This document shows, in pieces, positions 1 through 64,000 of a stretch of 64,000 nt of DNA. The number at the start of each line of letters is the position of its first letter. Positions within the stretch are counted from its first letter, which is position 1. The notes under the pieces are model-generated. The model saw only the letters and a program-made list of their open reading frames with translations, was not told where the DNA came from and made no database searches. The translations under genes were made by a program, and so were the position numbers. Source of the DNA: Tsukamurella conjunctivitidis (GTDB lineage Bacteria; Actinomycetota; Actinomycetes; Mycobacteriales; Mycobacteriaceae); assembly GCF_007858475.1 (NCBI RefSeq), contig NZ_VIGX01000002.1, positions 372,001 to 436,000 of the forward strand, given 5' to 3'.

Positions 1-2
1 GC

Positions 3-638
3 GGTCTCGCCCGCGACGAGGTCTTCCTCACCACCAAGCTGTGGAACTCGGACCAGGGCTTCGACGAGACCCTGCGCGCCGTCGAGGGCTCGCTCGAGCG
101 GCTCGGCACCGACTACGTGGATCTCTACCTCATCCACTGGCCCGTGCCCGAGTACGACCGCTTCATCGACACCTTCAAGGCCTTCCAGCGGATCCGCGAC
201 GAGGGGCGCGCGAAGGCCATCGGCGTCAGCAACTTCCGGGTCGAGGACCTGCGCCGCGTCATCGACGAGACCGGCGAGACCCCGGCCGTCAACCAGATCG
301 AGCTGCACCCGGGGCTCCCGCAGGACGAGCTGCGCGCCTTCCACGCCGAGCACGGCATCGCCACCGAGGCGTGGTCGCCGCTGGGGCAGGGCGAGTCGCT
401 CAAGGCCCCCGCGGTCACGGAGATCGCGACGGCGCACGGCGTGACGCCCGCGCAGGCGATCCTGCGCTGGCACCTGCAGCTGGGCAACGTCGTGATCCCC
501 AAGTCGGTGACGCCCGCGCGCATCGCCGAGAACTTCGACGTCTTCGGCTTCTCGCTGTCGGATGACGAGGTCGCCCGCATCAGCGCGATCGAGGGCGAGC
601 GCATCGGCCCGAACCCCGCGGAGTTCAACCTCCGCTGA
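3..638 (+). CDS. Aldo/keto reductase (5' end outside window)
   Basis: The open frame enters from the left edge and ends at TGA 636-638, giving about 211 residues of an NAD(P)H-dependent aldo/keto reductase. Visible family features are the TTKLWN segment carrying the tetrad lysine, the LIHWP segment carrying the tetrad histidine, GVSNF, and a late NFDVF motif typical of the 2,5-diketo-gluconate reductase-like (AKR5) branch. It resembles mycobacterial Rv2971-type reductases. The N-terminal strand with the catalytic Asp and Tyr lies outside the window. The substrate cannot be told from sequence. A candidate terminator follows the stop. Confidence 0.9.
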   Translation, partial: GLARDEVFLTTKLWNSDQGFDETLRAVEGSLERLGTDYVDLYLIHWPVPEYDRFIDTFKAFQRIRDEGRAKAIGVSNFRVEDLRRVIDETGETPAVNQIELHPGLPQDELRAFHAEHGIATEAWSPLGQGESLKAPAVTEIATAHGVTPAQAILRWHLQLGNVVIPKSVTPARIAENFDVFGFSLSDDEVARISAIEGERIGPNPAEFNLR

Positions 639-646
639 TCGTCGTC

Positions 647-679
647 AACCCCGGGTGCCGCGCCGCGGTTCCCGGGGTT
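647..679. terminator. Hairpin between convergent genes
   Basis: A perfect 9-bp inverted repeat, AACCCCGGG (647-655) and CCCGGGGTT (671-679), has a 15-base loop. It lies 8 bases after the reductase stop and upstream of the end of the opposing flavoprotein gene. There is no T-tract, which is common for actinobacterial terminators. It could serve both strands. Confidence 0.5.
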
Positions 680-895
680 CGACGGTGCCTCCCGCCCGAC
701 TCTCGGATTCCGTCCGATTCGGACCTGCCTCTCCTGCGACGCCCGCGGATGCCGGCGTCTGATCGGGGAGATGGCGTGCGGCAGGGAGGCGTAGGCGATT
801 CGTGCGGATTCGGCGCCGAGCCTCGCAGAGCCCTTCGAAAGGTGATGCGCGGTGGATCTGTTCACACCGGACACGATCCGAGATCCGCCCGCACA

Positions 896-1987
896 TCAGT
901 CCCGGCTTCCCCCAGGCCCCGCCGGACTCGCCAAAACCTCGGCGATCGCCCGCGCCGCCTCCCGCCCTGCGCGATTCGCGCCGATCGTCGATGCGGACGG
1001 GCCGTAGCCCAGCAGGTGCAGGCGCGGCTCGCCGGCGACCTCGGTGGCCAGTCGTCCGGTCATGACGATGCCGCCGCCGGGGGAACGCAGGTTCAGCGGC
1101 GCCAGGTGGTCCATCGAGTAGCGGAAGCCGGTGCACCACAGGATCACGTCCGCGGCCACCTGCGTGCCGTCGGCCAGCAGCGGACCGTCGGGCGTCAGGG
1201 CGCGGAACATCGGCTGCCGGACCAGGATCCCCGCGTCGATGCCGGCGCGCATCGCGGGCGTCAGCGGCAGGCCCGTCACCGAGACGACCGACCCGGGCGG
1301 CAGTCCCGCCCGCACCCGCTCCTCGACGCGCGCGACCGCGCGGCGGCCCTTGTCGGGGTCGAAGGGCGTGTCGTCCCACTGCACCTCGCGGCGGGTGAAC
1401 CACATCGTGCGAGCGACCGCCGAGATCTCGAGCAGCAGTTGCACGGCCGTGATGCCCGCGCCGACCACGGCCACCGTCTTCCCGGCGAAGGGCTCCGCGG
1501 TCCGGTAGTCGTGCGCGTGCAGCTGCGTGCCGCGGAACGACGCGGCGCCGCGCACCGTCGGCCAGAACGGGCTGTCCCACGTGCCGGTGCTGTTGATGAC
1601 CGCGCGGGTGCGGTACTCGAAGGGGCCCTCCGCGCCGTGCCCGGCGACCAGGAAGCCGCCGTCGGTCCGCGAGACCGAGGCGACGTGGGCGGGCCGGTGC
1701 ACGTCGATGCCGAACCGCTTCTCGTACTCGCCGAAGTACTGCGCGACGCCGGTGGAGGCCGGAATGTCATCGCATTCGGTCCCGAGCGCGTCCTGCAGAC
1801 CCCAGCCCGGCAGGTCGTGCACGCGGTTCGCCGCACGGAGCGTCAGGGAGGGCCAGCGCTGCCGCCACGCGCCGCCCGGGCCTGAATTGTGATCGAGCAC
1901 AATCGAATTGTCGATCCCGAATCTGGGAAGGAAATAAGCGGCCGACAACCCGGCCTGGCCAGCACCGACCACGACGACATCCTTCAC
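896..1987 (-). CDS. FAD-dependent monooxygenase/oxidoreductase
   Basis: The 363-residue flavoprotein opens with a Rossmann motif, VVGAGQAGLSAA (about residues 6-17), for FAD. A second dinucleotide motif, VAVVGAGITAVQ, lies near residue 170 and should bind NAD(P)H. An STGTW segment near 130 fits the family's ATG-like motif. This is the layout of flavin monooxygenases and thioredoxin-reductase-like enzymes (CzcO type). The substrate is unknown. The start is GTG 1985-1987: a TACGCT box (1994-1999) sits exactly 6 bases upstream, indicating a leaderless transcript. The gene is divergent from echA6 across only 23 bp, so the two promoters overlap. Confidence 0.85.
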   Translation of the reverse strand: MKDVVVVGAGQAGLSAAYFLPRFGIDNSIVLDHNSGPGGAWRQRWPSLTLRAANRVHDLPGWGLQDALGTECDDIPASTGVAQYFGEYEKRFGIDVHRPAHVASVSRTDGGFLVAGHGAEGPFEYRTRAVINSTGTWDSPFWPTVRGAASFRGTQLHAHDYRTAEPFAGKTVAVVGAGITAVQLLLEISAVARTMWFTRREVQWDDTPFDPDKGRRAVARVEERVRAGLPPGSVVSVTGLPLTPAMRAGIDAGILVRQPMFRALTPDGPLLADGTQVAADVILWCTGFRYSMDHLAPLNLRSPGGGIVMTGRLATEVAGEPRLHLLGYGPSASTIGANRAGREAARAIAEVLASPAGPGGSRD

Positions 1988-2010
1988 CCCCGTAGCGTAG
2001 ATTGCGGGCC
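1988..2010. promoter_or_regulatory. Overlapping divergent leaderless promoters
   Basis: Only 23 bases separate two divergent start codons. On the minus strand TACGCT (1999-1994) is followed by 6 bases and GTG. On the plus strand TAGATT (1998-2003), or the overlapping TAGCGT (1993-1998), precedes ATG 2011. The -10 boxes share bases, so simultaneous firing in both directions seems unlikely. Confidence 0.6.
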
Positions 2011-2745
2011 ATGATTGGTTACACGCTGGAGGAGAAGGTCGCCGTCATCGAGTTCCAGCGCCCCGAAGCGCGGAACGCCCTCAACCCCGAGATCATGGAC
2101 GGCCTCGAGGCGGCGTTCGATCGCGCGGAGGCCGACGGGGTCTTCGTCATCGTGCTCACCGGCCAGGGCACCGTCTTCTCCGCGGGGGCGGATCTGCGGT
2201 CCGGGGCCGTGCTCGACAAGACCTTCATGGAGCGGGTCATCCGGTTCTACCGCCGGGTGGAGTCGATGAAGCAGATCGTGGTCGCGGCGCTCAACGGCCC
2301 GGCCGTCGGAGCGGGCGTGCAGATGGCGATGGTCGCCGATCTCCGCGTGCTGGATCCCAGCGCGACGATCGCGATCCCCGCCGCCAAGCTGGGTGTCACC
2401 ATCGACAAGTGGACGCTGCGACGCCTGGAGGATCTCGTCGGGGGCGGTCACGCCCGCGGCGTGCTCATGGCCGCGCAGAAGATCGGCGCCGAGAAGCTCG
2501 CCGAGCTGGGCTTCGCCAACGCCATCGGCGACCGTGAGGCGGCGCTCGAGTTCGCGCGCGGTATCGCCGGGCTGGCACCGCTGTCGCTGCAGAACTACAA
2601 GGCGCTCTTCAAGTCCGACGTCGCGGTCGAGCCGCTCACCGAGGCCGAGGAGGCCCGCCTGCACGCGGTCTGGGACTCCGAGGACCTCAAGGAGGCCATC
2701 ATGGCCCGGATCGAGAAGCGCGAGCCGCGCTTCCAGGGCCGCTGA
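2011..2745 (+). CDS. echA6: EchA6-like crotonase, probable non-catalytic acyl-CoA binder
   Basis: The 244-residue crotonase matches M. tuberculosis EchA6 closely (MIG start, ALNGPAVGAG oxyanion loop, RIEKREPRFQGR C-terminus). True hydratases use two glutamates; here the first is replaced in the PAAKLG segment (normally PE.xxG) and the second is replaced in the GHARGVLM segment. EchA6 is reported to lack hydratase activity and to carry acyl-CoA to the FAS-II mycolate system; the same role is inferred here. ATG 2011 is chosen over TTG 2002 because it matches EchA6 and lies 7 bases after a TAGATT box. The next gene begins one base after the stop. Confidence 0.88.
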   Translation: MIGYTLEEKVAVIEFQRPEARNALNPEIMDGLEAAFDRAEADGVFVIVLTGQGTVFSAGADLRSGAVLDKTFMERVIRFYRRVESMKQIVVAALNGPAVGAGVQMAMVADLRVLDPSATIAIPAAKLGVTIDKWTLRRLEDLVGGGHARGVLMAAQKIGAEKLAELGFANAIGDREAALEFARGIAGLAPLSLQNYKALFKSDVAVEPLTEAEEARLHAVWDSEDLKEAIMARIEKREPRFQGR

Positions 2746-2746
2746 C

Positions 2747-3847
2747 GTGCGCCTGAGGACCGCCGCGACCTTCGTCGCGGGCGCCGCAGCGGGCGTGACC
2801 GGCGCCTCGATCGCGCGCGCCGCGCGGGGCCTGCGCCGCTCCATGGGCGCGCGGGTCGACACCGTCTACACCAATTCCGACCCCGACAGCCCGCACGAGC
2901 GGTTCGACGCGGGCAAGATCGCGCGCGGGGTCATCGGACGGGCCCGGCACGGCCAGGGGCGGCCGGCGAACCCGATCCCACTGGTCGCGGTGCCCGCCCC
3001 GGAGCGGGCGTCCGACCTCGCCGTCACCTGGTACGGGCACTCGTCGGCGCTCATCGAGGTCGACGGTTTCCGCGTCCTCGCCGACCCGGTCTGGGGCGAG
3101 CGGGTCTCCCCGTCGCCGACCATCGGCCCGGCCCGTCTGCACCCGGTCCCGGTCGCGCTCAGCGCGCTCCCCGAGATCGACGCGGTGATCATCAGCCACG
3201 ACCACTACGACCACCTCGACCTGCCCACGATCGAGGAGCTCACCCGCTCCCGCGACGTCGTCTTCTGCGTCCCGATCGGCGTCGGTGGGCACCTGCGCGC
3301 GTGGGGCGTGCCCGACGAGCGCATCGTCGAGCTGGACTGGGACCAGGCCCACGTGCTGCAGCGCGACGGGCGCAGCCTCAAGGTGGTGTGCACCGAGGCC
3401 CGGCACTTCTCCGGCCGCGGCCTCACCCGCAACTCCACGCAGTGGGCGTCCTGGTCGCTCGTGGGCCCGGACCACGCCGTCTTCTTCGGCGGCGACACCG
3501 GCTTCACCGAGCGGTTCAAGCTGGTCGGCGACCACTTCGGCCCGTTCGACCTCACGCTGCTGCCGATCGGCGCCTACGATCCGCTATGGCCTGACGTGCA
3601 CACCAATCCGGAGGAGGCCGTCGCGATCCACGCGATGATCGCCAAGCCCGGCGCCCCGCTCGTGCCGGTGCACTGGGCCACCTTCAACCTCGCCTTTCAC
3701 GATTGGTCCGAGCCCGTCGAGCGGCTCCTCGCCGCCGCTGAGGAAGCCGGGGTCACCACGATCATCCCCATGCCGGGCGGTCGGGTCGATGGTGCCCCGG
3801 GCGGGATCATCGCTGGTACAGCCGACTGGTGGTCGACGGTCCGCTAG
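2747..3847 (+). CDS. MBL-fold (NAPE-PLD-like) hydrolase
   Basis: The 366-residue protein carries the metallo-beta-lactamase metal motif SHDHYDHLD (about residues 148-156), a later FFGGDTGF motif with the bridging Asp, and a C-terminal VPVHWATF histidine. This fits the UlaG / NAPE-PLD-like branch that hydrolyses phosphodiester-type substrates. An N-terminal stretch rich in Ala and Val (residues 4-25) may anchor or export it. It starts at GTG 2747, one base after echA6, so it is probably translationally coupled. The pair echA6 / MBL protein is also adjacent in M. tuberculosis (Rv0905-Rv0906), suggesting a shared lipid role. The substrate is unknown. Confidence 0.85.
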   Translation: MRLRTAATFVAGAAAGVTGASIARAARGLRRSMGARVDTVYTNSDPDSPHERFDAGKIARGVIGRARHGQGRPANPIPLVAVPAPERASDLAVTWYGHSSALIEVDGFRVLADPVWGERVSPSPTIGPARLHPVPVALSALPEIDAVIISHDHYDHLDLPTIEELTRSRDVVFCVPIGVGGHLRAWGVPDERIVELDWDQAHVLQRDGRSLKVVCTEARHFSGRGLTRNSTQWASWSLVGPDHAVFFGGDTGFTERFKLVGDHFGPFDLTLLPIGAYDPLWPDVHTNPEEAVAIHAMIAKPGAPLVPVHWATFNLAFHDWSEPVERLLAAAEEAGVTTIIPMPGGRVDGAPGGIIAGTADWWSTVR

Positions 3848-3857
3848 CCTGGCACGC

Positions 3858-4073
3858 ATGGATTTCAAGAACCTCGTCAACAAGGCCAAGGAAGCGCTGG
3901 GCAAGAACCCGGCAGTCATCGACAAGGCCGGCGACTTCATCGACGGCAAGACCGGCGGCAAGTACGCCTCGCACGTGGACAAGGCGCAGGACGCCGCGAA
4001 GAAGTTCGCCGGCGGCCAGCAGGGCCAGCAGGGGCCCCAGGACCAGCAGGGTCCGCAGGGTCAGCAGCAGTAA
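3858..4073 (+). CDS. MT0933-like antitoxin-family small protein
   Basis: The 71-residue protein matches the Rv0909 / MT0933 antitoxin family: an amphipathic Lys-rich helix, then the conserved KAGDFIDGKTGGKYASHVDK core (about residues 23-42). The C-terminus is a low-complexity Gln/Gly/Pro tail. In M. tuberculosis the family member is paired with Rv0910 (a START-like toxin candidate); no such partner follows here, as the next gene encodes a vWA protein. TAGCCT (3845-3850) lies 7 bases before the ATG, suggesting a leaderless transcript. An antitoxin role is therefore doubtful for this copy. Confidence 0.8.
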   Translation: MDFKNLVNKAKEALGKNPAVIDKAGDFIDGKTGGKYASHVDKAQDAAKKFAGGQQGQQGPQDQQGPQGQQQ

Positions 4074-4103
4074 CACACCTTCAGAAAGGGCGACACTGCT
4101 CTC

Positions 4104-5684
4104 ATGGGTCGTCATTACGCGCCGGGTGACTCGGCGCCGGAGAAGCCGCGCGGGCGCAACCTCGCGCGGCTTCTGCTCGGGGCCGCGCTGGTCGCGGTCC
4201 TCGTGGCCGGGATCGTCGCCATCGTCGGCGGGAAGTTCGCGGGCTGCGGGGACCGGCACACCGTCACCGTGATGGCCGATCCCGCGCTCGCGCCGGCCGT
4301 GCGCGCGCAGGCGTCGCTCGCCTCCGACCCGTGCACGACGTTCGCGGTCAGCGAGGCGCCCGACCGCGAGTCCGCCGGACGGCTGCAGAGCGGCGCGGCC
4401 GATCTGTGGATCGCGCCGTCGCGGCTGCGCGCCGACGCCGTCTCCGCTCAGCTCAGCCGGGAACTGCCGACCACCGTCGTGGCCGCGTCCCCGATCGTCT
4501 TGGCGGGCACCGCGGTCCCGCAACCCGCGAGCTGGTCCGAGGCGATGACCCAGGCCACCATCCGCGCCGTGCCCGCGGACTCCCCGTACGCCGCGGCCCC
4601 CGTCTCCGCGGCCGTCGCCGAATCCACCCGCCCCGGTGGTGGCGACGATCAGGCGCTCAACGCGGTGCTCGCCCAGTACGCCCAGGCCGCCAAGCGCGTG
4701 GCCGGCGCCCCCGTCGCCGCCGCGGCTGCGGAGGGCGGCGTCGTGGTCGTGCCCGAGTTCGCCTACCTCGCGGAGAAGAAGGGCCGGGGCGACCTCGCGG
4801 CCGTCGTGCCGAAGACCGGCGCCCCGCGCGACGAACTGCTCCTCGCCGTCGCCGCCACCGGCGACCGGAAGGCCGCGGCCTCCGACGCCGGCGCGCGCCT
4901 CGCCAAGGCCTTCACCTCCGCCGACGGGGTCGCGGCCCTCGCACGCGAAGGCCTGCGCGGCACCGCCTTGGCGGAGGCACCGTCGGGCGGCGTGGGCGCG
5001 GTGACGGTCCTGCCGGACCCCGACCGCACGCGGCTCGCGCGCGCCGAGCAGGCGTACAGCACCCTCGCCGTGCCATTGAAGGCGCTCGTCGTGGTCGACA
5101 CCTCCGGCTCGATGGACGAGAAGGTCGGCGACACCACCCGCATCGGGATGCTCGCCTCCGGCTTCACCAAGGTGGTCACGCAGATCCCCGACGCGAACGC
5201 CGTCGGCCTGTGGACGTTCTCGCTCGCCGCGAACGGCGGCAAGGACTGGACCGAGGTGGTGCCCACCGCGCGGCTGTCCGACAAGCGCGGCGACAAGACG
5301 CAGCGGCAGGCGCTGCTCGAGGGTGTGAACTCGCTGCCCGGCCGCGTCCGCGGCGGCACCGGGCTCTACGACACGACGCTCGCCGCGTACCGGCAGGCGG
5401 TCAAGGACTTCGACCCCGCCTACTCGAACTCGCTGATCCTGCTCACCGACGGCGGCAACGAGAAGAACGGCGGCACCACCCTCGACGAGCTCGTCGCGGA
5501 GCTGAAGAAGCTGGTGGACCCGGCGCGGCCGGTGAACATCCACACCGTCGGCATCAGCAAGGACGCCGATCTGCCGGCGCTGCGGAGGATCGCCGACGCC
5601 ACCGGCGGCACCGCCCAGTCCGCCGACTCGGAGCAGCAGATGCTCGCCGATTTCGTCAACGCGGTCGCCAAGCGTGCGAAGTGA
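4104..5684 (+). CDS. Membrane-anchored substrate-binding-like / vWA domain protein
   Basis: The 526-residue protein has a short cytoplasmic N-terminus and one membrane segment (about residues 20-42). An extracytoplasmic region resembling a periplasmic binding-protein fold follows (about 50-310). It ends with a C-terminal von Willebrand A domain with an intact metal-ion-dependent adhesion site: DTSGSMD near 331-337 and TDGGNEK near 448. Such proteins usually bind other proteins in a metal-dependent way at the cell surface. No MoxR ATPase or transporter is next to it, so the partner is unknown. It lies 30 bases after the antitoxin-like gene and may be co-transcribed. Confidence 0.8.
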   Translation: MGRHYAPGDSAPEKPRGRNLARLLLGAALVAVLVAGIVAIVGGKFAGCGDRHTVTVMADPALAPAVRAQASLASDPCTTFAVSEAPDRESAGRLQSGAADLWIAPSRLRADAVSAQLSRELPTTVVAASPIVLAGTAVPQPASWSEAMTQATIRAVPADSPYAAAPVSAAVAESTRPGGGDDQALNAVLAQYAQAAKRVAGAPVAAAAAEGGVVVVPEFAYLAEKKGRGDLAAVVPKTGAPRDELLLAVAATGDRKAAASDAGARLAKAFTSADGVAALAREGLRGTALAEAPSGGVGAVTVLPDPDRTRLARAEQAYSTLAVPLKALVVVDTSGSMDEKVGDTTRIGMLASGFTKVVTQIPDANAVGLWTFSLAANGGKDWTEVVPTARLSDKRGDKTQRQALLEGVNSLPGRVRGGTGLYDTTLAAYRQAVKDFDPAYSNSLILLTDGGNEKNGGTTLDELVAELKKLVDPARPVNIHTVGISKDADLPALRRIADATGGTAQSADSEQQMLADFVNAVAKRAK

Positions 5685-5699
5685 CGCGCGCCGATCCGG

Positions 5700-5773
5700 T
5701 GCCCCCGACAGGAATCGAACCTGCGACCTGATCTTTAGGAGAGATCCGCTCTATCCGACTGAGCTACGGGGGC
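5700..5773 (-). tRNA. tRNA-Arg (anticodon CCU)
   Basis: The minus strand folds into a full cloverleaf: acceptor GCCCCCG / CGGGGGC, D-arm GCTC / GAGC, anticodon stem GATCT / AGATC, and T-arm GCAGG / CCTGT around TTCGAAT. The 7-base anticodon loop CTCCTAA gives anticodon CCT, reading AGG. The discriminator base is A and CCA is not encoded. It sits between convergent/divergent protein genes with no neighbouring tRNA. Confidence 0.95.
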
Positions 5774-5855
5774 GTGCGGCACGAGTGTAGCCACGGGGAG
5801 CCCGCCGGGTACATTCGGATGTCCGAGTTTGCATCATCATGAGGGGGAGACGCGC

Positions 5856-6998
5856 GTGCCCACCGGCGTCATCGTGGTTCTCATCGTCACCCTGGCGTCG
5901 CTCGCCCTGCTCCAGCGGCGGGTCGTGCGTCACTGGCGCGCGCGCCCGGCCCGGATCGCCGGCACCCTCGCCGTGGTGGTCGCCGCGCTCCTCACGCTGG
6001 CCACGCCCGTCGGCCTGCTCGCGGGCAACGGCCGGATCGATCCCGACCGCGTCCGCTGGATCAGCGCCGTCGGCCTCACCTGGCTCGCGACGGTCTTCTA
6101 CCTGCTGCTCACCCTGCTGGTGCTGGGGCTGCTGTGGGTGCTGAGCCGGCTGGTCCGCCTCGTCCGTCCCGGGTTCGACGGTGCGCCGCTCCGTCGCGCC
6201 GTCGCGCTGGTCGGCGTGGTGGGGGCCGTCGGGGCCACGCTGTACGGGCTGGTCGAGGCCGCGACGCCGCGGGTCACGCACACGCCGGTGAGGCTCGCGT
6301 CGATGCCGGCGGCGTTCGGCACTCTCCGGGTCGCGCTGATCACCGACATCCACGCCGGTCCGGTGCGCACGCGGTCCTTCGTGCAGGGCGTCGTCGACCG
6401 CGCCAACGCCGAGAACCCCGACGTCGTGATCCTCGGCGGCGACCTCATCGACGGCACCGTCGCGCAGATCGGCGAGGACCTGGCACCGCTGCGCGGGCTG
6501 CGCGCGCCGTTCGGCGTGCTGGCCGTGACCGGTAACCACGAGTACTACGCCGGCGACGCCGTGAACTGGGTGCAGCGGTGGCGCGACGTGGGCGTGCGGC
6601 CGCTGGTCAACGAGGCGGTGCGCCTGGAGCGGGGCGGCGCCGCGGTCACCGTGGTCGGCGTCAACGACCGCAAGGGCACCGCGCCGCTGGCCGTAGACTA
6701 CGACGCGGCCTTCGCCGGTGTGGACCCGGCGGGGTTCGCGCTGGCCGTCGCCCACGAGCCGCTCCAGGGGCGCGAGTTCGCCGCGCGCGGAGCCGATCTG
6801 CAGGTGGCGGGGCACACGCACGGTGGCCAGCTCTGGCCCTTCCGGTACTTCGTGAAGCTCCAGCAGCCGGCACTGCAGGGACTCGAATCGGTCGACGGCA
6901 TGCCCGTCTACACCAGCCGCGGCGCCGGTGCCTGGGGGCCGCCGGTGCGCGTCGCAGCGCCGCCCGAGATCGCGATTCTGGAGTTGAGCGCGGCCTGA
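5856..6998 (+). CDS. Membrane-anchored calcineurin-like metallophosphoesterase
   Basis: The 380-residue protein has three or four N-terminal membrane segments (within residues 1-130). A calcineurin-like phosphoesterase domain follows with all metal motifs: TDIHAG (~160), GGDLID (~192), GNHE (~225), AHEP (~300) and GHTHGGQ (~318). This is the YkuE/YaeI-like arrangement associated with phospholipid or nucleotide phosphodiester cleavage at the membrane; the substrate is not known. GTG 5856 is chosen because a strong Shine-Dalgarno GAGGGGGAG (5841-5849) sits 6 bases upstream. The in-frame TTG at 5829 lacks one. Confidence 0.88.
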   Translation: MPTGVIVVLIVTLASLALLQRRVVRHWRARPARIAGTLAVVVAALLTLATPVGLLAGNGRIDPDRVRWISAVGLTWLATVFYLLLTLLVLGLLWVLSRLVRLVRPGFDGAPLRRAVALVGVVGAVGATLYGLVEAATPRVTHTPVRLASMPAAFGTLRVALITDIHAGPVRTRSFVQGVVDRANAENPDVVILGGDLIDGTVAQIGEDLAPLRGLRAPFGVLAVTGNHEYYAGDAVNWVQRWRDVGVRPLVNEAVRLERGGAAVTVVGVNDRKGTAPLAVDYDAAFAGVDPAGFALAVAHEPLQGREFAARGADLQVAGHTHGGQLWPFRYFVKLQQPALQGLESVDGMPVYTSRGAGAWGPPVRVAAPPEIAILELSAA

Positions 6999-7016
6999 CC
7001 AGCGCATGATCGGTGC

Positions 7017-7451
7017 ATGGTCGGTCGGATGAAGGTGCGCGCGAGTACCGACGTCGGCCCGCTGCGCGTGAGCGTGGCCCCGGCGGCGCGGCGGCGCACG
7101 CCCGTTCGGAGTGCGTCCCGCCGCGTGCCCGTGCTGAAGCTGCCCACTGCCGTTCCCGCGCGACTGCCCCTGCCACGCAGGGCGGAGCTGCCGCCGCCCG
7201 TCGCGCCCGCGGGCTGGTACCCCGATCCGGCCGGCTCCACGCGGATGCGCTGGTGGGACGGCGCGAAGTGGACCCGACGGTTCGCCGCGCCCCAGGCCGT
7301 CGCGACCCGCGTCACCGCCCGGGTCGCCGATGCGCCGCCGAAACTGCGGCCGGCCCGCCGCGGTCGCGTTCCGAAACTCGGGTTCTTCGACGGTCCGAAG
7401 CCGAATCCGCCGTCGGTGCCCCGCAGAACCCGACGTTCGGAACGGGGCTAG
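7017..7451 (+). CDS. DUF2510-domain protein
   Basis: The 144-residue basic protein contains one DUF2510 motif, [19 protein letters not shown] (about residues 62-80), a short Trp-rich module common in actinobacterial proteins, often beside membrane domains. No membrane segment is visible here; both flanks are Arg/Pro-rich. The function of DUF2510 is not known. CATGAT (7005-7010) lies 6 bases before the ATG, consistent with a leaderless message. Its stop codon overlaps that of rnhA on the opposite strand in a shared CTAG (7448-7451). Confidence 0.7.
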
Positions 7452-7891
7452 GAGTCGCGCGCCTCCTGGGCGCCGCGGGAGGCGAGCTGATCGGCGAGCT
7501 CGTTGCCCTCGTTGCCCGCGTGGCCCTTGACCCAGCGCCAGTCGATCTCGTAGAGAGCGGCGGCCTTCTCCAGGCGCTGCCACAGTTCGGCGTTCTTCAC
7601 GGGCTGCTTGGCGGAGGTCTTCCAGCCGTTGCGCTTCCAGCCGGCGATCCACTTGGTGATGCCGTTCTTGACGTACGAGCTGTCGGTGTACAGCACCACG
7701 GGCATCGGCCGCGTGATCGCCTCGAGCGCCGAGATCGCGCCCATGAGCTCCATGCGGTTGTTCGTGGTGTCCTTCTCGGCGCCGTACAGCTCCTTCTGGT
7801 GCTCGCCGAAGCGCAGTACCGCGCCCCAGCCCCCGGGCCCGGGGTTCCCCAGGCACGCGCCGTCGGTGTAGATCACGATCTCGTCCGCCAC
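7448..7891 (-). CDS. rnhA: Ribonuclease HI
   Basis: The 147-residue enzyme degrades the RNA strand of RNA-DNA hybrids. All four carboxylates are visible: [14 protein letters not shown] (Asp near 8), [10 protein letters not shown] (Glu near 46), YTDSSYV (Asp near 68) and GNELADQLA (Asp near 132). [10 protein letters not shown] loop supplies the conserved His. The basic handle region ([12 protein letters not shown]) is present. The length is close to the usual ~155. The start is GTG 7889-7891. It ends in convergent overlap with the DUF2510 gene. Confidence 0.95.
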
Positions 7892-7978
7892 CCGGCCATC
7901 GTAGTCGGGGCGCACGCGGTCACTCGTCCCCACATTCCCGGGGACGGACGACCGCGCACCGCGGCGTATGTTCGGGAC

Positions 7979-8578
7979 GTGCCGAACAATCACTACCATC
8001 ACCTGGTCTTCGGCGACGAGGCTCTGGAACGGCAGCGCCGCAACGGAAGCTACGTGGCCTACGGCCGGCAGCTCGAGCGCGGCGACGACGGGCCGCAGCC
8101 CCTCACGGACCGCGAGCTGCTCATGATCTCGCGCGCCGATCAGTTCTGTCTCGCCACCATCACCCCGCACGGCTGGCCCTACCTGCAGTACCGCAGCGGC
8201 CCGGCGGGATTCGTGCAGCACGACCCGGAGACGGGGCGGCTCGGCTTCATCGACCTGCCGGGCAACAACCAGTTCGTCACGCTCGGCAACCTGGCGGAGG
8301 ACGACCGCCTCGCGATGTTCTTCGTCGACTACCCACGCCGCGTGCGGCTCAAGGTCTTCGGTCGCGGGACGGTGCGCGAGAGCGAGCAGCGGCGCGTGAT
8401 CGAGGTGGCCGTCGAGGCCTACGACTGGAACTGCCAGCGCAGCATCATCCCGCGCTTCGACCGCGACTACATCAAGCAGCTCGGCGCGGCCTATCAGAAG
8501 GTCGCCGCGGAGCGCGAGGCGGAGTTGCAGGCCGAGATCGACCGGCTGCGCGCCCGCGTCGCCGAGCTGGAGGGGTGA
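7979..8578 (+). CDS. Pyridoxamine 5'-phosphate oxidase-fold flavoprotein
   Basis: The 199-residue protein has the PNPOx-like split-barrel pattern ([18 protein letters not shown], then [11 protein letters not shown] and [12 protein letters not shown]) that usually binds FMN or F420. It belongs to the large family of PNPOx-like proteins of uncertain substrate rather than PdxH. Residues 175-199 form a short charged coiled coil that may drive oligomerisation. It is divergent from rnhA. TATGTT (7967-7972) lies 6 bases before GTG 7979, which fixes the start as leaderless. Confidence 0.82.
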
Positions 8579-8587
8579 TCGGGCGGC

Positions 8588-9622
8588 TCAGGGCTGCGTG
8601 GGGCTGTCGAACCGCGGGTCGCGGCGGGGGAGCGCGTCGGTCTCGGGCTTGGGCGAGACCCGCACGGGGCGGGGCGGCCGCTTCACGACCTGGGTGTGCT
8701 GCTCCGACGGCGTGGGCGGGCCCGGCTTCGGCGGTACCGCGCCGGGCCAGTTCCGGTCCCACTCGGGCTGCGGTCGGCGCTGCGCGACCGGCGCCACGGC
8801 GGTGCGGGCCTGCGCGTCGGGGACCGGGTCGGGCAGTGGAGGCGGGGCCTGCGGCGGTGCGACGGGGCGGGCCCAGCCCGGGTCGGCCTGCGGGAACCGC
8901 TGGTTCGACGGTGCCGGCGCCGCGTGCTGTGGAGCCGGCGGTGCTGCGGGCGCGGGCGCTCCGGGACGCGGCGCTCCGGGGATCGGGCCGCGGGGCACCT
9001 GTGCGGCGGGCCCGTAGGGCGATGCCGGGAGTTGCGGTGCCTGCGCCGGCTGCCCGACGGTGGCGGGGGCGGACCGTCGGGCACGATCCAGGAGGACCGC
9101 GCCGAGGAGCAGGGGCAGCGCCGCGATCCACACGACCGGCGGCCCGACGGAGGCGGCGGTGTCGACCTGCAGGGTGAAGCCGCCGACGGACACCGGCTGC
9201 GAACCGACGGGGACGAGCTGCGCGTAGAGGCCCAGGGCGGCGCCCAGGACGCCGCAGGCGAGCGCCCCCCAGGCGCCGACGGCGCGCCAGGTGGCAGGGC
9301 CGAAGGCCGCCGCGGACGCGGCGACCACGGCCGCGACGGCGATCGCGATCGCGGCCCACCCGCCCCACGCGACGTCGTTCGGCACGGAGGAGGAGACGTC
9401 GAGGTTGTCGTACGCGGGCATGGTGACGGTGCCGATCCCGTTGATCCGTGCCTCGATCTCGGAGGGCAGGCCGCCCAGCCGGGCGACGTCGGGCAGCGGC
9501 GCGGTCACTCGGTACCAGGTGACGAAGACCGCGGCGACGAGGCCGACGGCGCCCGCGACGGCGAGGACGAGCCCGGCGATCCGGGACGCACCGGATGCGG
9601 GCGCGGGCGGTGAATCGGGCAT
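8588..9622 (-). CDS. Four-TM membrane protein with proline-rich cytoplasmic tail
   Basis: The 344-residue protein has membrane segments near residues 14-36, 85-108, 112-136 and 160-180, with a loop of about 45 residues between the first two. The last ~150 residues are a Pro/Ala/Gln-rich disordered tail. I recognise no family. Similar layouts occur in actinobacterial cell-envelope proteins. The start at ATG 9622 is set by an excellent Shine-Dalgarno, AGGAGG on the minus strand (9634-9629), 6 bases away; the longer frame is not needed. It is divergent from the TetR locus. Confidence 0.7.
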   Translation of the reverse strand: MPDSPPAPASGASRIAGLVLAVAGAVGLVAAVFVTWYRVTAPLPDVARLGGLPSEIEARINGIGTVTMPAYDNLDVSSSVPNDVAWGGWAAIAIAVAAVVAASAAAFGPATWRAVGAWGALACGVLGAALGLYAQLVPVGSQPVSVGGFTLQVDTAASVGPPVVWIAALPLLLGAVLLDRARRSAPATVGQPAQAPQLPASPYGPAAQVPRGPIPGAPRPGAPAPAAPPAPQHAAPAPSNQRFPQADPGWARPVAPPQAPPPLPDPVPDAQARTAVAPVAQRRPQPEWDRNWPGAVPPKPGPPTPSEQHTQVVKRPPRPVRVSPKPETDALPRRDPRFDSPTQP

Positions 9623-9713
9623 TGTGGACCTCCTACGACGTGATGCCCGCAACGCTAGGCGCCGACGGTTGGCGGTCGCTTAAAGTCCGGCTGAAGCCGA
9701 CGCTACCGACGGG

Positions 9714-9719
9714 TACACT
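9714..9719 (+). promoter_or_regulatory. -10 box for the tetR leader ORF
   Basis: TACACT ends exactly 6 bases before the ATG of the 17-codon ORF at 9726, the spacing seen for leaderless promoters throughout this window. Transcription would begin at that ATG rather than at the TetR start. Confidence 0.55.
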
Positions 9720-9725
9720 GAGCCG

Positions 9726-9779
9726 ATGACACAGCGACGCCAATTCTGTCCCACAGGGACGGCGGGGACGGCCGGATGA
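9726..9779 (+). CDS. 17-residue upstream ORF coupled to tetR
   Basis: The predicted peptide is MTQRRQFCPTGTAGTAG. It begins 6 bases after a TACACT box and ends with a TGA that overlaps the TetR start as ATGA (9776-9779). This geometry indicates leaderless translation of the small ORF with termination-reinitiation at TetR. The single Cys and the CGA CGC Arg codons could make it an attenuator, but that is speculation. It might instead be an N-terminal remnant of no function. Confidence 0.5.
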   Translation: MTQRRQFCPTGTAGTAG

Positions 9780-10399
9780 CCGTGGCGCTGCAACCGACGG
9801 ACGATCCCAAGGGGCGCGCGCGGACCCGTCGGCGGCTGATCCGGGCGGCGTACCTGGTGTTCGCGCAGCACGGCTACGGCTCGACGAACGTCACCATGGT
9901 GTGCGAGGCGGCCGGCTTCACCCGCGGTGCCTTCTACTCCAACTTCACCAGTCTCGAAGAGCTGTTCATCGAGGTCTGGCGGTTCCACGTGCAGTGGATC
10001 ATGGACGTGATGGCGAAGGTCGTGGACACCTACGTGGTGCAGGGCGCCGATTACGGCAAGCTCATCGAGATGGCCGTCCGCGCGATCCCGGTGAACGAGC
10101 GCTGGCAGCGCGTGAACGGCGACTTCGTGGCGCTGTGCACCCGCACCCCCGAGCTGAACCAGACGGTCCGTGATGCGCAGCAGATGCTCCTCGCGAACAT
10201 GATCCCCACGGTCATGCACGTCCTCGAGGCCGCCGGTCGCCGGGTCACGGCGCCCGAGGCACTGGGCTACGCCCTGCTGGCCGTGCACGAGGGCACCGCG
10301 TCGTACTGCGTGATCGACCCGACGAACGAGACCCTCAAGCAGAACCGCATCGACCTGCTCACCGCCACGCTGAACATGTACAGCGAGCCGATCGCGTGA
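9776..10399 (+). CDS. TetR/AcrR family transcriptional regulator
   Basis: The 207-residue protein has an N-terminal helix-turn-helix (about residues 17-62; FAQHGYGSTNVTMVCEAAGF, then GAFYSNFTSLEELF with the usual Tyr-x-x-Phe). A helical ligand domain follows. It starts at ATG 9776 inside the stop of the upstream mini-ORF, and its own stop overlaps the cobF start (GTGA at 10396-10399). The three ORFs are thus probably one translationally coupled transcript. The effector is unknown. Confidence 0.88.
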   Translation: MTVALQPTDDPKGRARTRRRLIRAAYLVFAQHGYGSTNVTMVCEAAGFTRGAFYSNFTSLEELFIEVWRFHVQWIMDVMAKVVDTYVVQGADYGKLIEMAVRAIPVNERWQRVNGDFVALCTRTPELNQTVRDAQQMLLANMIPTVMHVLEAAGRRVTAPEALGYALLAVHEGTASYCVIDPTNETLKQNRIDLLTATLNMYSEPIA

Positions 10400-11154
10400 C
10401 CCGCACGGCGCTGGTCATCGGCATCGGCGCCGGCGACCCGGGGCACATCACCGTGGGCGCGATCGAGGCGATGCGCGCGGCCGACGCCCTCTTCGTCCTG
10501 GACAAGCCGAACGCGGGCACGCTCACCGGGATCCGGCAGGAGATCGTCGACCGGTACGCGCCCGGCGTCCCCGTCGTGCTGGTGCCCGACCCGCCGCGGG
10601 ACCGATCCGCCGAGCGCGGCGCCTCCCGGCCCGACGGTGCCTACACCGCCCACGTCTCGGACTGGCACGACGCCCGCGCCGCCGCGCTGGCCACCGCGAT
10701 CGTCGAGCACGTCCTCGAGGGCGGGAGCGCCGGCTTCCTGGTGTGGGGCGACCCGTCGCTCTACGATTCGACGCTGCGGGTCCTCGAGCGGGTGGCCGCG
10801 ACGGTTCCGCTGGTCCCGCGGGTGATCCCCGGCATCACCAGCGTGCAGGCGCTCACCGCCGCGCACGCGATCCTGCTCAACCGGGTGGGCGAGCCGATCC
10901 ACATCACCACCGGCCGGCGCCTGCACGAGGACGACGGTCGCAACACCGTGGTGATGCTCGACGCCGATTGCACCTTCCGGGCGACCGCCGAGCCCACGGA
11001 CCACATCTATTGGGGCGCCTACCTGGGCACGCCCGACGAGATCCTCATCGACGGCCCCGTCGGCGAGGTGGGGGAGCGGATCGTCCGCGCCCGCGCCGAG
11101 GCGCGCGAGCGGCACGGCTGGATCATGGACGTCTACCTGCTCCGCCGGCCGTAG
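10396..11154 (+). CDS. cobF: Precorrin-6A synthase (deacetylating)
   Basis: The 252-residue SAM-dependent tetrapyrrole methylase carries IGIGAGDPGHITVGAIEA (residues 8-25), the usual first loop of cobalamin methylases, plus the central VWGDPSLYDST and PGITSVQ motifs. The sequence fits CobF, which methylates C-1 of precorrin-5 and releases acetate in aerobic B12 synthesis. No other cobalamin gene lies in the window, so it stands apart from the main cluster and is coupled to a TetR gene by a GTGA overlap. Confidence 0.88.
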   Translation: MTRTALVIGIGAGDPGHITVGAIEAMRAADALFVLDKPNAGTLTGIRQEIVDRYAPGVPVVLVPDPPRDRSAERGASRPDGAYTAHVSDWHDARAAALATAIVEHVLEGGSAGFLVWGDPSLYDSTLRVLERVAATVPLVPRVIPGITSVQALTAAHAILLNRVGEPIHITTGRRLHEDDGRNTVVMLDADCTFRATAEPTDHIYWGAYLGTPDEILIDGPVGEVGERIVRARAEARERHGWIMDVYLLRRP

Positions 11155-11178
11155 TCCCCCGCGCCGGCCGGGCCGCGG

Positions 11179-11931
11179 TCAGGCGGTGAGGACGTCGTTG
11201 AGCAGGCGGGCCAACCGGGCGCCGCCGAGGCGCAGCTGCTTCTCCAGGACGGGCGTGAACTTCGCGACGTACGCGGAGTCGATCGTCGACGACGCCGGGT
11301 ACACGGTCACGGCGATGGCGCAGCTCGCCTCGGCCCAGGCCACCGGATCGGTGCTGCCGGGATCCGGCGCGGGCAGGGCGGCGACGGCGGCCGGCGTGGC
11401 GGCGGTGAGCAGGCCGGAGTCCCACAGTGCGTGCAGGTTCGTCGACCTGCCGTTGTACGTCACCGCGGTGCTGTTGCCGCCGCGGTCCCGGGCGTAGCCG
11501 GTGTGCAAGGGCTGCTCGATGTCGCCGACGAAGTGGACGAGGTACTTCAGGGCGTTCGCGCGATCGGCGCGGGGCCTGCTCCGGTCGGCGAGGATCGCGC
11601 TCTGGTTCCGGATGGCGTCGATGACGTTGCTGCCGCCGTTGCCGTTCGCCGCGGCGTCGAACCTGCAGCCGTTCTCGCCCATGTTGATGTAGTGCCACGG
11701 CGCGGTGGCGGCCGACCGCGTGTCGTCCGCCCACGACGCGACGCTCGCGAGGTTCCCGCCGTCGAGGAGGGACGCCGCCTGCGCCGCGGCCGTCGGGGTC
11801 AGCCCGGCCTGGGCGACGTCGGCGACGATCCGGTGGCCCTCGACGCCCCAGGCGGCCGCGGGACCCGCGGTGACGGTCGCCGACCCGGCGGCGAGGACGG
11901 CGGCGACGACGCTCACGGCAATTCGTTTCAT
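11179..11931 (-). CDS. Secreted S1/P1-type nuclease
   Basis: The 250-residue precursor has a Sec signal (residues 1-27) with an AAA cleavage site directly before Trp28. S1/P1 and phospholipase C-type zinc enzymes need the free amino group of an N-terminal Trp to bind zinc, so the predicted cut is functionally right. Other family motifs follow: GHRIVADVA, SWADD, WHYINM, HFVGDIEQPLH and LHALWDSGLL, which supply the His and Asp ligands of a trinuclear zinc site. It should degrade single-stranded nucleic acid or 3'-nucleotides outside the cell. ATG 11931 is chosen because it opens the signal peptide. Confidence 0.88.
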   Translation of the reverse strand: MKRIAVSVVAAVLAAGSATVTAGPAAAWGVEGHRIVADVAQAGLTPTAAAQAASLLDGGNLASVASWADDTRSAATAPWHYINMGENGCRFDAAANGNGGSNVIDAIRNQSAILADRSRPRADRANALKYLVHFVGDIEQPLHTGYARDRGGNSTAVTYNGRSTNLHALWDSGLLTAATPAAVAALPAPDPGSTDPVAWAEASCAIAVTVYPASSTIDSAYVAKFTPVLEKQLRLGGARLARLLNDVLTA

Positions 11932-12015
11932 GACGTAACGATCCCGCGCCGGGGCGCGCGGGGCAATCCCCGCGGCGCGGATTCGCCGAGGTGTCACGCA
12001 GCCTTCACCCGGCGG

Positions 12016-12279
12016 TCAGGCCGGCCAGGCGTCGAGTCGCTCCCACGTGCCGAAGCCGGGCGCGCTCGCGCGCCGGATGACGAGGCCGGTCGTGCCGACG
12101 AGGCTCCGCGGGTCGTAGTCCTCGATGTCGCAGCGCGCCGCGCCCGCGTCGACCGGGACGTCGTCGGGGAAGTGCCCGTCCACGATCACGAGCGGAGCGA
12201 GGTCGGTGAGGTCGTTGCGGACGCTGGTGCGGGCACCGTCGCTGCGTCGGAAGACGCCGGAGTTCTGTGCGGAGGTCAC
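12016..12279 (-). CDS. Small protein of unknown function
   Basis: An 87-residue frame starts at GTG 12277-12279. It has a varied, acidic composition (LVIVDGHFPDDVPVD, then CDIEDYDPRSL) and normal codon use, unlike shadow frames, which are Arg/Ala-rich. No domain, signal or membrane segment is recognised. It sits between the nuclease and the fatty-acid hydroxylase genes, all on the minus strand. It could be spurious. Confidence 0.45.
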   Translation of the reverse strand: MTSAQNSGVFRRSDGARTSVRNDLTDLAPLVIVDGHFPDDVPVDAGAARCDIEDYDPRSLVGTTGLVIRRASAPGFGTWERLDAWPA

Positions 12280-12343
12280 GGTGCTGTCCTACCACCCCCG
12301 ACGGCCGGCGGCAGCGCGGACGAACCGGACCCGCGGGCTCCGG

Positions 12344-13264
12344 CTACCCGGTCCGCCGGCCCACCGACAGCAGCCGATCGCGCACCGTCCGGCGCGGGAG
12401 CGGGCCCATCTCGCCGCAGCCGCCGGCGGCGGTGAACGGCGCGACGAGCTGCTGGCGGTACCCCGCCGGATAGTCGGGCTTGGCGGCCATGCCGAGGTCG
12501 GCGCTGGTGAAGCGGCGCCGGCGGTCCAGCACGTAGGTGCCGAACAGGTGATCCCAGAGCAGTGTGAACAGCCCGAAGTCCACGTCGCCCGCCCCGGCCT
12601 CGCGCTGGTGATGGAACCGGTGCCCCTCGTTGAGCGCGAGCACGGACCGCAGCGGCCCCACCCGGTAGTCGGCGTTGGAGTGCTGCATCAGCAACTGCAC
12701 CGCGACCATCGCGGCGAGCGCCGAGGCGACCGGCACGGGCATGCCCAGGACCAGCAGTGGCGCGACACCGCCGAGCGTCTCCAGCGTCTGGTGCAGCGGG
12801 TGCTTCATCAGCCCGTTCAGCCCGTAGCAGCGGGTCACGCTGTGGTGCACCGCGTGCAGCCGCCACAGCCAGCCGTACCGGTGGCTCGCCATGTGCACCG
12901 CGGTGATCCCCAGATCGGCCACGAGCACCGCGAGCAGCACCTGCGCCCAGAAGGGCAGCGCGTGCGGCCACCACGAGCCCGGGCCGCGCACTGCCGCCAC
13001 CAGCGGGATCACCGCTAGCGAGGCGAGCATCAGCGACTCGTTGACCAGGACGTGCGCCACGTCGCGGCCCGCGTCGTCGTGGGAGTGGTTCCAGGCCCGC
13101 TCGTACGGGATGACGCGCTCGGCGGCGAAGGACAGCGCGATCGCGGCCAGGACCACGCCGATCAGCGCGATCTTCGGGGCGCCCGAGCCGGCGAGCGCGA
13201 TGACGGTGCCGTTCACGCCGACGAGCATGAGCAGGGGATAGCCGTAGCGGAGCAGGTTCTTCAT
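12344..13264 (-). CDS. Sterol desaturase / fatty acid hydroxylase family protein
   Basis: The 306-residue membrane enzyme has several hydrophobic segments in the first 200 residues and the His clusters that hold a di-iron centre: HMASHR, HAVHHS, HPLHQ, and HRFHHQ near residue 220. The family hydroxylates or desaturates lipid chains using O2. The specific lipid cannot be deduced. ATG 13264 starts just before the first membrane segment; the longer upstream frame is Arg-rich. An AraC regulator and cysQ lie directly upstream on the same strand. Confidence 0.85.
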   Translation of the reverse strand: MKNLLRYGYPLLMLVGVNGTVIALAGSGAPKIALIGVVLAAIALSFAAERVIPYERAWNHSHDDAGRDVAHVLVNESLMLASLAVIPLVAAVRGPGSWWPHALPFWAQVLLAVLVADLGITAVHMASHRYGWLWRLHAVHHSVTRCYGLNGLMKHPLHQTLETLGGVAPLLVLGMPVPVASALAAMVAVQLLMQHSNADYRVGPLRSVLALNEGHRFHHQREAGAGDVDFGLFTLLWDHLFGTYVLDRRRRFTSADLGMAAKPDYPAGYRQQLVAPFTAAGGCGEMGPLPRRTVRDRLLSVGRRTG

Positions 13265-13317
13265 GCCGTCCACCCTCGCGCCGACACCGGCCCCGGGGCT
13301 TGTACGGATCGATCGGA

Positions 13318-13983
13318 TCAGCCGAGGGCGGCCAGCAGCTGCTGCGGCGACAGGCCGAACATCTCCCGGCACACGCGGCTGGCGTGCGCCCCGTCCGCGA
13401 AGCCGGCGGCGTGCGCGGCGTCGGTGATCGACGCGCCGGCCCGCACCCGCTCGGCCATCGCGCGCAGGCGCGACCAGCGCACCCACGCCGGGAAGGCGAG
13501 GCCGAGGTCGCGGCGCCACAGCCGGCTCAGATGCGATGCGGAGACGCCGATCTCGGCCGCCACCGCCGTCAGGGACACCGCCTCCGACCGTCGCCGCTCC
13601 ACCGCGTCCAGCGCCGACAGCACGTACGGGTGCACGGGGCGCAGGCCGTCGCGCGCGGTCGCCAGGTGCCGCAGATCGGCCTCAGTGGGCGTCTCGGGCA
13701 GCGCCAGCGGCACCGCCGCCGGATCGAGGTACACGGTAAGGCCCGTCGCATCGGGCGACACGGGCCCGACGGCGTGCTCGGTCCCGGCGGGGATCACTAA
13801 GGCCGACAGACCCTCCCGGACCTCGGGCGGACCGTCGGGCGGCCAGACGGTGACGGTGACCGTCCCGGAGCGCAGCGCGAGCAGCTGCCACGCCGCGTGC
13901 CGGTGCCGCCCGGTCGTCCCGACGGGGCCGTCGTAGGCGAGGGCTCCGACGCCGAGGTGCACGGACCCGGTCCAACCGCTCAT
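13318..13983 (-). CDS. AraC family transcriptional regulator
   Basis: The 221-residue protein has an N-terminal cupin-like sensor region (about residues 1-100) with HRHAAWQLL and IPAGTEHAV. A C-terminal AraC double helix-turn-helix follows (about 125-218), with SLTAVAAEIGVSASHLSRLW and ITDAAHAAGFADGAHASRVC. It lies 53 bases upstream of the fatty-acid hydroxylase and 3 bases downstream of cysQ, all on one strand. It may regulate the hydroxylase; the ligand is unknown. Confidence 0.88.
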   Translation of the reverse strand: MSGWTGSVHLGVGALAYDGPVGTTGRHRHAAWQLLALRSGTVTVTVWPPDGPPEVREGLSALVIPAGTEHAVGPVSPDATGLTVYLDPAAVPLALPETPTEADLRHLATARDGLRPVHPYVLSALDAVERRRSEAVSLTAVAAEIGVSASHLSRLWRRDLGLAFPAWVRWSRLRAMAERVRAGASITDAAHAAGFADGAHASRVCREMFGLSPQQLLAALG

Positions 13984-13986
13984 GGG

Positions 13987-14739
13987 TCAGTTCAGCGCCG
14001 AGAGCACCTTCTCCGCCAGCTCGGGACGGCAGACGACGAGGTCCGGGAGGTAGGGGTCGGGGTTGTTGTACGTGAGCTCGGAGCCGTCGAGGCGCGAGCA
14101 GTGCAGCCCCGCGGCCCGCGCGACGCCGACCGGCGCGCAGGAGTCCCACTCGTACTGGCCGCCCGCGTGCAGGTACACGTCGACCTGCCCGGTGACGACG
14201 GCCATCGTCTTCACTCCCGCGGAGCCGAGGGAGACGGGCGTCAGGCCCAGCTGGTCGGCGACCCGGAACATGCCGGGCGTCGCGCGACTGCGCGACAGTG
14301 CGAGGTTCCCGGTGAGGGCGCCGGCGGGAGCGGTGACGGTGTCGGAGCGGAAGACCTTGTCCATCGCGGGCAGCGAGACGGCGCTGTGCACTGGCTGGCC
14401 GTTCTGTGTGAGCGCGACGTGCACCGCGTAGTCCGGACGGTGCGCCGAGTAGTCGCGGGTGCCGTCGAGCGGATCGATCACCCAGACCCGCTCGGCGGAG
14501 AGGCGCTCCGCGGAGTCCGGGGCCTCCTCGGAGAGCACGGCGTCCTGGGGCCGGTACCGGCGCAGCACGCGGGCGATCCACGCCTGCGCGAGCCGGTCGC
14601 CCGTGTCGCCCAGCACCCCGTCGTCGAGCAGTGAGCCGTGCCGGATGGCCTGCAGGATCCGACCGGCACCGTCGGCGATCTCGGCGGCGAGCTCGATGTC
14701 GGACAGGGCGCCACCGTCGGAACGGCCGAAGAAGGTCAT
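13987..14739 (-). CDS. cysQ: 3'(2'),5'-bisphosphate nucleotidase (CysQ)
   Basis: The 250-residue inositol-monophosphatase-fold enzyme carries the metal motifs LSEEAPDS, IDPLDGTRDYS and YEWDSCAP. The best match is mycobacterial CysQ (Rv2131c type), which removes the 3'-phosphate from PAP or PAPS. PAP is the by-product of sulfotransferases, so this enzyme would serve the stf0-cysD-cysNC operon encoded 18 kb away. It begins 6 bases after a TAGGGT box (14751-14746, minus strand), as a leaderless message, and heads the cysQ-araC-hydroxylase run. Confidence 0.85.
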   Translation of the reverse strand: MTFFGRSDGGALSDIELAAEIADGAGRILQAIRHGSLLDDGVLGDTGDRLAQAWIARVLRRYRPQDAVLSEEAPDSAERLSAERVWVIDPLDGTRDYSAHRPDYAVHVALTQNGQPVHSAVSLPAMDKVFRSDTVTAPAGALTGNLALSRSRATPGMFRVADQLGLTPVSLGSAGVKTMAVVTGQVDVYLHAGGQYEWDSCAPVGVARAAGLHCSRLDGSELTYNNPDPYLPDLVVCRPELAEKVLSALN

Positions 14740-14761
14740 ACCCCCACCCTAGAGTGGGGTC
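14740..14761. promoter_or_regulatory. 22-bp overlapping divergent leaderless promoters
   Basis: TAGAGT (14750-14755, plus) and TAGGGT (14751-14746, minus) share a TA pair and each ends 6 bases from its start codon. The element is also palindromic: CCCCAC (14742-14747) mirrors GTGGGG (14754-14759). The two genes, cysQ and a DNA glycosylase gene, must compete for one polymerase site. Confidence 0.6.
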
Positions 14762-15634
14762 ATGCCGGAGCTTCCCGAGATCACCGCGATCGCGGACTAC
14801 GTGGGCGCCAAGGCCGTCGGCACGCAGGTCCGGCGGGTCGACGTGGCGGCGCTGTCCGTGCTCAAGACCTACGCGCCGGGCCCGCACGACCTGGTCGGGG
14901 CCACCGTCACCGGAACCCGCCGGATCGGCAAGTACTTCGTCCTGGACCTGCGCCGGGGCGACGAGGCCCTCGCCCTCGTCGTGCACCTCTCGCGGGCCGG
15001 GTGGCTGCGCTGGTCCGACAAGCTCTCGCCGACTCCGCTGCGGCCCGGCGGCAAGTCGCCGATCGCGCTGCGCGTGCACGTGGGACCGGAGGGGGAGGGT
15101 TTCGATCTCACCGAGGCGGGCACGCAGAAGCGGCTCGCCGTGTGGATCGTGCACGACCCGCAGGAGATCGAGATGGTCGCGACGTTGGGCCCCGACGCGC
15201 TGGCCGTCACCCGCGACGAGTTCGGCGCGATCCTCGCCGGATCGCGGGCGCAGCTCAAGACCCTGCTGCGCGATCAGCGCACCCTCGCGGGCATCGGCAA
15301 CGCCTACTCCGACGAGATCCTGCACACCGCGAAGCTCTCGCCCTTCGCCGCGGCCAAGTCGCTCGACGACGCGCAGGCCGACGCCCTGTACGCGGCGATG
15401 CGATCCGAGCTCGAGGACGCGGTCGAGCGGTCCGTCGGGCAGCACGTCGCCACGCTCAAGGCGGAGAAGCGCTCGGGGATGAAGGTGCACGCCCGCACCG
15501 GCAGCCCGTGCCCCGTCTGCGGTGACACGGTGCGCGAGGTCTCCTTCGCCGACCGGTCGTTCCAGTACTGCGCCACCTGCCAGACGGGCGGGAAGGTGCT
15601 GGCGGACCGTCGGATGTCCAAACTGCTGAAATGA
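14762..15634 (+). CDS. Fpg/Nei family DNA glycosylase
   Basis: The 290-residue bifunctional DNA glycosylase/AP lyase begins MPELPEI; Pro2 would be the Schiff-base nucleophile and Glu3 the catalytic acid. An H2TH segment (ALKT-type LKTLLRDQRTLAGIGNAY region, about 163-190) and a C-terminal zinc finger with CPVC and CATC pairs (about 250-273) complete the family pattern. It removes oxidised bases. Whether it prefers 8-oxoguanine (Fpg/MutM) or oxidised pyrimidines (Nei) is not settled by the sequence. TAGAGT lies 6 bases before the ATG, so translation is probably leaderless. Confidence 0.88.
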   Translation: MPELPEITAIADYVGAKAVGTQVRRVDVAALSVLKTYAPGPHDLVGATVTGTRRIGKYFVLDLRRGDEALALVVHLSRAGWLRWSDKLSPTPLRPGGKSPIALRVHVGPEGEGFDLTEAGTQKRLAVWIVHDPQEIEMVATLGPDALAVTRDEFGAILAGSRAQLKTLLRDQRTLAGIGNAYSDEILHTAKLSPFAAAKSLDDAQADALYAAMRSELEDAVERSVGQHVATLKAEKRSGMKVHARTGSPCPVCGDTVREVSFADRSFQYCATCQTGGKVLADRRMSKLLK

Positions 15635-15647
15635 GCCCAAACCGCCC

Positions 15648-15695
15648 TGAGGTTAGGCATCGCTGCATAGTCGATTGAAGGCGTGCCTTACCTTC
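15648..15695 (+). promoter_or_regulatory. Promoter and DtxR/IdeR-like half-sites of the efe operon
   Basis: TGAGGTTAGGC (15648-15658) matches one arm of the IdeR consensus TTAGGTTAGGC at 9 of 11 positions. GCCTTACCTTC (15685-15695) is an inverted, weaker copy and covers the -10 box TACCTT (15689-15694), which lies 6 bases before ATG 15701. Iron-dependent repression is inferred; the arms are too far apart for a standard single box. Confidence 0.4.
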
Positions 15696-15700
15696 TAGGC

Positions 15701-17734
15701 ATGAACTGGGGTGATGCCGTCCCGAACTTCCTCATCGGCCTGCGTGAAGGCCTGGAAGCGGGACTGATCGTGAGCATCCTGCTCGCCGCCGTGAAGAAGT
15801 CGGGCGGTTCGCGGGTGCCGGTGTGGTTGGGCGCGCTGGGCGCGGCCTCGCTGTCGGTGAGTTTCGGCGCGGTGCTGACCTTCACCACGTCGGAGCTGTC
15901 GGCCACGGCGCGGGAGGTCGTCGCGGGCACGTTGAGCGTGCTCGCGGTGCTGCTCGTGACGATGATGATCTTCTGGATGCGGCGTACGGCGGCGTCGCTG
16001 TCGAAGGGGCTGCGCGCCGACGTCGAGACCGCGATGGTGCTCGGCGCGGGCGCGCTGGTGCTCACCGCCTTCTTCGCCGTCGCGCGCGAGGGCCTGGAGA
16101 CCACGCTCTTCCTGTGGACCGCCGCCCGGGCCTCGGGTGACGCGGTGGGCCCGGCCGTCGGCGCGGCGCTCGGCCTCGCGGTCGCGTTCGGCATCTGCGT
16201 GCTGCTCTACCGGCAGGCGGTGCGGCTCAACCTCGCCACGTTCTTCCGGTACACCGCCATCCTGCTCATCGTCGTGGCCGCGGGCGTCCTCGCCTACGGC
16301 CTCGGCGACCTGCAGAACGCCGGCGTCCTTCCCGGCCGCACCTGGGTCGCCTTCGACCTGTCCGGCAGCATCAGCACCGACTCGTGGTGGGTCGCGCTGA
16401 TCGGGGGCATCACCAACCTCGCCCCGAAGATGACGGTGCTGCAGGTCTTCGCGTGGCTCGCCTACCTCGTGATCGTGCTGGGGGTCTTCCTCGGCACGAA
16501 GCCGGCGCCCGCGACGCCCGAGGAGAAGAGCCGGTTCGAGTCCTGGGCCGCGCGCCTCGCGGGGACGCGCACGGGCCTCGCGGCCGCAGTCGTCGTGCTG
16601 GTGCCGCTCCTCGTCGCGGGCCTGATCATCGCGGTCCTGCCGGCCAAGCCCGCCGCCGCGGGCGCCGTCACCGTCACCGAGGCGGACTGCGCCAGGGGCT
16701 TCACGGGCGCCGCCGCGGGTCAGCAGCGGATCACCGTGACGAACAAGTCCGGCAAGTCGGGCGAGATCACGCTCGTCGACAGCGGCGACGCCGTCGTCGG
16801 CGAGATCGAGACCCTCGGCCCGGCCACGACCGCCGACCTGTCCGCGACGTTGGGCAACGGCAGTTACCGGTTCGTCTGCTACCTGGCCGGCCAGAAGGAG
16901 ACCCGCTCCGAGCAGTTCACCGTCTCCGGTGGCGGGGCGGACGCGCCGAAGCCCGTCGCGCGGGTGACCAAGGACGGCCTCGACGGCGCGAACGCCAAGT
17001 ACCAGGACTACGTGCTGACGGTGCTCCCGGCCGTCGAGTCCGCGCTCACCCGCGTCAAGGGCGCACTGGGCGGCGGCGACACCGCGGGCGCGAAGGCGGC
17101 GTGGCTCGATGCCATGACGGCCTGGGAGAAGGTCGGCGCCTCGTACAACAGCTTCGGCGAGGCGGGCACCGCCGTCGCCGGCCTGCCCGATGGATTCGCC
17201 GACGGCGTTCGCGACCCGGAGTTCTCCGGCATCCGGCGGATCGAGTACGGACTGTGGACCGGCGAACCGTCGGCGGCGCTGACGGCGCAGGTCGACAAGA
17301 CCCTGGAAGGGGTCGCAAAGGTGCGCACGGACCTGCGCACCGACGACATCGCGGGCGATCCGATCACGCTCACCAAGCGCGCGCAGGAGATCCTCGAGGA
17401 CGCCCTGCGTGATCACCTCACGGGTGTCAGCGACCAGGGCGCGCACGCCGGTTACGCGGCGACCGCCGCCGACGTCGAGGCCACCCGCGCTGTGCTCCGC
17501 GTCCTCGAGCCGCTGCTCGCGCCCCGCGTGCCCGACCTGCTGCCCACGGCGCGCCGGGAGCTGGACGACATCGTCAAGGCCCTCGACGCCGTCAAGCGGC
17601 CCGACGGCACCTACCCGCCGCTCGAGCAGCCCGCGCTGGCGCTGCGGCAGAAGATCAACGGCACCGTCGGGCAGGCCCTCGAGACCCTGTCCGCCGTGCC
17701 CAACCTCCTGGAGATCCCCAAGCATGAGCGATGA
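15701..17734 (+). CDS. Fused EfeU ferrous-iron permease / EfeO iron-binding protein
   Basis: The 677-residue protein joins two normally separate parts. Residues 1-~290 form an FTR1-type permease with two REGLE motifs (REGLEAG near 15 and REGLETT near 129) and about seven membrane segments. After another membrane segment (~300-320), an extracytoplasmic EfeO-like part follows: a cupredoxin-like domain (~325-410) and an imelysin/M75 region (~420-677) with an RRIEYGLW motif. EfeUOB imports Fe2+. ATG 15701 is preferred to GTG 15683 because the -10 box lies 6 bases upstream. Its stop overlaps the efeB start region, indicating coupling. Confidence 0.85.
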   Translation: MNWGDAVPNFLIGLREGLEAGLIVSILLAAVKKSGGSRVPVWLGALGAASLSVSFGAVLTFTTSELSATAREVVAGTLSVLAVLLVTMMIFWMRRTAASLSKGLRADVETAMVLGAGALVLTAFFAVAREGLETTLFLWTAARASGDAVGPAVGAALGLAVAFGICVLLYRQAVRLNLATFFRYTAILLIVVAAGVLAYGLGDLQNAGVLPGRTWVAFDLSGSISTDSWWVALIGGITNLAPKMTVLQVFAWLAYLVIVLGVFLGTKPAPATPEEKSRFESWAARLAGTRTGLAAAVVVLVPLLVAGLIIAVLPAKPAAAGAVTVTEADCARGFTGAAAGQQRITVTNKSGKSGEITLVDSGDAVVGEIETLGPATTADLSATLGNGSYRFVCYLAGQKETRSEQFTVSGGGADAPKPVARVTKDGLDGANAKYQDYVLTVLPAVESALTRVKGALGGGDTAGAKAAWLDAMTAWEKVGASYNSFGEAGTAVAGLPDGFADGVRDPEFSGIRRIEYGLWTGEPSAALTAQVDKTLEGVAKVRTDLRTDDIAGDPITLTKRAQEILEDALRDHLTGVSDQGAHAGYAATAADVEATRAVLRVLEPLLAPRVPDLLPTARRELDDIVKALDAVKRPDGTYPPLEQPALALRQKINGTVGQALETLSAVPNLLEIPKHER

Positions 17735-18989
17735 GCAGATGACCGCGCCGGAGGAGTCCGGGACCGGGCGGCGGAAGTTCCTGCAGGGCGCGGCGGTCGG
17801 CGCCGTGGGCGTGGCCGCCGTCGGCGGCGTGCTGGCCGGGGGCGCGCGCAGCGACGCCGCACAGTCCTCGGGCCCGACGGTGCGCGATTCCTACCCGTTC
17901 GAGGGCGAGCACCAGTCCGGCATCCTGACGCCCGCCCCGGCGGAGAAGCAGGCCGCGCTCATGGTCGCGGCGTTCGACGTGATCGCGCCGGACCGTGCCG
18001 GACTGGAGCAGCTGCTGCGCACCATCACCGACCGGGCGCGGTTCCTCACGGCGGGCGGCACCCCGGCGAACCTGGGTGTGGGCAAGCCGCCCGCCGACAG
18101 CGCGGTGCTGGGTCCGGTGGTCCCGGCCGACGGGCTCACCGTCACCCTCGGCGTCGGGGCGTCGCTGTTCGACGACCGGTTCGGGCTGGGCGGCCGCAAG
18201 CCCGCGAAGCTCAAGCCGATGACGGTGTTCCCCAACGACCAGCCCGATCCCGCGCAGATGCACGGCGACCTGGTGCTGCAGCTGTGCGCCAACAACCCCG
18301 ACACGGTGCACCACGCGCTGCGCGACATCGCGAAGCACACCCGCGGCGCGATGCAGCTGCGGTGGAAGATGCAGGGCTACGGCGCACCGCCGCGGCCCGA
18401 GGGCGCCGCCCGCAACCTCATGGGCTTCAAGGACGGCAGCGCGAACCCCGTCGGCGCGCAGGCCGAGGAGTTGATCTGGGTCACGGGTGGCGGCGAGCCC
18501 GCGTGGGCGACGGGCGGCACGTACTTCGTGGTGCGGCTGATCCGGATGATGGTCGAGTTCTGGGACCGCGTGTCGATCGCCGAGCAGGAGGGCATGTTCG
18601 GCCGCCGCCGGGATTCGGGCGCCCCGCTCGACGGCGCCGCCGAGACCGACGAGCCCGACTTCGCCGCCGACCCCGAGGGCGACGTGATCCCGATGGACTC
18701 GCACATCCGCCTGGCCAATCCGCGCGAGGGCGAGAAGACGGAGAAGCAGCGGCTGGTGCGGCGGTCGTACAACTACGACCTGGGGCTCGACATGAACGGC
18801 AACATGGCCTGCGGCCACGTCTTCCTCTGCTTCCAGCAGGACGTCGAGGCGCAGTTCGAGGAGGTGCAGAAGCGCCTGATCGACGAGCCGCTCACCGATT
18901 ACGTGACGCCCTTCGGCGGCGGCTACTTCTTCGCCGTCCCCGGGGTGCGGGGTGCGGAGGACTTCTTGGGGGCCGGACTGTTCCGGTGA
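17724..18989 (+). CDS. efeB: EfeB dye-decolorising heme peroxidase, Tat-exported
   Basis: The 421-residue protein starts with a Tat signal (GRRKFLQG, Arg pair at residues 16-17, then a hydrophobic stretch and an AQSS region). The mature part is a DyP-type peroxidase with GFKDGSANP carrying the distal Asp, HIRLANPR carrying the proximal heme His, and RRSYNYD. EfeB partners EfeU/EfeO by oxidising ferrous iron or taking iron from heme in the periplasm-equivalent space. Its ATG lies 11 bases inside the end of the permease gene. Confidence 0.92.
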   Translation: MSDEQMTAPEESGTGRRKFLQGAAVGAVGVAAVGGVLAGGARSDAAQSSGPTVRDSYPFEGEHQSGILTPAPAEKQAALMVAAFDVIAPDRAGLEQLLRTITDRARFLTAGGTPANLGVGKPPADSAVLGPVVPADGLTVTLGVGASLFDDRFGLGGRKPAKLKPMTVFPNDQPDPAQMHGDLVLQLCANNPDTVHHALRDIAKHTRGAMQLRWKMQGYGAPPRPEGAARNLMGFKDGSANPVGAQAEELIWVTGGGEPAWATGGTYFVVRLIRMMVEFWDRVSIAEQEGMFGRRRDSGAPLDGAAETDEPDFAADPEGDVIPMDSHIRLANPREGEKTEKQRLVRRSYNYDLGLDMNGNMACGHVFLCFQQDVEAQFEEVQKRLIDEPLTDYVTPFGGGYFFAVPGVRGAEDFLGAGLFR

Positions 18990-19037
18990 GCGGTGGGTGA
19001 GCTTTCTGTTGCGCGCCGTGCCACAGCCGGGTCGCTC

Positions 19038-19109
19038 TCACGATGTCGAGTTCCGGGGCGGTGCAGGTGTTCCAGCGCATCTGCGTCGCCCCGGAACTCG
19101 ACATCCTGA
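19038..19109 (+). terminator. Very long perfect hairpin after efeB
   Basis: ATGTCGAGTTCCGGGGCG (19043-19060) is repeated in exact inversion at 19087-19104, with one more G-C pair outside. On plus-strand RNA the 'loop' also pairs (19061-19070 with 19077-19086, including four G-U pairs), leaving a 6-base loop TCCAGC. That is about 29 consecutive pairs. Because G-U pairs become mismatches on the other strand, the RNA of the efe operon is the likely folded form. It may terminate or stabilise that transcript, or be a mobile palindrome. Confidence 0.6.
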
Positions 19110-19131
19110 AGCGCAGGCGCGATAAACGATT

Positions 19132-19161
19132 CCGCCGGACCCTGGGTGAGGGGTCCGGCGG
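19132..19161 (-). terminator. Rho-independent-like terminator of the DoxX gene
   Basis: CCGCCGGACCC (19132-19142) and GGGTCCGGCGG (19151-19161) form a perfect 11-bp stem with the loop TGGGTGAG. Read on the minus strand, it follows the DoxX stop by about 40 bases and is trailed by the T-rich stretch AATCGTTTATC. Confidence 0.65.
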
Positions 19162-19203
19162 CATTCGCTCTCTCGCGGCCGGTGAGTGCCGCGGCGGCGG
19201 GGA

Positions 19204-19824
19204 CTACTTGATGAGCTTGTCCGCGCCGTCGTTCGTGCCCGTCTCCGGGTCGTAGTCGCCGAGCAGGAAGTCGCCCTCGGCGGCCTCGTCCTCGATCTCC
19301 TGGGAGACGGCCTCGGCCTGCGCGAGCGCGGCGTTGCGGCGGGCGATGGTGATCGCGCCGCCGGCGACGGCGCCGCCCAGCGCGACGGCCGCGAGCCACG
19401 GCTTGTTCAGGCGGTCGCCCAGCACGTGGTCGACGGAGAAGCGGCCGGGGCCGGTGAGGGCCAGCGCGGCGGCGGCGACGCCGAGGGTGATCGGGTACTC
19501 GTTGCCGCCACTCTGCGCGGCGAAGCCCTGCGGGCGGTGTACCTCGGCGGCGACGAGCATCGCGCCCACGCCGCCGGCCGCGGCCAGCGGGGTCGCGGCG
19601 CCGAGCGCGAGGGCGGCACCGGCCAGCTCGCCCGCACCGGCGAGGGCGGCGTTGGGCTTGCCGGGTGCGAAGCCCATGGACTCGAAGCCCTGGCCGGTGG
19701 CCTCGAGACCGTGGCCGCCGAACCACCCGAACAGCTTCTGCGAGCCGTGGTAGGCGAGCGCCCCGCCGACGGCGGTGCGCAGGGCGAGCAGTCCGAGGTC
19801 ACGTGCGGTGTTGTTCTTTCCCAT
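19204..19824 (-). CDS. DoxX family membrane protein
   Basis: The 206-residue protein has about four membrane segments and the DoxX signature (ALRTAVGGALAYHGSQKLFGWFGG, then GAGELAGAALALG). DoxX-like proteins associate with redox enzymes and respiratory or thiol oxidant-defence complexes. A soluble acidic C-terminus (about residues 165-206) is unusual for the shortest members. ATG 19824 has GGAAGGGA upstream on the minus strand as a possible ribosome site. It is monocistronic and convergent with efeB. Confidence 0.82.
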   Translation of the reverse strand: MGKNNTARDLGLLALRTAVGGALAYHGSQKLFGWFGGHGLEATGQGFESMGFAPGKPNAALAGAGELAGAALALGAATPLAAAGGVGAMLVAAEVHRPQGFAAQSGGNEYPITLGVAAAALALTGPGRFSVDHVLGDRLNKPWLAAVALGGAVAGGAITIARRNAALAQAEAVSQEIEDEAAEGDFLLGDYDPETGTNDGADKLIK

Positions 19825-20053
19825 GGTTGGTGTCCCTTCCAGCGGAGGTCGTCGATTCTGAGGCGTACAACCGGACCGTGGTCCCGATGATTCCGGGGAG
19901 TACCCAATGTGTTCGACGTCACTGCGGATCGGTGGGCGCGGAACGACGATCCGAAGGTCACGGGGGCAATCTACGGCCTGGAATCCCGGTGTGGCGTGAG
20001 CGACCGGAGGAAATATTCGTGATCTGCTATCGATGCTCGATTACTCTTAATTC

Positions 20054-20851
20054 ATGAGGGTGAAATCCACGGTCGTGCTGGTGGTGGCCGCAGCGATCTC
20101 GGCGTGTTCACCGGGTGAGTCGATCGTCGACACCTGGACTCCTTCTACGGCGTCGTCGACGGCATCGGCGCCGAATGCGCCCGCCGCCGATCTCGAGCGC
20201 GTGCGCGACCTCGTCGTGGGGACCTGGCTGAAGACAGAACCCACGGTCACGGTGTGGGTTCGGTACCTCGCCGACGGCACGCAGCAGACCGTGGACTTCT
20301 CCGGGCGTGTCCTCGACTCGCGCCGCTGGGAACTGATCCCTGTGGCGGTGTCGGACGGGGTGACCGTTGCTGCGGTGCAGACCGGGGGTGACCCTCGCAC
20401 CCGCATGTTGATCGGCGCGATCGACTGGCAGTCGATGACACTGTCGGTCCCGGGGCGTGGGCTGAGCCACTACTTCACCCGAGTGGGCGCTTCGCCGCTC
20501 AGGGAGTGGTACAGCGGGCACGGGCGCGGACTCACGATCCGCGCCGACGGAACCGGCACCGGCTACTACAAGACTGTCTGCGACCAGAGGGGCGCGAACT
20601 GCGTCGACCGCGTGAGCTACGACTTCGCGCTGAAGGCAGTGGTGACCACGCCGCCGACCGGGCTGGCAGGTTCGGGATACGTGACCGCGGAGCAGGTGAT
20701 CACAGCGGCGCGCCCATCGAGCGCCATGCCGCTCCTCACGCCCGACACGCTGCGCCTCGACCTCGAGGCCGACATCATCTCCACGGCACCGTCGTTCGAC
20801 AATGCCGCGTTCTGCGGCGCCCGCGCCCGTCCCTCCGCCTGCGGCGCGTAG
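20054..20851 (+). CDS. Putative lipoprotein of unknown function
   Basis: The 265-residue protein starts with a lipoprotein signal (VLVVAAAISAC; the lipidated Cys is about residue 18). A Ser/Thr/Ala-rich linker and a globular part with no recognised domain follow. The globular part contains four Cys (about residues 177, 184, 254, 263) that could form two disulfides outside the cell. TACTCT (20042-20047) lies exactly 6 bases before the ATG. The upstream ~60 bases are noticeably AT-richer than the surroundings, a possible sign of recent acquisition or a strong promoter. Confidence 0.6.
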   Translation: MRVKSTVVLVVAAAISACSPGESIVDTWTPSTASSTASAPNAPAADLERVRDLVVGTWLKTEPTVTVWVRYLADGTQQTVDFSGRVLDSRRWELIPVAVSDGVTVAAVQTGGDPRTRMLIGAIDWQSMTLSVPGRGLSHYFTRVGASPLREWYSGHGRGLTIRADGTGTGYYKTVCDQRGANCVDRVSYDFALKAVVTTPPTGLAGSGYVTAEQVITAARPSSAMPLLTPDTLRLDLEADIISTAPSFDNAAFCGARARPSACGA

Positions 20852-20852
20852 G

Positions 20853-22301
20853 TCACACGACCAGCTGCCCCGCCAGGTCCGCGTCGGCGGGGACGCCCCC
20901 CGTCGCCCGACGGTACGCCGCACCCACCAGTTCGATGGCGCGGGCGAGCTGGTCGGCGGGCAGCGAGTAGGGGATGCGGATGTTGCGTTCGAGGGCACCG
21001 TCGACCCCGAAGGCGGAGCCCGCGGCGATGCGCACCCCGAGCCCCGCGGCGGCGGCCGCGGTGGCCGTGCCGACGGGACGCGGCAGCGTCACCCACAGGC
21101 ACAGCCCGCCGACGCCGGGGGAGACGGTCGCGCCGGGCAGGTGCTCGGCGACGGCCCGCAGCGCCACGGCCCGCGAGGCGCGGAGCGAGTCGAGGCGCGC
21201 GGGGAGGAAGTCCGCGAGGTGATCGAGCGCGTAGCCGGCGGCGAGCTGCTCGAAGACGGCGCCCGCGAGGTCCATGTCGTAGCGAGCCGCGGTCATCGAG
21301 TCGGGCGCGGTCTCGGTGCGGATCCATCCCACCCGGAGTCCCGCCCAGATGGTCTTGCTCGCCGAACCGAGCGTGATGATCCGGGCGCCCCGGGGCGCGA
21401 CCGCGGCGACGGGCGGCGGTGCGGGTGCGTCCAGGGCCAGCTCGGCCATCGTCTCGTCGACGACGACGGGCACCCGGTACCGCGCGGAGATCTCGCCGAG
21501 CCGCCGTCGCCCGGCCTCGTCGAGGAGCAGGCCCGTCGGGTTGTGGAAGTCGGGAATGGTGAAGATGATCCGTGGATTCTGCTGCTTGACCACGGCTTCG
21601 AGCTGGTCGAGGTCCCAGCCGTGCTCGGGGTGCAGCCCCACGGCGACGGGCCGCGCGTTGTGCCGGCGGATCGCGAGGATGGTGCCGTGGTGCGTCGGCT
21701 GCTCGATGAGCACGCGATCGCCCGGATGCACCAGCGTGTCGAGGACGACGCGCAGCGCGTGCTGCGCGCCGGAGGTGACGAGCACCTGCTCGGAATCGGT
21801 CGGCAGGCCCCGGTCCGTGTACCGCCGCGCGATCGCCTCGCGCAGCGCGCGGACGCCGCCCGGGTACAGGCCGATGCCCGCGAGGTAGGGCGGCGCGCAT
21901 TCGAGGGCGTGCCGGTAGCCGTCGTGCACGATCTGGTCGGGGGCCGACGGTGCCGCGATGTTCAGTCGGATCAGGTCGGCCTCGGGACCGGTGTCCGCGG
22001 GCTCGGCGGGGACGGAGTGCGGCAGCGTGAGCACGCTGCGCGCGCCCTGCCGGGACTGCAGGTGGCCGCTGTCGCGCAGTTCGGCGTAGGCGGTGGTCAC
22101 CGTCGTGCGGCTCACCTCCAGGTGGGCGGCGAGCGCGCGCTCGCTCGGGAGCGCGGTCCCGACGGGGACCCGCCCGTCGAGCACGAGCAGGCGCAGCGCC
22201 TCGGCGAGCGCGAGGTAGGCGGGCCGCGGACCGTCGGGGCGCCAGGAGCCGAGCTGACGGGTGAGGGCGGCCGCCCCGACAGTGCCAGTTGAGGGGAACA
22301 C
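20853..22301 (-). CDS. MocR-type GntR/aminotransferase regulator
   Basis: The 482-residue fusion has a GntR winged helix-turn-helix at the N-terminus (about residues 25-92; ALPSERALAAHLEVSRTTVTTAY). An aminotransferase class I fold (about 115-480) follows, with PDFHNPTG and the PLP lysine in SASKTIWAGLRVGW. MocR proteins sense PLP or amino compounds and often control a divergent gene. Here that gene encodes a YczE-type membrane protein, the classic partner. The GTG start at 22301 is leaderless: GATACT lies 6 bases upstream, inside an inverted repeat. Confidence 0.9.
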   Translation of the reverse strand: MFPSTGTVGAAALTRQLGSWRPDGPRPAYLALAEALRLLVLDGRVPVGTALPSERALAAHLEVSRTTVTTAYAELRDSGHLQSRQGARSVLTLPHSVPAEPADTGPEADLIRLNIAAPSAPDQIVHDGYRHALECAPPYLAGIGLYPGGVRALREAIARRYTDRGLPTDSEQVLVTSGAQHALRVVLDTLVHPGDRVLIEQPTHHGTILAIRRHNARPVAVGLHPEHGWDLDQLEAVVKQQNPRIIFTIPDFHNPTGLLLDEAGRRRLGEISARYRVPVVVDETMAELALDAPAPPPVAAVAPRGARIITLGSASKTIWAGLRVGWIRTETAPDSMTAARYDMDLAGAVFEQLAAGYALDHLADFLPARLDSLRASRAVALRAVAEHLPGATVSPGVGGLCLWVTLPRPVGTATAAAAAGLGVRIAAGSAFGVDGALERNIRIPYSLPADQLARAIELVGAAYRRATGGVPADADLAGQLVV

Positions 22302-22324
22302 GAGGCCAGTATCTCAGAACTGGC
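22284..22324. promoter_or_regulatory. Likely MocR operator: GCCAGT repeats
   Basis: GCCAGT occurs at 22284-22289 and 22305-22310, exactly 21 bp apart (two DNA turns), as expected for MocR direct repeats. A third, inverted copy ACTGGC lies at 22319-22324, making GCCAGT-N8-ACTGGC over the mocR -10 box. Autoregulation together with control of the divergent gene is inferred. Confidence 0.5.
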
Positions 22325-22362
22325 TATGGATTGCCATGCCACTTGGCAGCAGAGTGGGTGCC

Positions 22363-23124
22363 ATGATGATTCGACTCGGGAAGCTGTTCGTCGGCCTGTG
22401 GCTGTACGGGACCGCGATGGTCGCGATCCTGCGCGCGGGCCTGGGCAACATGCCGTGGGACGTCCTGCACCAGGGCCTCGCGGAGAAGATGGGCCTGTCG
22501 GTCGGCGTCGTCTCGATCATCGTCGGCGCGCTGGTGCTGCTCCTGTGGGTCCCGATCCGGCAGAAGCCCGGCTTCGGCACCGTTGCCAACGTGATCGTCA
22601 TCGGCGTCGCCTTCGACACGATGGCGCCCCTGTTCCCCGAGAACCCGGCGCTGGTCGTCGCGATCCCCATGATGCTCGGCGGCATCGTGCTCAACGCCTT
22701 CGCGACGGTGCTCTACATCGGGGCGGGCATGGGCCCCGGCCCGCGCGACGGCCTGATGACGGGCCTGGTCGCGCGCACCGGCGGGTCGGTGCGCGTGGTG
22801 CGCACGTCGATGGAGGTGCTCGTGGTGATCGCGGGCTTCCTGCTCGGCGGCACCCTCGGGATCGGCACGGTGCTGTACGCGGTGGGCGTCGGCCCGCTGA
22901 TCCAGCTCTTCGCGCGCACCGGTCTCGGCGGCCCGGCGCTGGCCCGCGGTGGCGACGCCCACGGCGCGCGGACCCCCGACGGCGACGCGCGCGGCCCCGT
23001 CGGCGACGGCCCCCGGCCCGACGGCGTGGCTAGGGTGGGGGAATGCGGATCCTCATCACCGGAGCCAGCTCCGGTCTCGGCGAAGGCATGGCTCGGACGT
23101 ATGCGGAGCGCGGCGAGGACGTAG
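22363..23124 (+). CDS. YczE/YitT-type membrane protein
   Basis: The first ~195 residues of this 253-residue frame hold about five membrane segments and the family pattern GNMPWDVLHQGLAEKMGLSVG plus GMGPGPRDGLMTGL. Such proteins are the usual divergent targets of MocR regulators and are thought to be transporters or channels; the substrate is unknown. ATG 22363 begins the first membrane helix. The last ~55 residues are Gly/Asp/Pro-rich, pass through the promoter of the next gene and overlap its first 82 bases. Family members usually stop earlier, so the tail may be non-functional read-on. Confidence 0.78.
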   Translation: MMIRLGKLFVGLWLYGTAMVAILRAGLGNMPWDVLHQGLAEKMGLSVGVVSIIVGALVLLLWVPIRQKPGFGTVANVIVIGVAFDTMAPLFPENPALVVAIPMMLGGIVLNAFATVLYIGAGMGPGPRDGLMTGLVARTGGSVRVVRTSMEVLVVIAGFLLGGTLGIGTVLYAVGVGPLIQLFARTGLGGPALARGGDAHGARTPDGDARGPVGDGPRPDGVARVGECGSSSPEPAPVSAKAWLGRMRSAART

Positions 23125-23780
23125 GGCTCCTGGCCCGCCGCCTCGACCGGCTCGAGGCCCTGCGCGCCGAACTCGCCTCGTGCCCCAAGGCGGGCGCCGT
23201 GGAGATCGGCCGGCTCGACGTGACGGATTTCGCCGCCGTGCCCGTGGCGATCGCGGACGTGGTCGGGCGGCTCGGCGGGCTCGATCGCGCCATCATCAAC
23301 GCGGGCATCGGCAAGGGCGCGCCGCTCGGCACGGGCAAGGCGCACGCGAACCTGGAGACCGTGCAGACCAACCTCACCGGCGCGCTCGCGCAGGCCGAGG
23401 CGGTGCTCGAGGTCTTCCGCGCACAGGGCCGCGGCCACCTGGTGCTCATCTCGTCCATCGCCGGGCAGCGCGGCATGCCCAAGGCGCAGGCCGCGTACTC
23501 CGCGAGCAAGGCGGGTCTCACCGCACTGGGCGAGGGGCTGCAGGCCGAGTTCGCGGGCAGCGACATCACCGTCACCGTGATCAAGCCGGGCTTCATCGAG
23601 ACCGACATCAACAAGGGCGTGAAGACGTCCATGAAGTCCTCGCTCGACGACGGTGTGAAGGCTCTGGTCAAGGCGATCGACCGCGAGCCCAAGGAGGCCG
23701 CCGTCCCGTCGTGGCCGTGGACGCCGCTGGGCGCCGTGCTCCGTCACGCACCCGACGAGCTCACCCGCCGCTTGATCTGA
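23043..23780 (+). CDS. Short-chain dehydrogenase/reductase
   Basis: The 245-residue SDR has TGASSGLGEG (residues 6-15) for NAD(P), NAG (about 83-85), the catalytic Ser in ISSIAG and YSASKAG with the Tyr/Lys pair. The basic pair in LLARRLDR after strand two suggests NADPH. The substrate is unknown. TAGGGT (23031-23036) lies 6 bases before the ATG, so it has its own leaderless promoter inside the end of the upstream reading frame. Confidence 0.88.
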   Translation: MRILITGASSGLGEGMARTYAERGEDVGLLARRLDRLEALRAELASCPKAGAVEIGRLDVTDFAAVPVAIADVVGRLGGLDRAIINAGIGKGAPLGTGKAHANLETVQTNLTGALAQAEAVLEVFRAQGRGHLVLISSIAGQRGMPKAQAAYSASKAGLTALGEGLQAEFAGSDITVTVIKPGFIETDINKGVKTSMKSSLDDGVKALVKAIDREPKEAAVPSWPWTPLGAVLRHAPDELTRRLI

Positions 23781-23840
23781 GCCGACGGTCCGCTGCCGTC
23801 TCACCCGTTCGGCGTAGGGGTCCAGCCCTGAGGTGAGGCC

Positions 23841-23860
23841 GCCGAACCCGGGGGTTCGGC
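23841..23860 (+). terminator. Hairpin after the SDR gene
   Basis: GCCGAACCC (23841-23849) and GGGTTCGGC (23852-23860) form a perfect 9-bp inverted repeat with almost no spacer, so the real loop would open the inner pairs. It lies 60 bases after the SDR stop and upstream of the promoter of the next small gene. Confidence 0.5.
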
Positions 23861-23918
23861 CCGGATGTGCCGCGACCTCCTCGTCCCTAGCGTTAGCAGG
23901 GACGAAAGGTGGTGCGAA

Positions 23919-24146
23919 ATGCGCACATTCATCAAGACGGCCACGATCGCCTCCGCAGCCGGGATCGCCCTCATCCTTGCGGCGGCGCCCGCCCACGCCG
24001 ATCCGGACATCAGCGACTACGCCCGCGGCAGCATCGGCGAGAGCTGCGCGGGCTACAAGGTCGGCAAGCTGGCACTCGACCGCGGCCAGGGCTTCGTGCT
24101 CAGCTGCAACGCCAACGGCACCTGGCAGATCCCCAAGGAGCCGTGA
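23919..24146 (+). CDS. Small secreted protein
   Basis: The 75-residue precursor has a Sec signal (residues 1-27) ending AHA before DPD. The mature ~48 residues contain two Cys that could form one disulfide, and an LSCNANGTWQIP segment. No family is recognised; similar short two-Cys secreted proteins are common in mycolata. AAAGG (23906-23910) may be the ribosome site, and TAGCGT (23888-23893) a -10 box giving a leader of about 20 bases. It is convergent with the dehydrogenase gene, one base apart. Confidence 0.7.
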   Translation: MRTFIKTATIASAAGIALILAAAPAHADPDISDYARGSIGESCAGYKVGKLALDRGQGFVLSCNANGTWQIPKEP

Positions 24147-24147
24147 G

Positions 24148-25053
24148 CTAGAGCTTCTCGGCGCCCGGCTTCCGCTCGGCGATGAACCGCCGCGTGACGG
24201 CCATGTCGCGCTCGCCCAGCCCGGCGTCGACGATCTCCTGGAACTCCGTCAACAGCGCGGGGAGCAGTGCCGCCTCCGTGCCGGTGGCGGCCGCGACCTC
24301 CGCACCCGATTTCAGGTCCTTGAGCAGGTACTTCGCCATCCCCGACGGGGCGTCGTCGCCGGTGACCAGCTTCTCCTTGCGCGTCTCCAGCAGCCGCGAG
24401 GCGGCGTAGCCCCCGCCGAGCAGGTCCCACATCGTGCCCAGGTCGATGCCGGACCGGTCCGCCAGCACCGTCGCCTCGCCCAGGGCGGCGATCGTCGCGG
24501 CGACCACGAGCTGGTTGCAGGCCTTGGCGACCTGCCCCGCCCCGAGCGGTCCGAGCCGCACCGGGGTGCCGCACGGCGCGAGGACCGTCGCGGCCAGGGC
24601 GCAGTCCTCCTCGGTGCCGCCCATCATGATCGACAGCGTGCCGGCGACCGCGCCGTCCTCGCCGCCCGAGACGGGCGCGTCGACGACGCGGACCCGGCCG
24701 CCGGTCTCGCGGTCGAGGCGCTCGGCCAGAGCTCGGACTCCCGGCGCGGACGACGTGGAGCCGATGAGCAGCAGCAGCGGGCGCTCGCCCGCGAGCAGAC
24801 CCTCCGCGAGGACCTGTTCCACCTCGGGCAGGTCTGGCAGCATGAGGAGCACCACGTCGGCGACCGCCGCGAGCGCGGCGGCGTCCGCGTGCTGGACGGC
24901 GCCGTCGGCGACGAGGTCGGGGCGCGGGCGCCGCGCGGTGATGTGCACGGTCCCGTGCGCGCGGGCCAGGTGCCGCGCCATGGGGGCGCCCATCGCGCCC
25001 AGTCCGATCACGCCGATCGTCGCCCCGCCCGCGGGGCCCAGAGCCTCACTCAT
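24148..25053 (-). CDS. 3-hydroxyisobutyrate dehydrogenase-like oxidoreductase
   Basis: The 301-residue beta-hydroxyacid dehydrogenase has a Rossmann motif GVIGLGAMGAPMA (about 14-26), the substrate motif DAPVSGGEDGAVAGTL (about 124-139) and the catalytic Lys in VAKACNQL (about 173). This is the GarR / 3-hydroxyisobutyrate dehydrogenase family; the exact hydroxyacid is not settled. The ATG lies 6 bases after TAGGCT (25065-25060, minus strand). It is divergent from a 2-hydroxyacid dehydrogenase-IclR operon, suggesting joint regulation. Confidence 0.85.
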   Translation of the reverse strand: MSEALGPAGGATIGVIGLGAMGAPMARHLARAHGTVHITARRPRPDLVADGAVQHADAAALAAVADVVLLMLPDLPEVEQVLAEGLLAGERPLLLLIGSTSSAPGVRALAERLDRETGGRVRVVDAPVSGGEDGAVAGTLSIMMGGTEEDCALAATVLAPCGTPVRLGPLGAGQVAKACNQLVVAATIAALGEATVLADRSGIDLGTMWDLLGGGYAASRLLETRKEKLVTGDDAPSGMAKYLLKDLKSGAEVAAATGTEAALLPALLTEFQEIVDAGLGERDMAVTRRFIAERKPGAEKL

Positions 25054-25059
25054 CCGTCC

Positions 25060-25103
25060 AGCCTAGCGAATACCGTTCGGTATGTTGGCCGATTGTCTAC
25101 ACT
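25060..25103. promoter_or_regulatory. Divergent promoters with palindromic operator
   Basis: The minus-strand box TAGGCT (25065-25060) and the plus-strand box TACACT (25098-25103) each end 6 bases from a start codon. Between them lies ATACCG-TT-CGGTAT (25070-25083), a perfect palindrome and the obvious candidate operator for the IclR regulator encoded in the plus-strand operon. Confidence 0.5.
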
Positions 25104-25109
25104 CGGCGC

Positions 25110-26165
25110 ATGACCTCGACCCCGCTCCGCGCCGCCCTCGCCGTCGACCTGCCCGAGGACGACTGCCTGCTCATCGAGCGGCTCGAACCCCGCGTCGAGC
25201 TGCTGCGCGACCATTCGCTCAACCGCCCCGCCCGGTGGGACGCCGACTGGGAGGGCGACCCCGCGTTCACCCGCACGCCCGAACAGGAGGCCGCGTTCGC
25301 CGCCCTCCTCGAGGGCGCCGACGCCCTGTTCGGCATCCCCGACGTGGATCCCGCACGACTCGCCGCCACCGTCCGCGCCAACCCGTCCCTGCGCTGGGTG
25401 CACGCGACCGCGGCCGGCGGCGGCGCCCAGGTGCGCGCGGCCGGCCTGACCGCGGCCGAGTTGGAGCGCGTCGCCTTCACCACCAGCGCGGGCGTACACG
25501 GCTCCACCCTCGCCGAGTTCGCCCTGTTCGGGATCCTCGCGGGCGCCAAGGAACTGCGTCGCCTCGAGGCCGATCAGGCCGCGCGGCACTGGCCCGCCGA
25601 GCGCTGGTCCATGCGCCACCTCGACGAGATGACCGTGCTGATCGTGGGTCTCGGCGGCATCGGTGCCGCGACCGCCGCGCGGTTCAAGGCCTGCGGATCG
25701 ACGGTCTGGGGCACCTCGCGCAGCGGCCGCCCCGTGGACGGCGTCGACCGCGTGATCCCGCTCGACGATCTCGCCGCCGCCGCGGCGCAGGCCGACGCCA
25801 TCGTCGTCACCCTGCCCGGCACGGCCGCCACCGAGAAGCTCATCGGCGCCGACCTCCTCGCCGGCCTGCGCCCCGGCACCCTGCTCGCCAACGTGGGCCG
25901 CGGCACCGTCATCGACGAGGATGCGCTGCTCACTGCCCTCGACGACGGGCGGGTCGGCTTCGCGGCCCTCGACGTCTTCGCCACCGAGCCGCTGCCGCAG
26001 GAGAGCCCGCTGTGGGGTCATCCGAAGGTGCTCGCCAGTCCGCACACGGCGGCGCTGAGCCGGCAGGAGGGCACCCGCATCGCCCGCCTCTTCGCCCGCA
26101 ACGCCACCGCCCTGCTCGACGGTGCGCCGATGGCGAACGTCGTCGACACGGTGGAGTTCTACTGA
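25110..26165 (+). CDS. D-2-hydroxyacid dehydrogenase family protein
   Basis: The 351-residue enzyme has the NAD motif VLIVGLGGIGAATA (about residues 173-186), ANVGRGTVIDEDAL, DVFATEPLP with the catalytic Glu, and PHTAA with the catalytic His. The catalytic Arg lies in NVGRG. Family members reduce 2-oxoacids to D-2-hydroxyacids; specificity is unknown. The start is leaderless, 6 bases after TACACT. Its stop overlaps the IclR gene start (TGATG), so both are made together. Confidence 0.87.
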   Translation: MTSTPLRAALAVDLPEDDCLLIERLEPRVELLRDHSLNRPARWDADWEGDPAFTRTPEQEAAFAALLEGADALFGIPDVDPARLAATVRANPSLRWVHATAAGGGAQVRAAGLTAAELERVAFTTSAGVHGSTLAEFALFGILAGAKELRRLEADQAARHWPAERWSMRHLDEMTVLIVGLGGIGAATAARFKACGSTVWGTSRSGRPVDGVDRVIPLDDLAAAAAQADAIVVTLPGTAATEKLIGADLLAGLRPGTLLANVGRGTVIDEDALLTALDDGRVGFAALDVFATEPLPQESPLWGHPKVLASPHTAALSRQEGTRIARLFARNATALLDGAPMANVVDTVEFY

Positions 26166-26956
26166 TGCCCGACGAGACGCGCGCCCCCGCGCCCGCGGTC
26201 ACCCGCGCCATCGGGATCCTCGCCCTGCTCGCGGAGTCGGAGAGCCCCGCCCTGAGCCTGAGCGACCTGGCCCGCGGCCTCGGCATCGCCAAGTCCTCGT
26301 GCGCCAACCTCTGCCAGGCCCTCGAGGACGGCGACATGATCCGCCGCGTGCCCGGCGGCTTCTCCCTGGGCCGGCGCACCGCGGAGATCGGCGGCGCGTA
26401 CGCGCTGCAGTTCAACCAGGTCCGCGAGTTCTTCCCCGTCATCTCCGCGTCGCCCGTGCTGCGCCGCGAGCTGGTCCAGATCGCGATGCTCGACGGTGCC
26501 CAGGCCCTCTACCTGGCGCGGCACGAGGGGCGCGTGCCCTACCGGTTCGGCACCCCGCTCGGTTCCCGGCTCCCCGCGGTCTTCACCGCCACCGGCCACG
26601 CCCTCCTCGCCGGCCTGCCCGACGACGAGCTCGACGCGACCCTCGCGGACGCGGTGCCCGCACGCAGCGCCGTCGACGGCAGCGAGGTCACCGACGCCGC
26701 GATCCGCGCCGAGCTGGCGCGCGTGCGCGAGCGCGGCTACGCCCTGGACCCCGGCCACGGCACCCTCGGCGTCACGGGCATCGCGGTCGCACTGCCCGCG
26801 TGGGCGCCGGGCGACCCGCCGCTGGGTCTCGGCGTCGCCATCCCGTCCGAGCAGGTCGACGAGGCGCGGGTCGCGACCGTCGCCGGGGCGCTCGCCGATG
26901 CCGCCGCGCGGCTCACCAACCCCTGGCGCGAGCGGGCGGCGACGGAGCGCCCCTGA
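26165..26956 (+). CDS. IclR family transcriptional regulator
   Basis: The 263-residue protein has an N-terminal winged helix (about residues 12-72; LSLSDLARGLGIAKSSCANLCQAL, with a following wing) and an IclR effector domain. The effector part contains GSRLPAVFTATGHALLAGL and a late GVTGIAVALP strand. It shares a TGATG overlap with the upstream dehydrogenase gene. It probably controls that operon and the divergent hydroxyacid dehydrogenase through the palindrome at 25070-25083. It is convergent with pgi, 3 bases apart. Confidence 0.88.
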   Translation: MPDETRAPAPAVTRAIGILALLAESESPALSLSDLARGLGIAKSSCANLCQALEDGDMIRRVPGGFSLGRRTAEIGGAYALQFNQVREFFPVISASPVLRRELVQIAMLDGAQALYLARHEGRVPYRFGTPLGSRLPAVFTATGHALLAGLPDDELDATLADAVPARSAVDGSEVTDAAIRAELARVRERGYALDPGHGTLGVTGIAVALPAWAPGDPPLGLGVAIPSEQVDEARVATVAGALADAAARLTNPWRERAATERP

Positions 26957-26959
26957 GCG

Positions 26960-28618
26960 CTAGACGGCCCGGCCGCGCTGGGTGCGGTACCAGCGCACCT
27001 GGGCGTCGGTCGACGAGTCGAGGTCCGCGGTGGGGGCCGCGGCGTCCGCGATGACGGGGAGCAGCTCGCCCGCCTGCACCTTGCCCAGTTCGACGCCCCA
27101 CTGGTCGAAGGCGTTGATGCCCCAGACCGCGGCCTCGGTGAAGACCTGGTGCTCGTAGAGCGCGATGAGCTGGCCCACGACCGACGGCGTGAGCTTCGGC
27201 GCGAGGATCGTGGTGGTGGGGCGATCGCCCGGCATCACCTTGTGCGGCACGACCTTCGGATCGGTCCCCTCGGCGGCGATCTCATCGGCGGTCTTGCCGA
27301 AGGCGAGCACCTTGGTCTGCGCGAACAGGTTGCTCATGAGCAGGTCCTGCATGGTGCCGACGCCGTCGGTGGTGGGCAGGTCGTCGGTCGATTCCGCGAA
27401 GCCCAGGAAGTCCGCCGGCACGAGCCGCGTGCCCTGGTGCAGTAGCTGGAAGAAGGCGTGCTGCCCGTTGGTGCCGGGCTCGCCCCAGAAGATCTCGCCG
27501 GTGTCCGCGGTGACGGGCGTCCCGTCGATCCGCACGGACTTGCCGTTGGACTCCATGGTGAGCTGCTGCAGGTAGGCGGGGAAGCGCGCCAGATCCTGCG
27601 CGTAGGGGAGCACGGCGCGGGACTGCGCGCCGAAGAAGTCCGAGTACCAGAGGCCGATGAGGCCCAACATGATCGGCGCGTTCTCCGCGACCGGCGCGGA
27701 CGCGAAGTGCTCGTCGACGGCGCGGAAACCGGCGAGGAACTCGCCGAACCGCTCGGGTCCCACGGCGATCATCACCGACAGCCCGATCGCCGAGTCCACC
27801 GAGTAGCGGCCGCCCACCCAGTCCCAGAAGCCGAACATGTTCGCGGTGTCGATGCCGAAGGCCGCGACCCGGTCGGCGTTGGTCGAGACGGCGACGAAGT
27901 GCTTGGCGACCGCCTCCTCGCCGGTCCCCAGGCCGTCGAGCAGCCAGCGCTTGGCGGCGTGCGCGTTGGTCAGCGTCTCCTGCGTGCCGAAGGTCTTCGA
28001 CGCGACGATGAACAGCGTCGTCGCGGGGTTCAGGTGCGCCAGGGTCGCCGTCACGTCCGCCGGGTCGACGTTGGAGACGAAGTGGCAGGTGATGCCGCGC
28101 TGCACGTACGCGCGCAGCGCCTTGTAGACCATCGCGGGCCCCAGATCGCTGCCGCCGATGCCGATGTTCACGACGTCGGTGATCGGCTCGCCGGTCGCGC
28201 CGCGCCAGCGCCGCGAGCGCACCTCCTCGCTGAAGGCGCCCATCTTCTCCAGCACGTCGTGCACGTCGCCGGTCACGTCCTGCCCGTCCACCCGCAGGTC
28301 CCGGCTCGACGGTGCGCGCAACGCGGTGTGCAGGACGGCGCGGTCCTCGGTGGCGTTGATGTGCTCGCCCGCGAGCATGGCGTCCCGGCGGGCGGCGACG
28401 CCGGCCTCGTCGGCGAGCGCCGCCAGCAGGCCCAGCGTCTCGCGGGTGACGCGGTGCTTGGAGTAGTCGATGTAGAGATCGCCGACCCGGAAGACGAGCT
28501 CCGAGCCGCGCTGCGGATCGGCGGCGAACAGCTCCCGCAGGGAGGTGTCGGCGATCGCGCGGTGATGGTCGACGAGGTTCCGCCAGGCGGTGGACGCGGT
28601 GATGTCGCTGTCGCTCAT
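26960..28618 (-). CDS. pgi: Glucose-6-phosphate isomerase
   Basis: The 552-residue enzyme interconverts glucose 6-phosphate and fructose 6-phosphate. Signature regions include [12 protein letters not shown] (phosphate site), [22 protein letters not shown], and the C-terminal [13 protein letters not shown] with the catalytic Lys. Length and sequence match the mycobacterial enzyme (Rv0946c, 553 residues). A TAGGCT box lies 4 bases upstream of the ATG. In M. tuberculosis pgi sits close to the chorismate mutase gene; here about 9.8 kb of other genes intervene. Confidence 0.96.
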
Positions 28619-28730
28619 GGCGTCAGCCTAGTGTCCGGTCCGCCTCCCGCGGGCGGTTCGCGCACGACGTCACAGTGGGGCCGCGGACAACGCGCTGCGC
28701 GCACGCGCGGCCCGGAGCTAGGGTGGCGGT

Positions 28731-30194
28731 ATGGCAACCGAGCAGCGCATCCGTGACCTCCTCGACCGCATCCCCACCGGGATCTTCGTGAACGGGGCAT
28801 TCCGCGATTCGAGTTCGGGCACAACCTTTCCGGTGCACGACCCCGCCACCGAGGAGGTGCTGGTCGAGGTCGCCGACGCGACGCCGGAGGACGGGGCCGC
28901 GGCCCTGGACGCGGCCGTCGCCGCGGGGCCGGCGTGGGCCGCGACGCCCGCCCGCGAGCGCGCCGAGATCCTGCGCGCCGCCTACGAGGGGCTCGTGGCG
29001 CGCACCGACGACTTCGCCCTGTTGATGACCCTCGAGATGGGCAAGGCGCTGCCGGAATCGGCGAACGAGGTCAAGTACGGCGCCGAGTTCTTCCGCTGGT
29101 TCTCCGAGGAGGCCGTCCGGATCGCCGGCCGGTACACGCCCGCGCCCGCCGGCACTGGCCGGATCCTGGTGAGCAAGGCCCCCGTCGGGCCGTGCCTGGC
29201 GATCACGCCCTGGAACTTCCCGCTCGCGATGGGCACCCGCAAGATCGGCCCCGCGCTGGCCGCCGGCGCGACGATGCTGGTCAAGCCCGCCGGCCTGACC
29301 CCGCTGACGATGCTGCTGCTCGCCGAGGTGCTGCGCGACGCGGGCGTGCCGGACGGCGTGATCTCCGTGCTGCCCACCTCGAAGTCCGGGGCGCTGACGG
29401 GGCCGCTGCTCGAGGACCGGCGGCTGCGCAAGCTCACCTTCACCGGGTCGACGGAGGTCGGTGCCGCGCTCGTCGCCCAGTCGGCGCCCGGCATCCTGCG
29501 CACGTCGATGGAGCTCGGCGGCAACGCGCCGTTCGTGGTCTTCGACGACGCCGACGTCGATCACGCCGTCGCGCAGGCGCTGCTCGCCAAGCTGCGCAAC
29601 GGGGGCGAGGCGTGCACCGCGGCGAACCGCTTCCACGTGCACGAGTCGGTGATCGAGGAGTTCACCGCCAAGCTCGTCGACGGCATGGCGAAGTACGTGC
29701 TGGGACCCGGGGTGCAGGAGGGCGTCACGATCGGTCCGCTGGTCTCCGCGGACCAGCAGGCCACCGTCTCCGAGCTGGTGCAGGACGCGGTCGCCAAGGG
29801 CGCCACGCTGCGGCTCGGCGGCGTCGCGCCCGAGGGGCCCGGCCACTTCTTCCCGCCGACGGTGCTCGCCGACGTCCCCGCCGACGCGCGGATCCTCACC
29901 GAGGAGGTCTTCGGCCCCGTTGCGCCCGTCGTCCCGTTCGCCGACGAGGACGCGGGTGTCGCGGCCGCGAACGCCACTGAGTACGGCCTGGCGGCGTACA
30001 TCTTCACGAAGGACCTGGATCGCGCGCTGCGCGTGGCCGACCGGATCGAGTCGGGCATGGTGGGCGTGAACCGCGGCGTGATCTCCGATCCCGCCGGCCC
30101 GTTCGGCGGCGTCAAGGCCTCCGGTTTCGGCCGCGAGGGCGGCAGCGAGGGCATCGAGGAGTACCTGGAGACCCGCTACATCGCATTGCAGTGA
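28731..30194 (+). CDS. NAD(P)+ aldehyde dehydrogenase, succinate-semialdehyde type
   Basis: The 487-residue ALDH has ITPWNFPLA, the nucleotide loop FTGSTEVG, the general-base Glu in MELGGNAP and the nucleophilic Cys in NGGEACTAANR. The closest family is NAD(P)-dependent succinate-semialdehyde dehydrogenase (GabD-like). The segment normally reading GQ.C is GEAC here, with the Cys intact. No 4-aminobutyrate transaminase gene is adjacent, so the actual aldehyde is uncertain. TAGGGT (28719-28724) lies 6 bases before the ATG. Confidence 0.87.
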   Translation: MATEQRIRDLLDRIPTGIFVNGAFRDSSSGTTFPVHDPATEEVLVEVADATPEDGAAALDAAVAAGPAWAATPARERAEILRAAYEGLVARTDDFALLMTLEMGKALPESANEVKYGAEFFRWFSEEAVRIAGRYTPAPAGTGRILVSKAPVGPCLAITPWNFPLAMGTRKIGPALAAGATMLVKPAGLTPLTMLLLAEVLRDAGVPDGVISVLPTSKSGALTGPLLEDRRLRKLTFTGSTEVGAALVAQSAPGILRTSMELGGNAPFVVFDDADVDHAVAQALLAKLRNGGEACTAANRFHVHESVIEEFTAKLVDGMAKYVLGPGVQEGVTIGPLVSADQQATVSELVQDAVAKGATLRLGGVAPEGPGHFFPPTVLADVPADARILTEEVFGPVAPVVPFADEDAGVAAANATEYGLAAYIFTKDLDRALRVADRIESGMVGVNRGVISDPAGPFGGVKASGFGREGGSEGIEEYLETRYIALQ

Positions 30195-30220
30195 CGGGCG
30201 TCACTCTCGGCTCATCGTGA

Positions 30221-31705
30221 GTGCAAACCTCGCAGGAGCACGGTGGGTTGTGGCAACGTCGAGGTGTGGTGGATACGCAGGCGGATACCGGCACCCGGGA
30301 GAACGTGATCCTGGTGCTCTGGCACGACCTCGGGCGGCACCTCACCTGTTACGGCGCCGAGGGCGTGGTCAGCCCGAACCTCGACCGCCTCGCCGCCGAG
30401 GGCATCCGCTTCACCGACGCCCACGCCACCGCCCCGCTCTGCTCGCCTGCCCGCGGCTCGCTCTTCACGGGACTGCACCCGCACCGCAACGGCCTCGTCG
30501 GGCTGGCGCACCACGGTTTCGAGTACCGCGACCACGTGCGCACCCTGCCCGCGCTGCTCGGCGCGGCGGGCTACCGCAGCGCCCTGTTCGGGATGCAGCA
30601 CGAGAGCGCCGACCCGACCCGCCTCGGCTTCGACACCGTTGACGTCTCGGACTCGCTGTGCGACTACGTCGTCGCGCAGTCGCAGGCCTGGCTGGCGGAC
30701 CACGTGGACGGCGGCGCGGCGAAGCCCTTCTTCCTGACCGCCGGCTTCTTCGAGACGCACCGCCCGTACCCGGCGGACCAGTACGCGCCCGCCGATCCCG
30801 CCGCGATCGGCGTCCCCGGTTTCCTTCCCGACACCCCGCAGGTGCGGGACGACCTGGCGGGGCTGCACGGCAGCATCACGCAGGCCGACGCCGCGGTCGG
30901 GCGCCTGCTCGACACCGTCGACGAGCTGGGGCTGGCCGAGACCACGTGGATCCTGTTCATCACCGATCACGGCCTGGCCTTCCCGCGGGCCAAGTCCACG
31001 CTCTACGGCGAGGGCACCGGCGTCGCCTTCATCGCGCGTCCCCCGCGGTCCCTCGGCCTCGCGCCCCGGGTCTACGACGACCTGTTCTCGGGCGTGGACC
31101 TGACGCCGACGGTGCTCGACCTGCTCGGCCTGCCACTGCCGGAGGACGTCGACGGCGAGACCCACGCCGCGGAACTGCTCGAGCCGACGGGCGAGCAGGT
31201 GCGCGCCGGCCTGTTCACGCAGAAGACCTATCACGACGCCTACGACCCGATCCGCGCCGTGCGCACCAAGCAGTTCAGCTACATCGAGAACTACGCGGAC
31301 CGGCCCGCGCTGCTGCTGCCGCTGGACATCGCGGACAGCTCGTCCGCGTCCTCGCTCGATCCGTACGAGACGGCCGCGCCCCGTCCCCGGCGCGAGCTGT
31401 ACGACCTCGTCGTGGACCCCTACGAGCGGCACAACGTGATCGACGAGCCCGCCTACCGGTGGGTCGCCCGCCGGCTCGCCGGCGTACTGGCGTCGTGGCG
31501 CGAGGAGACGGGCGACGTCCTGCCGTCCGAGGCCGAGGGGACCGCGATCGCCGAGTCCTTCATGGCCGCCTTCTTCGCGGGCAGGGCCGAGCCCGACGCC
31601 GACGAGACGCCGCTGCCCTCGCGTCGACCGCAGGGGGCTCGCCGCGAGCTGGCCGCCCACGAGTCGGCCGAGCCCGCCCCCGATTCACACGCCGTGAACG
31701 CCTGA
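30221..31705 (+). CDS. Type I sulfatase family hydrolase
   Basis: The 494-residue protein is an alkaline-phosphatase-fold sulfatase. Its motif CSPARG (Cys74 if GTG 30221 is used) is the C-x-P-x-R signature oxidised to formylglycine by FGE, and the FGE gene faces it 68 bases downstream. A later ITDHG supplies metal ligands. The N-terminal metal motif reads WHDLG instead of the usual DD.G. No signal peptide is seen, so it may act in the cytoplasm. The start is uncertain: GTG 30221, TTG 30248 (with AGGAG upstream) or GTG 30266 all precede the conserved ENVILVLWHD core. The substrate is unknown. Confidence 0.85.
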   Translation: MQTSQEHGGLWQRRGVVDTQADTGTRENVILVLWHDLGRHLTCYGAEGVVSPNLDRLAAEGIRFTDAHATAPLCSPARGSLFTGLHPHRNGLVGLAHHGFEYRDHVRTLPALLGAAGYRSALFGMQHESADPTRLGFDTVDVSDSLCDYVVAQSQAWLADHVDGGAAKPFFLTAGFFETHRPYPADQYAPADPAAIGVPGFLPDTPQVRDDLAGLHGSITQADAAVGRLLDTVDELGLAETTWILFITDHGLAFPRAKSTLYGEGTGVAFIARPPRSLGLAPRVYDDLFSGVDLTPTVLDLLGLPLPEDVDGETHAAELLEPTGEQVRAGLFTQKTYHDAYDPIRAVRTKQFSYIENYADRPALLLPLDIADSSSASSLDPYETAAPRPRRELYDLVVDPYERHNVIDEPAYRWVARRLAGVLASWREETGDVLPSEAEGTAIAESFMAAFFAGRAEPDADETPLPSRRPQGARRELAAHESAEPAPDSHAVNA

Positions 31706-31773
31706 TCGACACGCGCACCCGCTGGAATTCGGGCGGTGATACGGACACGCCGCGCTTCCGGTGGAGATCGGAC

Positions 31774-32718
31774 CTACGCAATCACGACGTCGGAATCGGA
31801 CACGGTGCGGAATCCGATGTTGCCGGCGGAGGAGGACGGGGTGGTGTGGCTCCGGGCCGCCACGCGGTAGCGGTAGCAGTAGGAGTCGTGGCACAGGTGG
31901 CTGCCGCCGCGGAGGACGCGGGCGGTCCCGCGGTCGGGTCCGTGCGGCGCGCGCTCGGGTGACCTTCGGTAGTAGTGGGCGGAATACCGGTCGGCGCACC
32001 ACTCCCAGACGTTGCCCACGGCCTGGTACAGGCCGTAGCCGTTGGGCGCGTACGAGCGCGCCGCGACGGTCCCGACGGCACCGTCGGGCTGCGGGAACGC
32101 ACCGACGAAGATGTTGCAGTCCCGGCCCGGCACCGGGTGCTCGTCGCCCCAGGGGTACCGCGCGCCGGCCAGGCCGCCGCGCGCCGCGTACTCCCACTGC
32201 GCCTCCGTCGGTAGCGCCCGGCCCGTCCAGGCGCAGTAGGCCAGCGCATCCGCGTGCGAGACGTGCACGACGGGATGGTCCTCGTGGGCGACGGTGCCCG
32301 GCCCGCCCGGCGCACGGAAGGTCGCGTCCGGCACCGTCAGCCACCACGGCGTGCCCGGGACGGGAAGGCCGACCGGCGGTGCGGATTCGGCCCGCTCGCC
32401 GTGCTCCCGGTGCCGGGCCGCGCTCGCGTGGAAGACGGCCGACGAGCCGTAGCGCTCGGCGTCGGTGACGTACCCGGTGGCGTCGGCGAAGGCCGCGAAC
32501 GCGGCGACGGTCACCGTCGTCGCGTCGATCGTGAAGCCCGGTAGCGCGACCCGGTGCACGGGTAGCTCGCCGTCGGCGCGGTAGCCGTCGCCGTGCGCGT
32601 CGCCCATCGCGAACGCGCCGGCGGGGATCCGGGCCTGCGCGATCGGGTGCGCGCCGCCGCCCGGTACCGCACCGGTGTGCGGCGGCAGGTCCGGCCCCTC
32701 GGGCGTGCAGCAGCTCAC
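31774..32718 (-). CDS. Formylglycine-generating enzyme (SUMF1 family)
   Basis: The 314-residue FGE converts the CxPxR cysteine of sulfatases to formylglycine. The copper-binding catalytic cysteines are visible in RGGSHLCHDSYCYRYRVAARS near the C-terminus, nearly identical to characterised actinobacterial FGEs. Earlier motifs include IPAGAFAMGD, ALPTEAQWEYAARGG and GNVWEWCAD. GTG 32718 is chosen over GTG 32739 because GATACT (32730-32725) lies exactly 6 bases upstream and the protein then begins MSCCTP. The convergent neighbour encodes a CSPAR sulfatase, its likely client. The cysNC gene ends 55 bases upstream on the same strand. Confidence 0.92.
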   Translation of the reverse strand: MSCCTPEGPDLPPHTGAVPGGGAHPIAQARIPAGAFAMGDAHGDGYRADGELPVHRVALPGFTIDATTVTVAAFAAFADATGYVTDAERYGSSAVFHASAARHREHGERAESAPPVGLPVPGTPWWLTVPDATFRAPGGPGTVAHEDHPVVHVSHADALAYCAWTGRALPTEAQWEYAARGGLAGARYPWGDEHPVPGRDCNIFVGAFPQPDGAVGTVAARSYAPNGYGLYQAVGNVWEWCADRYSAHYYRRSPERAPHGPDRGTARVLRGGSHLCHDSYCYRYRVAARSHTTPSSSAGNIGFRTVSDSDVVIA

Positions 32719-32773
32719 TCCTGCAGTATCCGCGGCCACGGGACCGGTCGCCCGGGCGCCGCGCGCACCGTCG

Positions 32774-34663
32774 TCATTCGCCCACTACTCCCCGCTCAGT
32801 GAGCAGCGCGATCACCCGCTGCGCCAGCTCGTCGGTGTCGGCGCCGGTGGTGTCGAAGCGCAGGTCGGGATCCTCGGGCTTCTCGTAGGGTCCGTCCACG
32901 CCCGTCAGGCCCCGCAGTTCGCCGCGGTCCGCCCGGGCGTACAGCCCCTTCGGATCCCGCTTGCGGCACTCGGAGACGGGCGTGGAGACGTGCACCTCCA
33001 GGAAGTCGATCTCGGCCGCCAGGTTCAACTCCCGCGCGATCTCCCGGTCCGAGCGCAGCGGCGAGACCAGGGACGCGATGGCGATCACCCCGGCGTCCGC
33101 GAAGAGCCGTGTCAGGTGCCCCACCCGGCGGATGTTCTCGGCCCGGTCGCCGGGCGAGAAGCCCAGGTCGTCGGAGATGCCGTGCCGGATGTTGTCGCCG
33201 TCGATCAGGTACGCCACCCGACCCCGCGAGACCAGCGCGCGCTCCAGGGCGACCGCCACCGTCGACTTGCCCGAGGCGGGCAGCCCCGTGAACCAGACGG
33301 TGGCCCCGCGCTGGCCGGTCTTCGCCCACCGCTCGGGCCGGCCCAGCGAGCTGGGGTGCCAGCGGATGTCGTTGCGGGTCGCCTTGCCCGGGATCACCTC
33401 GCGGGCCTCGCTGATCGTGCCCGCACCGACGGTGTCGTTGCTCGCCTCGTCGATGAGGATGAGCGCGCCCGTGTCCCGGTTCTGCACGTACGGATCGGCC
33501 ACCACGACGGACGAGGTCCGCAGCGTGACGGTGCCGATGTCGTTGAGCGCCAGCTCGCTCGGGCCGACCTGCTCGATCAGCGTCTCCGGGTCCAGGCGCC
33601 GTTCCAGCGACTGGACGGTCGCGCGGACCGTCGCCGTGGCGTGCTTGAGCGCGACGCGGTCCCCGGCCCGCAGCGGCTTCTCCGCCAGCCAGCACACCGT
33701 GACCTCCAGCTCCCGCGCGTTCACGGGCAGGTGCGCATCGGCGGCGCCGGAGACGAGAACGTCACCGCGGCCCACGTCGATGTCGTCGGCCAGCTCGACG
33801 GAGACGGACAGCGGCGCGACCGCCGTGTCCCGATCTTCATCGAGCGTGTCCAGCGCGGTCACCGTGCTCCGGCTGCCCGACGGGAGCACGAGCACCTCGT
33901 CGCCCACGGCGAGGGTGCCGGCGGCGATGCGGCCCGCGTAGCGCCGCCGCAGCCGCGCGGTGGGCCGGGAGACCCACTGGACGGGGAGCCGCAGCTCGGT
34001 GGCCCGCGCCGACGGCGCCCGCAGCTCGACGCCCTCGAGGTAGTCGAGCAGCGTCGGTCCGCCGTACCAGGGGGTGTGCGCCGAGCGGTGCACGACGTTG
34101 TCGCCGAGCTTGGCGGCGAGCGGGATCGCGGGGATCGACTCCAGCCCGAGCTGCGTGGCGAGTTCGGCGAGCTCCGCCTCGACCTCGGTGAATCGGTCCG
34201 CGGAGAAGTCGACGAGGTCGATCTTGTTGACCGCGGCGATCACGTGCGGCACGCCGAGCAGTGTCGCGATCCGCGCGTGCCGGCGCGTCTGCCGCAGCAC
34301 GCCCTTGCGCGCGTCCACCAGCAGGATCGCCACGTGCGCGTTGGAGGCGCCGGTGAACATGTTGCGGGTGTAGCGCTCGTGCCCGGGGGTGTCCGCCAGC
34401 ACGTAGCTGCGGGATCCGGTGGAGAAGAAGCGGTAGGCGACGTCGATCGTGATGCCCTGCTCGCGCTCGGCGCGCAGGCCGTCGGACAGCGCCGCGAGGT
34501 CCACCTCGTCGCCGTCGGTGACGGCGTCCAGGTGGTCCGTGGGCAGGCTGCCGGTGTCGTGCAGCAGGCGGCCGATGAGCGTCGACTTGCCGTCGTCGAC
34601 GGAGCCCGCGGTCGCGAGCCGCAAGAGCTGTCGGGTGGTCGGTGGTGCCAGTACGTCCGTCAT
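32774..34663 (-). CDS. cysNC: Sulfate adenylyltransferase GTPase subunit fused to APS kinase
   Basis: The 629-residue bifunctional enzyme is CysN followed by CysC. The CysN part (about 1-440) has the GTPase motifs GSVDDGKST, DTPGHERYTRN and NKIDLVD and drives ATP sulfurylase with CysD. The APS kinase part (about 445-629) has GLPASGKST near 467 and GDNIRHGISDDLGFS, and makes PAPS. ATG 34663 overlaps the cysD stop as TGATG. PAPS from this operon can feed the sulfotransferase at its head. APS reductase genes for cysteine synthesis are not present in the window. Confidence 0.94.
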   Translation of the reverse strand: MTDVLAPPTTRQLLRLATAGSVDDGKSTLIGRLLHDTGSLPTDHLDAVTDGDEVDLAALSDGLRAEREQGITIDVAYRFFSTGSRSYVLADTPGHERYTRNMFTGASNAHVAILLVDARKGVLRQTRRHARIATLLGVPHVIAAVNKIDLVDFSADRFTEVEAELAELATQLGLESIPAIPLAAKLGDNVVHRSAHTPWYGGPTLLDYLEGVELRAPSARATELRLPVQWVSRPTARLRRRYAGRIAAGTLAVGDEVLVLPSGSRSTVTALDTLDEDRDTAVAPLSVSVELADDIDVGRGDVLVSGAADAHLPVNARELEVTVCWLAEKPLRAGDRVALKHATATVRATVQSLERRLDPETLIEQVGPSELALNDIGTVTLRTSSVVVADPYVQNRDTGALILIDEASNDTVGAGTISEAREVIPGKATRNDIRWHPSSLGRPERWAKTGQRGATVWFTGLPASGKSTVAVALERALVSRGRVAYLIDGDNIRHGISDDLGFSPGDRAENIRRVGHLTRLFADAGVIAIASLVSPLRSDREIARELNLAAEIDFLEVHVSTPVSECRKRDPKGLYARADRGELRGLTGVDGPYEKPEDPDLRFDTTGADTDELAQRVIALLTERGVVGE

Positions 34664-35604
34664 CAGAAGTACCCCTCCTTCTTCCGGTCCTCCATGGCCG
34701 CGGCCGACGTGCGGTCGTCGGCGCGGGTCTCGCCCCGCTCCGAGACGGTGGCGGCGGAGATCTCCTCGATCACGGTGGCGATGTCGGTGGCGCGGCTGCG
34801 GACCGCGCCGGTGATGGTCAGGTCCCCGACGGTGCGGTACCGGACCCACTCGCGGCGCGCGGTCTCGCCGTCGCGCGGCTGCGTGAACTCGGAGACGGCG
34901 AGCAGGATCCCGTCGCGCTCGAAGACCTCCCGCTCGCTCGCGTAGTAGATCGGCGGGAGTTCGAGGGCCTCGAGCTCGATGTAGCGCCAGATGTCGAGCT
35001 CGGTCCAGTTGGACAGCGGGAAGACGCGGACCGATTCGCCGCGCCGGATGCGGCCGTTGTACAGCGACCAGGGCTCGGGGCGCTGGGCCCGCGGGTCCCA
35101 CTGGCCGAACTCGTTGCGGAAACTGAAGACGCGCTCCTTGGCGCGGGCGCGCTCCTCGTCGCGGCGGGCGCCGCCGAACGCGGCGTCGAAGCGGCCGGCC
35201 TCGAGGGCGTCCAGCAGGGTCCGCGTCTGCAACCGGTTGCGCGAGCCGGAGGACTCGGTCGATTCCGCGACGCGCCCCGTGTCGATCGACTCCTGCACCG
35301 AGGCGACGATGAGCTCGATGCCGTCGGGGTTCTCGGCGGTCGGCGCCACCCGCCGGTCGCGGAAGTCGATCACCTCCGGGAAGTTGTGCCCCGTGTCCAC
35401 GTGCAGGATCGGGAAGGGCAGGGGCGCGGGCCGGAAGGCCTTCTCCGCCAGCCGCAGCAGGACGATCGAGTCCTTGCCGCCGGAGAACAGCAGCACGGGC
35501 CGTTCCAGTTCGGCCGCGACCTCTCGGATGATGTGGACGGCCTCGGCCTCGAGGACGCGCAGCTCGTCGACGGCGGCGATCGGTTCGGGGGGCACGGTGG
35601 TCAT
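34663..35604 (-). CDS. cysD: Sulfate adenylyltransferase small subunit
   Basis: The 313-residue PP-loop protein has [17 protein letters not shown] (about 41-57) and makes APS from ATP and sulfate together with CysN. Further family regions are [32 protein letters not shown] and [15 protein letters not shown]. It overlaps the stf0 stop by ATGA (35601-35604) and the cysNC start by TGATG, so the three genes are translationally coupled. Confidence 0.95.
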
Positions 35605-36398
35605 AGGGGGTATCCGTTCTCGGCGGCGTCGGCGCGGTAGCGCTCCGCCCACTCCTTGGAGCGGTCGTTGGACTGGGGCTTGAGCGGCGGCGGGGGAGCG
35701 AGGCCGGGATCCTGCCCGAGGGCGTCGAGGACCCGCGCGGTGGTCGAGCGGGGATCCGCGATCAGCTCGTGGAAGTCGACCTCGAGCGGAGTGATGCCCT
35801 CGAACGCGAACCACGCCCGCCACGACCGCTCCTGCTCGCGCAGGATCCCGGCGAGGTGGGCGATCCCGTCGGCGCGGTACACGGCGCGTTCGTCGCGCTC
35901 GCGGTCGTGGTCCGGGTCGTCGCGCCACACGCGGGTCTGGACGGCCCGCCACATGGACACGGCCTGGGCGACCACGTCGGGCCGGTGGACGTGCACGTAG
36001 AGCGGGTCGGCACCGTCGAACAGCGAGCGGATCGCGGTGCGCACCGAGCCCGATCCGGTGCGGGTGCGGGTGACGAGGAGGGAGGTCTGATTCCACATCA
36101 GCTTCCCGCCCCACACGCCGTTCGGCGTCCGGCCCTCGCGCAGCAGGTCGTCGCGCCACTGCTCGGGTGTGCGGCGGTCGACGGTGCCGGGGTCGACGGG
36201 GTCGAGCAGGTCGAGCAGCGAGGGATCGTCGACGCCGGCGAACCACTCGCGCGGCTGCGGCGCGAGCGAGCTGGACGGGTAGTACTGGAAGAACTCCTGC
36301 GGCCGGCCGGCGACGCCGGTGGCTGCGAGCGACTCCACGAGGAGGGTGCTCCCGCTGCGCTGGCTGGCGCAGACAAGATAGTCGTCAGGGCTGGGCAT
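35601..36398 (-). CDS. stf0: Stf0-like sulfotransferase (trehalose 2-sulfotransferase type)
   Basis: The 265-residue protein has the PAPS phosphosulfate loop [15 protein letters not shown] (about 10-24). It follows M. tuberculosis Stf0 (Rv0295c) through [35 protein letters not shown] and the [19 protein letters not shown] region to the final RYR.DA..GYPL. Stf0 transfers sulfate from PAPS to the 2-position of trehalose, the first step of sulfolipid synthesis. Here it leads an operon that makes PAPS, which strongly supports use of PAPS. The final sulfated product is unknown. CAGACT lies 7 bases upstream of the ATG. Confidence 0.9.
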
Positions 36399-36492
36399 GC
36401 CCGCTAGTCTGGCGGAGAAAGCCGCTTCGACCTGGGGTTCGACGGCACCGTGAACCTGATCCTTGACGGATCGCAGCTGGTGTGGTGCGCCG

Positions 36493-37167
36493 TCAGAGGG
36501 CCGCGACGCCGGTCAGGAGCAGGTCCAGCCCGGCGAGGAACTGGGCGCGGTCGTCGTGGTGGGCCATCGTGGCGGCGATCCGGTGCAGATACGGGAACTG
36601 ATCGCGGTCCAGCAGTTCGATGCGTCCGGCGACGGCGCCCAGTAGCTCCTCTCGGCTCGGCCCGCTGCGCGCGAGATCCGACCGGGCGTTGGCCGCGTTC
36701 TGCGCCGCGGCGCCGAGCACGTACCCGACGATCGCGGTGGCGGCGTCGAACAGCGCCGCCTCCGGCGTCCCCATCGCGAGGACGGCGCCGCCGATCCGCT
36801 CGCTGAGGAGCAGGTTCGCGGGCCGGCCCGGATCGGCCATCACCTGCGCGGCGAGCCAGGGGTGCGCGTCGATCGTGTCGAACAGCGTCAGTGCGAGCGC
36901 GCGGATCGTCTCCCGGGGGGCGTCGCCGGTCCCGCCGGTCCCGCCGGGCGCGGCGAGGATCGGCCCCAGGACGGCGTCGGTCGCGGCGGCGAGGAGCTCG
37001 TCCTTGCCGGCGACATGGTGGTAGATCGCGCCGCTCCCGGTGCTCAGGGAGGTCGCGAGGGCGCGGAAGGTCAGCGCGTCGGGGCCGTCGGCGTCGAGGA
37101 TCTCGATCGCCGCGGCGACGATGCGCTCTCTGGTGAGGGCGTCGGTGCGGCGGCTGCGGGGTGGCAC
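36493..37167 (-). CDS. TetR family regulator of the TetX-like gene
   Basis: The 224-residue protein has a TetR helix-turn-helix (about residues 8-54; [28 protein letters not shown], then [15 protein letters not shown]). A C-terminal domain of the tetracycline-repressor-like type follows. GTG 37167 is favoured: CAAGAT (37179-37174, minus strand) lies 6 bases upstream and the N-terminus then fits the family. It is divergent from a FAD monooxygenase gene across 76 bases holding two TGGAAC-N3-GTTCCA operators, one next to its own promoter, so it is probably autoregulated. Confidence 0.88.
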
Positions 37168-37186
37168 GCCTCCATCTTGACACGAG

Positions 37187-37224
37187 TGGAACGATGTTCC
37201 AAACTTGGTTGGAACGTTGTTCCA
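37187..37224. promoter_or_regulatory. Twin TetR operators
   Basis: Two 15-bp palindromes with identical arms, TGGAACGATGTTCCA (37187-37201) and TGGAACGTTGTTCCA (37210-37224), lie 23 bp apart centre to centre between the divergent tetR and monooxygenase genes. They are almost certainly the binding sites of the TetR protein encoded next door. Confidence 0.75.
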
Positions 37225-37243
37225 TAGGTGAGAGGAGATCATC

Positions 37244-38374
37244 ATGGGGACACCCATCGCCATCATCGGGGCCGGACTCGGCGGCCTCGCGCTGGCCCGC
37301 GTGCTGCACGTCCACGGCATCGACGCCGTGATCTACGAGGCGGAGCCGACGCCCATGTCACGCACCCAGGGCGGCCAGCTCGACATCCATGAGGCCGACG
37401 GGCAGGCCGCGATCGAAGCGGCCGGGCTCACCGCACAGTTCCGTGCGCTGATCCACGAGGGCGGCGAGGCGACCCGCGCCCTCGGCCGCGACGGCACCGT
37501 CCTGCTCGACCTCCCGGACGACGGGGACGGCGGCCGACCCGAGGTGCTCCGCGGCGAGCTGCGGCGCCTCCTCATCGACGCGCTGCCCCCGGAGGTCATC
37601 CGCTGGGGCGCCAAGGTCACGGCGGTCCGCGCGCTCGGCGGCGGGCGACACGAGCTGACCTTCGCCGACGGGACCGCCGTCGCGACCGGCCTGCTCGTCG
37701 GGGCCGACGGTGCCTGGTCCAAGGTGCGCGCCCTCGTGACCGACGCGAAGCCCGCCTACTACGGCACCACCTACGTGGAGACCTACCTCCACGACGTCCC
37801 GCGCCGGCATCCGGGCATCGCCGAGCTCGTGGGGGAGGGCGCGATGTTCGCGCTCGCGCCCGGCCGCGGGATCAGTACCCACGCCGAGGCCGGCGACATC
37901 GTCCACACGTACGCGCAACTGCACGTCGACGAGGGCTGGGCCGACGGGATCGACTGGTCGGCACCGACGGCCGCCGACCACGTGATCGCGGAGTACCCGG
38001 GCTGGTCGGGCGAACTGCTCCGCCTCATCGGGGAATCCGATACGCCGCTCGTGCCGCGGCGGCTGTACACGCTGCCCGTCGGCCTGCGCTGGGAGCACGT
38101 CCCCGGCGTCACGCTGGTCGGCGATGCCGCGCACGTCAGCCCGCCGGCCGGCGAGGGCGCCAACATCGCGCTGTTCGACGGTGCCGAGCTCGCCCGGCAC
38201 CTCGTCGAGAATCCCGGCGACCCCGAGACGGCGCTCGCCGCCTACGAGCGCGAGATGTTCACCCGCGCCGAGGAGTCCGCCGCGTCCGCGGACGAGATGG
38301 CGACCATGATGCTGGGCGACGACGCGCCGAACGCCCTCGTCGAGTTCTTCGCGGGGATGCCGGACCGCGGCTGA
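37244..38374 (+). CDS. TetX-like FAD-dependent monooxygenase
   Basis: The 376-residue flavoprotein monooxygenase has AIIGAGLGGLALARVL (about 5-20), the DG motif LLVGADGAWSKVR (about 150-162), and the GD motif VTLVGDAAHVSPPAGEGAN (about 287-305). GGQLDIHEADGQAAIEAAGL aligns with the matching segment of tetracycline-inactivating TetX. It is regulated by a divergent TetR with twin operators, as for the TetX-like gene of M. abscessus, which gives intrinsic tetracycline resistance. Whether this enzyme takes tetracyclines or another aromatic compound is open. AGAGGAG (37231-37237) sits 6 bases before the ATG. Confidence 0.87.
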   Translation: MGTPIAIIGAGLGGLALARVLHVHGIDAVIYEAEPTPMSRTQGGQLDIHEADGQAAIEAAGLTAQFRALIHEGGEATRALGRDGTVLLDLPDDGDGGRPEVLRGELRRLLIDALPPEVIRWGAKVTAVRALGGGRHELTFADGTAVATGLLVGADGAWSKVRALVTDAKPAYYGTTYVETYLHDVPRRHPGIAELVGEGAMFALAPGRGISTHAEAGDIVHTYAQLHVDEGWADGIDWSAPTAADHVIAEYPGWSGELLRLIGESDTPLVPRRLYTLPVGLRWEHVPGVTLVGDAAHVSPPAGEGANIALFDGAELARHLVENPGDPETALAAYEREMFTRAEESAASADEMATMMLGDDAPNALVEFFAGMPDRG

Positions 38375-38389
38375 CCGCGGACCGTCGGG

Positions 38390-38674
38390 CTAGCGGCCCA
38401 GCGGGCCCCGTCCCAGGCGGAGGAGGAGCATCGCGAGGGTGTGGCCCTCGCGGCCGAGCTCGGAGAACCGCTCGAGCACCTTCATCTCGCGCGAGTGCAC
38501 CAGGCGCGTGCCGCCCGAGGCCATGCGCGTGCGGCCGATGATCCGCGAGACCTCGCTGCGGCGCTTGATCGCGGCCAGGATCTCGGCGTCGAGGCGGTCG
38601 ATCTCCTCGCGGAGGGCCTGGATCTCCTCGTCGGCGAGCGGCGTCTCGGCGCCGGTGTCGTCCGGTGTGCTCAT
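38390..38674 (-). CDS. Chorismate mutase (AroQ type)
   Basis: The 94-residue all-helical protein converts chorismate to prephenate for Phe/Tyr synthesis. The pattern EEIDRLDAEILAAIKRRSEVSR and the ending LLRLGRGPLG match the small cytosolic mycobacterial enzyme (Rv0948c), which is activated by DAHP synthase. ATG 38674 is chosen because upstream codons are not conserved. It is divergent from a membrane protein gene that separates it from uvrD1, its neighbour in M. tuberculosis. Confidence 0.9.
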   Translation of the reverse strand: MSTPDDTGAETPLADEEIQALREEIDRLDAEILAAIKRRSEVSRIIGRTRMASGGTRLVHSREMKVLERFSELGREGHTLAMLLLRLGRGPLGR

Positions 38675-38717
38675 GGCTTCAAGTTTTCCACAGCCGCGGG
38701 CTCTACCATCGAGCACC

Positions 38718-40541
38718 GTGCTCCGTAGGTCCCGACTCCCCGCTCCGCGGCGACAGCTGTGGATCGGCGCGGCGGTACTCATCGCTCTGCAGCTCGTCGT
38801 TCGCGGCTACGTGCTGGCGCGCGGGGGCTTCTACTGGGACGACGTCGCCTTCATCGGCCGCGCATCGCGGCCGCTCACGGACCTGGGCGCCTGGTTCGTC
38901 GACTACGACGGCCACTTCATGCCCGGCACGCTGTTCGCGGCGGCCGCGATCACGAAGGTCGCGCCGCTGAGCTGGCCGGCCGCGGCGTTCTCGGTTCTGC
39001 TCCTGCAGCTGCTGGCGTCGCTGCTCACGCTGCGGGCGCTGGTGGTGATCGCCGGGCGGCGCCCTGTGGTGCTGATGCCCTTCGTCTTCGTCCTGTTCAG
39101 CCCGCTCACTCTCACGGCGATGGCGTGGTGGGCCTCCGGGCTCAACGCGCTGCCGCTGCAGATCGGGCTGGCGGTCGTCGTGGCGGAGACGGTGCGCTTC
39201 GTGCGCGGCCGTCGGCGATCCGGCGTCTACGCGGTCCTCGCGCTGCTCGCCTCGTTGTTCTTCTTCGAGAAGGCGCTGGTCATCCCGTTCGTCGCGCTCG
39301 CGACGGCGTGCCTGCTGCCCTACCTGCGGGGACGGCCCCGCCCGGTCCGCTCGGTGCTGCGGCGCGGGCGGTGGCTCTGGGCGGCGTTCGCGGTGGTGGT
39401 GTTCGCCTGGCTGGTGCTGTGGCTGACGGTCACGGCGTCGCGGCCGGGGACGCACACCGCCTCTTTCACGGCCCGGACACTGTGGCGGTCGGTGAACGCG
39501 GTCCTCGCGCCCGCGGCCGTCGGCGGGCCGTGGACCTGGACCCGCACCAACCCCGGACCGCCGCTGGTGGTGACCGCTGTCGCGCTCACCGTCGTGGGGC
39601 TCCTGGCGATCGCGGTGATCCTCGCGGTCACCCGGGTGCGGGCGCCGCGCGGTCTCGCCGCCTGGGGCGCCGCGGGGCTGTACTTCCTGGGCGTCTCCTC
39701 GACGGTGTTCTTCCTGCGCAGCTCCGAGTTCACGTCGCCGCTGCTGCCCCTGTCGCTGCGCTACTTCGCCGACTTCGCGGGGGTGCTGAGCCTCGCCGGC
39801 GCGCTCGTGCTGCGGTGTGAAACCGGCCGATTCCGGGGCGACGGGGCCGGATCCGGCCGCGTGAGGTCGAAGGTCGCCGGATTCACGAGCGATCGGCGGC
39901 TGTGGGTCGCGGTGGTGATCGCCTTCGCCGTGAGCGGCTCGGTCTCGGCGGTCCGGTTCGCGCCCGTCTGGCACGACAACCCGACGGGCCCCTACCTGCA
40001 GAACCTGCGCGCCGGCGCCGCTGAGTACGCCGGCCGCGAGATGATCGATCAGGAGGTCGACGGCGACGTCCTGAGCCGCCTGTCCGGCCCGTACAACCGG
40101 TTCTCGCGCATCCTCGCGACGCAGCCGGCGCACCCGCGCTTCGCCGAGTACGCGGGGGAGGCCACCGTCGCCGACCGGTCCGGGCGGTTCCAGCCCGGCC
40201 GGGTCACGCGCGTGCGCAGCCTCCCACTCGGCCCGTTCCCGTGCGGAACCCGCGTCGACGACGGTGCGGCCGCGGTCCTCTCGTACGAGGGGCCACTCGC
40301 GTTCTGGGACTGGGTCGTCGAGTTCAACTACCTCGCGTCGTCCGACGGAGTCGTCGTGCTGCAGCAGCAGCGCGGCGCCACGCCCGTCCGGGTCCCGGTG
40401 CGCAAGGGCGCGCACACGGTCTACGCGCGGGTGACCGGGACGGGCGACGGCCTCATAGCGCGGGCGGAGACGCCGGGGCTCGTCGCGTGCGTGGGCAGTG
40501 GGCCCGTCGGGCTGTTGGTCCCGGCGTCGGCGTCCCGCTGA
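38718..40541 (+). CDS. Polytopic membrane protein with extracytoplasmic C-terminal domain
   Basis: The 607-residue protein has about ten membrane segments in the first ~430 residues. The first loop contains RGGFYWDDVAF, reminiscent of the acidic loop of GT-C/PMT-type glycosyltransferases that use lipid-linked sugars. A soluble C-terminal part (about 435-607) follows. Transfer of a sugar to an envelope component is possible but not shown. TACCAT (38704-38709) lies 8 bases before GTG 38718. The next genes encode secreted surface-type proteins, which could be its acceptors; that is speculation. Confidence 0.7.
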   Translation: MLRRSRLPAPRRQLWIGAAVLIALQLVVRGYVLARGGFYWDDVAFIGRASRPLTDLGAWFVDYDGHFMPGTLFAAAAITKVAPLSWPAAAFSVLLLQLLASLLTLRALVVIAGRRPVVLMPFVFVLFSPLTLTAMAWWASGLNALPLQIGLAVVVAETVRFVRGRRRSGVYAVLALLASLFFFEKALVIPFVALATACLLPYLRGRPRPVRSVLRRGRWLWAAFAVVVFAWLVLWLTVTASRPGTHTASFTARTLWRSVNAVLAPAAVGGPWTWTRTNPGPPLVVTAVALTVVGLLAIAVILAVTRVRAPRGLAAWGAAGLYFLGVSSTVFFLRSSEFTSPLLPLSLRYFADFAGVLSLAGALVLRCETGRFRGDGAGSGRVRSKVAGFTSDRRLWVAVVIAFAVSGSVSAVRFAPVWHDNPTGPYLQNLRAGAAEYAGREMIDQEVDGDVLSRLSGPYNRFSRILATQPAHPRFAEYAGEATVADRSGRFQPGRVTRVRSLPLGPFPCGTRVDDGAAAVLSYEGPLAFWDWVVEFNYLASSDGVVVLQQQRGATPVRVPVRKGAHTVYARVTGTGDGLIARAETPGLVACVGSGPVGLLVPASASR

Positions 40542-40673
40542 CCGATCCCGCCTTCGGGCCTGCGCGCCCGCCTGACCTGCAGTTCACCCTCGCCGCGGAC
40601 CGATTGTGCGACACATCAACGCCGAACGTCGCAGAGTTCCGTCGAATCGGACGTAAATCCACACCGTGGGTTG

Positions 40674-40679
40674 TATGGT
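40674..40679 (+). promoter_or_regulatory. Promoter of the first surface-protein paralog
   Basis: TATGGT lies 56 bases upstream of ATG 40736. The bases around it (CCGTGGG before the box) and the leader (a TCACTC, then GAAGGGTG near the start) recur upstream of the second paralog at almost the same spacing, so this is probably the functional -10 box of a ~50-base leader. Confidence 0.5.
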
Positions 40680-40735
40680 GCCCTGGTCCGATCGTTGGTG
40701 ATCGGCATCACTCGAGCCGAAGGGTGCTTGCCTCC

Positions 40736-42550
40736 ATGTATGCCGCTGTCCGTCGTTCCGTCCCGCGCCGCTACGCCGGCGCCTCCCTCGCCCTGGTGAC
40801 CGCGGCCGCGATCGCCGTCGCGCCGATCACCGCCTCCGTCGGCGCCGTGACCGCGCCCGCGTCCACCGTCCTCGTGAACCCCGCGAAGCTCGTGAATCTG
40901 CAGACGCAGGTCGCGGGCTCCGTGGCCGGGTTGCTGCCGCGCGCCGTGGGACCCGCGGCGGCCGGTGCATCGACCGCGGCCGCAGTCCCGACCTGGGGCT
41001 GGGGCGACGTGACCTTCCTCGCTCAGACCCTGCAGGACGCACTGAAGGCGACCTTCGAGTCCGCGTCGGGTACCGGCGACTACGCCGGCGCCGGCTTCCC
41101 GAAGGCGCTGCAGACCGCGCTCGACGCGATCAAGAACGGCAGCCTGTCCGGCGCGTACAGCCCGATCGGCAGCCAGATCGAGTCGACGCTGTTCATCGGC
41201 CTGATGAGCGCGCTGTTCCCGATCGCCGACCGGTTCAACCCCAAGCTGGGCAAGCTCGGGGCCGCGCTCGATGCCGCGCTCAACGACGGCAGCATGATCG
41301 CCCTCGGGCAGGCGGCGCTCGGACTTCCGCTGCGCCTCCCGACCGAGCTGCTCAAGGCGGGCGAGGCCATCGCGAAGGCGATCATGACCGGCGACGTCAC
41401 GAAGGTGGGCGCGGCCGTCGGTGCCGGCGTCAACAACGTGGGCACGTTCCTCGAGGCCTATGTCACGAACTCCGCGACCGGCCTCATCCCGAACCTGGTG
41501 AAGGTCGGCAGCACGCTGCTCGGCGCCGTGATCCCGTCGCTGCCCGCTTCGTCGCCGGCGAAGGCCGACGCGCTCGCGGCGCAGGCCGCGGTCGCGTCCG
41601 CCCCCGCGCTCGGGATGCCGGACTTCACGACGCTGTTCGAGGCGTGGAAGGCCGGTTTCGAGATGTTCGCCTCGTCGTGGAAGGGCGACCAGTGGACGCC
41701 CGGCGTCGTGGGAACGATCACGGATGCCGTGGCCAAGCTCACCAAGGGGGATCCCGCCGGTGCGATCGGCGAGGTCGCCGACAAGGCCAAGGCGCTGTCG
41801 ATCATCGTCCTCCTGGGCGGAATCATGCCGATCACCGATCTCGTGAACCCCTACCTCGGTCCGATCGGCGTCGGTCTCACGAACTCCCAGGCCGACGTCA
41901 TCGGACTCGGAAACTCCGCTCTGGCGGTGCTTTTCGACACGCCGGGCAAGGTCGTGTCGATCGGCCAGAACCTGGTGACCGCGCTGCTCTCCGGTGATCC
42001 CGCCAAGGCGCTCACCGGGCTCACGACGGACATCGGCGCGCTGACCACGTTCCTCAACGACCGCCTGTTCGTCGCCAAGGACAACCCGTTCGACAACGCG
42101 GTCTTCCCGGGGCTCGCGAACATCGGCAAGAACATCTTCGACGCCTTCAAGCCGGCGAAGGACGCCGCGAAGCCGGCGGCGGACGTTGCGACCGCTGCGT
42201 CGCCCGCGACGTCGGAGGTCTCCACCGCCGTGGTGGCGACGCCCGACGTGCCCTCGTCCACCGGCGGCACGACCGTCGAGACGCAGGTGATCACCGCGCC
42301 CGCCGAGAAGGCCGATGAGGGCGCGGCGCCGGCGGCGCCGGCGGAGAAGCCGGCCGAGCCCGCTGTGGAACCGTCCGCTCCGGTCGAGCCTGCGGCACCC
42401 GCCGAGCCGACCGCGGAGGCTCCCGCGGAGACCGTCGCCGAGGCGCCGTCCGGGTCCGGCGGGACCACGCCGGCCGACGATGCCACGGAGGCCGGGACCG
42501 ACGGCACCGCATCCGACACCGCGTCCGGTGCGGAGGCGTCCGCGGCCTGA
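40736..42550 (+). CDS. Secreted repeat protein, paralog 1
   Basis: The 604-residue precursor has an Arg-rich N-terminus, then a hydrophobic signal (about residues 14-38). A Leu/Ala/Gly-rich body holds two copies of a ~110-residue unit. Each begins near a PIAD.FNP or PITDLVNP..GPIG.GL motif (starting about residues 162 and 363) and runs to an L.N.G or FPGLANIG end. The C-terminus (about 480-604) is a Pro/Ala/Glu/Thr-rich disordered tail. No known domain is recognised and it is not a PE or PPE protein. It is probably at the cell surface. A paralog follows 261 bases downstream with the same promoter and leader. Confidence 0.72.
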   Translation: MYAAVRRSVPRRYAGASLALVTAAAIAVAPITASVGAVTAPASTVLVNPAKLVNLQTQVAGSVAGLLPRAVGPAAAGASTAAAVPTWGWGDVTFLAQTLQDALKATFESASGTGDYAGAGFPKALQTALDAIKNGSLSGAYSPIGSQIESTLFIGLMSALFPIADRFNPKLGKLGAALDAALNDGSMIALGQAALGLPLRLPTELLKAGEAIAKAIMTGDVTKVGAAVGAGVNNVGTFLEAYVTNSATGLIPNLVKVGSTLLGAVIPSLPASSPAKADALAAQAAVASAPALGMPDFTTLFEAWKAGFEMFASSWKGDQWTPGVVGTITDAVAKLTKGDPAGAIGEVADKAKALSIIVLLGGIMPITDLVNPYLGPIGVGLTNSQADVIGLGNSALAVLFDTPGKVVSIGQNLVTALLSGDPAKALTGLTTDIGALTTFLNDRLFVAKDNPFDNAVFPGLANIGKNIFDAFKPAKDAAKPAADVATAASPATSEVSTAVVATPDVPSSTGGTTVETQVITAPAEKADEGAAPAAPAEKPAEPAVEPSAPVEPAAPAEPTAEAPAETVAEAPSGSGGTTPADDATEAGTDGTASDTASGAEASAA

Positions 42551-42565
42551 CGTCGCCCATGCACG

Positions 42566-42618
42566 GCTCCCCAGCGGAGACCGCGCGGAACCACCGGCCG
42601 CGCGGACCGCTGGGGAGC
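42566..42618 (+). terminator. Terminator after paralog 1
   Basis: GCTCCCCAGCGG (42566-42577) and CCGCTGGGGAGC (42607-42618) are perfect 12-bp arms. The loop contains a further CCGCGCGG palindrome. TGTTCTCCTTCC follows on the plus strand. It lies 15 bases after the stop codon. Confidence 0.65.
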
Positions 42619-42750
42619 TGTTCTCCTTCCTGCGGCCGAATACTGCCGTGACCTGCGGTATTCAGAAACGTGCAGACTGCATTGAGACAAATAGACGTGT
42701 GCTGTCGCAAAGCTTCTTCGAAAGTGATCCGAATGCCCACGGCGTGGGCG

Positions 42751-42756
42751 TATGTT
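42751..42756 (+). promoter_or_regulatory. Promoter of the second surface-protein paralog
   Basis: TATGTT, preceded by GGCGTGGGCG, lies 55 bases before ATG 42812. It corresponds to the TATGGT box of paralog 1 at 56 bases. Both leaders share TCACTC and GAAGGGTG elements and end CTCCATG. Confidence 0.5.
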
Positions 42757-42811
42757 CCGTTCGTCCGGTTCGTGTGTGACCCGGCTCACTCCAGTTGAAG
42801 GGTGTCTCTCC

Positions 42812-44653
42812 ATGCTCGCTGCAGACCTTCGGTCCTCCCACCGTCGCTACGCCGCGCCCGCGGTCGCCATGGCCGCCGCCGCGGCCGTCGCCGTCGCCCC
42901 CGTGGCCACGTCCATGGGTGCGGTCGCCGCCCCGTCGCTCCCCCCGATCGTCCAGGACATCGGCGGCGCCGCCGGTGCCGTCGCGAACTGGGCGACGGCG
43001 ATGGGGCTGAAGTTCGTCACCGATCCGGTGACCGGCCTGACCAAGCTGGTGCAGGACCAGCTCGGCAACGCCGGCGTGCTCGCCGGTGCTGCCGGTGACG
43101 CCGGTAAGGCCTTCTTCACGTATCTCGAGGACAATCTGCTGGCGAACCTCGAGAAGATCCAGGCCGACCTCGCCGCGGGGAAGGTGGGCGACGCGTGGAC
43201 GACTCTCGCCACCACGATCACCGGCGCGATCCTCACGCCGGCGATCGGGCTCCTCCCGGTGATGGACCACTTCGGTGAGCAGCTCGGACCGATCGGCGAC
43301 GGGCTGAAGGCGGCACTGCTCCCGCTCATCGGCCTCGCCCTCGGCCCCCTCCAGGCCGGCGTCGAGGTGCCGGCCCTCCTCGCCGACGGCGTGACCGCCG
43401 CACTCAAGGCGCTGAGTACAGGCGGCCCCGCCGCGGCGTTGACCTCCCTGTTCTCCACCGCCTCCGCGGTGAACGGGAAGGCGATCGAGGCGCTGTTCGG
43501 CGAGTACGGTGCGATCCCCAGCCTGGTCAACCTGATCCCGACGATCCTCGGCGGGATCGCCGACTCCGACTGGGCGAACGCGGGTCCGTTCACCCTGCCG
43601 ACCGGGAACGCGGTGACCTTCACCGCCGCGTCGGCGTCCGCCCTCGCGGCCTCGCCGACCGCGCTGCCGGACTTCGGCGCCATCGGCGGGATCTGGACGG
43701 ACACGCTGACCCGCATCGCGACCGGCCTGACCGGCCCCGACGGCCTGCCGAGGATCGTCAGCACGCTGCTCAGCGGTATCCCGGCCGGCAAGTGGACGGA
43801 TTCCTACCAGATCATCCACGGGATCCTGGCCGCGCCGCTGCTCGAACTGGGCGGCGCGGTGCTGCAGACCGGGGACAAGCTCAACCCGTTCCTGGGTCCG
43901 CTCGGTCAGGGGCTCGACGGTGCCGCCGAACCGCTGCTGTACCTGACGCTGGGGCTCTACAACGCCACGCGGATGCTCCCGTCGGCGGCACTCACCGGCC
44001 TCGAGAACGTGGTGAAGGCGCTCGCGACCGGTGATCCCGTCGCCGCGATCAACGCCGCCGTGGCCGGCATCGGGGAGACGCTCAAGGCGGGCAACGACGC
44101 ACTGTTCTCGGACAACCCGTTCACCATCGGATTGCTGCCGGGCCTCCTCGGCGTCGGCACCGGCTTCCTCGACGGCCTGACCGGGAAGGCATCGGGGCAG
44201 GCGGGCGTGGCGCTCGCCGACTCCTCGGCGAAGACCGCCGCCGGATCGGTCAGCGAGACCGTGACGACCGAGACCTCGGCCGACGGTGCGCCCGCGTCGT
44301 CCACGGGAGCGACCTCGCCGTCCACCGAGACCTCGCCCGCGGAGGTGCCCGCCACAGGCACGCCCGCCACGGGCACGCCCGCGACCGGCGCACCGGAGAC
44401 CGGAACTCCGGCGACCGAAGCGCCCGCGACCGGGACGCCTGACACGGACACGCCCGCGACCGGAACGCCTGCCACGGAAACGCCCGCCACGGAGGCTCCG
44501 GCCACCGGGACCCCGGCCGACGACGAGGCTCCTGCCGCGGAGACGCCCGCGGAGACGGCCGCGGAGAAGGCCACTACCGGCGAGGCCGCCGGTGGTGAAG
44601 CCGCGGAGAGCGCGGACTCCGCCGCCGCGGACAGCGAGGCCGCTGCCGCCTGA
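42812..44653 (+). CDS. Secreted repeat protein, paralog 2
   Basis: The 613-residue precursor has the layout of the upstream gene: an Arg-rich start, a signal segment (about 13-40), and two ~110-residue units starting near GEQLGPIGDGL (about 156) and NPFLGPLGQGL (about 356). An extended C-terminal tail (about 480-613) follows. Its second unit closely resembles the second unit of paralog 1 (SDNPFTIGLLPGLLGVG against KDNPFDNAVFPGLANIG). The tail contains a Pro-Ala-Thr-Gly-Thr type repeat that could be O-glycosylated or span the cell wall. No LPxTG anchor is present. The function is unknown. Confidence 0.72.
   Translation: MLAADLRSSHRRYAAPAVAMAAAAAVAVAPVATSMGAVAAPSLPPIVQDIGGAAGAVANWATAMGLKFVTDPVTGLTKLVQDQLGNAGVLAGAAGDAGKAFFTYLEDNLLANLEKIQADLAAGKVGDAWTTLATTITGAILTPAIGLLPVMDHFGEQLGPIGDGLKAALLPLIGLALGPLQAGVEVPALLADGVTAALKALSTGGPAAALTSLFSTASAVNGKAIEALFGEYGAIPSLVNLIPTILGGIADSDWANAGPFTLPTGNAVTFTAASASALAASPTALPDFGAIGGIWTDTLTRIATGLTGPDGLPRIVSTLLSGIPAGKWTDSYQIIHGILAAPLLELGGAVLQTGDKLNPFLGPLGQGLDGAAEPLLYLTLGLYNATRMLPSAALTGLENVVKALATGDPVAAINAAVAGIGETLKAGNDALFSDNPFTIGLLPGLLGVGTGFLDGLTGKASGQAGVALADSSAKTAAGSVSETVTTETSADGAPASSTGATSPSTETSPAEVPATGTPATGTPATGAPETGTPATEAPATGTPDTDTPATGTPATETPATEAPATGTPADDEAPAAETPAETAAEKATTGEAAGGEAAESADSAAADSEAAAA
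44348..44520 (+). repeat. PATGT/PATEA pentapeptide repeat tract
   Basis: Within the C-terminal tail of paralog 2, about eleven near-identical 15-base units encode Pro-Ala-Thr-Gly-Thr variants (PATGT, PETGT, PATEA, PDTDT, PATET). Such tracts change length by slippage or recombination. Confidence 0.75.
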
Positions 44654-44662
44654 CGCGGCACG

Positions 44663-44718
44663 CGTTCGAAGCGTTCTGCGAGACCCCGGCTCGGGGACCT
44701 CGCAGAACGCTTCGAACG
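44663..44718 (+). terminator. Strong hairpin terminator between paralog 2 and pcrA
   Basis: CGTTCGAAGCGTTCTGCGAG (44663-44682) is perfectly inverted at 44699-44718, and the loop itself folds as CCCCG-GCT-CGGGG. The stem approaches 25 pairs. It lies 9 bases after the stop of paralog 2 and isolates the helicase gene. Confidence 0.7.
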
Positions 44719-44805
44719 TTTCGCCGCTCTCGCGCCGGGGCACCGGACACAGCGCCTCCGGGCCTGCGGAAACCTGTCGGTCACCCCGGCTAGGCTGGAC
44801 GGGAG

Positions 44806-47235
44806 ATGAGTAACCCAGCACCGCAGCAGTCCGGACTCCGCCAGCGCCAGCCCTTCTCCCGCGAGAAAGCGCAGGTGGAGAGGCAGGAACGCGGTCAGGA
44901 GTTGCTGGAGGGGCTCAACCCGCAGCAGCGCGCGGCGGTCCTGCACGAGGGCTCGCCGCTGCTCATCGTCGCGGGCGCGGGCTCGGGGAAGACGGCGGTG
45001 CTCACGCGGCGGATCGCCTATCTGCTGGCCGCCCGGAACATGCATCCCGGCCAGATCCTCGCGATCACGTTCACCAACAAGGCCGCCGCGGAGATGCGCG
45101 AGCGCGTCGCCGGCATCATCGGCAACCGCGCGAAGATCATGTGGGTCTCCACGTTCCACTCCACCTGCGTGCGCATCCTCCGCGCCCAGGCCGGCCTGCT
45201 GCCGGGCATGAACTCGAACTTCTCCATCTACGACGCGGACGACTCCCGCCGCCTGCTCACCATGATCGTCAAGGACATGGGGCTGGACGCGAAGAAGTTC
45301 GCGCCGCGCGCGCTCGCCACCCACATCAGCAACCTCAAGAACGAGCTCATCGACCCGGAGCAGGCCTCGGCGGACGCGGCGAAGACCGGCGAGCCCTTCG
45401 CGGTCACCGTCGCGGAGGTCTACGGCACCTACCAGTCCCGCCTGCGCGGGGCCAACGCCTTCGACTTCGACGATCTCATCGGGGAGACGGTGGCGCTGCT
45501 GCAGTCGCACCCCAACGTCGCGCAGTACTACCGCCGCCGGTTCCGGCACGTGATGGTCGACGAGTACCAGGACACCAACCACGCGCAGTACGTTCTCGTC
45601 CGCGAGTTGGTCGGCCTGGAGACCGATGCGGACGGCGTCGAACCCAGCGAGCTGTGCGTGGTGGGCGACGCGGACCAGTCGATCTACGCCTTCCGCGGCG
45701 CCACGATCCGCAACATCGAGGAGTTCGAGCGGGACTTCCCCAACGCGGAGACCATCCTGCTGGAGCAGAACTACCGCTCCACCCAGACCATCCTCTCGGC
45801 GGCCAACGCGGTCATCTCCCGCAACGCCGGCCGGCGCGAGAAGAAGCTCTGGACCGACCAGGGCGACGGTGACCTCATCACCGGCTACGTCGCCGACAAC
45901 GAGCACGACGAGGCGAGCTTCGTGGTCTCGGAGATCGACGCGCTGGCCGACAAGGGCGTCAAGTACAGCGATGTGGCGGTCTTCTACCGCACCAATACCG
46001 CGGCGCGCGTGCTGGAGGAGGTCTTCATCCGCCACGGCGTGCCCTACAAGGTGGTCGGCGGCGTCCGCTTCTACGAGCGCAAGGAGGTGCGGGACCTGGT
46101 CGCGTACCTGCGCGCCATCGACAACCCGAACGACACCGTCAGCCTGCAGCGCATCGTCAACACGCCGCGTCGCGGCATCGGCGATCGCGCCCAGGCCTGC
46201 CTCACGGTGCACGCCGAGAACCGCGGGGGCACGTTCGCCAGCGCCATCGAGGACGCGGTCGACGGTTCCGTCGCGATGCTGAATCCGCGCTCGCGCAACG
46301 CGATCGCCACCTTCGCCGGCCTCATGGCCGACCTGCGCCGCACCGCGGCGGACGACGAGCTGGATCTCGGCGACCTGCTCGACGCGGTCGTCGAGAAGAC
46401 GGGGTACCGGGCGGAGCTCGAGGGCTCGTCGGACCCGCAGGACGGCGCGCGCCTCGAGAACATCGAGGAGTTGATCAGCGTCGCGCGGGAGTTCTCCGCG
46501 CAGGACTTCACCGACGTGGTGGTCGATGAGGGCGCGCCCGAGCCGGGCTCCCTGGCCGCCTTCCTCGAGCGGGTCTCGCTGGTCGCGGACGCGGATCAGG
46601 TGCCCGACAGCGAGGCGGGCGTGGTCACGATGATGACCCTGCACACCGCGAAGGGACTCGAGTTCCCCGTGGTCTTCGTGACCGGCTGGGAGGACGGGCA
46701 GTTCCCACACATGCGTGCCCTGGGCGACGAGTCCGAGCTCGCGGAGGAGCGGCGCCTCGCCTACGTCGGCATCACCCGAGCCCGTGAGCGGCTGTACGTC
46801 AGCCGCGCGATGATCCGCTCCACCTGGGGCGATCCGATGCAGAACCCGGAGTCGCGGTTCCTCGCGGAGATCCCGCAGCACCTCGTCGACTGGCGCCGGC
46901 TGGAGCCGCAGCGCAGCCAGTTCGGGGGCTCGCGCGGCGTCTTCGGGCAGGACCGCTCGTCCTGGGGGCAGAACGGCGGCGGCCAGTACGGCGGCCGGGG
47001 CCGGTCGTCGGGGTCCGACGGTGGCTGGACCCCCAAGCGCGCGCCCAAGACCTCACGGCGGGCCAACAAGCTCACCCTCGCGGTCGGCGACCGCGTCTCG
47101 CACGACTCGTTCGGGCTGGGGACGGTCACCGCGATCACCGGCGCCGGGCCGATGGAGCGGGCGACCTTCGATTTCGGCTCGTCGGGCACCGTCACCCTGA
47201 TGACCTTCGGCGGCCTGCCGATGGAGAAGCTCTAG
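44806..47235 (+). CDS. pcrA: ATP-dependent DNA helicase UvrD1/PcrA
   Basis: The 809-residue superfamily 1A helicase has Walker A AGAGSGKTAVLTRR (about 55-68), ITFTNKAAAEM, STFHSTCVRILR, DEYQDTN (about 250), QNYRSTQ, TAKGLEFPVVF and GITRARERLYVS. The C-terminal region ends with the HDSFGLGTVTAI fold that in UvrD1/PcrA binds RNA polymerase (Tudor-like). It acts in nucleotide excision and transcription-coupled repair. TAGGCT (44791-44796) lies 9 bases before the ATG. In M. tuberculosis uvrD1 (Rv0949) is flanked by chorismate mutase and an M23 peptidase gene, as here apart from the insertion. Confidence 0.95.
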   Translation: MSNPAPQQSGLRQRQPFSREKAQVERQERGQELLEGLNPQQRAAVLHEGSPLLIVAGAGSGKTAVLTRRIAYLLAARNMHPGQILAITFTNKAAAEMRERVAGIIGNRAKIMWVSTFHSTCVRILRAQAGLLPGMNSNFSIYDADDSRRLLTMIVKDMGLDAKKFAPRALATHISNLKNELIDPEQASADAAKTGEPFAVTVAEVYGTYQSRLRGANAFDFDDLIGETVALLQSHPNVAQYYRRRFRHVMVDEYQDTNHAQYVLVRELVGLETDADGVEPSELCVVGDADQSIYAFRGATIRNIEEFERDFPNAETILLEQNYRSTQTILSAANAVISRNAGRREKKLWTDQGDGDLITGYVADNEHDEASFVVSEIDALADKGVKYSDVAVFYRTNTAARVLEEVFIRHGVPYKVVGGVRFYERKEVRDLVAYLRAIDNPNDTVSLQRIVNTPRRGIGDRAQACLTVHAENRGGTFASAIEDAVDGSVAMLNPRSRNAIATFAGLMADLRRTAADDELDLGDLLDAVVEKTGYRAELEGSSDPQDGARLENIEELISVAREFSAQDFTDVVVDEGAPEPGSLAAFLERVSLVADADQVPDSEAGVVTMMTLHTAKGLEFPVVFVTGWEDGQFPHMRALGDESELAEERRLAYVGITRARERLYVSRAMIRSTWGDPMQNPESRFLAEIPQHLVDWRRLEPQRSQFGGSRGVFGQDRSSWGQNGGGQYGGRGRSSGSDGGWTPKRAPKTSRRANKLTLAVGDRVSHDSFGLGTVTAITGAGPMERATFDFGSSGTVTLMTFGGLPMEKL

Positions 47236-47261
47236 GCCCGCGGCCGGCAGGTCCGGATACG

Positions 47262-47295
47262 CGAAAGGCGCCCCGGTGATCCGGGGCGCCCTTCG
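47262..47295. terminator. Bidirectional terminator
   Basis: GGCGCCCCGG (47267-47276) and CCGGGGCGCC (47281-47290) form a perfect stem with loop TGAT, extended by four more pairs (CGAA with TTCG) after one mismatch. It lies between convergent pcrA and the M23 peptidase gene and fits termination on both strands. Confidence 0.75.
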
Positions 47296-47311
47296 GTGTG
47301 TCTCGGTGGAG

Positions 47312-48319
47312 CTAGACGCGGATGCCGCGCTCGGCCAGCCAGGCCTGCGGGTCGAGCTTCGCGCCGCCGACGCCGTGGACCTCGAAGTGCAGGTGCGGGC
47401 CGGTGGAGTAGCCGTTGTTGCCGACCCAGCTGATCAGGTCGCCGGCCTTGACCGTCTGCCCGGCCTGGACGTTGACGTTGTACATGTGGCCGTAGACCAG
47501 CACGGTGCCGTCCGACAGGCGGATCTTGATCCAGATGCCGAAGCCCGAGGCGGGGCCGGCGTCGGTGACCACGCCGTCGGCGGCCGCGAACAGCGGGGTA
47601 CCGAGCGGGGCGGCGAGGTCGAGGCCGCCGTGCATGGCGCCCCAACGGGTGCCGAAGTTCGAGGTGAGGGTGGCGCCGTTCACGGGGGCGGTCACCTTCG
47701 GGCGCATCGAGTCGATGATGCGCTTGTCGTCCGCGTCCTTGCGCGCCTTACCCCCGGCGAGCCCGGCGGAGAACTGCTCGGTGTCCTGGGCGGCGGGCAG
47801 GGGCGCCTGGCGGCCGGCGTTGAACTCGGGGCCGGACGGCGGGACGATGGGCTGCTGCGAGGCCGACGGGGCGTCGCTGCCGGCGGCGTTGACCACGGCG
47901 GCACCGGCGACGCTGGCGCCCGCGGCGAGCGCGAGCAGGGCGGCGCGGCCCTTGAGCGCGTGCGGTGCGGTCGGAACGCGGTGCTTACCGCCCTTACGGA
48001 CGGGCGTCGGGATGAGCTCGGGAGCGGCCTCCGGCGCGCCGAGGAGTGCGGTCTCCTCGAGCTCGTCCAGGTCGGTCTCGTCGAACTCGGTGTCCCCGGT
48101 GAAGAGGACCTCGGGGATCATGAGGTCCTGGGTGACCTCGGAGCTGGAGGGGCGGTAGACCAGCGCGGTGTCGTCCGGCGCGTCGGTCCAGGTCTCGGTA
48201 TAGGCCTCTTCGAGGCGGGTCTCGAGCTCATCCAGCGGGATGATCGCGGTGATCGACTCATCATCGAGGACCTGTGTGCCGCCCTGCCAGCGCACGTGGT
48301 TCTCGCGACTCCGTGTCAT
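47312..48319 (-). CDS. M23 family peptidoglycan endopeptidase
   Basis: The 335-residue protein has an acidic cytoplasmic N-terminus (about 1-100) and one membrane segment (about 122-146). A Pro/Gln-rich linker and a lysostaphin-type peptidase domain (about 215-335) follow. Zinc ligands appear in HGGLDLAAPLGTP and GPHLHFEVH. It should cut peptide cross-links of peptidoglycan, or act as a divisome activator. It matches the Rv0950c family next to uvrD1. A leader of about 100 bases with its own promoter lies upstream. Confidence 0.9.
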   Translation of the reverse strand: MTRSRENHVRWQGGTQVLDDESITAIIPLDELETRLEEAYTETWTDAPDDTALVYRPSSSEVTQDLMIPEVLFTGDTEFDETDLDELEETALLGAPEAAPELIPTPVRKGGKHRVPTAPHALKGRAALLALAAGASVAGAAVVNAAGSDAPSASQQPIVPPSGPEFNAGRQAPLPAAQDTEQFSAGLAGGKARKDADDKRIIDSMRPKVTAPVNGATLTSNFGTRWGAMHGGLDLAAPLGTPLFAAADGVVTDAGPASGFGIWIKIRLSDGTVLVYGHMYNVNVQAGQTVKAGDLISWVGNNGYSTGPHLHFEVHGVGGAKLDPQAWLAERGIRV

Positions 48320-48518
48320 ATCTCGCCTACTCCAACCGTAAAAACCGCACTTCGGACCACTCCCGGTGATCCGACGATGTCCTCATCGTGACCGCTTCGT
48401 GATCCGCGTCCCGTCGACGATAACGAAATGATTGCGGCGAGACAACCTCTAGGGGGGCGGTTCGGATGATTGTGTGCTTGGTCACAATGCGATCACAAAC
48501 AGGCGAATCACGATCGTG
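48320..48518 (-). promoter_or_regulatory. Promoter region of the M23 peptidase with a CRP-like site
   Basis: TGTGTGCTTGGTCACA (48472-48487) matches the CRP consensus TGTGA-N6-TCACA at 9 of 10 defined positions. On the minus strand TATCGT (48424-48419) could be the -10 box, giving a leader of about 95 bases. I looked for a c-di-AMP riboswitch, common upstream of wall hydrolases, and saw no match. Confidence 0.4.
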
Positions 48519-49817
48519 TCATTGCTGGTAGAGGCGGATCCGATCGTCGTCGGCGTCGTAGTCGTACAGTTCGCCGTATCGACCCCAGTCGATCGCCAGC
48601 CGCATCTGTCGTTCGGCGTCCTCCCGCCCGAAACCGCGCCGCAGCAGGTCCACGAAGAAGCCGAGCCGGGCGGCCCCGTCGGTGGACGCGCGCAGGGTCC
48701 GCAGGACGGTGCGGACCAGCGGGGCACGGGACGCGGCCTGGCGCGCGAAGACCTCTTTCGCGTCGCCGAGCGGAACCGTGACGAAGGTGCGGCCCTCCTC
48801 CGTCAGGGTGATCTCGTTCCCGGCCCCGTCGACCAGGCCCAGCATCGCCGCGGCGTCGACCAGCGGCATGATGTCGTCGACCTCGAAGTTGAGGTCCGCC
48901 GCGAGGTCTGGGAGGTCCGCGGGAGCGCCGTGCGCCGATACCAGCTCCACCAGTCCGGCGATCCCGTCGACGGTCGCGTCCGGCAGCGGACGGCTCACCG
49001 GCGTCGCCTCGACGGGGTCCGGCTCGTGCTCGATGTCGGCGGCGCGGCCCGTCAGCGCGCCGTACAGCTCGTCGACGATCGCCTCGAACGCCGGCGCCGT
49101 CCGCGACCGCGGCCGCGGGAGGTCGATCCGGGTCTCGTGGACGATGCGGCCCGGCTTGGCGCCGAGCACCACGACGCGGTCGGCGAGCAGCACCGCCTCC
49201 TCGATGTTGTGGGTGACGATGCAGACACTGCGGGTCGGGAATTCCGCGCGGCCCCAGAGCTCCGCCAACTCGCCGCGCAGGTTCTCGGCCGTCAGCACGT
49301 CCAGCGCGGAGAAGGGCTCGTCCATCAGCAGGAGGTCCGGCTCGAGCACGAGCGCACGGGCGAAGCCGACGCGCTGGCGCATCCCGCCCGACAGCTCACG
49401 CGGGTAGGCCGACTCGAAGCCGTCGAGCCCGATGGTGTCGATGGCCTTCAGGGCGCGGGCGCGCCGCTCGGCGCGGGGCACGTTCCGGGCCGTCAGGCCC
49501 AGCTCGACGTTGTCCTGGACGGTCAGCCAGGGCATGAGTGCGAAGGACTGGAAGACCATCGCGGCGGCGGGGTTGGGGCCGGACAGTGGCGCACCGTCGG
49601 ACTCGACGGTGCCGGACGTCGCCGGGATGAGCCCCGCCATGATCCGCAGGAGGGTGGACTTGCCCGATCCGGACCGTCCGAGCAGCGCGACGATCTCGCC
49701 CGGCTCGACCGTGAGGTCGATGCCGTCGAGCACCGTCAGGGTGTCGCCGTGGGCGCCCTCGAAGCTCTTGGTGAGCCCTTGCAGGCGGATCAGCGGGGTG
49801 GCGAGGGTGGTGGTCAT
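48519..49817 (-). CDS. ABC transporter ATPase with AAA-associated C-terminal domain
   Basis: The 432-residue protein is a NitT/TauT-type ATPase. Walker A is LLGRSGSGKST (about 45-55), the signature is LSGGMRQRV (about 143-151) and Walker B is LLLMDEP. Residues ~285-432 form the extra AAA-associated C-terminal domain found in a subset of these transporters, probably regulatory. AGGAG (minus strand) lies 7 bases before ATG 49817. It is the last gene of the mgtC-permease-ATPase run. No binding protein is encoded nearby, so the substrate is unknown. Confidence 0.87.
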   Translation of the reverse strand: MTTTLATPLIRLQGLTKSFEGAHGDTLTVLDGIDLTVEPGEIVALLGRSGSGKSTLLRIMAGLIPATSGTVESDGAPLSGPNPAAAMVFQSFALMPWLTVQDNVELGLTARNVPRAERRARALKAIDTIGLDGFESAYPRELSGGMRQRVGFARALVLEPDLLLMDEPFSALDVLTAENLRGELAELWGRAEFPTRSVCIVTHNIEEAVLLADRVVVLGAKPGRIVHETRIDLPRPRSRTAPAFEAIVDELYGALTGRAADIEHEPDPVEATPVSRPLPDATVDGIAGLVELVSAHGAPADLPDLAADLNFEVDDIMPLVDAAAMLGLVDGAGNEITLTEEGRTFVTVPLGDAKEVFARQAASRAPLVRTVLRTLRASTDGAARLGFFVDLLRRGFGREDAERQMRLAIDWGRYGELYDYDADDDRIRLYQQ

Positions 49818-49845
49818 GGAACTGCTCCTAGTAATAAGGGGTCGG

Positions 49846-51600
49846 CTAGAGGGAGTAGCGGCGCGCGGCCGTGCGGTACAGGCGGCGCCACAGGACCGCG
49901 TTGGTGCCCACGACGAACAGGCACATCACGACGATCCCGAGCAGTAGGTGGGCGGTGTGCTCGACGCCGGTCGCGGCGGTGGCCCGCGCGATGTAGTCGC
50001 CGAGACCGTACGCGTGGTGCTCCTCGCCGTTGTACGAGACGACCTCGGCCACGATCGAGGCGTTCCAGGCTCCGCCCGCGGCGGTGATCCCGCCGGTCAC
50101 GTAACCGGCGAAGACGCCCGGCAGCAGCACGGAGCGCCACTTCAGCAGTCGGGGGAGCCGCATGTCGTCGGCGGCCTCGAGCAGGTCGCCGGGGATCGCG
50201 CTGGCCGCGGCGATGACGTTGAACAGGATGTACCACTGCGTGCCGAGCGCCATCAGGACGACGCCGCCCAGATCCAGCGGAATGTTCCAGGCCACGAGGA
50301 CCGCGGTGACCAGGGGGAACAGGAAGTTCGCGGGGAAGCTCGCGCACACCTGGACGACGGGCTGCAGGGCGCGGCTGAGGCGCGGGTCGAGGCCCACGAT
50401 CACGCCGATCGGCACCCACACGACCGTGGCGACGATCATCACGACCGCGACGCGGGCCATCGTCGCGAGGCCCAGCAGGACGACGTGTCCCACCTCGGCG
50501 AGCCCCGCGTCGCGCAGGATCACCTCGAGCGCCCGCCACAGGCCGTACGCCACGACCGCCAGGACGACGGTGCCGAAAGCGAGGTCGCCGAGGCGGGCGC
50601 GGCGCGGGTCCGCGGGCGCGGTGTGCCCGGTGCGGCCCAGCGCGCCGAAGACCCGGTCGAGCCCCGTCACCACGGGCGCTGCCGCGCGCCGCAGCCCGTC
50701 ACCGACGTGCGAGCGGCGCAGCAGCGTCAGCACGGTGGACCGTGGGACGCGGCCGGTGGCGGAGTCCTCGAGGCGGAAGCGTTCGGCCCACGCCGTCAAC
50801 GGGCTCCAGAACAGCAGGTTCACCGCGATGATGACCACGATCATCGCGGCGATGGCCCAGCCGACGCGGCCGAGATCACCGTCGGCCGACGCGGTGGCGA
50901 CGTAGGCGCCGATGCCGGGGAGGGCGTACTCGTTACCGGCCACCGAGACGGCCTCCGAGGCGGTGAGGAAGAACCACCCGCCGCCGAAGCTCATCATCGC
51001 GTTCCAGACCAGCGGGATCATGCCGCTGGGCACGTCGAGTCGCCAGAATCGTTGCCAGCGTGACAGTCCCAGGTCGCGGGCGGCTTCGCCGAGCTCGCGC
51101 GGCTGGCTGATCAGACTCTGGTAGAAGGCGAAGGTCATGTTCCACGCCTGCGAGGTGAAGATGGCGAAGACCGCCGCGCACTCGAGTCCCAGCGTCGATC
51201 CCGGGAACAGTGCGAGGAAGACGGTGACCGTCACCGAGAGGAAGCCGAGGATCGGCACCGACTGCAGCACGTCGAGCAGCGGCAGCAGCACCGCCCGCGC
51301 CCGCCGCGACCGTGCCGCCAACAATGCGTAGCCGAAGGTGAAGACGACGGACGCCGCGAGCGCGAGGAACATGCGCAGCAGGGAGCGCAGCGCGTAGTAG
51401 GGCAGGTTCGACGGGTCGGTGTCGACACGGGCGGTGCTGTGCGCCAGGTCCATCGGCGCGTTCATGCCCTGCCCGACGCGGATCGTCAGCCAGATCAGCG
51501 CCGCCGCACCGGCGACCACGAGGACGTCGGCGACGATCGAGCGGCGGCCCTCGCGCTCGGTGCGGCGCCGGCCGAGCAGGGGAGCGGTCAGTGCGCTCAC
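49846..51600 (-). CDS. ABC transporter permease with two fused membrane domains
   Basis: The 584-residue protein contains two binding-protein-dependent permease domains in tandem (about 60-275 and 355-575). Each has the EAA cytoplasmic loop (GEAARDLGLSRWQRFWRLDVP near 190; LEAADDMRLPRLLKWRSVLLP near 485). One chain therefore supplies the whole channel. GTG 51600 overlaps the mgtC stop (GTGA), so it is translationally coupled to mgtC; the ATPase gene follows after 28 bases. Relatives are annotated as nitrate/sulfonate/taurine type, but the magnesium-riboswitch context argues for a different cargo. Confidence 0.85.
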   Translation of the reverse strand: MSALTAPLLGRRRTEREGRRSIVADVLVVAGAAALIWLTIRVGQGMNAPMDLAHSTARVDTDPSNLPYYALRSLLRMFLALAASVVFTFGYALLAARSRRARAVLLPLLDVLQSVPILGFLSVTVTVFLALFPGSTLGLECAAVFAIFTSQAWNMTFAFYQSLISQPRELGEAARDLGLSRWQRFWRLDVPSGMIPLVWNAMMSFGGGWFFLTASEAVSVAGNEYALPGIGAYVATASADGDLGRVGWAIAAMIVVIIAVNLLFWSPLTAWAERFRLEDSATGRVPRSTVLTLLRRSHVGDGLRRAAAPVVTGLDRVFGALGRTGHTAPADPRRARLGDLAFGTVVLAVVAYGLWRALEVILRDAGLAEVGHVVLLGLATMARVAVVMIVATVVWVPIGVIVGLDPRLSRALQPVVQVCASFPANFLFPLVTAVLVAWNIPLDLGGVVLMALGTQWYILFNVIAAASAIPGDLLEAADDMRLPRLLKWRSVLLPGVFAGYVTGGITAAGGAWNASIVAEVVSYNGEEHHAYGLGDYIARATAATGVEHTAHLLLGIVVMCLFVVGTNAVLWRRLYRTAARRYSL

Positions 51601-52319
51601 AGGTCCGCCTCCTCGCGCTCGGGCAGCACGTCCCAGCGCACCGCCGTCACCGACGGCTCCATGCTGAGCTGGCTGATCGCCGTCTCCAGGGCGCGGTCGT
51701 CGCGACCGTCCGCGGCGAGGGTGGCCCGTACCTCCACCCTGCCGTCGTCGGTGTCGACGCTGCTGATGGACTGCAGGTGGAAGACGGTGCGGCTCAACGC
51801 CTGGACCAGCATCACGCGGACGTGCGCCTCGTTCTCGTCGCGCGTCACGGCGACGAACTCGTACCGGCTCGGCGCCTCCTTCCCGTTGTCGGGTGCGCGG
51901 TCCACGGCGTGCCCGACCGACCGCAGGGCGGTGTTGACGCCGATCACGACGGCGGTGCCGATCGCGGCCGGGATGTACATCCCGGAGCCCGACAGCGCGC
52001 CGACGGCGGCCGAGCACCACAGCGTGGCGGCGGTGTTCAGGCCGCGCACGGTGAGGCCGTCGCGCAGGATCACGCCGCCGCCGAGGAAGCCGATGCCCGA
52101 GACGATCTGCGCCGCGACGCGCGTGGGATCGCCGCCGGCGAAGCCGTAGGCGGACAGGACGACGAAGAGCGCCGAGCCGACCGAGACCAGCGCATTGGTG
52201 CGCAGGCCGGCCATGCGGGCGCGGTACTGGCGCTCGAGTCCGATCAGGGTGCCGAAGCCGACGCCCGCCGCGATGCGCGGCAGCATGTCGAGCAGGTCGA
52301 TGTTCGTGGTGGCGTGCAT
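51597..52319 (-). CDS. mgtC: MgtC/SapB family protein
   Basis: The 240-residue protein has about five membrane segments in residues 1-135, with the MgtC signature GLERQYRARMAGLRTNALVSVGSALF and GIGFLGGGVILR. A C-terminal ACT-like cytoplasmic domain (about 150-235) follows. MgtC helps survival in low Mg2+ and inside macrophages, partly by inhibiting ATP synthase in Salmonella. GAGGGG lies 8 bases before ATG 52319. The gene has an unusually long leader (about 430 bases) that contains an M-box magnesium riboswitch, and is coupled to an ABC permease by a GTGA overlap. Confidence 0.93.
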   Translation of the reverse strand: MHATTNIDLLDMLPRIAAGVGFGTLIGLERQYRARMAGLRTNALVSVGSALFVVLSAYGFAGGDPTRVAAQIVSGIGFLGGGVILRDGLTVRGLNTAATLWCSAAVGALSGSGMYIPAAIGTAVVIGVNTALRSVGHAVDRAPDNGKEAPSRYEFVAVTRDENEAHVRVMLVQALSRTVFHLQSISSVDTDDGRVEVRATLAADGRDDRALETAISQLSMEPSVTAVRWDVLPEREEADL

Positions 52320-52417
52320 GGTGATTCCCCTCGTCCGGGCACGCGCTACTGCGCCGCGGCCCTGGGGGCGCGGCGGAGCAGGGTGTGGAGGTGTCAGTGG
52401 GGCACAGGCGAGGGCGG

Positions 52418-52437
52418 GCCGACGGTACGCCGTCGGC
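52418..52437 (-). other. Leader hairpin near mgtC
   Basis: GCCGACGG (52418-52425) and CCGTCGGC (52430-52437) form a perfect 8-bp stem with a 4-base loop inside the mgtC leader. It could form part of the riboswitch's expression platform or a late terminator. Confidence 0.5.
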
Positions 52438-52468
52438 TCACGGGCCTGCGGCCCGGATCATGGTGCGC

Positions 52469-52528
52469 TCAGCGGCTTCCCACGGCGATGTGGGAAGCGC
52501 CGAGCGTTCGACTACGGCCGTCGGGCAT
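52469..52528 (-). CDS. 19-residue ORF in the mgtC leader
   Basis: ATG 52528 is preceded by GGAGG (52540-52536) at a 7-base spacing, among the best ribosome sites in the window. The peptide is MPDGRSRTLGASHIAVGSR. Its last codons are inside a 9-bp hairpin (52475-52498), so ribosome position would decide whether the hairpin forms, as in leader-peptide attenuation. A second, overlapping ATG at 52533 opens a 31-residue Pro-containing frame but sits too close to the ribosome site. Whether either is translated is unknown. Confidence 0.5.
   Translation of the reverse strand: MPDGRSRTLGASHIAVGSR
52475..52498 (-). terminator. Possible attenuator hairpin in the mgtC leader
   Basis: GCTTCCCAC (52475-52483) and GTGGGAAGC (52490-52498) form a perfect 9-bp stem with a 6-base loop. 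The hairpin overlaps the end of the small leader ORF, between the M-box and mgtC. There is no T-tract, so it may work with Rho or by hiding sequences. Confidence 0.5.
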
Positions 52529-52637
52529 TGCATCACCTCCGTGGGTCGGCGTTCCGCGCGCCAGGACGGAGGGTGACGAAGCTGCGCCCCTCCACGTCAG
52601 ACCTTCAGCACTTCGCGGCGTGAACCCGTGAACGGGA

Positions 52638-52748
52638 GCCAATCGGGGAGCACCCTTAAGCCGGATGCGCCTGTCCTGACCCGGGGCGTCTCTCGACGTT
52701 CGGGGTCGCTGGCCTGTTTCCGCGAAGGAGCCTCAGCGAACGATTGGC
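52638..52748 (-). ncRNA. M-box (ykoK) magnesium riboswitch
   Basis: On the minus strand the conserved core is clear: TGAGGCTCCTTCGCGGAAAC, then an ACAGGCCAGCGACCCC stretch, GAACGTCGAGAGACG, and a GGGTCAGGACAGG stretch. This is the order and spacing of M-box RNAs such as that upstream of mycobacterial Rv1535. The ends pair perfectly as P1: GCCAATCG (52748-52741) with CGATTGGC (52645-52638). Mg2+ binding should fold the RNA and switch off the downstream mgtC-ABC operon. Confidence 0.88.
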
Positions 52749-52761
52749 GCCTTGCGCAACC

Positions 52762-52790
52762 AGCATGACACGGGGTCATCGACGGGGCAA
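52762..52790 (-). promoter_or_regulatory. Promoter of the M-box / mgtC transcript
   Basis: TTGCCC (52790-52785) and CATGCT (52767-52762) are separated by exactly 17 bases. Transcription would begin near 52755, a few bases before the first riboswitch stem. Confidence 0.6.
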
Positions 52791-52810
52791 GCCGAGTAGT
52801 GTGGCCCGCC

Positions 52811-53425
52811 ATGGAGGTACCGACGACCCGCCGGACCGGCGCGGCAGGGCCCGAGGCGGGGACGGCGCGGGAGCGCGCCAAGGCCGCCCGCCGCCGCGAA
52901 CTGCTCGCCGCGGCGGCGACGCTCATGGCCGAGCGCGGCTTCGCCGGCGTGCGCCTGGAAGACATCGGCGCGGCCGCGGGCGTCTCCGGTCCGGCCATGT
53001 ACCGCCACTTCGCGGGCAAGCAGGACGTGCTCGCCGCACTGCTGGTGGAGATCTCGGAGTACCTCTACGACGGTGGCCGCCGGGTGGCGGAGGAGCGCGC
53101 GGGGGATCCTCGGCAGGCGCTGCGCGACCTCGTCGACTTCCACGTCGATTTCGCGGCCTCGGAGCCCGACCTGATCCGGGTCCAGTACCGCGACATGTGG
53201 TCGCTGGCACCGGAATCGGCGCGCCGTGTGCGCCGGCTGCAGCGTCAGTACGTGGAGATCTGGACCGACGCCCTCACCGCGCTCGGCGGTGACCCGGTGG
53301 ACAATCGCGCCGTCGTGCACGCCGTCTTCGGCCTCATCAACGCCGCCCCGAGCCTCCCGGCGCTGCCGCAGCCCCGGCTCCGCGCGCTGCTGCGCGACAA
53401 GGCGCTCGCCGCGCTCGGCGTCTGA
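52811..53425 (+). CDS. TetR family regulator of the leucine catabolic operon
   Basis: The 204-residue protein has a TetR helix-turn-helix (about residues 25-75; LAAAATLMAERGFAGVRLEDIGAAAG, then GPAMYRHFAGKQDVLAALL). It is divergent from the mgtC leader and lies upstream of accD1-accA1-fadE19. A TetR gene (Rv2506) likewise accompanies the matching operon in M. tuberculosis. TAGTGT (52797-52802) lies 8 bases before ATG 52811, which is preferred to GTG 52799. A palindrome before accD1 (53536-53553) is a plausible target. Confidence 0.88.
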   Translation: MEVPTTRRTGAAGPEAGTARERAKAARRRELLAAAATLMAERGFAGVRLEDIGAAAGVSGPAMYRHFAGKQDVLAALLVEISEYLYDGGRRVAEERAGDPRQALRDLVDFHVDFAASEPDLIRVQYRDMWSLAPESARRVRRLQRQYVEIWTDALTALGGDPVDNRAVVHAVFGLINAAPSLPALPQPRLRALLRDKALAALGV

Positions 53426-53520
53426 CGCCACGCGACTCACCCGCGGCCGCGCGCGCGAACCGCGCAATCGGCCTCGCCGAAGCTACCGCCGAGTAAGACT
53501 GGACACGGTGGCCGGGGTCA

Positions 53521-53553
53521 CATACTCTCGTTTTCAGTTAATGGTGAATAACT
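53521..53553 (+). promoter_or_regulatory. accD1 promoter and probable TetR operator
   Basis: CATACT/TACTCT (53521-53528) is a good -10 box. Just downstream, AGTTA (53536-53540) and TAACT (53549-53553) form an inverted repeat in locally AT-rich DNA, placed to block transcription. The accD1 ribosome site GAAGGAG follows. Confidence 0.45.
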
Positions 53554-53566
53554 CGAAGGAGCGGGC

Positions 53567-55099
53567 GTGACATTCCGCGAGGAACACGAGGCGAACGTCG
53601 CCGAGCTGCGGCAGCGGCTCGACCGGGTGGCGCAGGGCGGCGGTGAGCGGGCGCGCGCCCGGCACGAGGGCCGCGGCAAGCTGCTGGTCCGCGAGCGGAT
53701 CCGGCGGCTGCTGGACACGGGCAGCCCGTTCCTCGAGGTGGCCCCGCTCGCCGCCGAGGACATGTACGACGGCAAGGCGCCCTCCGCGGGCGCCGTCGCG
53801 GGCATCGGCACGGTCTCCGGCCGCCAGGTGATGATCGTCGCCAACGACGCGACGGTCTCGGGTGGCACCTACTACCCGGTCACCGTGAAGAAGCACCTGC
53901 GCGCGCAGGAGATCGCGACGCAGAACCGCCTGCCCTGCATCTACCTCGTGGACTCGGGCGGCGCGATGCTGCTCAACCAGGACGAGGTCTTCCCCGACCG
54001 GGAGCACTTCGGCCGCATCTTCTACAACCAGGCGAACATGAGCGCCGCGGGCATCCCGCAGATCGCGGCCGTGCTCGGCAGCTCCACCGCCGGCGGCGCC
54101 TACGTGCCGGCCATGAGCGACGAGACCGTCATCGTCCGCGATCAGGGCACCATCTTCCTCGCCGGTCCGCCGCTGGTGAAGGCCGCGACCGGGGAGGACG
54201 TGACCGCGGAGGACCTCGGCGGCGGCCTCATGCACTCCACCAAGTCGGGTGTCACCGATCATCTCGTCGACTCCGACGACGAGGCGCTGGAGAAGGTCCG
54301 GCAGATCGTCGGGCGCCTGGGCCCCGTCGGCGAGGTGCAGTGGGACGTGCGACCGGCCCGGCCCGCGACGCGCCCGCAGACGGACCTCTACGACGTGGTG
54401 CCCACCGACTCCAGGATCGGCTACGACGTCCGCACGCTGATCGAGATCATCGCGGACGACGGCGAGTTCGACGAGTTCAAGGAGCTCTTCGGCACCACGC
54501 TGGTGACCGCCTTCGCGCGGATCCACGGCCACCCGGTGGGCATCATCGGCAACAACGGCGTGCTGTTCGCCGAGGCCGCGCAGAAGGGCGCGCACTTCAT
54601 CGAGCTGTGCGACAAGCGCCGCATCCCGCTGGTGTTCCTGCAGAACATCACCGGATTCATGGTCGGCCGCCAGTACGAGGAGGGCGGCATCGCCAAACAC
54701 GGCGCCAAGATGGTCACCGCCGTGGCCTGCGCCCGCGTCCCCAAGTTCACCGTCATCGTGGGCGGCTCCTTCGGCGCCGGCAACTACTCGATGTGCGGCC
54801 GCGCGTACTCGCCGCGCTTCCTGTGGATGTGGCCCAACGCGCGGATCTCCGTGATGGGCGGTCCGCAGGCCGCCGACACCCTCGGCTCCGTCCGCCGTGA
54901 GCAGGAGGGGATGGAGGAGTTCAAGCAGGGTGTGCGCGACCAGTTCGAGCGGCAGTCGCAGGCCTACTACTCGACGGCCCGGCTCTGGGACGACGGCGTG
55001 ATCGATCCCGCCGACACCCGCACCGTCCTCGGCCTCGCGCTCGACGCGGCGTCACGCACGCCGCTGCCCGAGGTCTCCTACGGCGTCTTCCGGATGTGA
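53567..55099 (+). CDS. accD1: Methylcrotonyl-CoA carboxylase beta subunit (AccD1 type)
   Basis: The 510-residue carboxyltransferase has acyl-CoA site features [18 protein letters not shown] and [16 protein letters not shown], and carboxybiotin site features [23 protein letters not shown] and [16 protein letters not shown]. These match the methylcrotonyl-CoA branch rather than propionyl- or acetyl-CoA subunits. It carboxylates 3-methylcrotonyl-CoA in leucine breakdown with AccA1. GTG 53567 is preceded by GAAGGAG. The operon order accD1-accA1-fadE19-MaoC-citE matches the M. tuberculosis leucine cluster. Confidence 0.92.
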
Positions 55100-55110
55100 G
55101 GCAGAAGAAG

Positions 55111-57099
55111 ATGAGCAAGATCGAGAAGGTCCTGATCGCGAACCGCGGCGAGATCGCCTGCCGCGTCATCGATACGCTGCGCACCCTGGGCATCGCCAGT
55201 GTGGCGGTCTATTCCGATGCGGATGCCGACGCCCGGCACGTGAAGCTCGCCGACGAGGCCGTGCGCCTCGGCCCGGCAGCCGCGACCGAGAGCTACCTGC
55301 GCATCGACAAGGTCGTCGAGGCCGCCCGCGCCACCGGCGCCGACGCGGTGCATCCGGGCTACGGCTTCCTCTCCGAGAACGCCGCCTTCGCGCGGGCGCT
55401 GTCGGAGGCCGGGATCGAATTCCTCGGCCCGCCGGTCGAATCCATCGAGACGATGGGCGACAAGATCACCGCCCGCGCCGCGGTCGTCGAGCGCGACGTG
55501 CCCGTGGTCCCGGGCATCAGCCGCCCGGGCCTCACCGACGCCGACCTCATCGACGCCGCGGACGGCATCGGCTTCCCCGTGCTGATCAAGCCCAGCGCGG
55601 GCGGCGGCGGCAAGGGCATGCACCGCGTGGAGAACCCCGCGGACCTGCCGGCCGCGGTCGCCGCCGCGCGCCGCGAGGCGGCCGCCGCCTTCGGCGACGA
55701 CACACTGTTCATGGAGCACTTCGTCGACACTCCGCGCCACATCGAGGTGCAGGTCCTGGCCGACAAGCACGGCAACGTGATCCACCTGGGCGAGCGCGAG
55801 TGCTCGCTGCAGCGCCGGCATCAGAAGGTGATCGAGGAGGCCCCGTCGGCGCTGCTCGACGAGGCCACGCGCGCCGACATCGGCCGCGCCGCCTGCGATG
55901 CCGCGCGGTCGGTCGGCTACACCGGCGTCGGCACCGTCGAGTTCATCGTCTCGGCGAAGCGCCCCGACCAGTTCTTCTTCATGGAGATGAACACCCGCCT
56001 CCAGGTCGAGCACCCCGTCACCGAGCTGGTGACCGGTGTCGACCTGGTGGAGCAGCAGATCCGCGTCGCCAACGGCGAGGTCCTCGCGATCGCGCAGGAG
56101 GACGTGACTCTCACCGGGCACGCCGTCGAGGCCCGCGTCTACGCGGAGGACCCGGCAGCGGGCTTCCTGCCCACCGGCGGCACGGTCACCGCCCTGCGCT
56201 ACCCGCGCAGCGACCGCCGCGGCCCCGTCCGCGTGGACACCGGCATCGAGTCGGGCAGCGTGGTCGGCAGCGACTACGACCCCATGCTCGCCAAGGTCAT
56301 CGTGCACGCCGACGACCGCGAACAGGCGCTGCGCCGTCTCGACGAGGCCCTCGCCGGAACCCAGCTCACGGGCCTGCGCACCAACGTCGACTTCTGCCGG
56401 TTCGTCCTCGCCGACGGTGACGTCGTGGCCGGCGAGCTCGACACCGAGCTGCTGGATCGGCTGGCTCCGACCTACACCCGGCCGGCGCCGACCGTGCGCG
56501 CCTACGCCGCCGCCGCGGTCACCGCCGTCACCGACTCCCGCGGGGAGGGCCCGTGGGGCACTGAGACCGGGTGGCGCATCGGGGGTGCGCAGCCGACGGT
56601 CGTGCGGTTCGCCGCGCCCGACGACGAGACCGGCGAGGTCCACGTCTCGGTGCTCGGTGAGGCGGTGACCGTCCGCGGCACCGCCGAGGGCCCGACGCTC
56701 GACTGGTCGGGCTCGGCCCGGCGGGTGGGGGAGCGCCTGGTGGTGGACGGCTTCTCGACGCCGGTCACTGTCGACCTGATCGGCGGAACCTACTGGGTCA
56801 GTGGCGAGGACGGCACGTACGAGCTCCCGCTGGCGAAGTCCACGTCGAAGGACCGCGACGGTGCGCACGGCGGCGACGTCGTGAGCCCCATGCCGGGCGC
56901 CGTGGTCGCGGTGCCGGTGGAGGACGGACAGTCGGTCACCAAGGGCGAGACGCTGGTGATCATCGAGGCGATGAAGATGGAGCAGCCGCTGACCGCGCCG
57001 CACGACGGCACGGTGTCCATCGCGGTGCGCGCCGGAGACAAGGTGACCGCGGCCCAGGTGCTCGCGAGCGTCACGGCTACCGAAACGGAAGAGAACTGA
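55111..57099 (+). CDS. accA1: Methylcrotonyl-CoA carboxylase alpha subunit (biotin-containing)
   Basis: The 662-residue protein has biotin carboxylase (about 1-450; [40 protein letters not shown]), a central BT region and a biotinyl domain. The biotinylated lysine is in EAMKMEQPL (about 619-627). It supplies carboxybiotin to AccD1. ATG 55111 begins 11 bases after the accD1 stop and fits the [14 protein letters not shown] start; GTG 55096 would overlap the previous stop without need. Confidence 0.93.
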
Positions 57100-57100
57100 C

Positions 57101-58249
57101 ATGGAACTGACCCAGGACTACGCCGACCTGCGGGACACGGTGCGCGACTTCGCGAACCAGGTGGTCGCGCCCGTCTCGGCCAAGCACGACGAGGAGCACT
57201 CCTTCCCGTACGAGGTCGTGAAGCAGATGGGCCAGATGGGCCTGTTCGGCCTGCCTTTCCCCGAGGAGTACGGCGGCATGGGCGGCGACTACTTCGCCCT
57301 CGCCCTCGCGCTGGAGGAGCTCGGCCGCGTCGACCAGTCGGTCGCCATGACGGTGGAGGCCGGCGTCGGCCTCGGCGCCATGCCGATCTACAAGTTCGGC
57401 ACCGAGGAGCAGAAGCAGACGTACCTGCCCTCCCTGGCCGCGGGTGAGAACCTCGCCGGCTTCGGGCTCACCGAGCCCGGCTGCGGTTCGGACGCCTCCG
57501 GCACGCAGACCACCGCCAAGCTCGACGGCGACGAGTGGGTCATCAACGGCTCCAAGCAGTTCATCACCAACTCGGGCACCGACATCACCAGCCTGGTGAC
57601 GGTGACCGCCGTGACCGGCACCAAGCCCGACGGGCGCAAGCAGATCTCGACGATCATCGTGCCCAGCGGAACCCCCGGCTTCACCGTGGAGCCCGCGTAC
57701 AACAAGGTGGGCTGGAACGCCTCGGACACGCACCCGCTGAGCTTCAGCGACGTGCGCGTGCCGAAGGAGAACCTGCTCGGCGAGGAGGGGCGCGGCTACG
57801 CGAACTTCCTCTCCATCCTCGACGAGGGCCGCATCGCCATCGCCGCCGTCGCCACCGGCGCCGCGCAGGGCTGCGTCGACGAGTCGGTGAAGTACGCCAA
57901 GGAGCGCAACGCCTTCGGCAAGCCGATCGGGGAGTTCCAGTCCATCGCCTTCGCGATCGCGCGGATGGAGGCGCGGGCGCACACGTCCCGCGTCGCCTAC
58001 TACGAGGCGGCCCGGCTCATGCTGGCGGGCAAGCCCTTCAAGAAGGAGGCCGCCATCGCCAAGATGATCTCCTCCGAGGCGGCGATGGACAACGCGCGCA
58101 TGGCCACGCAGATCCACGGCGGCTACGGCTTCATGAACGAGTACCCGGTGGCGCGGCACTACCGCGATTCGAAGATCCTCGAGATCGGCGAGGGCACCAC
58201 CGAGGTGCAGCTCATGCTGATCGCCCGCTCGCTGGGACTGCAGGCATGA
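57101..58249 (+). CDS. fadE19: Acyl-CoA dehydrogenase, isovaleryl-CoA type (FadE19-like)
   Basis: The 382-residue flavoenzyme has GFGLTEPGCGSDASGTQTTA and KQFITNSGTDI (FAD and substrate binding), FGKPIGEFQ and the C-terminal IHGGYGFMNEYPVARHYRDS. In context it should oxidise isovaleryl-CoA to 3-methylcrotonyl-CoA, the substrate of AccA1/AccD1. The catalytic Glu position was not fixed by eye. It starts one base after accA1 ends and its stop overlaps the next gene (ATGA). Confidence 0.9.
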   Translation: MELTQDYADLRDTVRDFANQVVAPVSAKHDEEHSFPYEVVKQMGQMGLFGLPFPEEYGGMGGDYFALALALEELGRVDQSVAMTVEAGVGLGAMPIYKFGTEEQKQTYLPSLAAGENLAGFGLTEPGCGSDASGTQTTAKLDGDEWVINGSKQFITNSGTDITSLVTVTAVTGTKPDGRKQISTIIVPSGTPGFTVEPAYNKVGWNASDTHPLSFSDVRVPKENLLGEEGRGYANFLSILDEGRIAIAAVATGAAQGCVDESVKYAKERNAFGKPIGEFQSIAFAIARMEARAHTSRVAYYEAARLMLAGKPFKKEAAIAKMISSEAAMDNARMATQIHGGYGFMNEYPVARHYRDSKILEIGEGTTEVQLMLIARSLGLQA

Positions 58250-58785
58250 GTGAGCAGGAACCCGTGAAGCGGGTCACCCAGCGCGGCCTGTGGTTCGAGG
58301 AGTTCGAGGACGGTGTGCTCTACGAGCACCGCCCCGGCGTCACGGTGACCGAGGCCGACAACATGCTGTTCACCAAGCTGACCATGAACACCCAGGCGCT
58401 GCACCTGGACGCGCACTGGTCGGCGCAGCAGCCCGGCTTCGGCGGACAGCGCCTTGTGAACTCGATGTACACGCTCTCCACGCTGGTCGGACTGTCCGTC
58501 GCCCAGCTCACCCAGGGCACGCTGGTGGCGAACCTCGGCTTCTCCGAGATCGCCTTCCCCGCTCCGGTCTTCGCCGGCGACACCCTGTACGCGGAGACGC
58601 TGTGCACGGGTAAGCGGGAGTCGAAGTCGCGGCCCGGGGAGGGCATCGTCAATCTGCGACACGTGGCGCGGAACCAGGACGGCGCGGTCGTCGCGGTGGC
58701 CGAGCGGTCGACGCTCGTGCGGCGGGCGCCGGAAGCGGAGCGAGCGGGCCTGATGTCGCAGGCACCGTCGGGCGAGGGGGAGTAG
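58246..58785 (+). CDS. MaoC-like (hotdog) hydratase, Rv2499c type
   Basis: The 179-residue protein has a MaoC hotdog pattern with [13 protein letters not shown]-type and [23 protein letters not shown] segments; the Asp/His hydratase pair is probably in TEADN and LHLDAHW. Position in the operon suggests it hydrates 3-methylglutaconyl-CoA to HMG-CoA, replacing a crotonase-type hydratase, but this is inferred. Its ATG overlaps the fadE19 stop and the next ORF begins directly after its stop. Confidence 0.85.
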
Positions 58786-59628
58786 ATGTTCCACCACGAC
58801 GCGCGCGACGCCCCGGCCTGGCAGCCGCCGGGCCCTGCCATCCTGTTCTGTCCCGCCGACCGCCCCGAGCGGTACGCCAAGGCCGCCGAGCGTGCCGACG
58901 CGGTGATCCTCGACCTCGAGGACGCCGTGACGGCCGACGCGCGCCCGGCGGCCCGGGAGGCGCTGATCGACAACGACCAGGACCCGGCGACGACGATCGT
59001 GCGGGTGAACGCCTTCGGCACCTACGACTTCGCCGAAGACATCGAGGCGCTGCGCCGCACGGCCTACCGTGTGGTCATGCTCGCGAAGACCGAGTCGGCG
59101 CACCAGCTCGACAAGCTGGCGCAGGTCGACGGGCTGCAGGTGATCGCGCTCATCGAGACACCGCTGGGCGCCGTGAACGTCAACGAGATCGCGGCGCACC
59201 CGCGGTGCATCGGCCTCATGTGGGGGGCCGAGGATCTGGTGGCGGCCATGGGCGGGCGCTCGTCGCGGTTCGCGGACGGGACCTACCGGGACGTCCCCCG
59301 GCACGTCCGCTCGGCGACCCGGCTCGCGGCCGCGGCGCACGGCAAGTTCGCCCTGGACGCGGTGCACATCGACATCGCCGACACCGACGGCCTGGCCGCG
59401 GAGGCGGAGGACGCCGTGGCGCTGGGCTTCGCCGCCACCGTCTGCATCCACCCCTCGCAGGCCGCGGTGATCCGTGCCGCCTACCGGCCCACGGACGACG
59501 AGATCGCTTGGGCCCGCGAGGTGCTCGAAGCGGAGGCGGGAAACAACGGTGTCTACCAGGTGCGGGGTCAGATGATCGACGCGCCGCTGCTCGCCCAGGC
59601 CCGGGCAATCGTCGCCCGGGCCGAGTAA
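58786..59628 (+). CDS. citE: CitE-like beta-hydroxyacyl-CoA lyase
   Basis: The 280-residue HpcH/HpaI-type TIM-barrel enzyme has [41 protein letters not shown] and [19 protein letters not shown] (Mg2+ and acyl-CoA site). The M. tuberculosis counterpart Rv2498c is reported to cleave both HMG-CoA in leucine catabolism and citramalyl-CoA in itaconate breakdown. The same dual role is inferred here. GAGGGGGAG sits before the ATG, and the start follows the previous stop without a gap. Confidence 0.88.
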
Positions 59629-59645
59629 TCAGTAGGAGTGAAGAG

Positions 59646-61271
59646 ATGACCACCCCGTCCTACGATCGCGGCGAGGCCGAGCCCACGCTGCTGACCGCCA
59701 CGATCGGTGCCCAGCTCGAGATGACGACCGATCGGTTCGGCGAGCGCACCGCGCTCGTCGACGTGCCCTCGGGCCGCCGCTGGACGTACGCCGAACTGCT
59801 CGCCGACTCCCGCGCCTTCGCGGCCGGGCTGCTGCGCAACGGGATCCGCCGCGGCGACCGCGTGGGCGTGTGGGCGCCCAACACGCCGGAGTGGGTGATC
59901 GTGCAGTTCGGCACGGCTCTTGCCGGTGTGATCCTGGTGAATCTCAATCCCTCCTACCGGCAGCGGGAGCTGGAGTACGCGCTCAACCAGTCGGGCATCG
60001 TCGCGGTGTACACGATGACCAGCTTCAAGACCTCGGAATACGCGGCGATGCTGGAGGCGGCCCGGCCGGAGACCCCGCAGCTGCGGGACGTGGTGGAGTT
60101 CGGCACCCCGGCGTGGGACGCCTATCTCGCCGCACCGTCGGAAGACGAGCTGGACGCCCTTGCGGACCTCGGCGACGAGCTGCGCGCCGACGATCCGATC
60201 AACATCCAGTACACCTCGGGTACCACGGGGTTCCCCAAGGGCGCCACTCTCACCCACGGCAACATCCTCAACAACGGCTACCTCGTGGGCGAGCTGCTGA
60301 ACTACACGGAGCAGGACTCGATCTGCATTCCGGTGCCCTTCTACCACTGCTTCGGCATGGTGATGGGCAACCTCGCCGCCGTCACCCACGGCGCGGCCAT
60401 GGTCATCCCCGGCCCGGCCTTCGTGCCGCAGGACGCCCTCGCCGCCGTCGCCGCCGAGAAGTGCACCAGCCTCTACGGTGTGCCCACCATGTTCATCGCG
60501 GAGCTCGCGCTCGCCGATTTCGACACCTACGACCTCTCCAGCCTGCGCACCGGCATCATGGCCGGCTCGCCGTGCCCCGAGGAGGTGATGCGCAAGGTGG
60601 TCGACCGGATGGGCATGACCGAGGTGTCGATCTGCTACGGCATGACGGAGACCTCGCCCGTCTCCACCCAGACCCGCGTCGACGACGCGCTCGAGCTGCG
60701 CGTCGGCACCGTCGGGCGGGTGGGACCGCACCTGGAGATCCAGGTGATCGACCCGATCGACGGCACCGTGATGCCGCGCGGCGAGGTCGGGGAGCTTTGC
60801 ACCCGTGGCTATTCCGTGATGAAGGGCTACTGGAACAACGAGGAGAAGACCGCCGAGGCGATCGACGCCGACGGCTGGATGCACACCGGCGACCTGGCGA
60901 CGATGGACGAGAACGGCTACGTGCGCGTGACCGGCCGGATCAAGGACATGGTGATCCGTGGCGGCGAGAACATCTACCCGCGCGAGATCGAGGAGTTCCT
61001 CTACACCCACCCGGACATCCTGGACGCGCAGGTGATCGGTGTGCCCGACGAGAAGTACGGGGAGGAACTCATGGCCTGGATCCAGCTCCGCGACGGCGTG
61101 GAATCCTTCACCGCCGACGACCTGAAGGCCTTTGCGGACGGGAAGATCGCGCGCCACAAGATCCCCCGCTACGTGCACGTGGTATCGGCCTTCCCCATGA
61201 CGGTCTCGGGAAAGATCCGCAAGGTGCAGATGCGGGAAGAGTCCGTGACGCTGCTCGGTCTGGAAGGCTGA
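59646..61271 (+). CDS. Acyl-CoA synthetase (FadD35-like)
   Basis: The 541-residue AMP-forming ligase has the phosphate loop [18 protein letters not shown] (about 191-208), YGMTETSP, the adenosine motif [17 protein letters not shown], and the final catalytic Lys in [11 protein letters not shown]. It resembles medium-chain ligases such as FadD35 (Rv2505c), which neighbours the same operon in M. tuberculosis. It may activate isovalerate or another branched acid to feed the pathway. AGGAG lies 12 bases before ATG 59646. Confidence 0.9.
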
Positions 61272-61275
61272 TCGG

Positions 61276-63138
61276 GTGCATTCGATCGATCGCTTCGCCC
61301 AGTCCGTCGGCCTTCCCACGGGGGACTACGACGCCGTGTACCAGTGGTCCGTCAGCGAACCCGAGCAGTTCTGGGGCGCGGTGTGGGACTTCTTCGAACT
61401 GGGCGAGCGCACCGGCCCCGTGCTCGCCTCGCGGGAGATGCCGGGCGCGCGGTGGTTCCCCGAGGTGGAACTGAACTACGTCGACCGGGTGCTGCGGTTC
61501 GCCTCGCTCCCGGGCGCGGCCATCGTCGGCCTGTCGGACGACGGGGCGCGGGTGGAGATCCCGTGGTCGGAGCTGCCGGCGCGGGTCTCCGCGATCACGG
61601 AGTTGCTGCGCTCGCTCGGGGTGGGCGTGGGCGACCGGGTGGCCGCCTACCTGCCTGACGAGCCCTTCGCGGTGCTCGCGTTCCTGGCGACCGCGTCGAT
61701 CGGTGCGATCTGGTCGGGCTGCGGCCAGGACTACGCGCCCGAGGGCGCGGCCGGCCGGATGGCGCAGCTGGAGCCCAAGGTGCTCTTCGCCCGCGACGGG
61801 TACGCCTTCGGCGAGAAGTATGTCGACAAGCGCGCCGACACCGCCGAGCTCGCCGGGCTGCTGGGGGTTCCGGCGTCGCACGTGATCACCGAGCTGCCCG
61901 AGCCGGGCCCGGACACCCCGGCGCTGAAGCCCGTCCGGGTGCCGTTCGATCACCCGCTGTGGGTGTTGTTCTCGTCGGGCACCACCGGCAAGCCGAAGGG
62001 CATCGTCCAGGGGCACGGCGGCATCCTCGTCGAGCACGTGAAGGTACTGGGGCTGCACAACGAGATCGGGCCCGGCGACGTCTTCTTCTGGCACACCGCG
62101 CTGTCGTGGATGATGTGGAACTACCAGGTGGCCGGGCTGCTCGTGGGTGCCACCATCGTCACCTTCTCCGGGCATCCGCTCGCGCCCACGGCGGATCGGC
62201 TGTGGCAGGTCTGCGAGGACGAGCAGGTCACCTTCTTCGGCACCAGCCCCGGCCAGCTGCAGGCTTCCCGCAAGGCCGGCCTGAACCCCGGCACCGACCA
62301 CGACCTGGTGCTCCGGACGATCGGCAGCACGGGTTCGCCGCTCGCGCCGGACCTGTTCACCTGGGTGGACGAGCACGTGGCGGCGGGGCTCCCGGTGAGC
62401 TCGGTCTCGGGCGGGACCGACGTGTGCAGCGCCTTCTGCGGCGGCACGGCCTCCGTCCCGCACGTGCCCGGCGAGCTGACGGTCCGCTACCTCGGCTGCG
62501 CCCTGGAGGCGTGGGCCCCGGACCGCACCCCGCTCATCGGCGAGGTCGGCGAGATGGTGATCACCATGCCCATGCCGTCGATGCCCACGCACTTCTGGAA
62601 CGACCCGGGGGATGCGAAGTACCGCGCCGCCTACTTCGAGCACGAGTGGACCGACGGGATCGCGCCGAATCTCTGGCGGCACGGCGACTGGGTGGAGCTG
62701 ACCGACCGCGGGTCGATCACCATCCACGGCCGCAGCGATGCGACGTTGAACCGCAACGGCATCCGGATGGGCTCCGCCGATATCTACGAGGTCGTCGAGG
62801 CCGTCCCGGAGGTCGCGGAGGCGATGGTCGTCGGCGTCGACGGGCCGGGCGCGAAGTATTGGATGCCGATGTTCCTCACCCTCGTCCCCGGGGCGGAGCT
62901 GACCGACGAACTGGTGCAGCGCATCCGCGCCGACGTGCGGGCACGGCTCTCGCCGCGGCACGTGCCCGACGAGGTGATCGAGGCCCCCGGCATCCCGCAC
63001 ACCAAGACCGGGAAGAAGCTGGAGATCCCGGTGACCGGCATGCTCGCCGGCCGCGAGGTGAACGTGGACCCCAGGTCCGTCGACGATCCCGAGCTGCTCG
63101 GCTGGTACGAGCAGCAGGGCCGCGCCCACGCCTGGTGA
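61276..63138 (+). CDS. Acetoacetyl-CoA synthetase
   Basis: The 620-residue AMP-forming enzyme has the family N-terminus (FW..VWDFFEL.E), FSSGTTGKPKGIVQGHGG (about 234-251), WMMWNYQV, SGGTDVCSAFCGG and SDATLNRNGIRMGSADIYE. Length and motifs fit acetoacetate-CoA ligase rather than acetyl-CoA synthetase. HMG-CoA cleavage by the upstream lyase yields acetoacetate; this enzyme returns it to acetoacetyl-CoA, completing leucine catabolism. GTG 61276 starts 4 bases after the upstream stop. Confidence 0.92.
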   Translation: MHSIDRFAQSVGLPTGDYDAVYQWSVSEPEQFWGAVWDFFELGERTGPVLASREMPGARWFPEVELNYVDRVLRFASLPGAAIVGLSDDGARVEIPWSELPARVSAITELLRSLGVGVGDRVAAYLPDEPFAVLAFLATASIGAIWSGCGQDYAPEGAAGRMAQLEPKVLFARDGYAFGEKYVDKRADTAELAGLLGVPASHVITELPEPGPDTPALKPVRVPFDHPLWVLFSSGTTGKPKGIVQGHGGILVEHVKVLGLHNEIGPGDVFFWHTALSWMMWNYQVAGLLVGATIVTFSGHPLAPTADRLWQVCEDEQVTFFGTSPGQLQASRKAGLNPGTDHDLVLRTIGSTGSPLAPDLFTWVDEHVAAGLPVSSVSGGTDVCSAFCGGTASVPHVPGELTVRYLGCALEAWAPDRTPLIGEVGEMVITMPMPSMPTHFWNDPGDAKYRAAYFEHEWTDGIAPNLWRHGDWVELTDRGSITIHGRSDATLNRNGIRMGSADIYEVVEAVPEVAEAMVVGVDGPGAKYWMPMFLTLVPGAELTDELVQRIRADVRARLSPRHVPDEVIEAPGIPHTKTGKKLEIPVTGMLAGREVNVDPRSVDDPELLGWYEQQGRAHAW

Positions 63139-63192
63139 GCGGGTTCTCTCCCGGCGGCGTGCGCGACTGGCCCATCGAAGCTCAGCGGACGA

Positions 63193-63564
63193 TCAGCGGG
63201 TGGTGCACTGCCACGCCTTGATCCGTGACCCGGGGAGACTCAGGGCTCCGTTCTGCGCGGCGCGCAGCGTCGGGCCCGTGTACCCGCGGTAGGTCGTGCG
63301 GTTCTCGGCGACGGCGCCACACCCGTTGGCGAACGTGGCGAGCACCTTGCAGGTGCGCCAGCCGCAGGAGTTGAGGGCGGCGCGCTCGGCGGCGGCGCGC
63401 GTCGGGTAGTCCCATGCCCGGCCCGTCGCGCCGTTGCCGGCGACGGCGATCGCGCCCCAATTCACGGCGGCGTTGGCGGCGGGGGCGACGGCGACCTGGA
63501 CGCCGCCGGCGACGCTCGCGGTGGCGACCGCGGCGATCAGGGCCTTCTTGGTGATGGTCTTCAT
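63193..63564 (-). CDS. DUF4189-family secreted protein
   Basis: The 123-residue precursor has a Sec signal (about residues 1-32, ANAA at the cut). The DUF4189 pattern follows: WGAIAVAGNGATGRAWDYPTR, AALNSCG, KVLATFANGCGAVAEN and a final Cys near the C-terminus. Four Cys suggest two disulfides. DUF4189 proteins are small secreted proteins of unknown function, common in mycolata. It is convergent with the acetoacetyl-CoA synthetase gene. Confidence 0.82.
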   Translation of the reverse strand: MKTITKKALIAAVATASVAGGVQVAVAPAANAAVNWGAIAVAGNGATGRAWDYPTRAAAERAALNSCGWRTCKVLATFANGCGAVAENRTTYRGYTGPTLRAAQNGALSLPGSRIKAWQCTTR

Positions 63565-63612
63565 GATGGATCCTCTTTTTTCAGATGGAACAACGGGGGA
63601 GTCGACGGCCCG

Positions 63613-64000
63613 CTAGCGCGGGGAGTCCTGGCTGTCGGTGGGCTTGGGGCCGGACGGGGCGGCCTCGACGGCGGGCTTGGTCACGGTGACCTTCTCGCCC
63701 CACTTCGAGAACGTGAGCGTGATGGTGCCCTCGGTGGAGGGCTTCACCTCGAGGCGCACGACCTGCTTGTCGCCCGACTTCTGGATCCACGCGGTGGTGG
63801 GGACGGGCACGCTCTTCTCGGGATCGACGCGCGAGCCGGAGATCGCGGCGATCTCGGTGGCGGGCACGGTGCCGGTGACCTTGGTGGTCTCCTGGCCGTC
63901 GATGGTCTCGGTGCCGGCGGCCTTGACGCCGGTCATCTTGGCGAGGACGTTGGGGATCCCCTTGGTGGGATCGAACAGGGCGGACACGTCGTAGATGGAG
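63613..64000 (-). CDS. LppX/LprAFG-family lipoprotein (5' end outside window)
   Basis: About 128 C-terminal residues are present (SIYDVSALFDPTKGIPNVLAK, then TETIDGQETTKVTG and a Thr/Lys-rich end). The pattern is that of the LppX/LprA/LprF/LprG beta-sheet lipoproteins, which carry lipids such as lipoarabinomannan, triacylglycerol or phthiocerol lipids across the envelope. The signal peptide and lipobox lie beyond the right edge. The DUF4189 gene follows 48 bases downstream on the same strand. Confidence 0.83.
   Translation of the reverse strand, partial: SIYDVSALFDPTKGIPNVLAKMTGVKAAGTETIDGQETTKVTGTVPATEIAAISGSRVDPEKSVPVPTTAWIQKSGDKQVVRLEVKPSTEGTITLTFSKWGEKVTVTKPAVEAAPSGPKPTDSQDSPR

Follow-up and report, generated by a model that had tools for sequence, protein, structure and literature searches.

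What does a short open reading frame do when it stands between a magnesium riboswitch and the gene that the riboswitch precedes? The question is raised by the mgtC leader in the window, the 64,000-nucleotide stretch of Tsukamurella conjunctivitidis DNA analyzed here (features in Table 1). A cmscan search matched Rfam family RF00380 on the minus strand over model positions 1-169 of 169 (109.2 bits against a gathering cut-off of 44 bits; E = 1.9e-23), which bears out a preliminary description of a minus-strand M-box with all conserved blocks in order. No second RF00380 match was detected in a whole-genome scan, and a divalent-metal gene, mgtC (PF02308), lies downstream; the aptamer is predicted to be a Mg2+-binding OFF switch. 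Some details of that description had to be revised: its span, 52469-52748, cuts off the 5' end of the aptamer and takes in the reading frame; the perfect 8-bp stem assigned to P1 (CUUCGCGG/CCGCGAAG) is an inner helix instead, while the closing P1 helix, as aligned by Rfam, is interrupted by two A.G mismatches; and the aptamer is separated from the mgtC ATG by 263 bases, rather than about 320.

Table 1. Positions of the elements of the mgtC leader and operon, numbered from the first letter of the window.
Feature	Position	Strand	Support or remark
Promoter-like pair: TTGCCC (52790-52785), 17 nt, CATGCT (52767-52762)	52762..52790	-	TGT before CATGCT
M-box (magnesium) riboswitch aptamer	52583..52751	-	RF00380, 109.2 bits, full length
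SD1 (GGAGGGG), P1 3' arm, proposed anti-anti-SD	52587..52593	-	4/7 bases paired within P1 (Rfam alignment)
Pyrimidine-rich candidate anti-SD (GUCACCCUCCGU)	52566..52577	-	Pairs SD2 in the MFE structure with P1 enforced
SD2 (GGAGGUGA) of the uORF	52533..52540	-	Letters identical in 15/15 genus leaders
uORF, 19 codons, ATG, MPDGRSRTLGASHIAVGSR	52469..52528	-	Same ORF in 15/15 genus loci
15-bp hairpin over second half of uORF, UGA stop in 3' arm	52468..52504	-	z -5.07
C-rich, G-poor stretch between uORF and mgtC, Rho-loading-site-like	52363..52440	-	C/G 2.28
mgtC, MgtC/SapB family, 240 aa	51597..52319	-	Pfam PF02308, E 9.6e-37; PF21770, E 1.3e-26
ABC transporter permease, overlaps the mgtC stop	49846..51600	-	Pfam PF00528, two BPD_transp_1 stretches
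ABC transporter ATPase, AAA_assoc_C domain	48519..49817	-	Pfam PF00005, PF09821

From the promoter-like pair and the spacing rule that we take to apply, transcription would presumably start near 52755. No promoter was found by a sigma-70 consensus scan, which did not call this pair; its blocks (TTGCC and TGTCATGCT) are largely conserved in the alignment of 15 genus leaders, being weaker in L009, L015, L016 and L017. Divergently oriented to the M-box leader, a TetR-family regulator (52799-53425, plus strand) starts next to the promoter-like blocks.

The existence of a 19-codon reading frame with an excellent ribosome site (the uORF hereafter) was confirmed: a strong Shine-Dalgarno sequence, GGAGGUGAUGCA, precedes it, and it recurs in the genus. 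M-boxes were found in 15 of the 16 Tsukamurella genomes, the window's own included; the one genome without a match is assembled in about 890 contigs. In all 15 mgtC-linked leaders the aptamer, which is highly conserved, SD2 and the uORF follow one another in the same order, with a valid start codon behind SD2 (14 ATG, one GTG). The peptide mostly begins MPDDS[RHP]S; the window copy, MPDGRSR, is three bases shorter and in frame. Searched for by its pattern, the uORF was found in 13 of the 16 genomes, each time as a single copy located at the M-box, and not at all in the other three (G000, G011, G014); a further copy away from the M-box was sought with the exact pattern, and none was found in the genus.

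The window MgtC shared best-segment identities of 76-95% with nine Tsukamurella loci, 65% with Nocardia panacis and 47% with a MAG; an M-box precedes mgtC in ten of these 11 loci (the nine Tsukamurella and the Nocardia). A simple pattern recovered the uORF in eight of the nine Tsukamurella loci, the ninth (L024) having the same SD followed by ATGTCGGACGACAGTC, while N. panacis (L027) has the M-box and mgtC but no such uORF. Two Tsukamurella genomes carry another M-box with a higher score (141 bits in one and 140 in the other; L128 and L129, at the same places as L002 and L003), whose uORF starts MPSGDSPYSR and so resembles the MSPGDSPY type found in other genera.

Beyond the genus, RF00380 was detected in 72 of 301 genomes and 18 of 31 genera of the family. 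The family and genus surveys together gave 116 leaders, which were screened by a mechanical rule (an SD 25-175 nt after the aptamer, a start codon, and an ORF of 5-70 codons). One hundred of them contained a uORF, 84 of these with an in-frame AGTC in the first 36 nt, against 1/30 TPP-riboswitch leaders of the same family (no in-frame AGTC) and 27/696 antisense windows (one in-frame AGTC). Of the 14 leaders from other families of the class, 13 passed, nine with in-frame AGTC; in the sole miss (L150) a stretch of N falls within the ORF. Among 27 unclipped leaders from the phylum's other classes eight passed, of which five look like members (L166, L170, L182, L191 and L192); when CTG starts were allowed and leaders were judged by eye, 14 of 30 had such an ORF, a hand-made and weaker count. 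The window uORF is the local representative of a leader ORF accompanying M-boxes in several families of the class.

In L183, L185, L186, L194 and L195, from another class, the uORF would start with CTG behind GGAGGTGAG. In L087, L104 and L105, AGTCC is followed by CATAGTCC, GATAGTCC or GACAGTCC, and ATT stands at the place of the start codon, where it may be a weak start or the trace of a lost ORF. Two pairs of M-boxes on opposite strands, L054 with L083 (G036:C12) and L063 with L086 (G077:C50), are divergent and about 230-245 bases apart.

This distribution shows that the uORF, conserved in frame far beyond one genus, is not specific to Mycobacterium, contrary to the statement in PMC12810186, where the peptide was called specific for mycobacteria and a role in the PE20-PPE31 complex was proposed; the main text of that paper does not mention Tsukamurella, Nocardia or Streptomyces. 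It was the only paper devoted to the M-box uORF among the matches listed by our search, which covered titles and the beginnings of abstracts with subscription literature mostly outside; for earlier evidence of uORF translation it cites D'Halluin et al. 2023.

The coding constraint on the uORF was analyzed in 101 family uORFs, selected by a rule that demands a start codon and not AGTC; as the sequences are related, the codon and residue counts given here and below are not independent events. Serine is encoded by the rare codon AGT (AGU) at 189 of 269 positions in codons 2-10 against 9 of 244 in codons 11-40, and at 10 of 347 in 24 mgtC genes from the same loci; tyrosine is TAT in 56/56 cases in codons 2-10, against 5/82 in those mgtC genes. 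AGTC occurs within the first 36 nt of 88/101 uORFs and 64/1010 background windows. In the first 48 nt it lies in frame 0 in 128 of 134 cases (5 and 1 in the other frames), at in-frame distances of 3 to 27 nt from the start. A motif tied in this manner to the reading frame supports translation of the uORF, and its tie to the codon goes beyond what selection on the peptide alone would require. Pairing of the first codons with the linker, the downstream region or the aptamer was considered as a cause, and swap tests over the 101 leaders gave p = 0.96, 0.60 and 0.56, with one of 18 group tests below 0.05 (the Myc group with the downstream region, p = 0.03); the idea of AGUC as half of a helix is therefore unsupported, and the motif is unexplained by pairing.

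The same data bear on whether the leader is a simple M-box transcription switch with a chance ORF, as the B. subtilis ykoK M-box, a member of the same aptamer family, might suggest, since it works through an intrinsic terminator (as stated in PMC12810186). In the window no terminator-like site was found in 52200-52900, and the valid start codon behind SD2 in every genus leader, together with the frame of AGTC family-wide, is at odds with a chance ORF, so that we regard this reading as scarcely credible.

Alternatively, the uORF might encode a small functional protein placed under M-box control, with any effect on mgtC incidental. The N-terminus is conserved, and M. tuberculosis has a homologue outside an M-box (PMC12810186); nevertheless, conservation fades after about codon 10, it is codons rather than residues that are constrained, as the AGT counts indicate, and in most Tsukamurella genomes the pattern stands once, at the M-box. 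The downstream genes also argue against it. They were identified by tblastn and from the ORFs of 26 chosen loci, ten of which were Pfam-scanned, the "first long ORF" having been discarded as unreliable in high-GC DNA. M-box leaders of the set precede MgtC (tblastn) and the unrelated P-type ATPase, Nramp and MgtE (Pfam, ten chosen loci), and double-permease ABC genes also stand after them (Pfam, tblastn). The leader ORF accompanies the switch and not one protein, and is thus more likely a regulatory part; we judge the protein reading to be improbable.

A double-permease ABC transporter follows the M-box with no MgtC match in L094, L114, L118 and L119, and with a partial match in L121; four of these five loci have a uORF by the start-codon rule, L119 being without. 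The permease and ATPase of the window (49846-51600, 48519-49817) may be viewed as a candidate Mg2+ or divalent-metal transporter; the literature search on this point listed nothing. The exact role of MgtC itself in Mg2+ transport is debated.

The window leader is real and conserved, and it is a relative of the very recently described pe20 kind. Likened in the preliminary description to the Salmonella mgtA/mgtC leaders, it has its closest relative instead in the M-box with uORF2/Rv1805A ahead of pe20 (rv1806) in M. tuberculosis, which was studied by experiment (PMC12810186, 2026): uORF translation, the anti-SD effect, Rho dependence and the Mg2+ response of the leader were all shown there. Expression of uORF2 rose about twofold when the anti-SD was deleted, and longer transcripts became more abundant when Rho was depleted. 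Both leaders have the aptamer, an SD1 at its end inside P1, a pyrimidine-rich tract (the anti-SD in pe20, a candidate one in the window) and a short SD2-led uORF with a conserved N-terminus, a canonical intrinsic terminator was found in neither, and both belong to operons that include mgtC. In pe20 mgtC lies at the operon end, whereas in the window it directly follows the leader and the ABC transporter trails. The window also differs in having no uORF1, there being no start codon at SD spacing behind SD1, and in the 15-bp hairpin over the uORF stop, seen only in Tsukamurella. Proline occupies position 7 in most pe20-type peptides and position 2 in the window uORF; the second Tsukamurella M-box peptide (MPSGDSP) has it at position 7.

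The SD1, anti-SD and SD2 elements were examined for the pairings that this layout predicts. SD1 is identical in 14 of 15 genus leaders and shares bases with P1, so that P1 and an SD1:anti-SD pairing are mutually exclusive. Cognate SD1:linker pairs outperformed swapped partners (0/5000 permutations reached them over 101 leaders; p = 0.02-0.04 in four of six groups); the same test was not significant for Tsukamurella only (p = 0.27) or for 19 representatives (p = 0.42), and SD1:linker duplexes were no stronger than dinucleotide shuffles (median p = 0.46; p < 0.05 in 4.0% of the 101 leaders). For SD2 the swap test gave nothing (p = 0.76 over all leaders), and duplex strength with the linker, tried as a marker, hardly exceeded chance in the shuffles (median p = 0.395; p < 0.05 in 14.9% of 101 leaders); the duplex of the window leader itself scored p = 0.01. 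With P1 enforced, SD2 accessibility was 0.00-0.32 in all 15 genus leaders, and in several of them, that of the window included, SD2 paired with the pyrimidine tract. When P1 was left open, accessibility was 0.00-0.39 and SD2 still mostly paired, so thermodynamic folding alone does not show a switch. Five leaders without a uORF (L052, L103, L115, L116 and L117) have the SD of mgtC itself at the place of SD2, which is what one would predict were SD2 the element under control. The case for a translational platform comes mainly from the layout shared with the pe20 M-box, by analogy with which control of uORF translation is likely; to be a target of the M-box through SD1, anti-SD and SD2 is probably the first job of the window uORF.

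The reading that we favor, and hold with reasonable though by no means full confidence, is that of a translational M-box OFF switch acting on the uORF, combined with factor-dependent attenuation ahead of the mgtC-ABC-transporter operon. With Mg2+ bound, P1 would be closed and SD1 held within it, leaving the pyrimidine-rich anti-SD to pair with SD2 and the uORF untranslated; a termination factor, most likely Rho, would then stop transcription of the bare C-rich leader, either upstream of mgtC or within it. At low Mg2+ P1 would open, SD1 would take up the anti-SD, and the freed SD2 would allow translation of the uORF, whose ribosome would melt the hairpin at the stop codon and let transcription reach mgtC. 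We infer both that the pe20-type working carries over to Tsukamurella and what the uORF ribosome would do to mgtC.

The proposed second stage was approached through the structures at and beyond the end of the uORF. A 9-bp hairpin had been described there; a hairpin is indeed present and is larger, with 15 pairs and one bulge (-26.2 kcal/mol; none of 200 dinucleotide shuffles was as stable). Because the UGA stop lies inside the 3' arm, a terminating ribosome must open it. Among 14 distinct genus sequences 12 had z <= -2.18 relative to dinucleotide shuffles, those of L008 and L015 folding no better than the shuffles. In the alignment, 83.4% of cells were paired against at most 50.8% when the structure was slid, five pairs were changed on both sides, and 3, 13, 18, 116 and 23 of 500 column shuffles reached the five observed measures, all with a structure taken from L001, a choice that favors this hairpin. 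As a family-wide feature the hairpin was rejected: in the stop-20 window Tsukamurella had a mean z of -3.40, whereas five other groups all stayed above -0.6. Also dropped was the idea that the sequence just downstream of the uORF stop pairs over a long range with the sequence just upstream of the mgtC SD (swap test, p = 0.22).

The C-rich stretch ranks at the 99.93rd percentile among 78-nt stretches of the 64-kb window. Its conservation is moderate, since in several relatives the highest such stretch is placed elsewhere, lying at or inside mgtC in L006, L014, L016 and L017. It starts beyond the uORF stop and would therefore stay exposed while the uORF is being translated, and in the relative whose transcript ends were mapped, most termination occurs before the uORF is reached (PMC12810186), where termination need not depend on uORF translation. 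Of the two-stage control first proposed for this leader, the Mg2+ sensor and the translated-looking ORF are supported, while attenuation by the hairpin at the uORF end is only a guess, given that five other groups did not show the hairpin and that no terminator-like site was found in the leader. The conserved uORF favors a second regulatory stage, whose mechanism we infer.

A different second stage would make the uORF itself a Mg2+ sensor, read by the ribosome and in series with the aptamer: an acidic and proline-containing N-terminus together with rare AGU codons would cause drop-off or early pausing of ribosomes at low Mg2+, as in E. coli MgtL, and the state of a hairpin over the remaining uORF would decide transcription of mgtC. 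In 84 distinct family N-termini, acidic residues occupy 104 of 420 places at positions 2-6 against 41 of 904 at positions 10-20, the reverse of basic residues (11/420 against 114/904). Two acidic residues adjacent or one apart ([DE].?[DE]) occur in residues 2-8 of 26/84 family peptides against 1/147 later windows, and in 8/14 peptides of other classes, whose ORFs were picked by eye, against 1/24. Starts such as MESDPG, MDSEPG and MDDDPR in other classes stand beside the destabilizing motif EPDP of MgtL (PMC11282234) and Asp2/Glu5 of mgtQ (PMC8092293). Moreover, in L166, from another class, an intrinsic terminator (a hairpin with z -2.84 and a tail of six U) precedes the uORF, an arrangement that L164 and L170 resemble by eye; the uORF is therefore more than the readout of a translational switch and needs no translational platform. 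A hairpin over the uORF of L166, L170 and L164 was unsupported (z -0.43, 1.02 and 1.38).

On the other side, the window copy has a single acidic residue near its start (MPDGRS) and so lacks the early acidic pair, although positions 2-6 hold two acidic residues in 13 of the 15 copies from the genus; the class's other families show no enrichment (3/60 at positions 2-6, with none in 10 of 12 peptides); and a uORF2-lacZ fusion was highly expressed (PMC12810186). This reading is built on sequence and we consider it rather unlikely, the translational switch with factor-dependent attenuation being our preferred account.

The enterobacterial leaders share with the window a short ORF beside Mg2+ genes (E. 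coli and Salmonella mgtL-mgtA, mgtM/mgtP-mgtC, and mgtQ). The mgtL and mgtQ ORFs have early acidic and proline residues, whereas the window copy has one early acidic residue, and no sequence relationship of the window uORF to the mgtL, mgtM/mgtP or mgtQ ORFs was seen; control by ribosome behavior, known from the enterobacterial leaders, would be common to both. To our knowledge, the Salmonella mgtA/mgtC and E. coli mgtL and mgtQ leaders have no M-box. The acidic and proline-rich N-terminus of the family uORF recalls the Mg2+-sensing leader peptide MgtL, as a resemblance and not as a test.

A more far-reaching idea, speculative and in our view doubtful, is that the M-boxes of Actinomycetota represent an old two-sensor unit, made of the aptamer and then a leader ORF with Mg2+-sensitive translation, an SD of GGAGGTG and an N-terminus rich in proline, in AGU-coded serine and, in many lineages, in Asp or Glu. 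If it were true, the transporter genes would be on only when RNA fold and ribosome both report low Mg2+, and the unit would be a convergent counterpart of the enterobacterial MgtL, built onto a riboswitch. The uORF is present behind M-boxes in other families of the class and in some leaders of other classes, and the metal-transport genes that follow are unrelated to one another. This turns a question about a mycobacterial small protein into one about a general part in the actinobacterial Mg2+ switch, for which the preference for AGU in frame and the acidic residues at the N-terminus offer concrete, testable handles. The company that this tiny gene keeps with the switch suggests that the cells may read magnesium twice, once by RNA and once by the ribosome.
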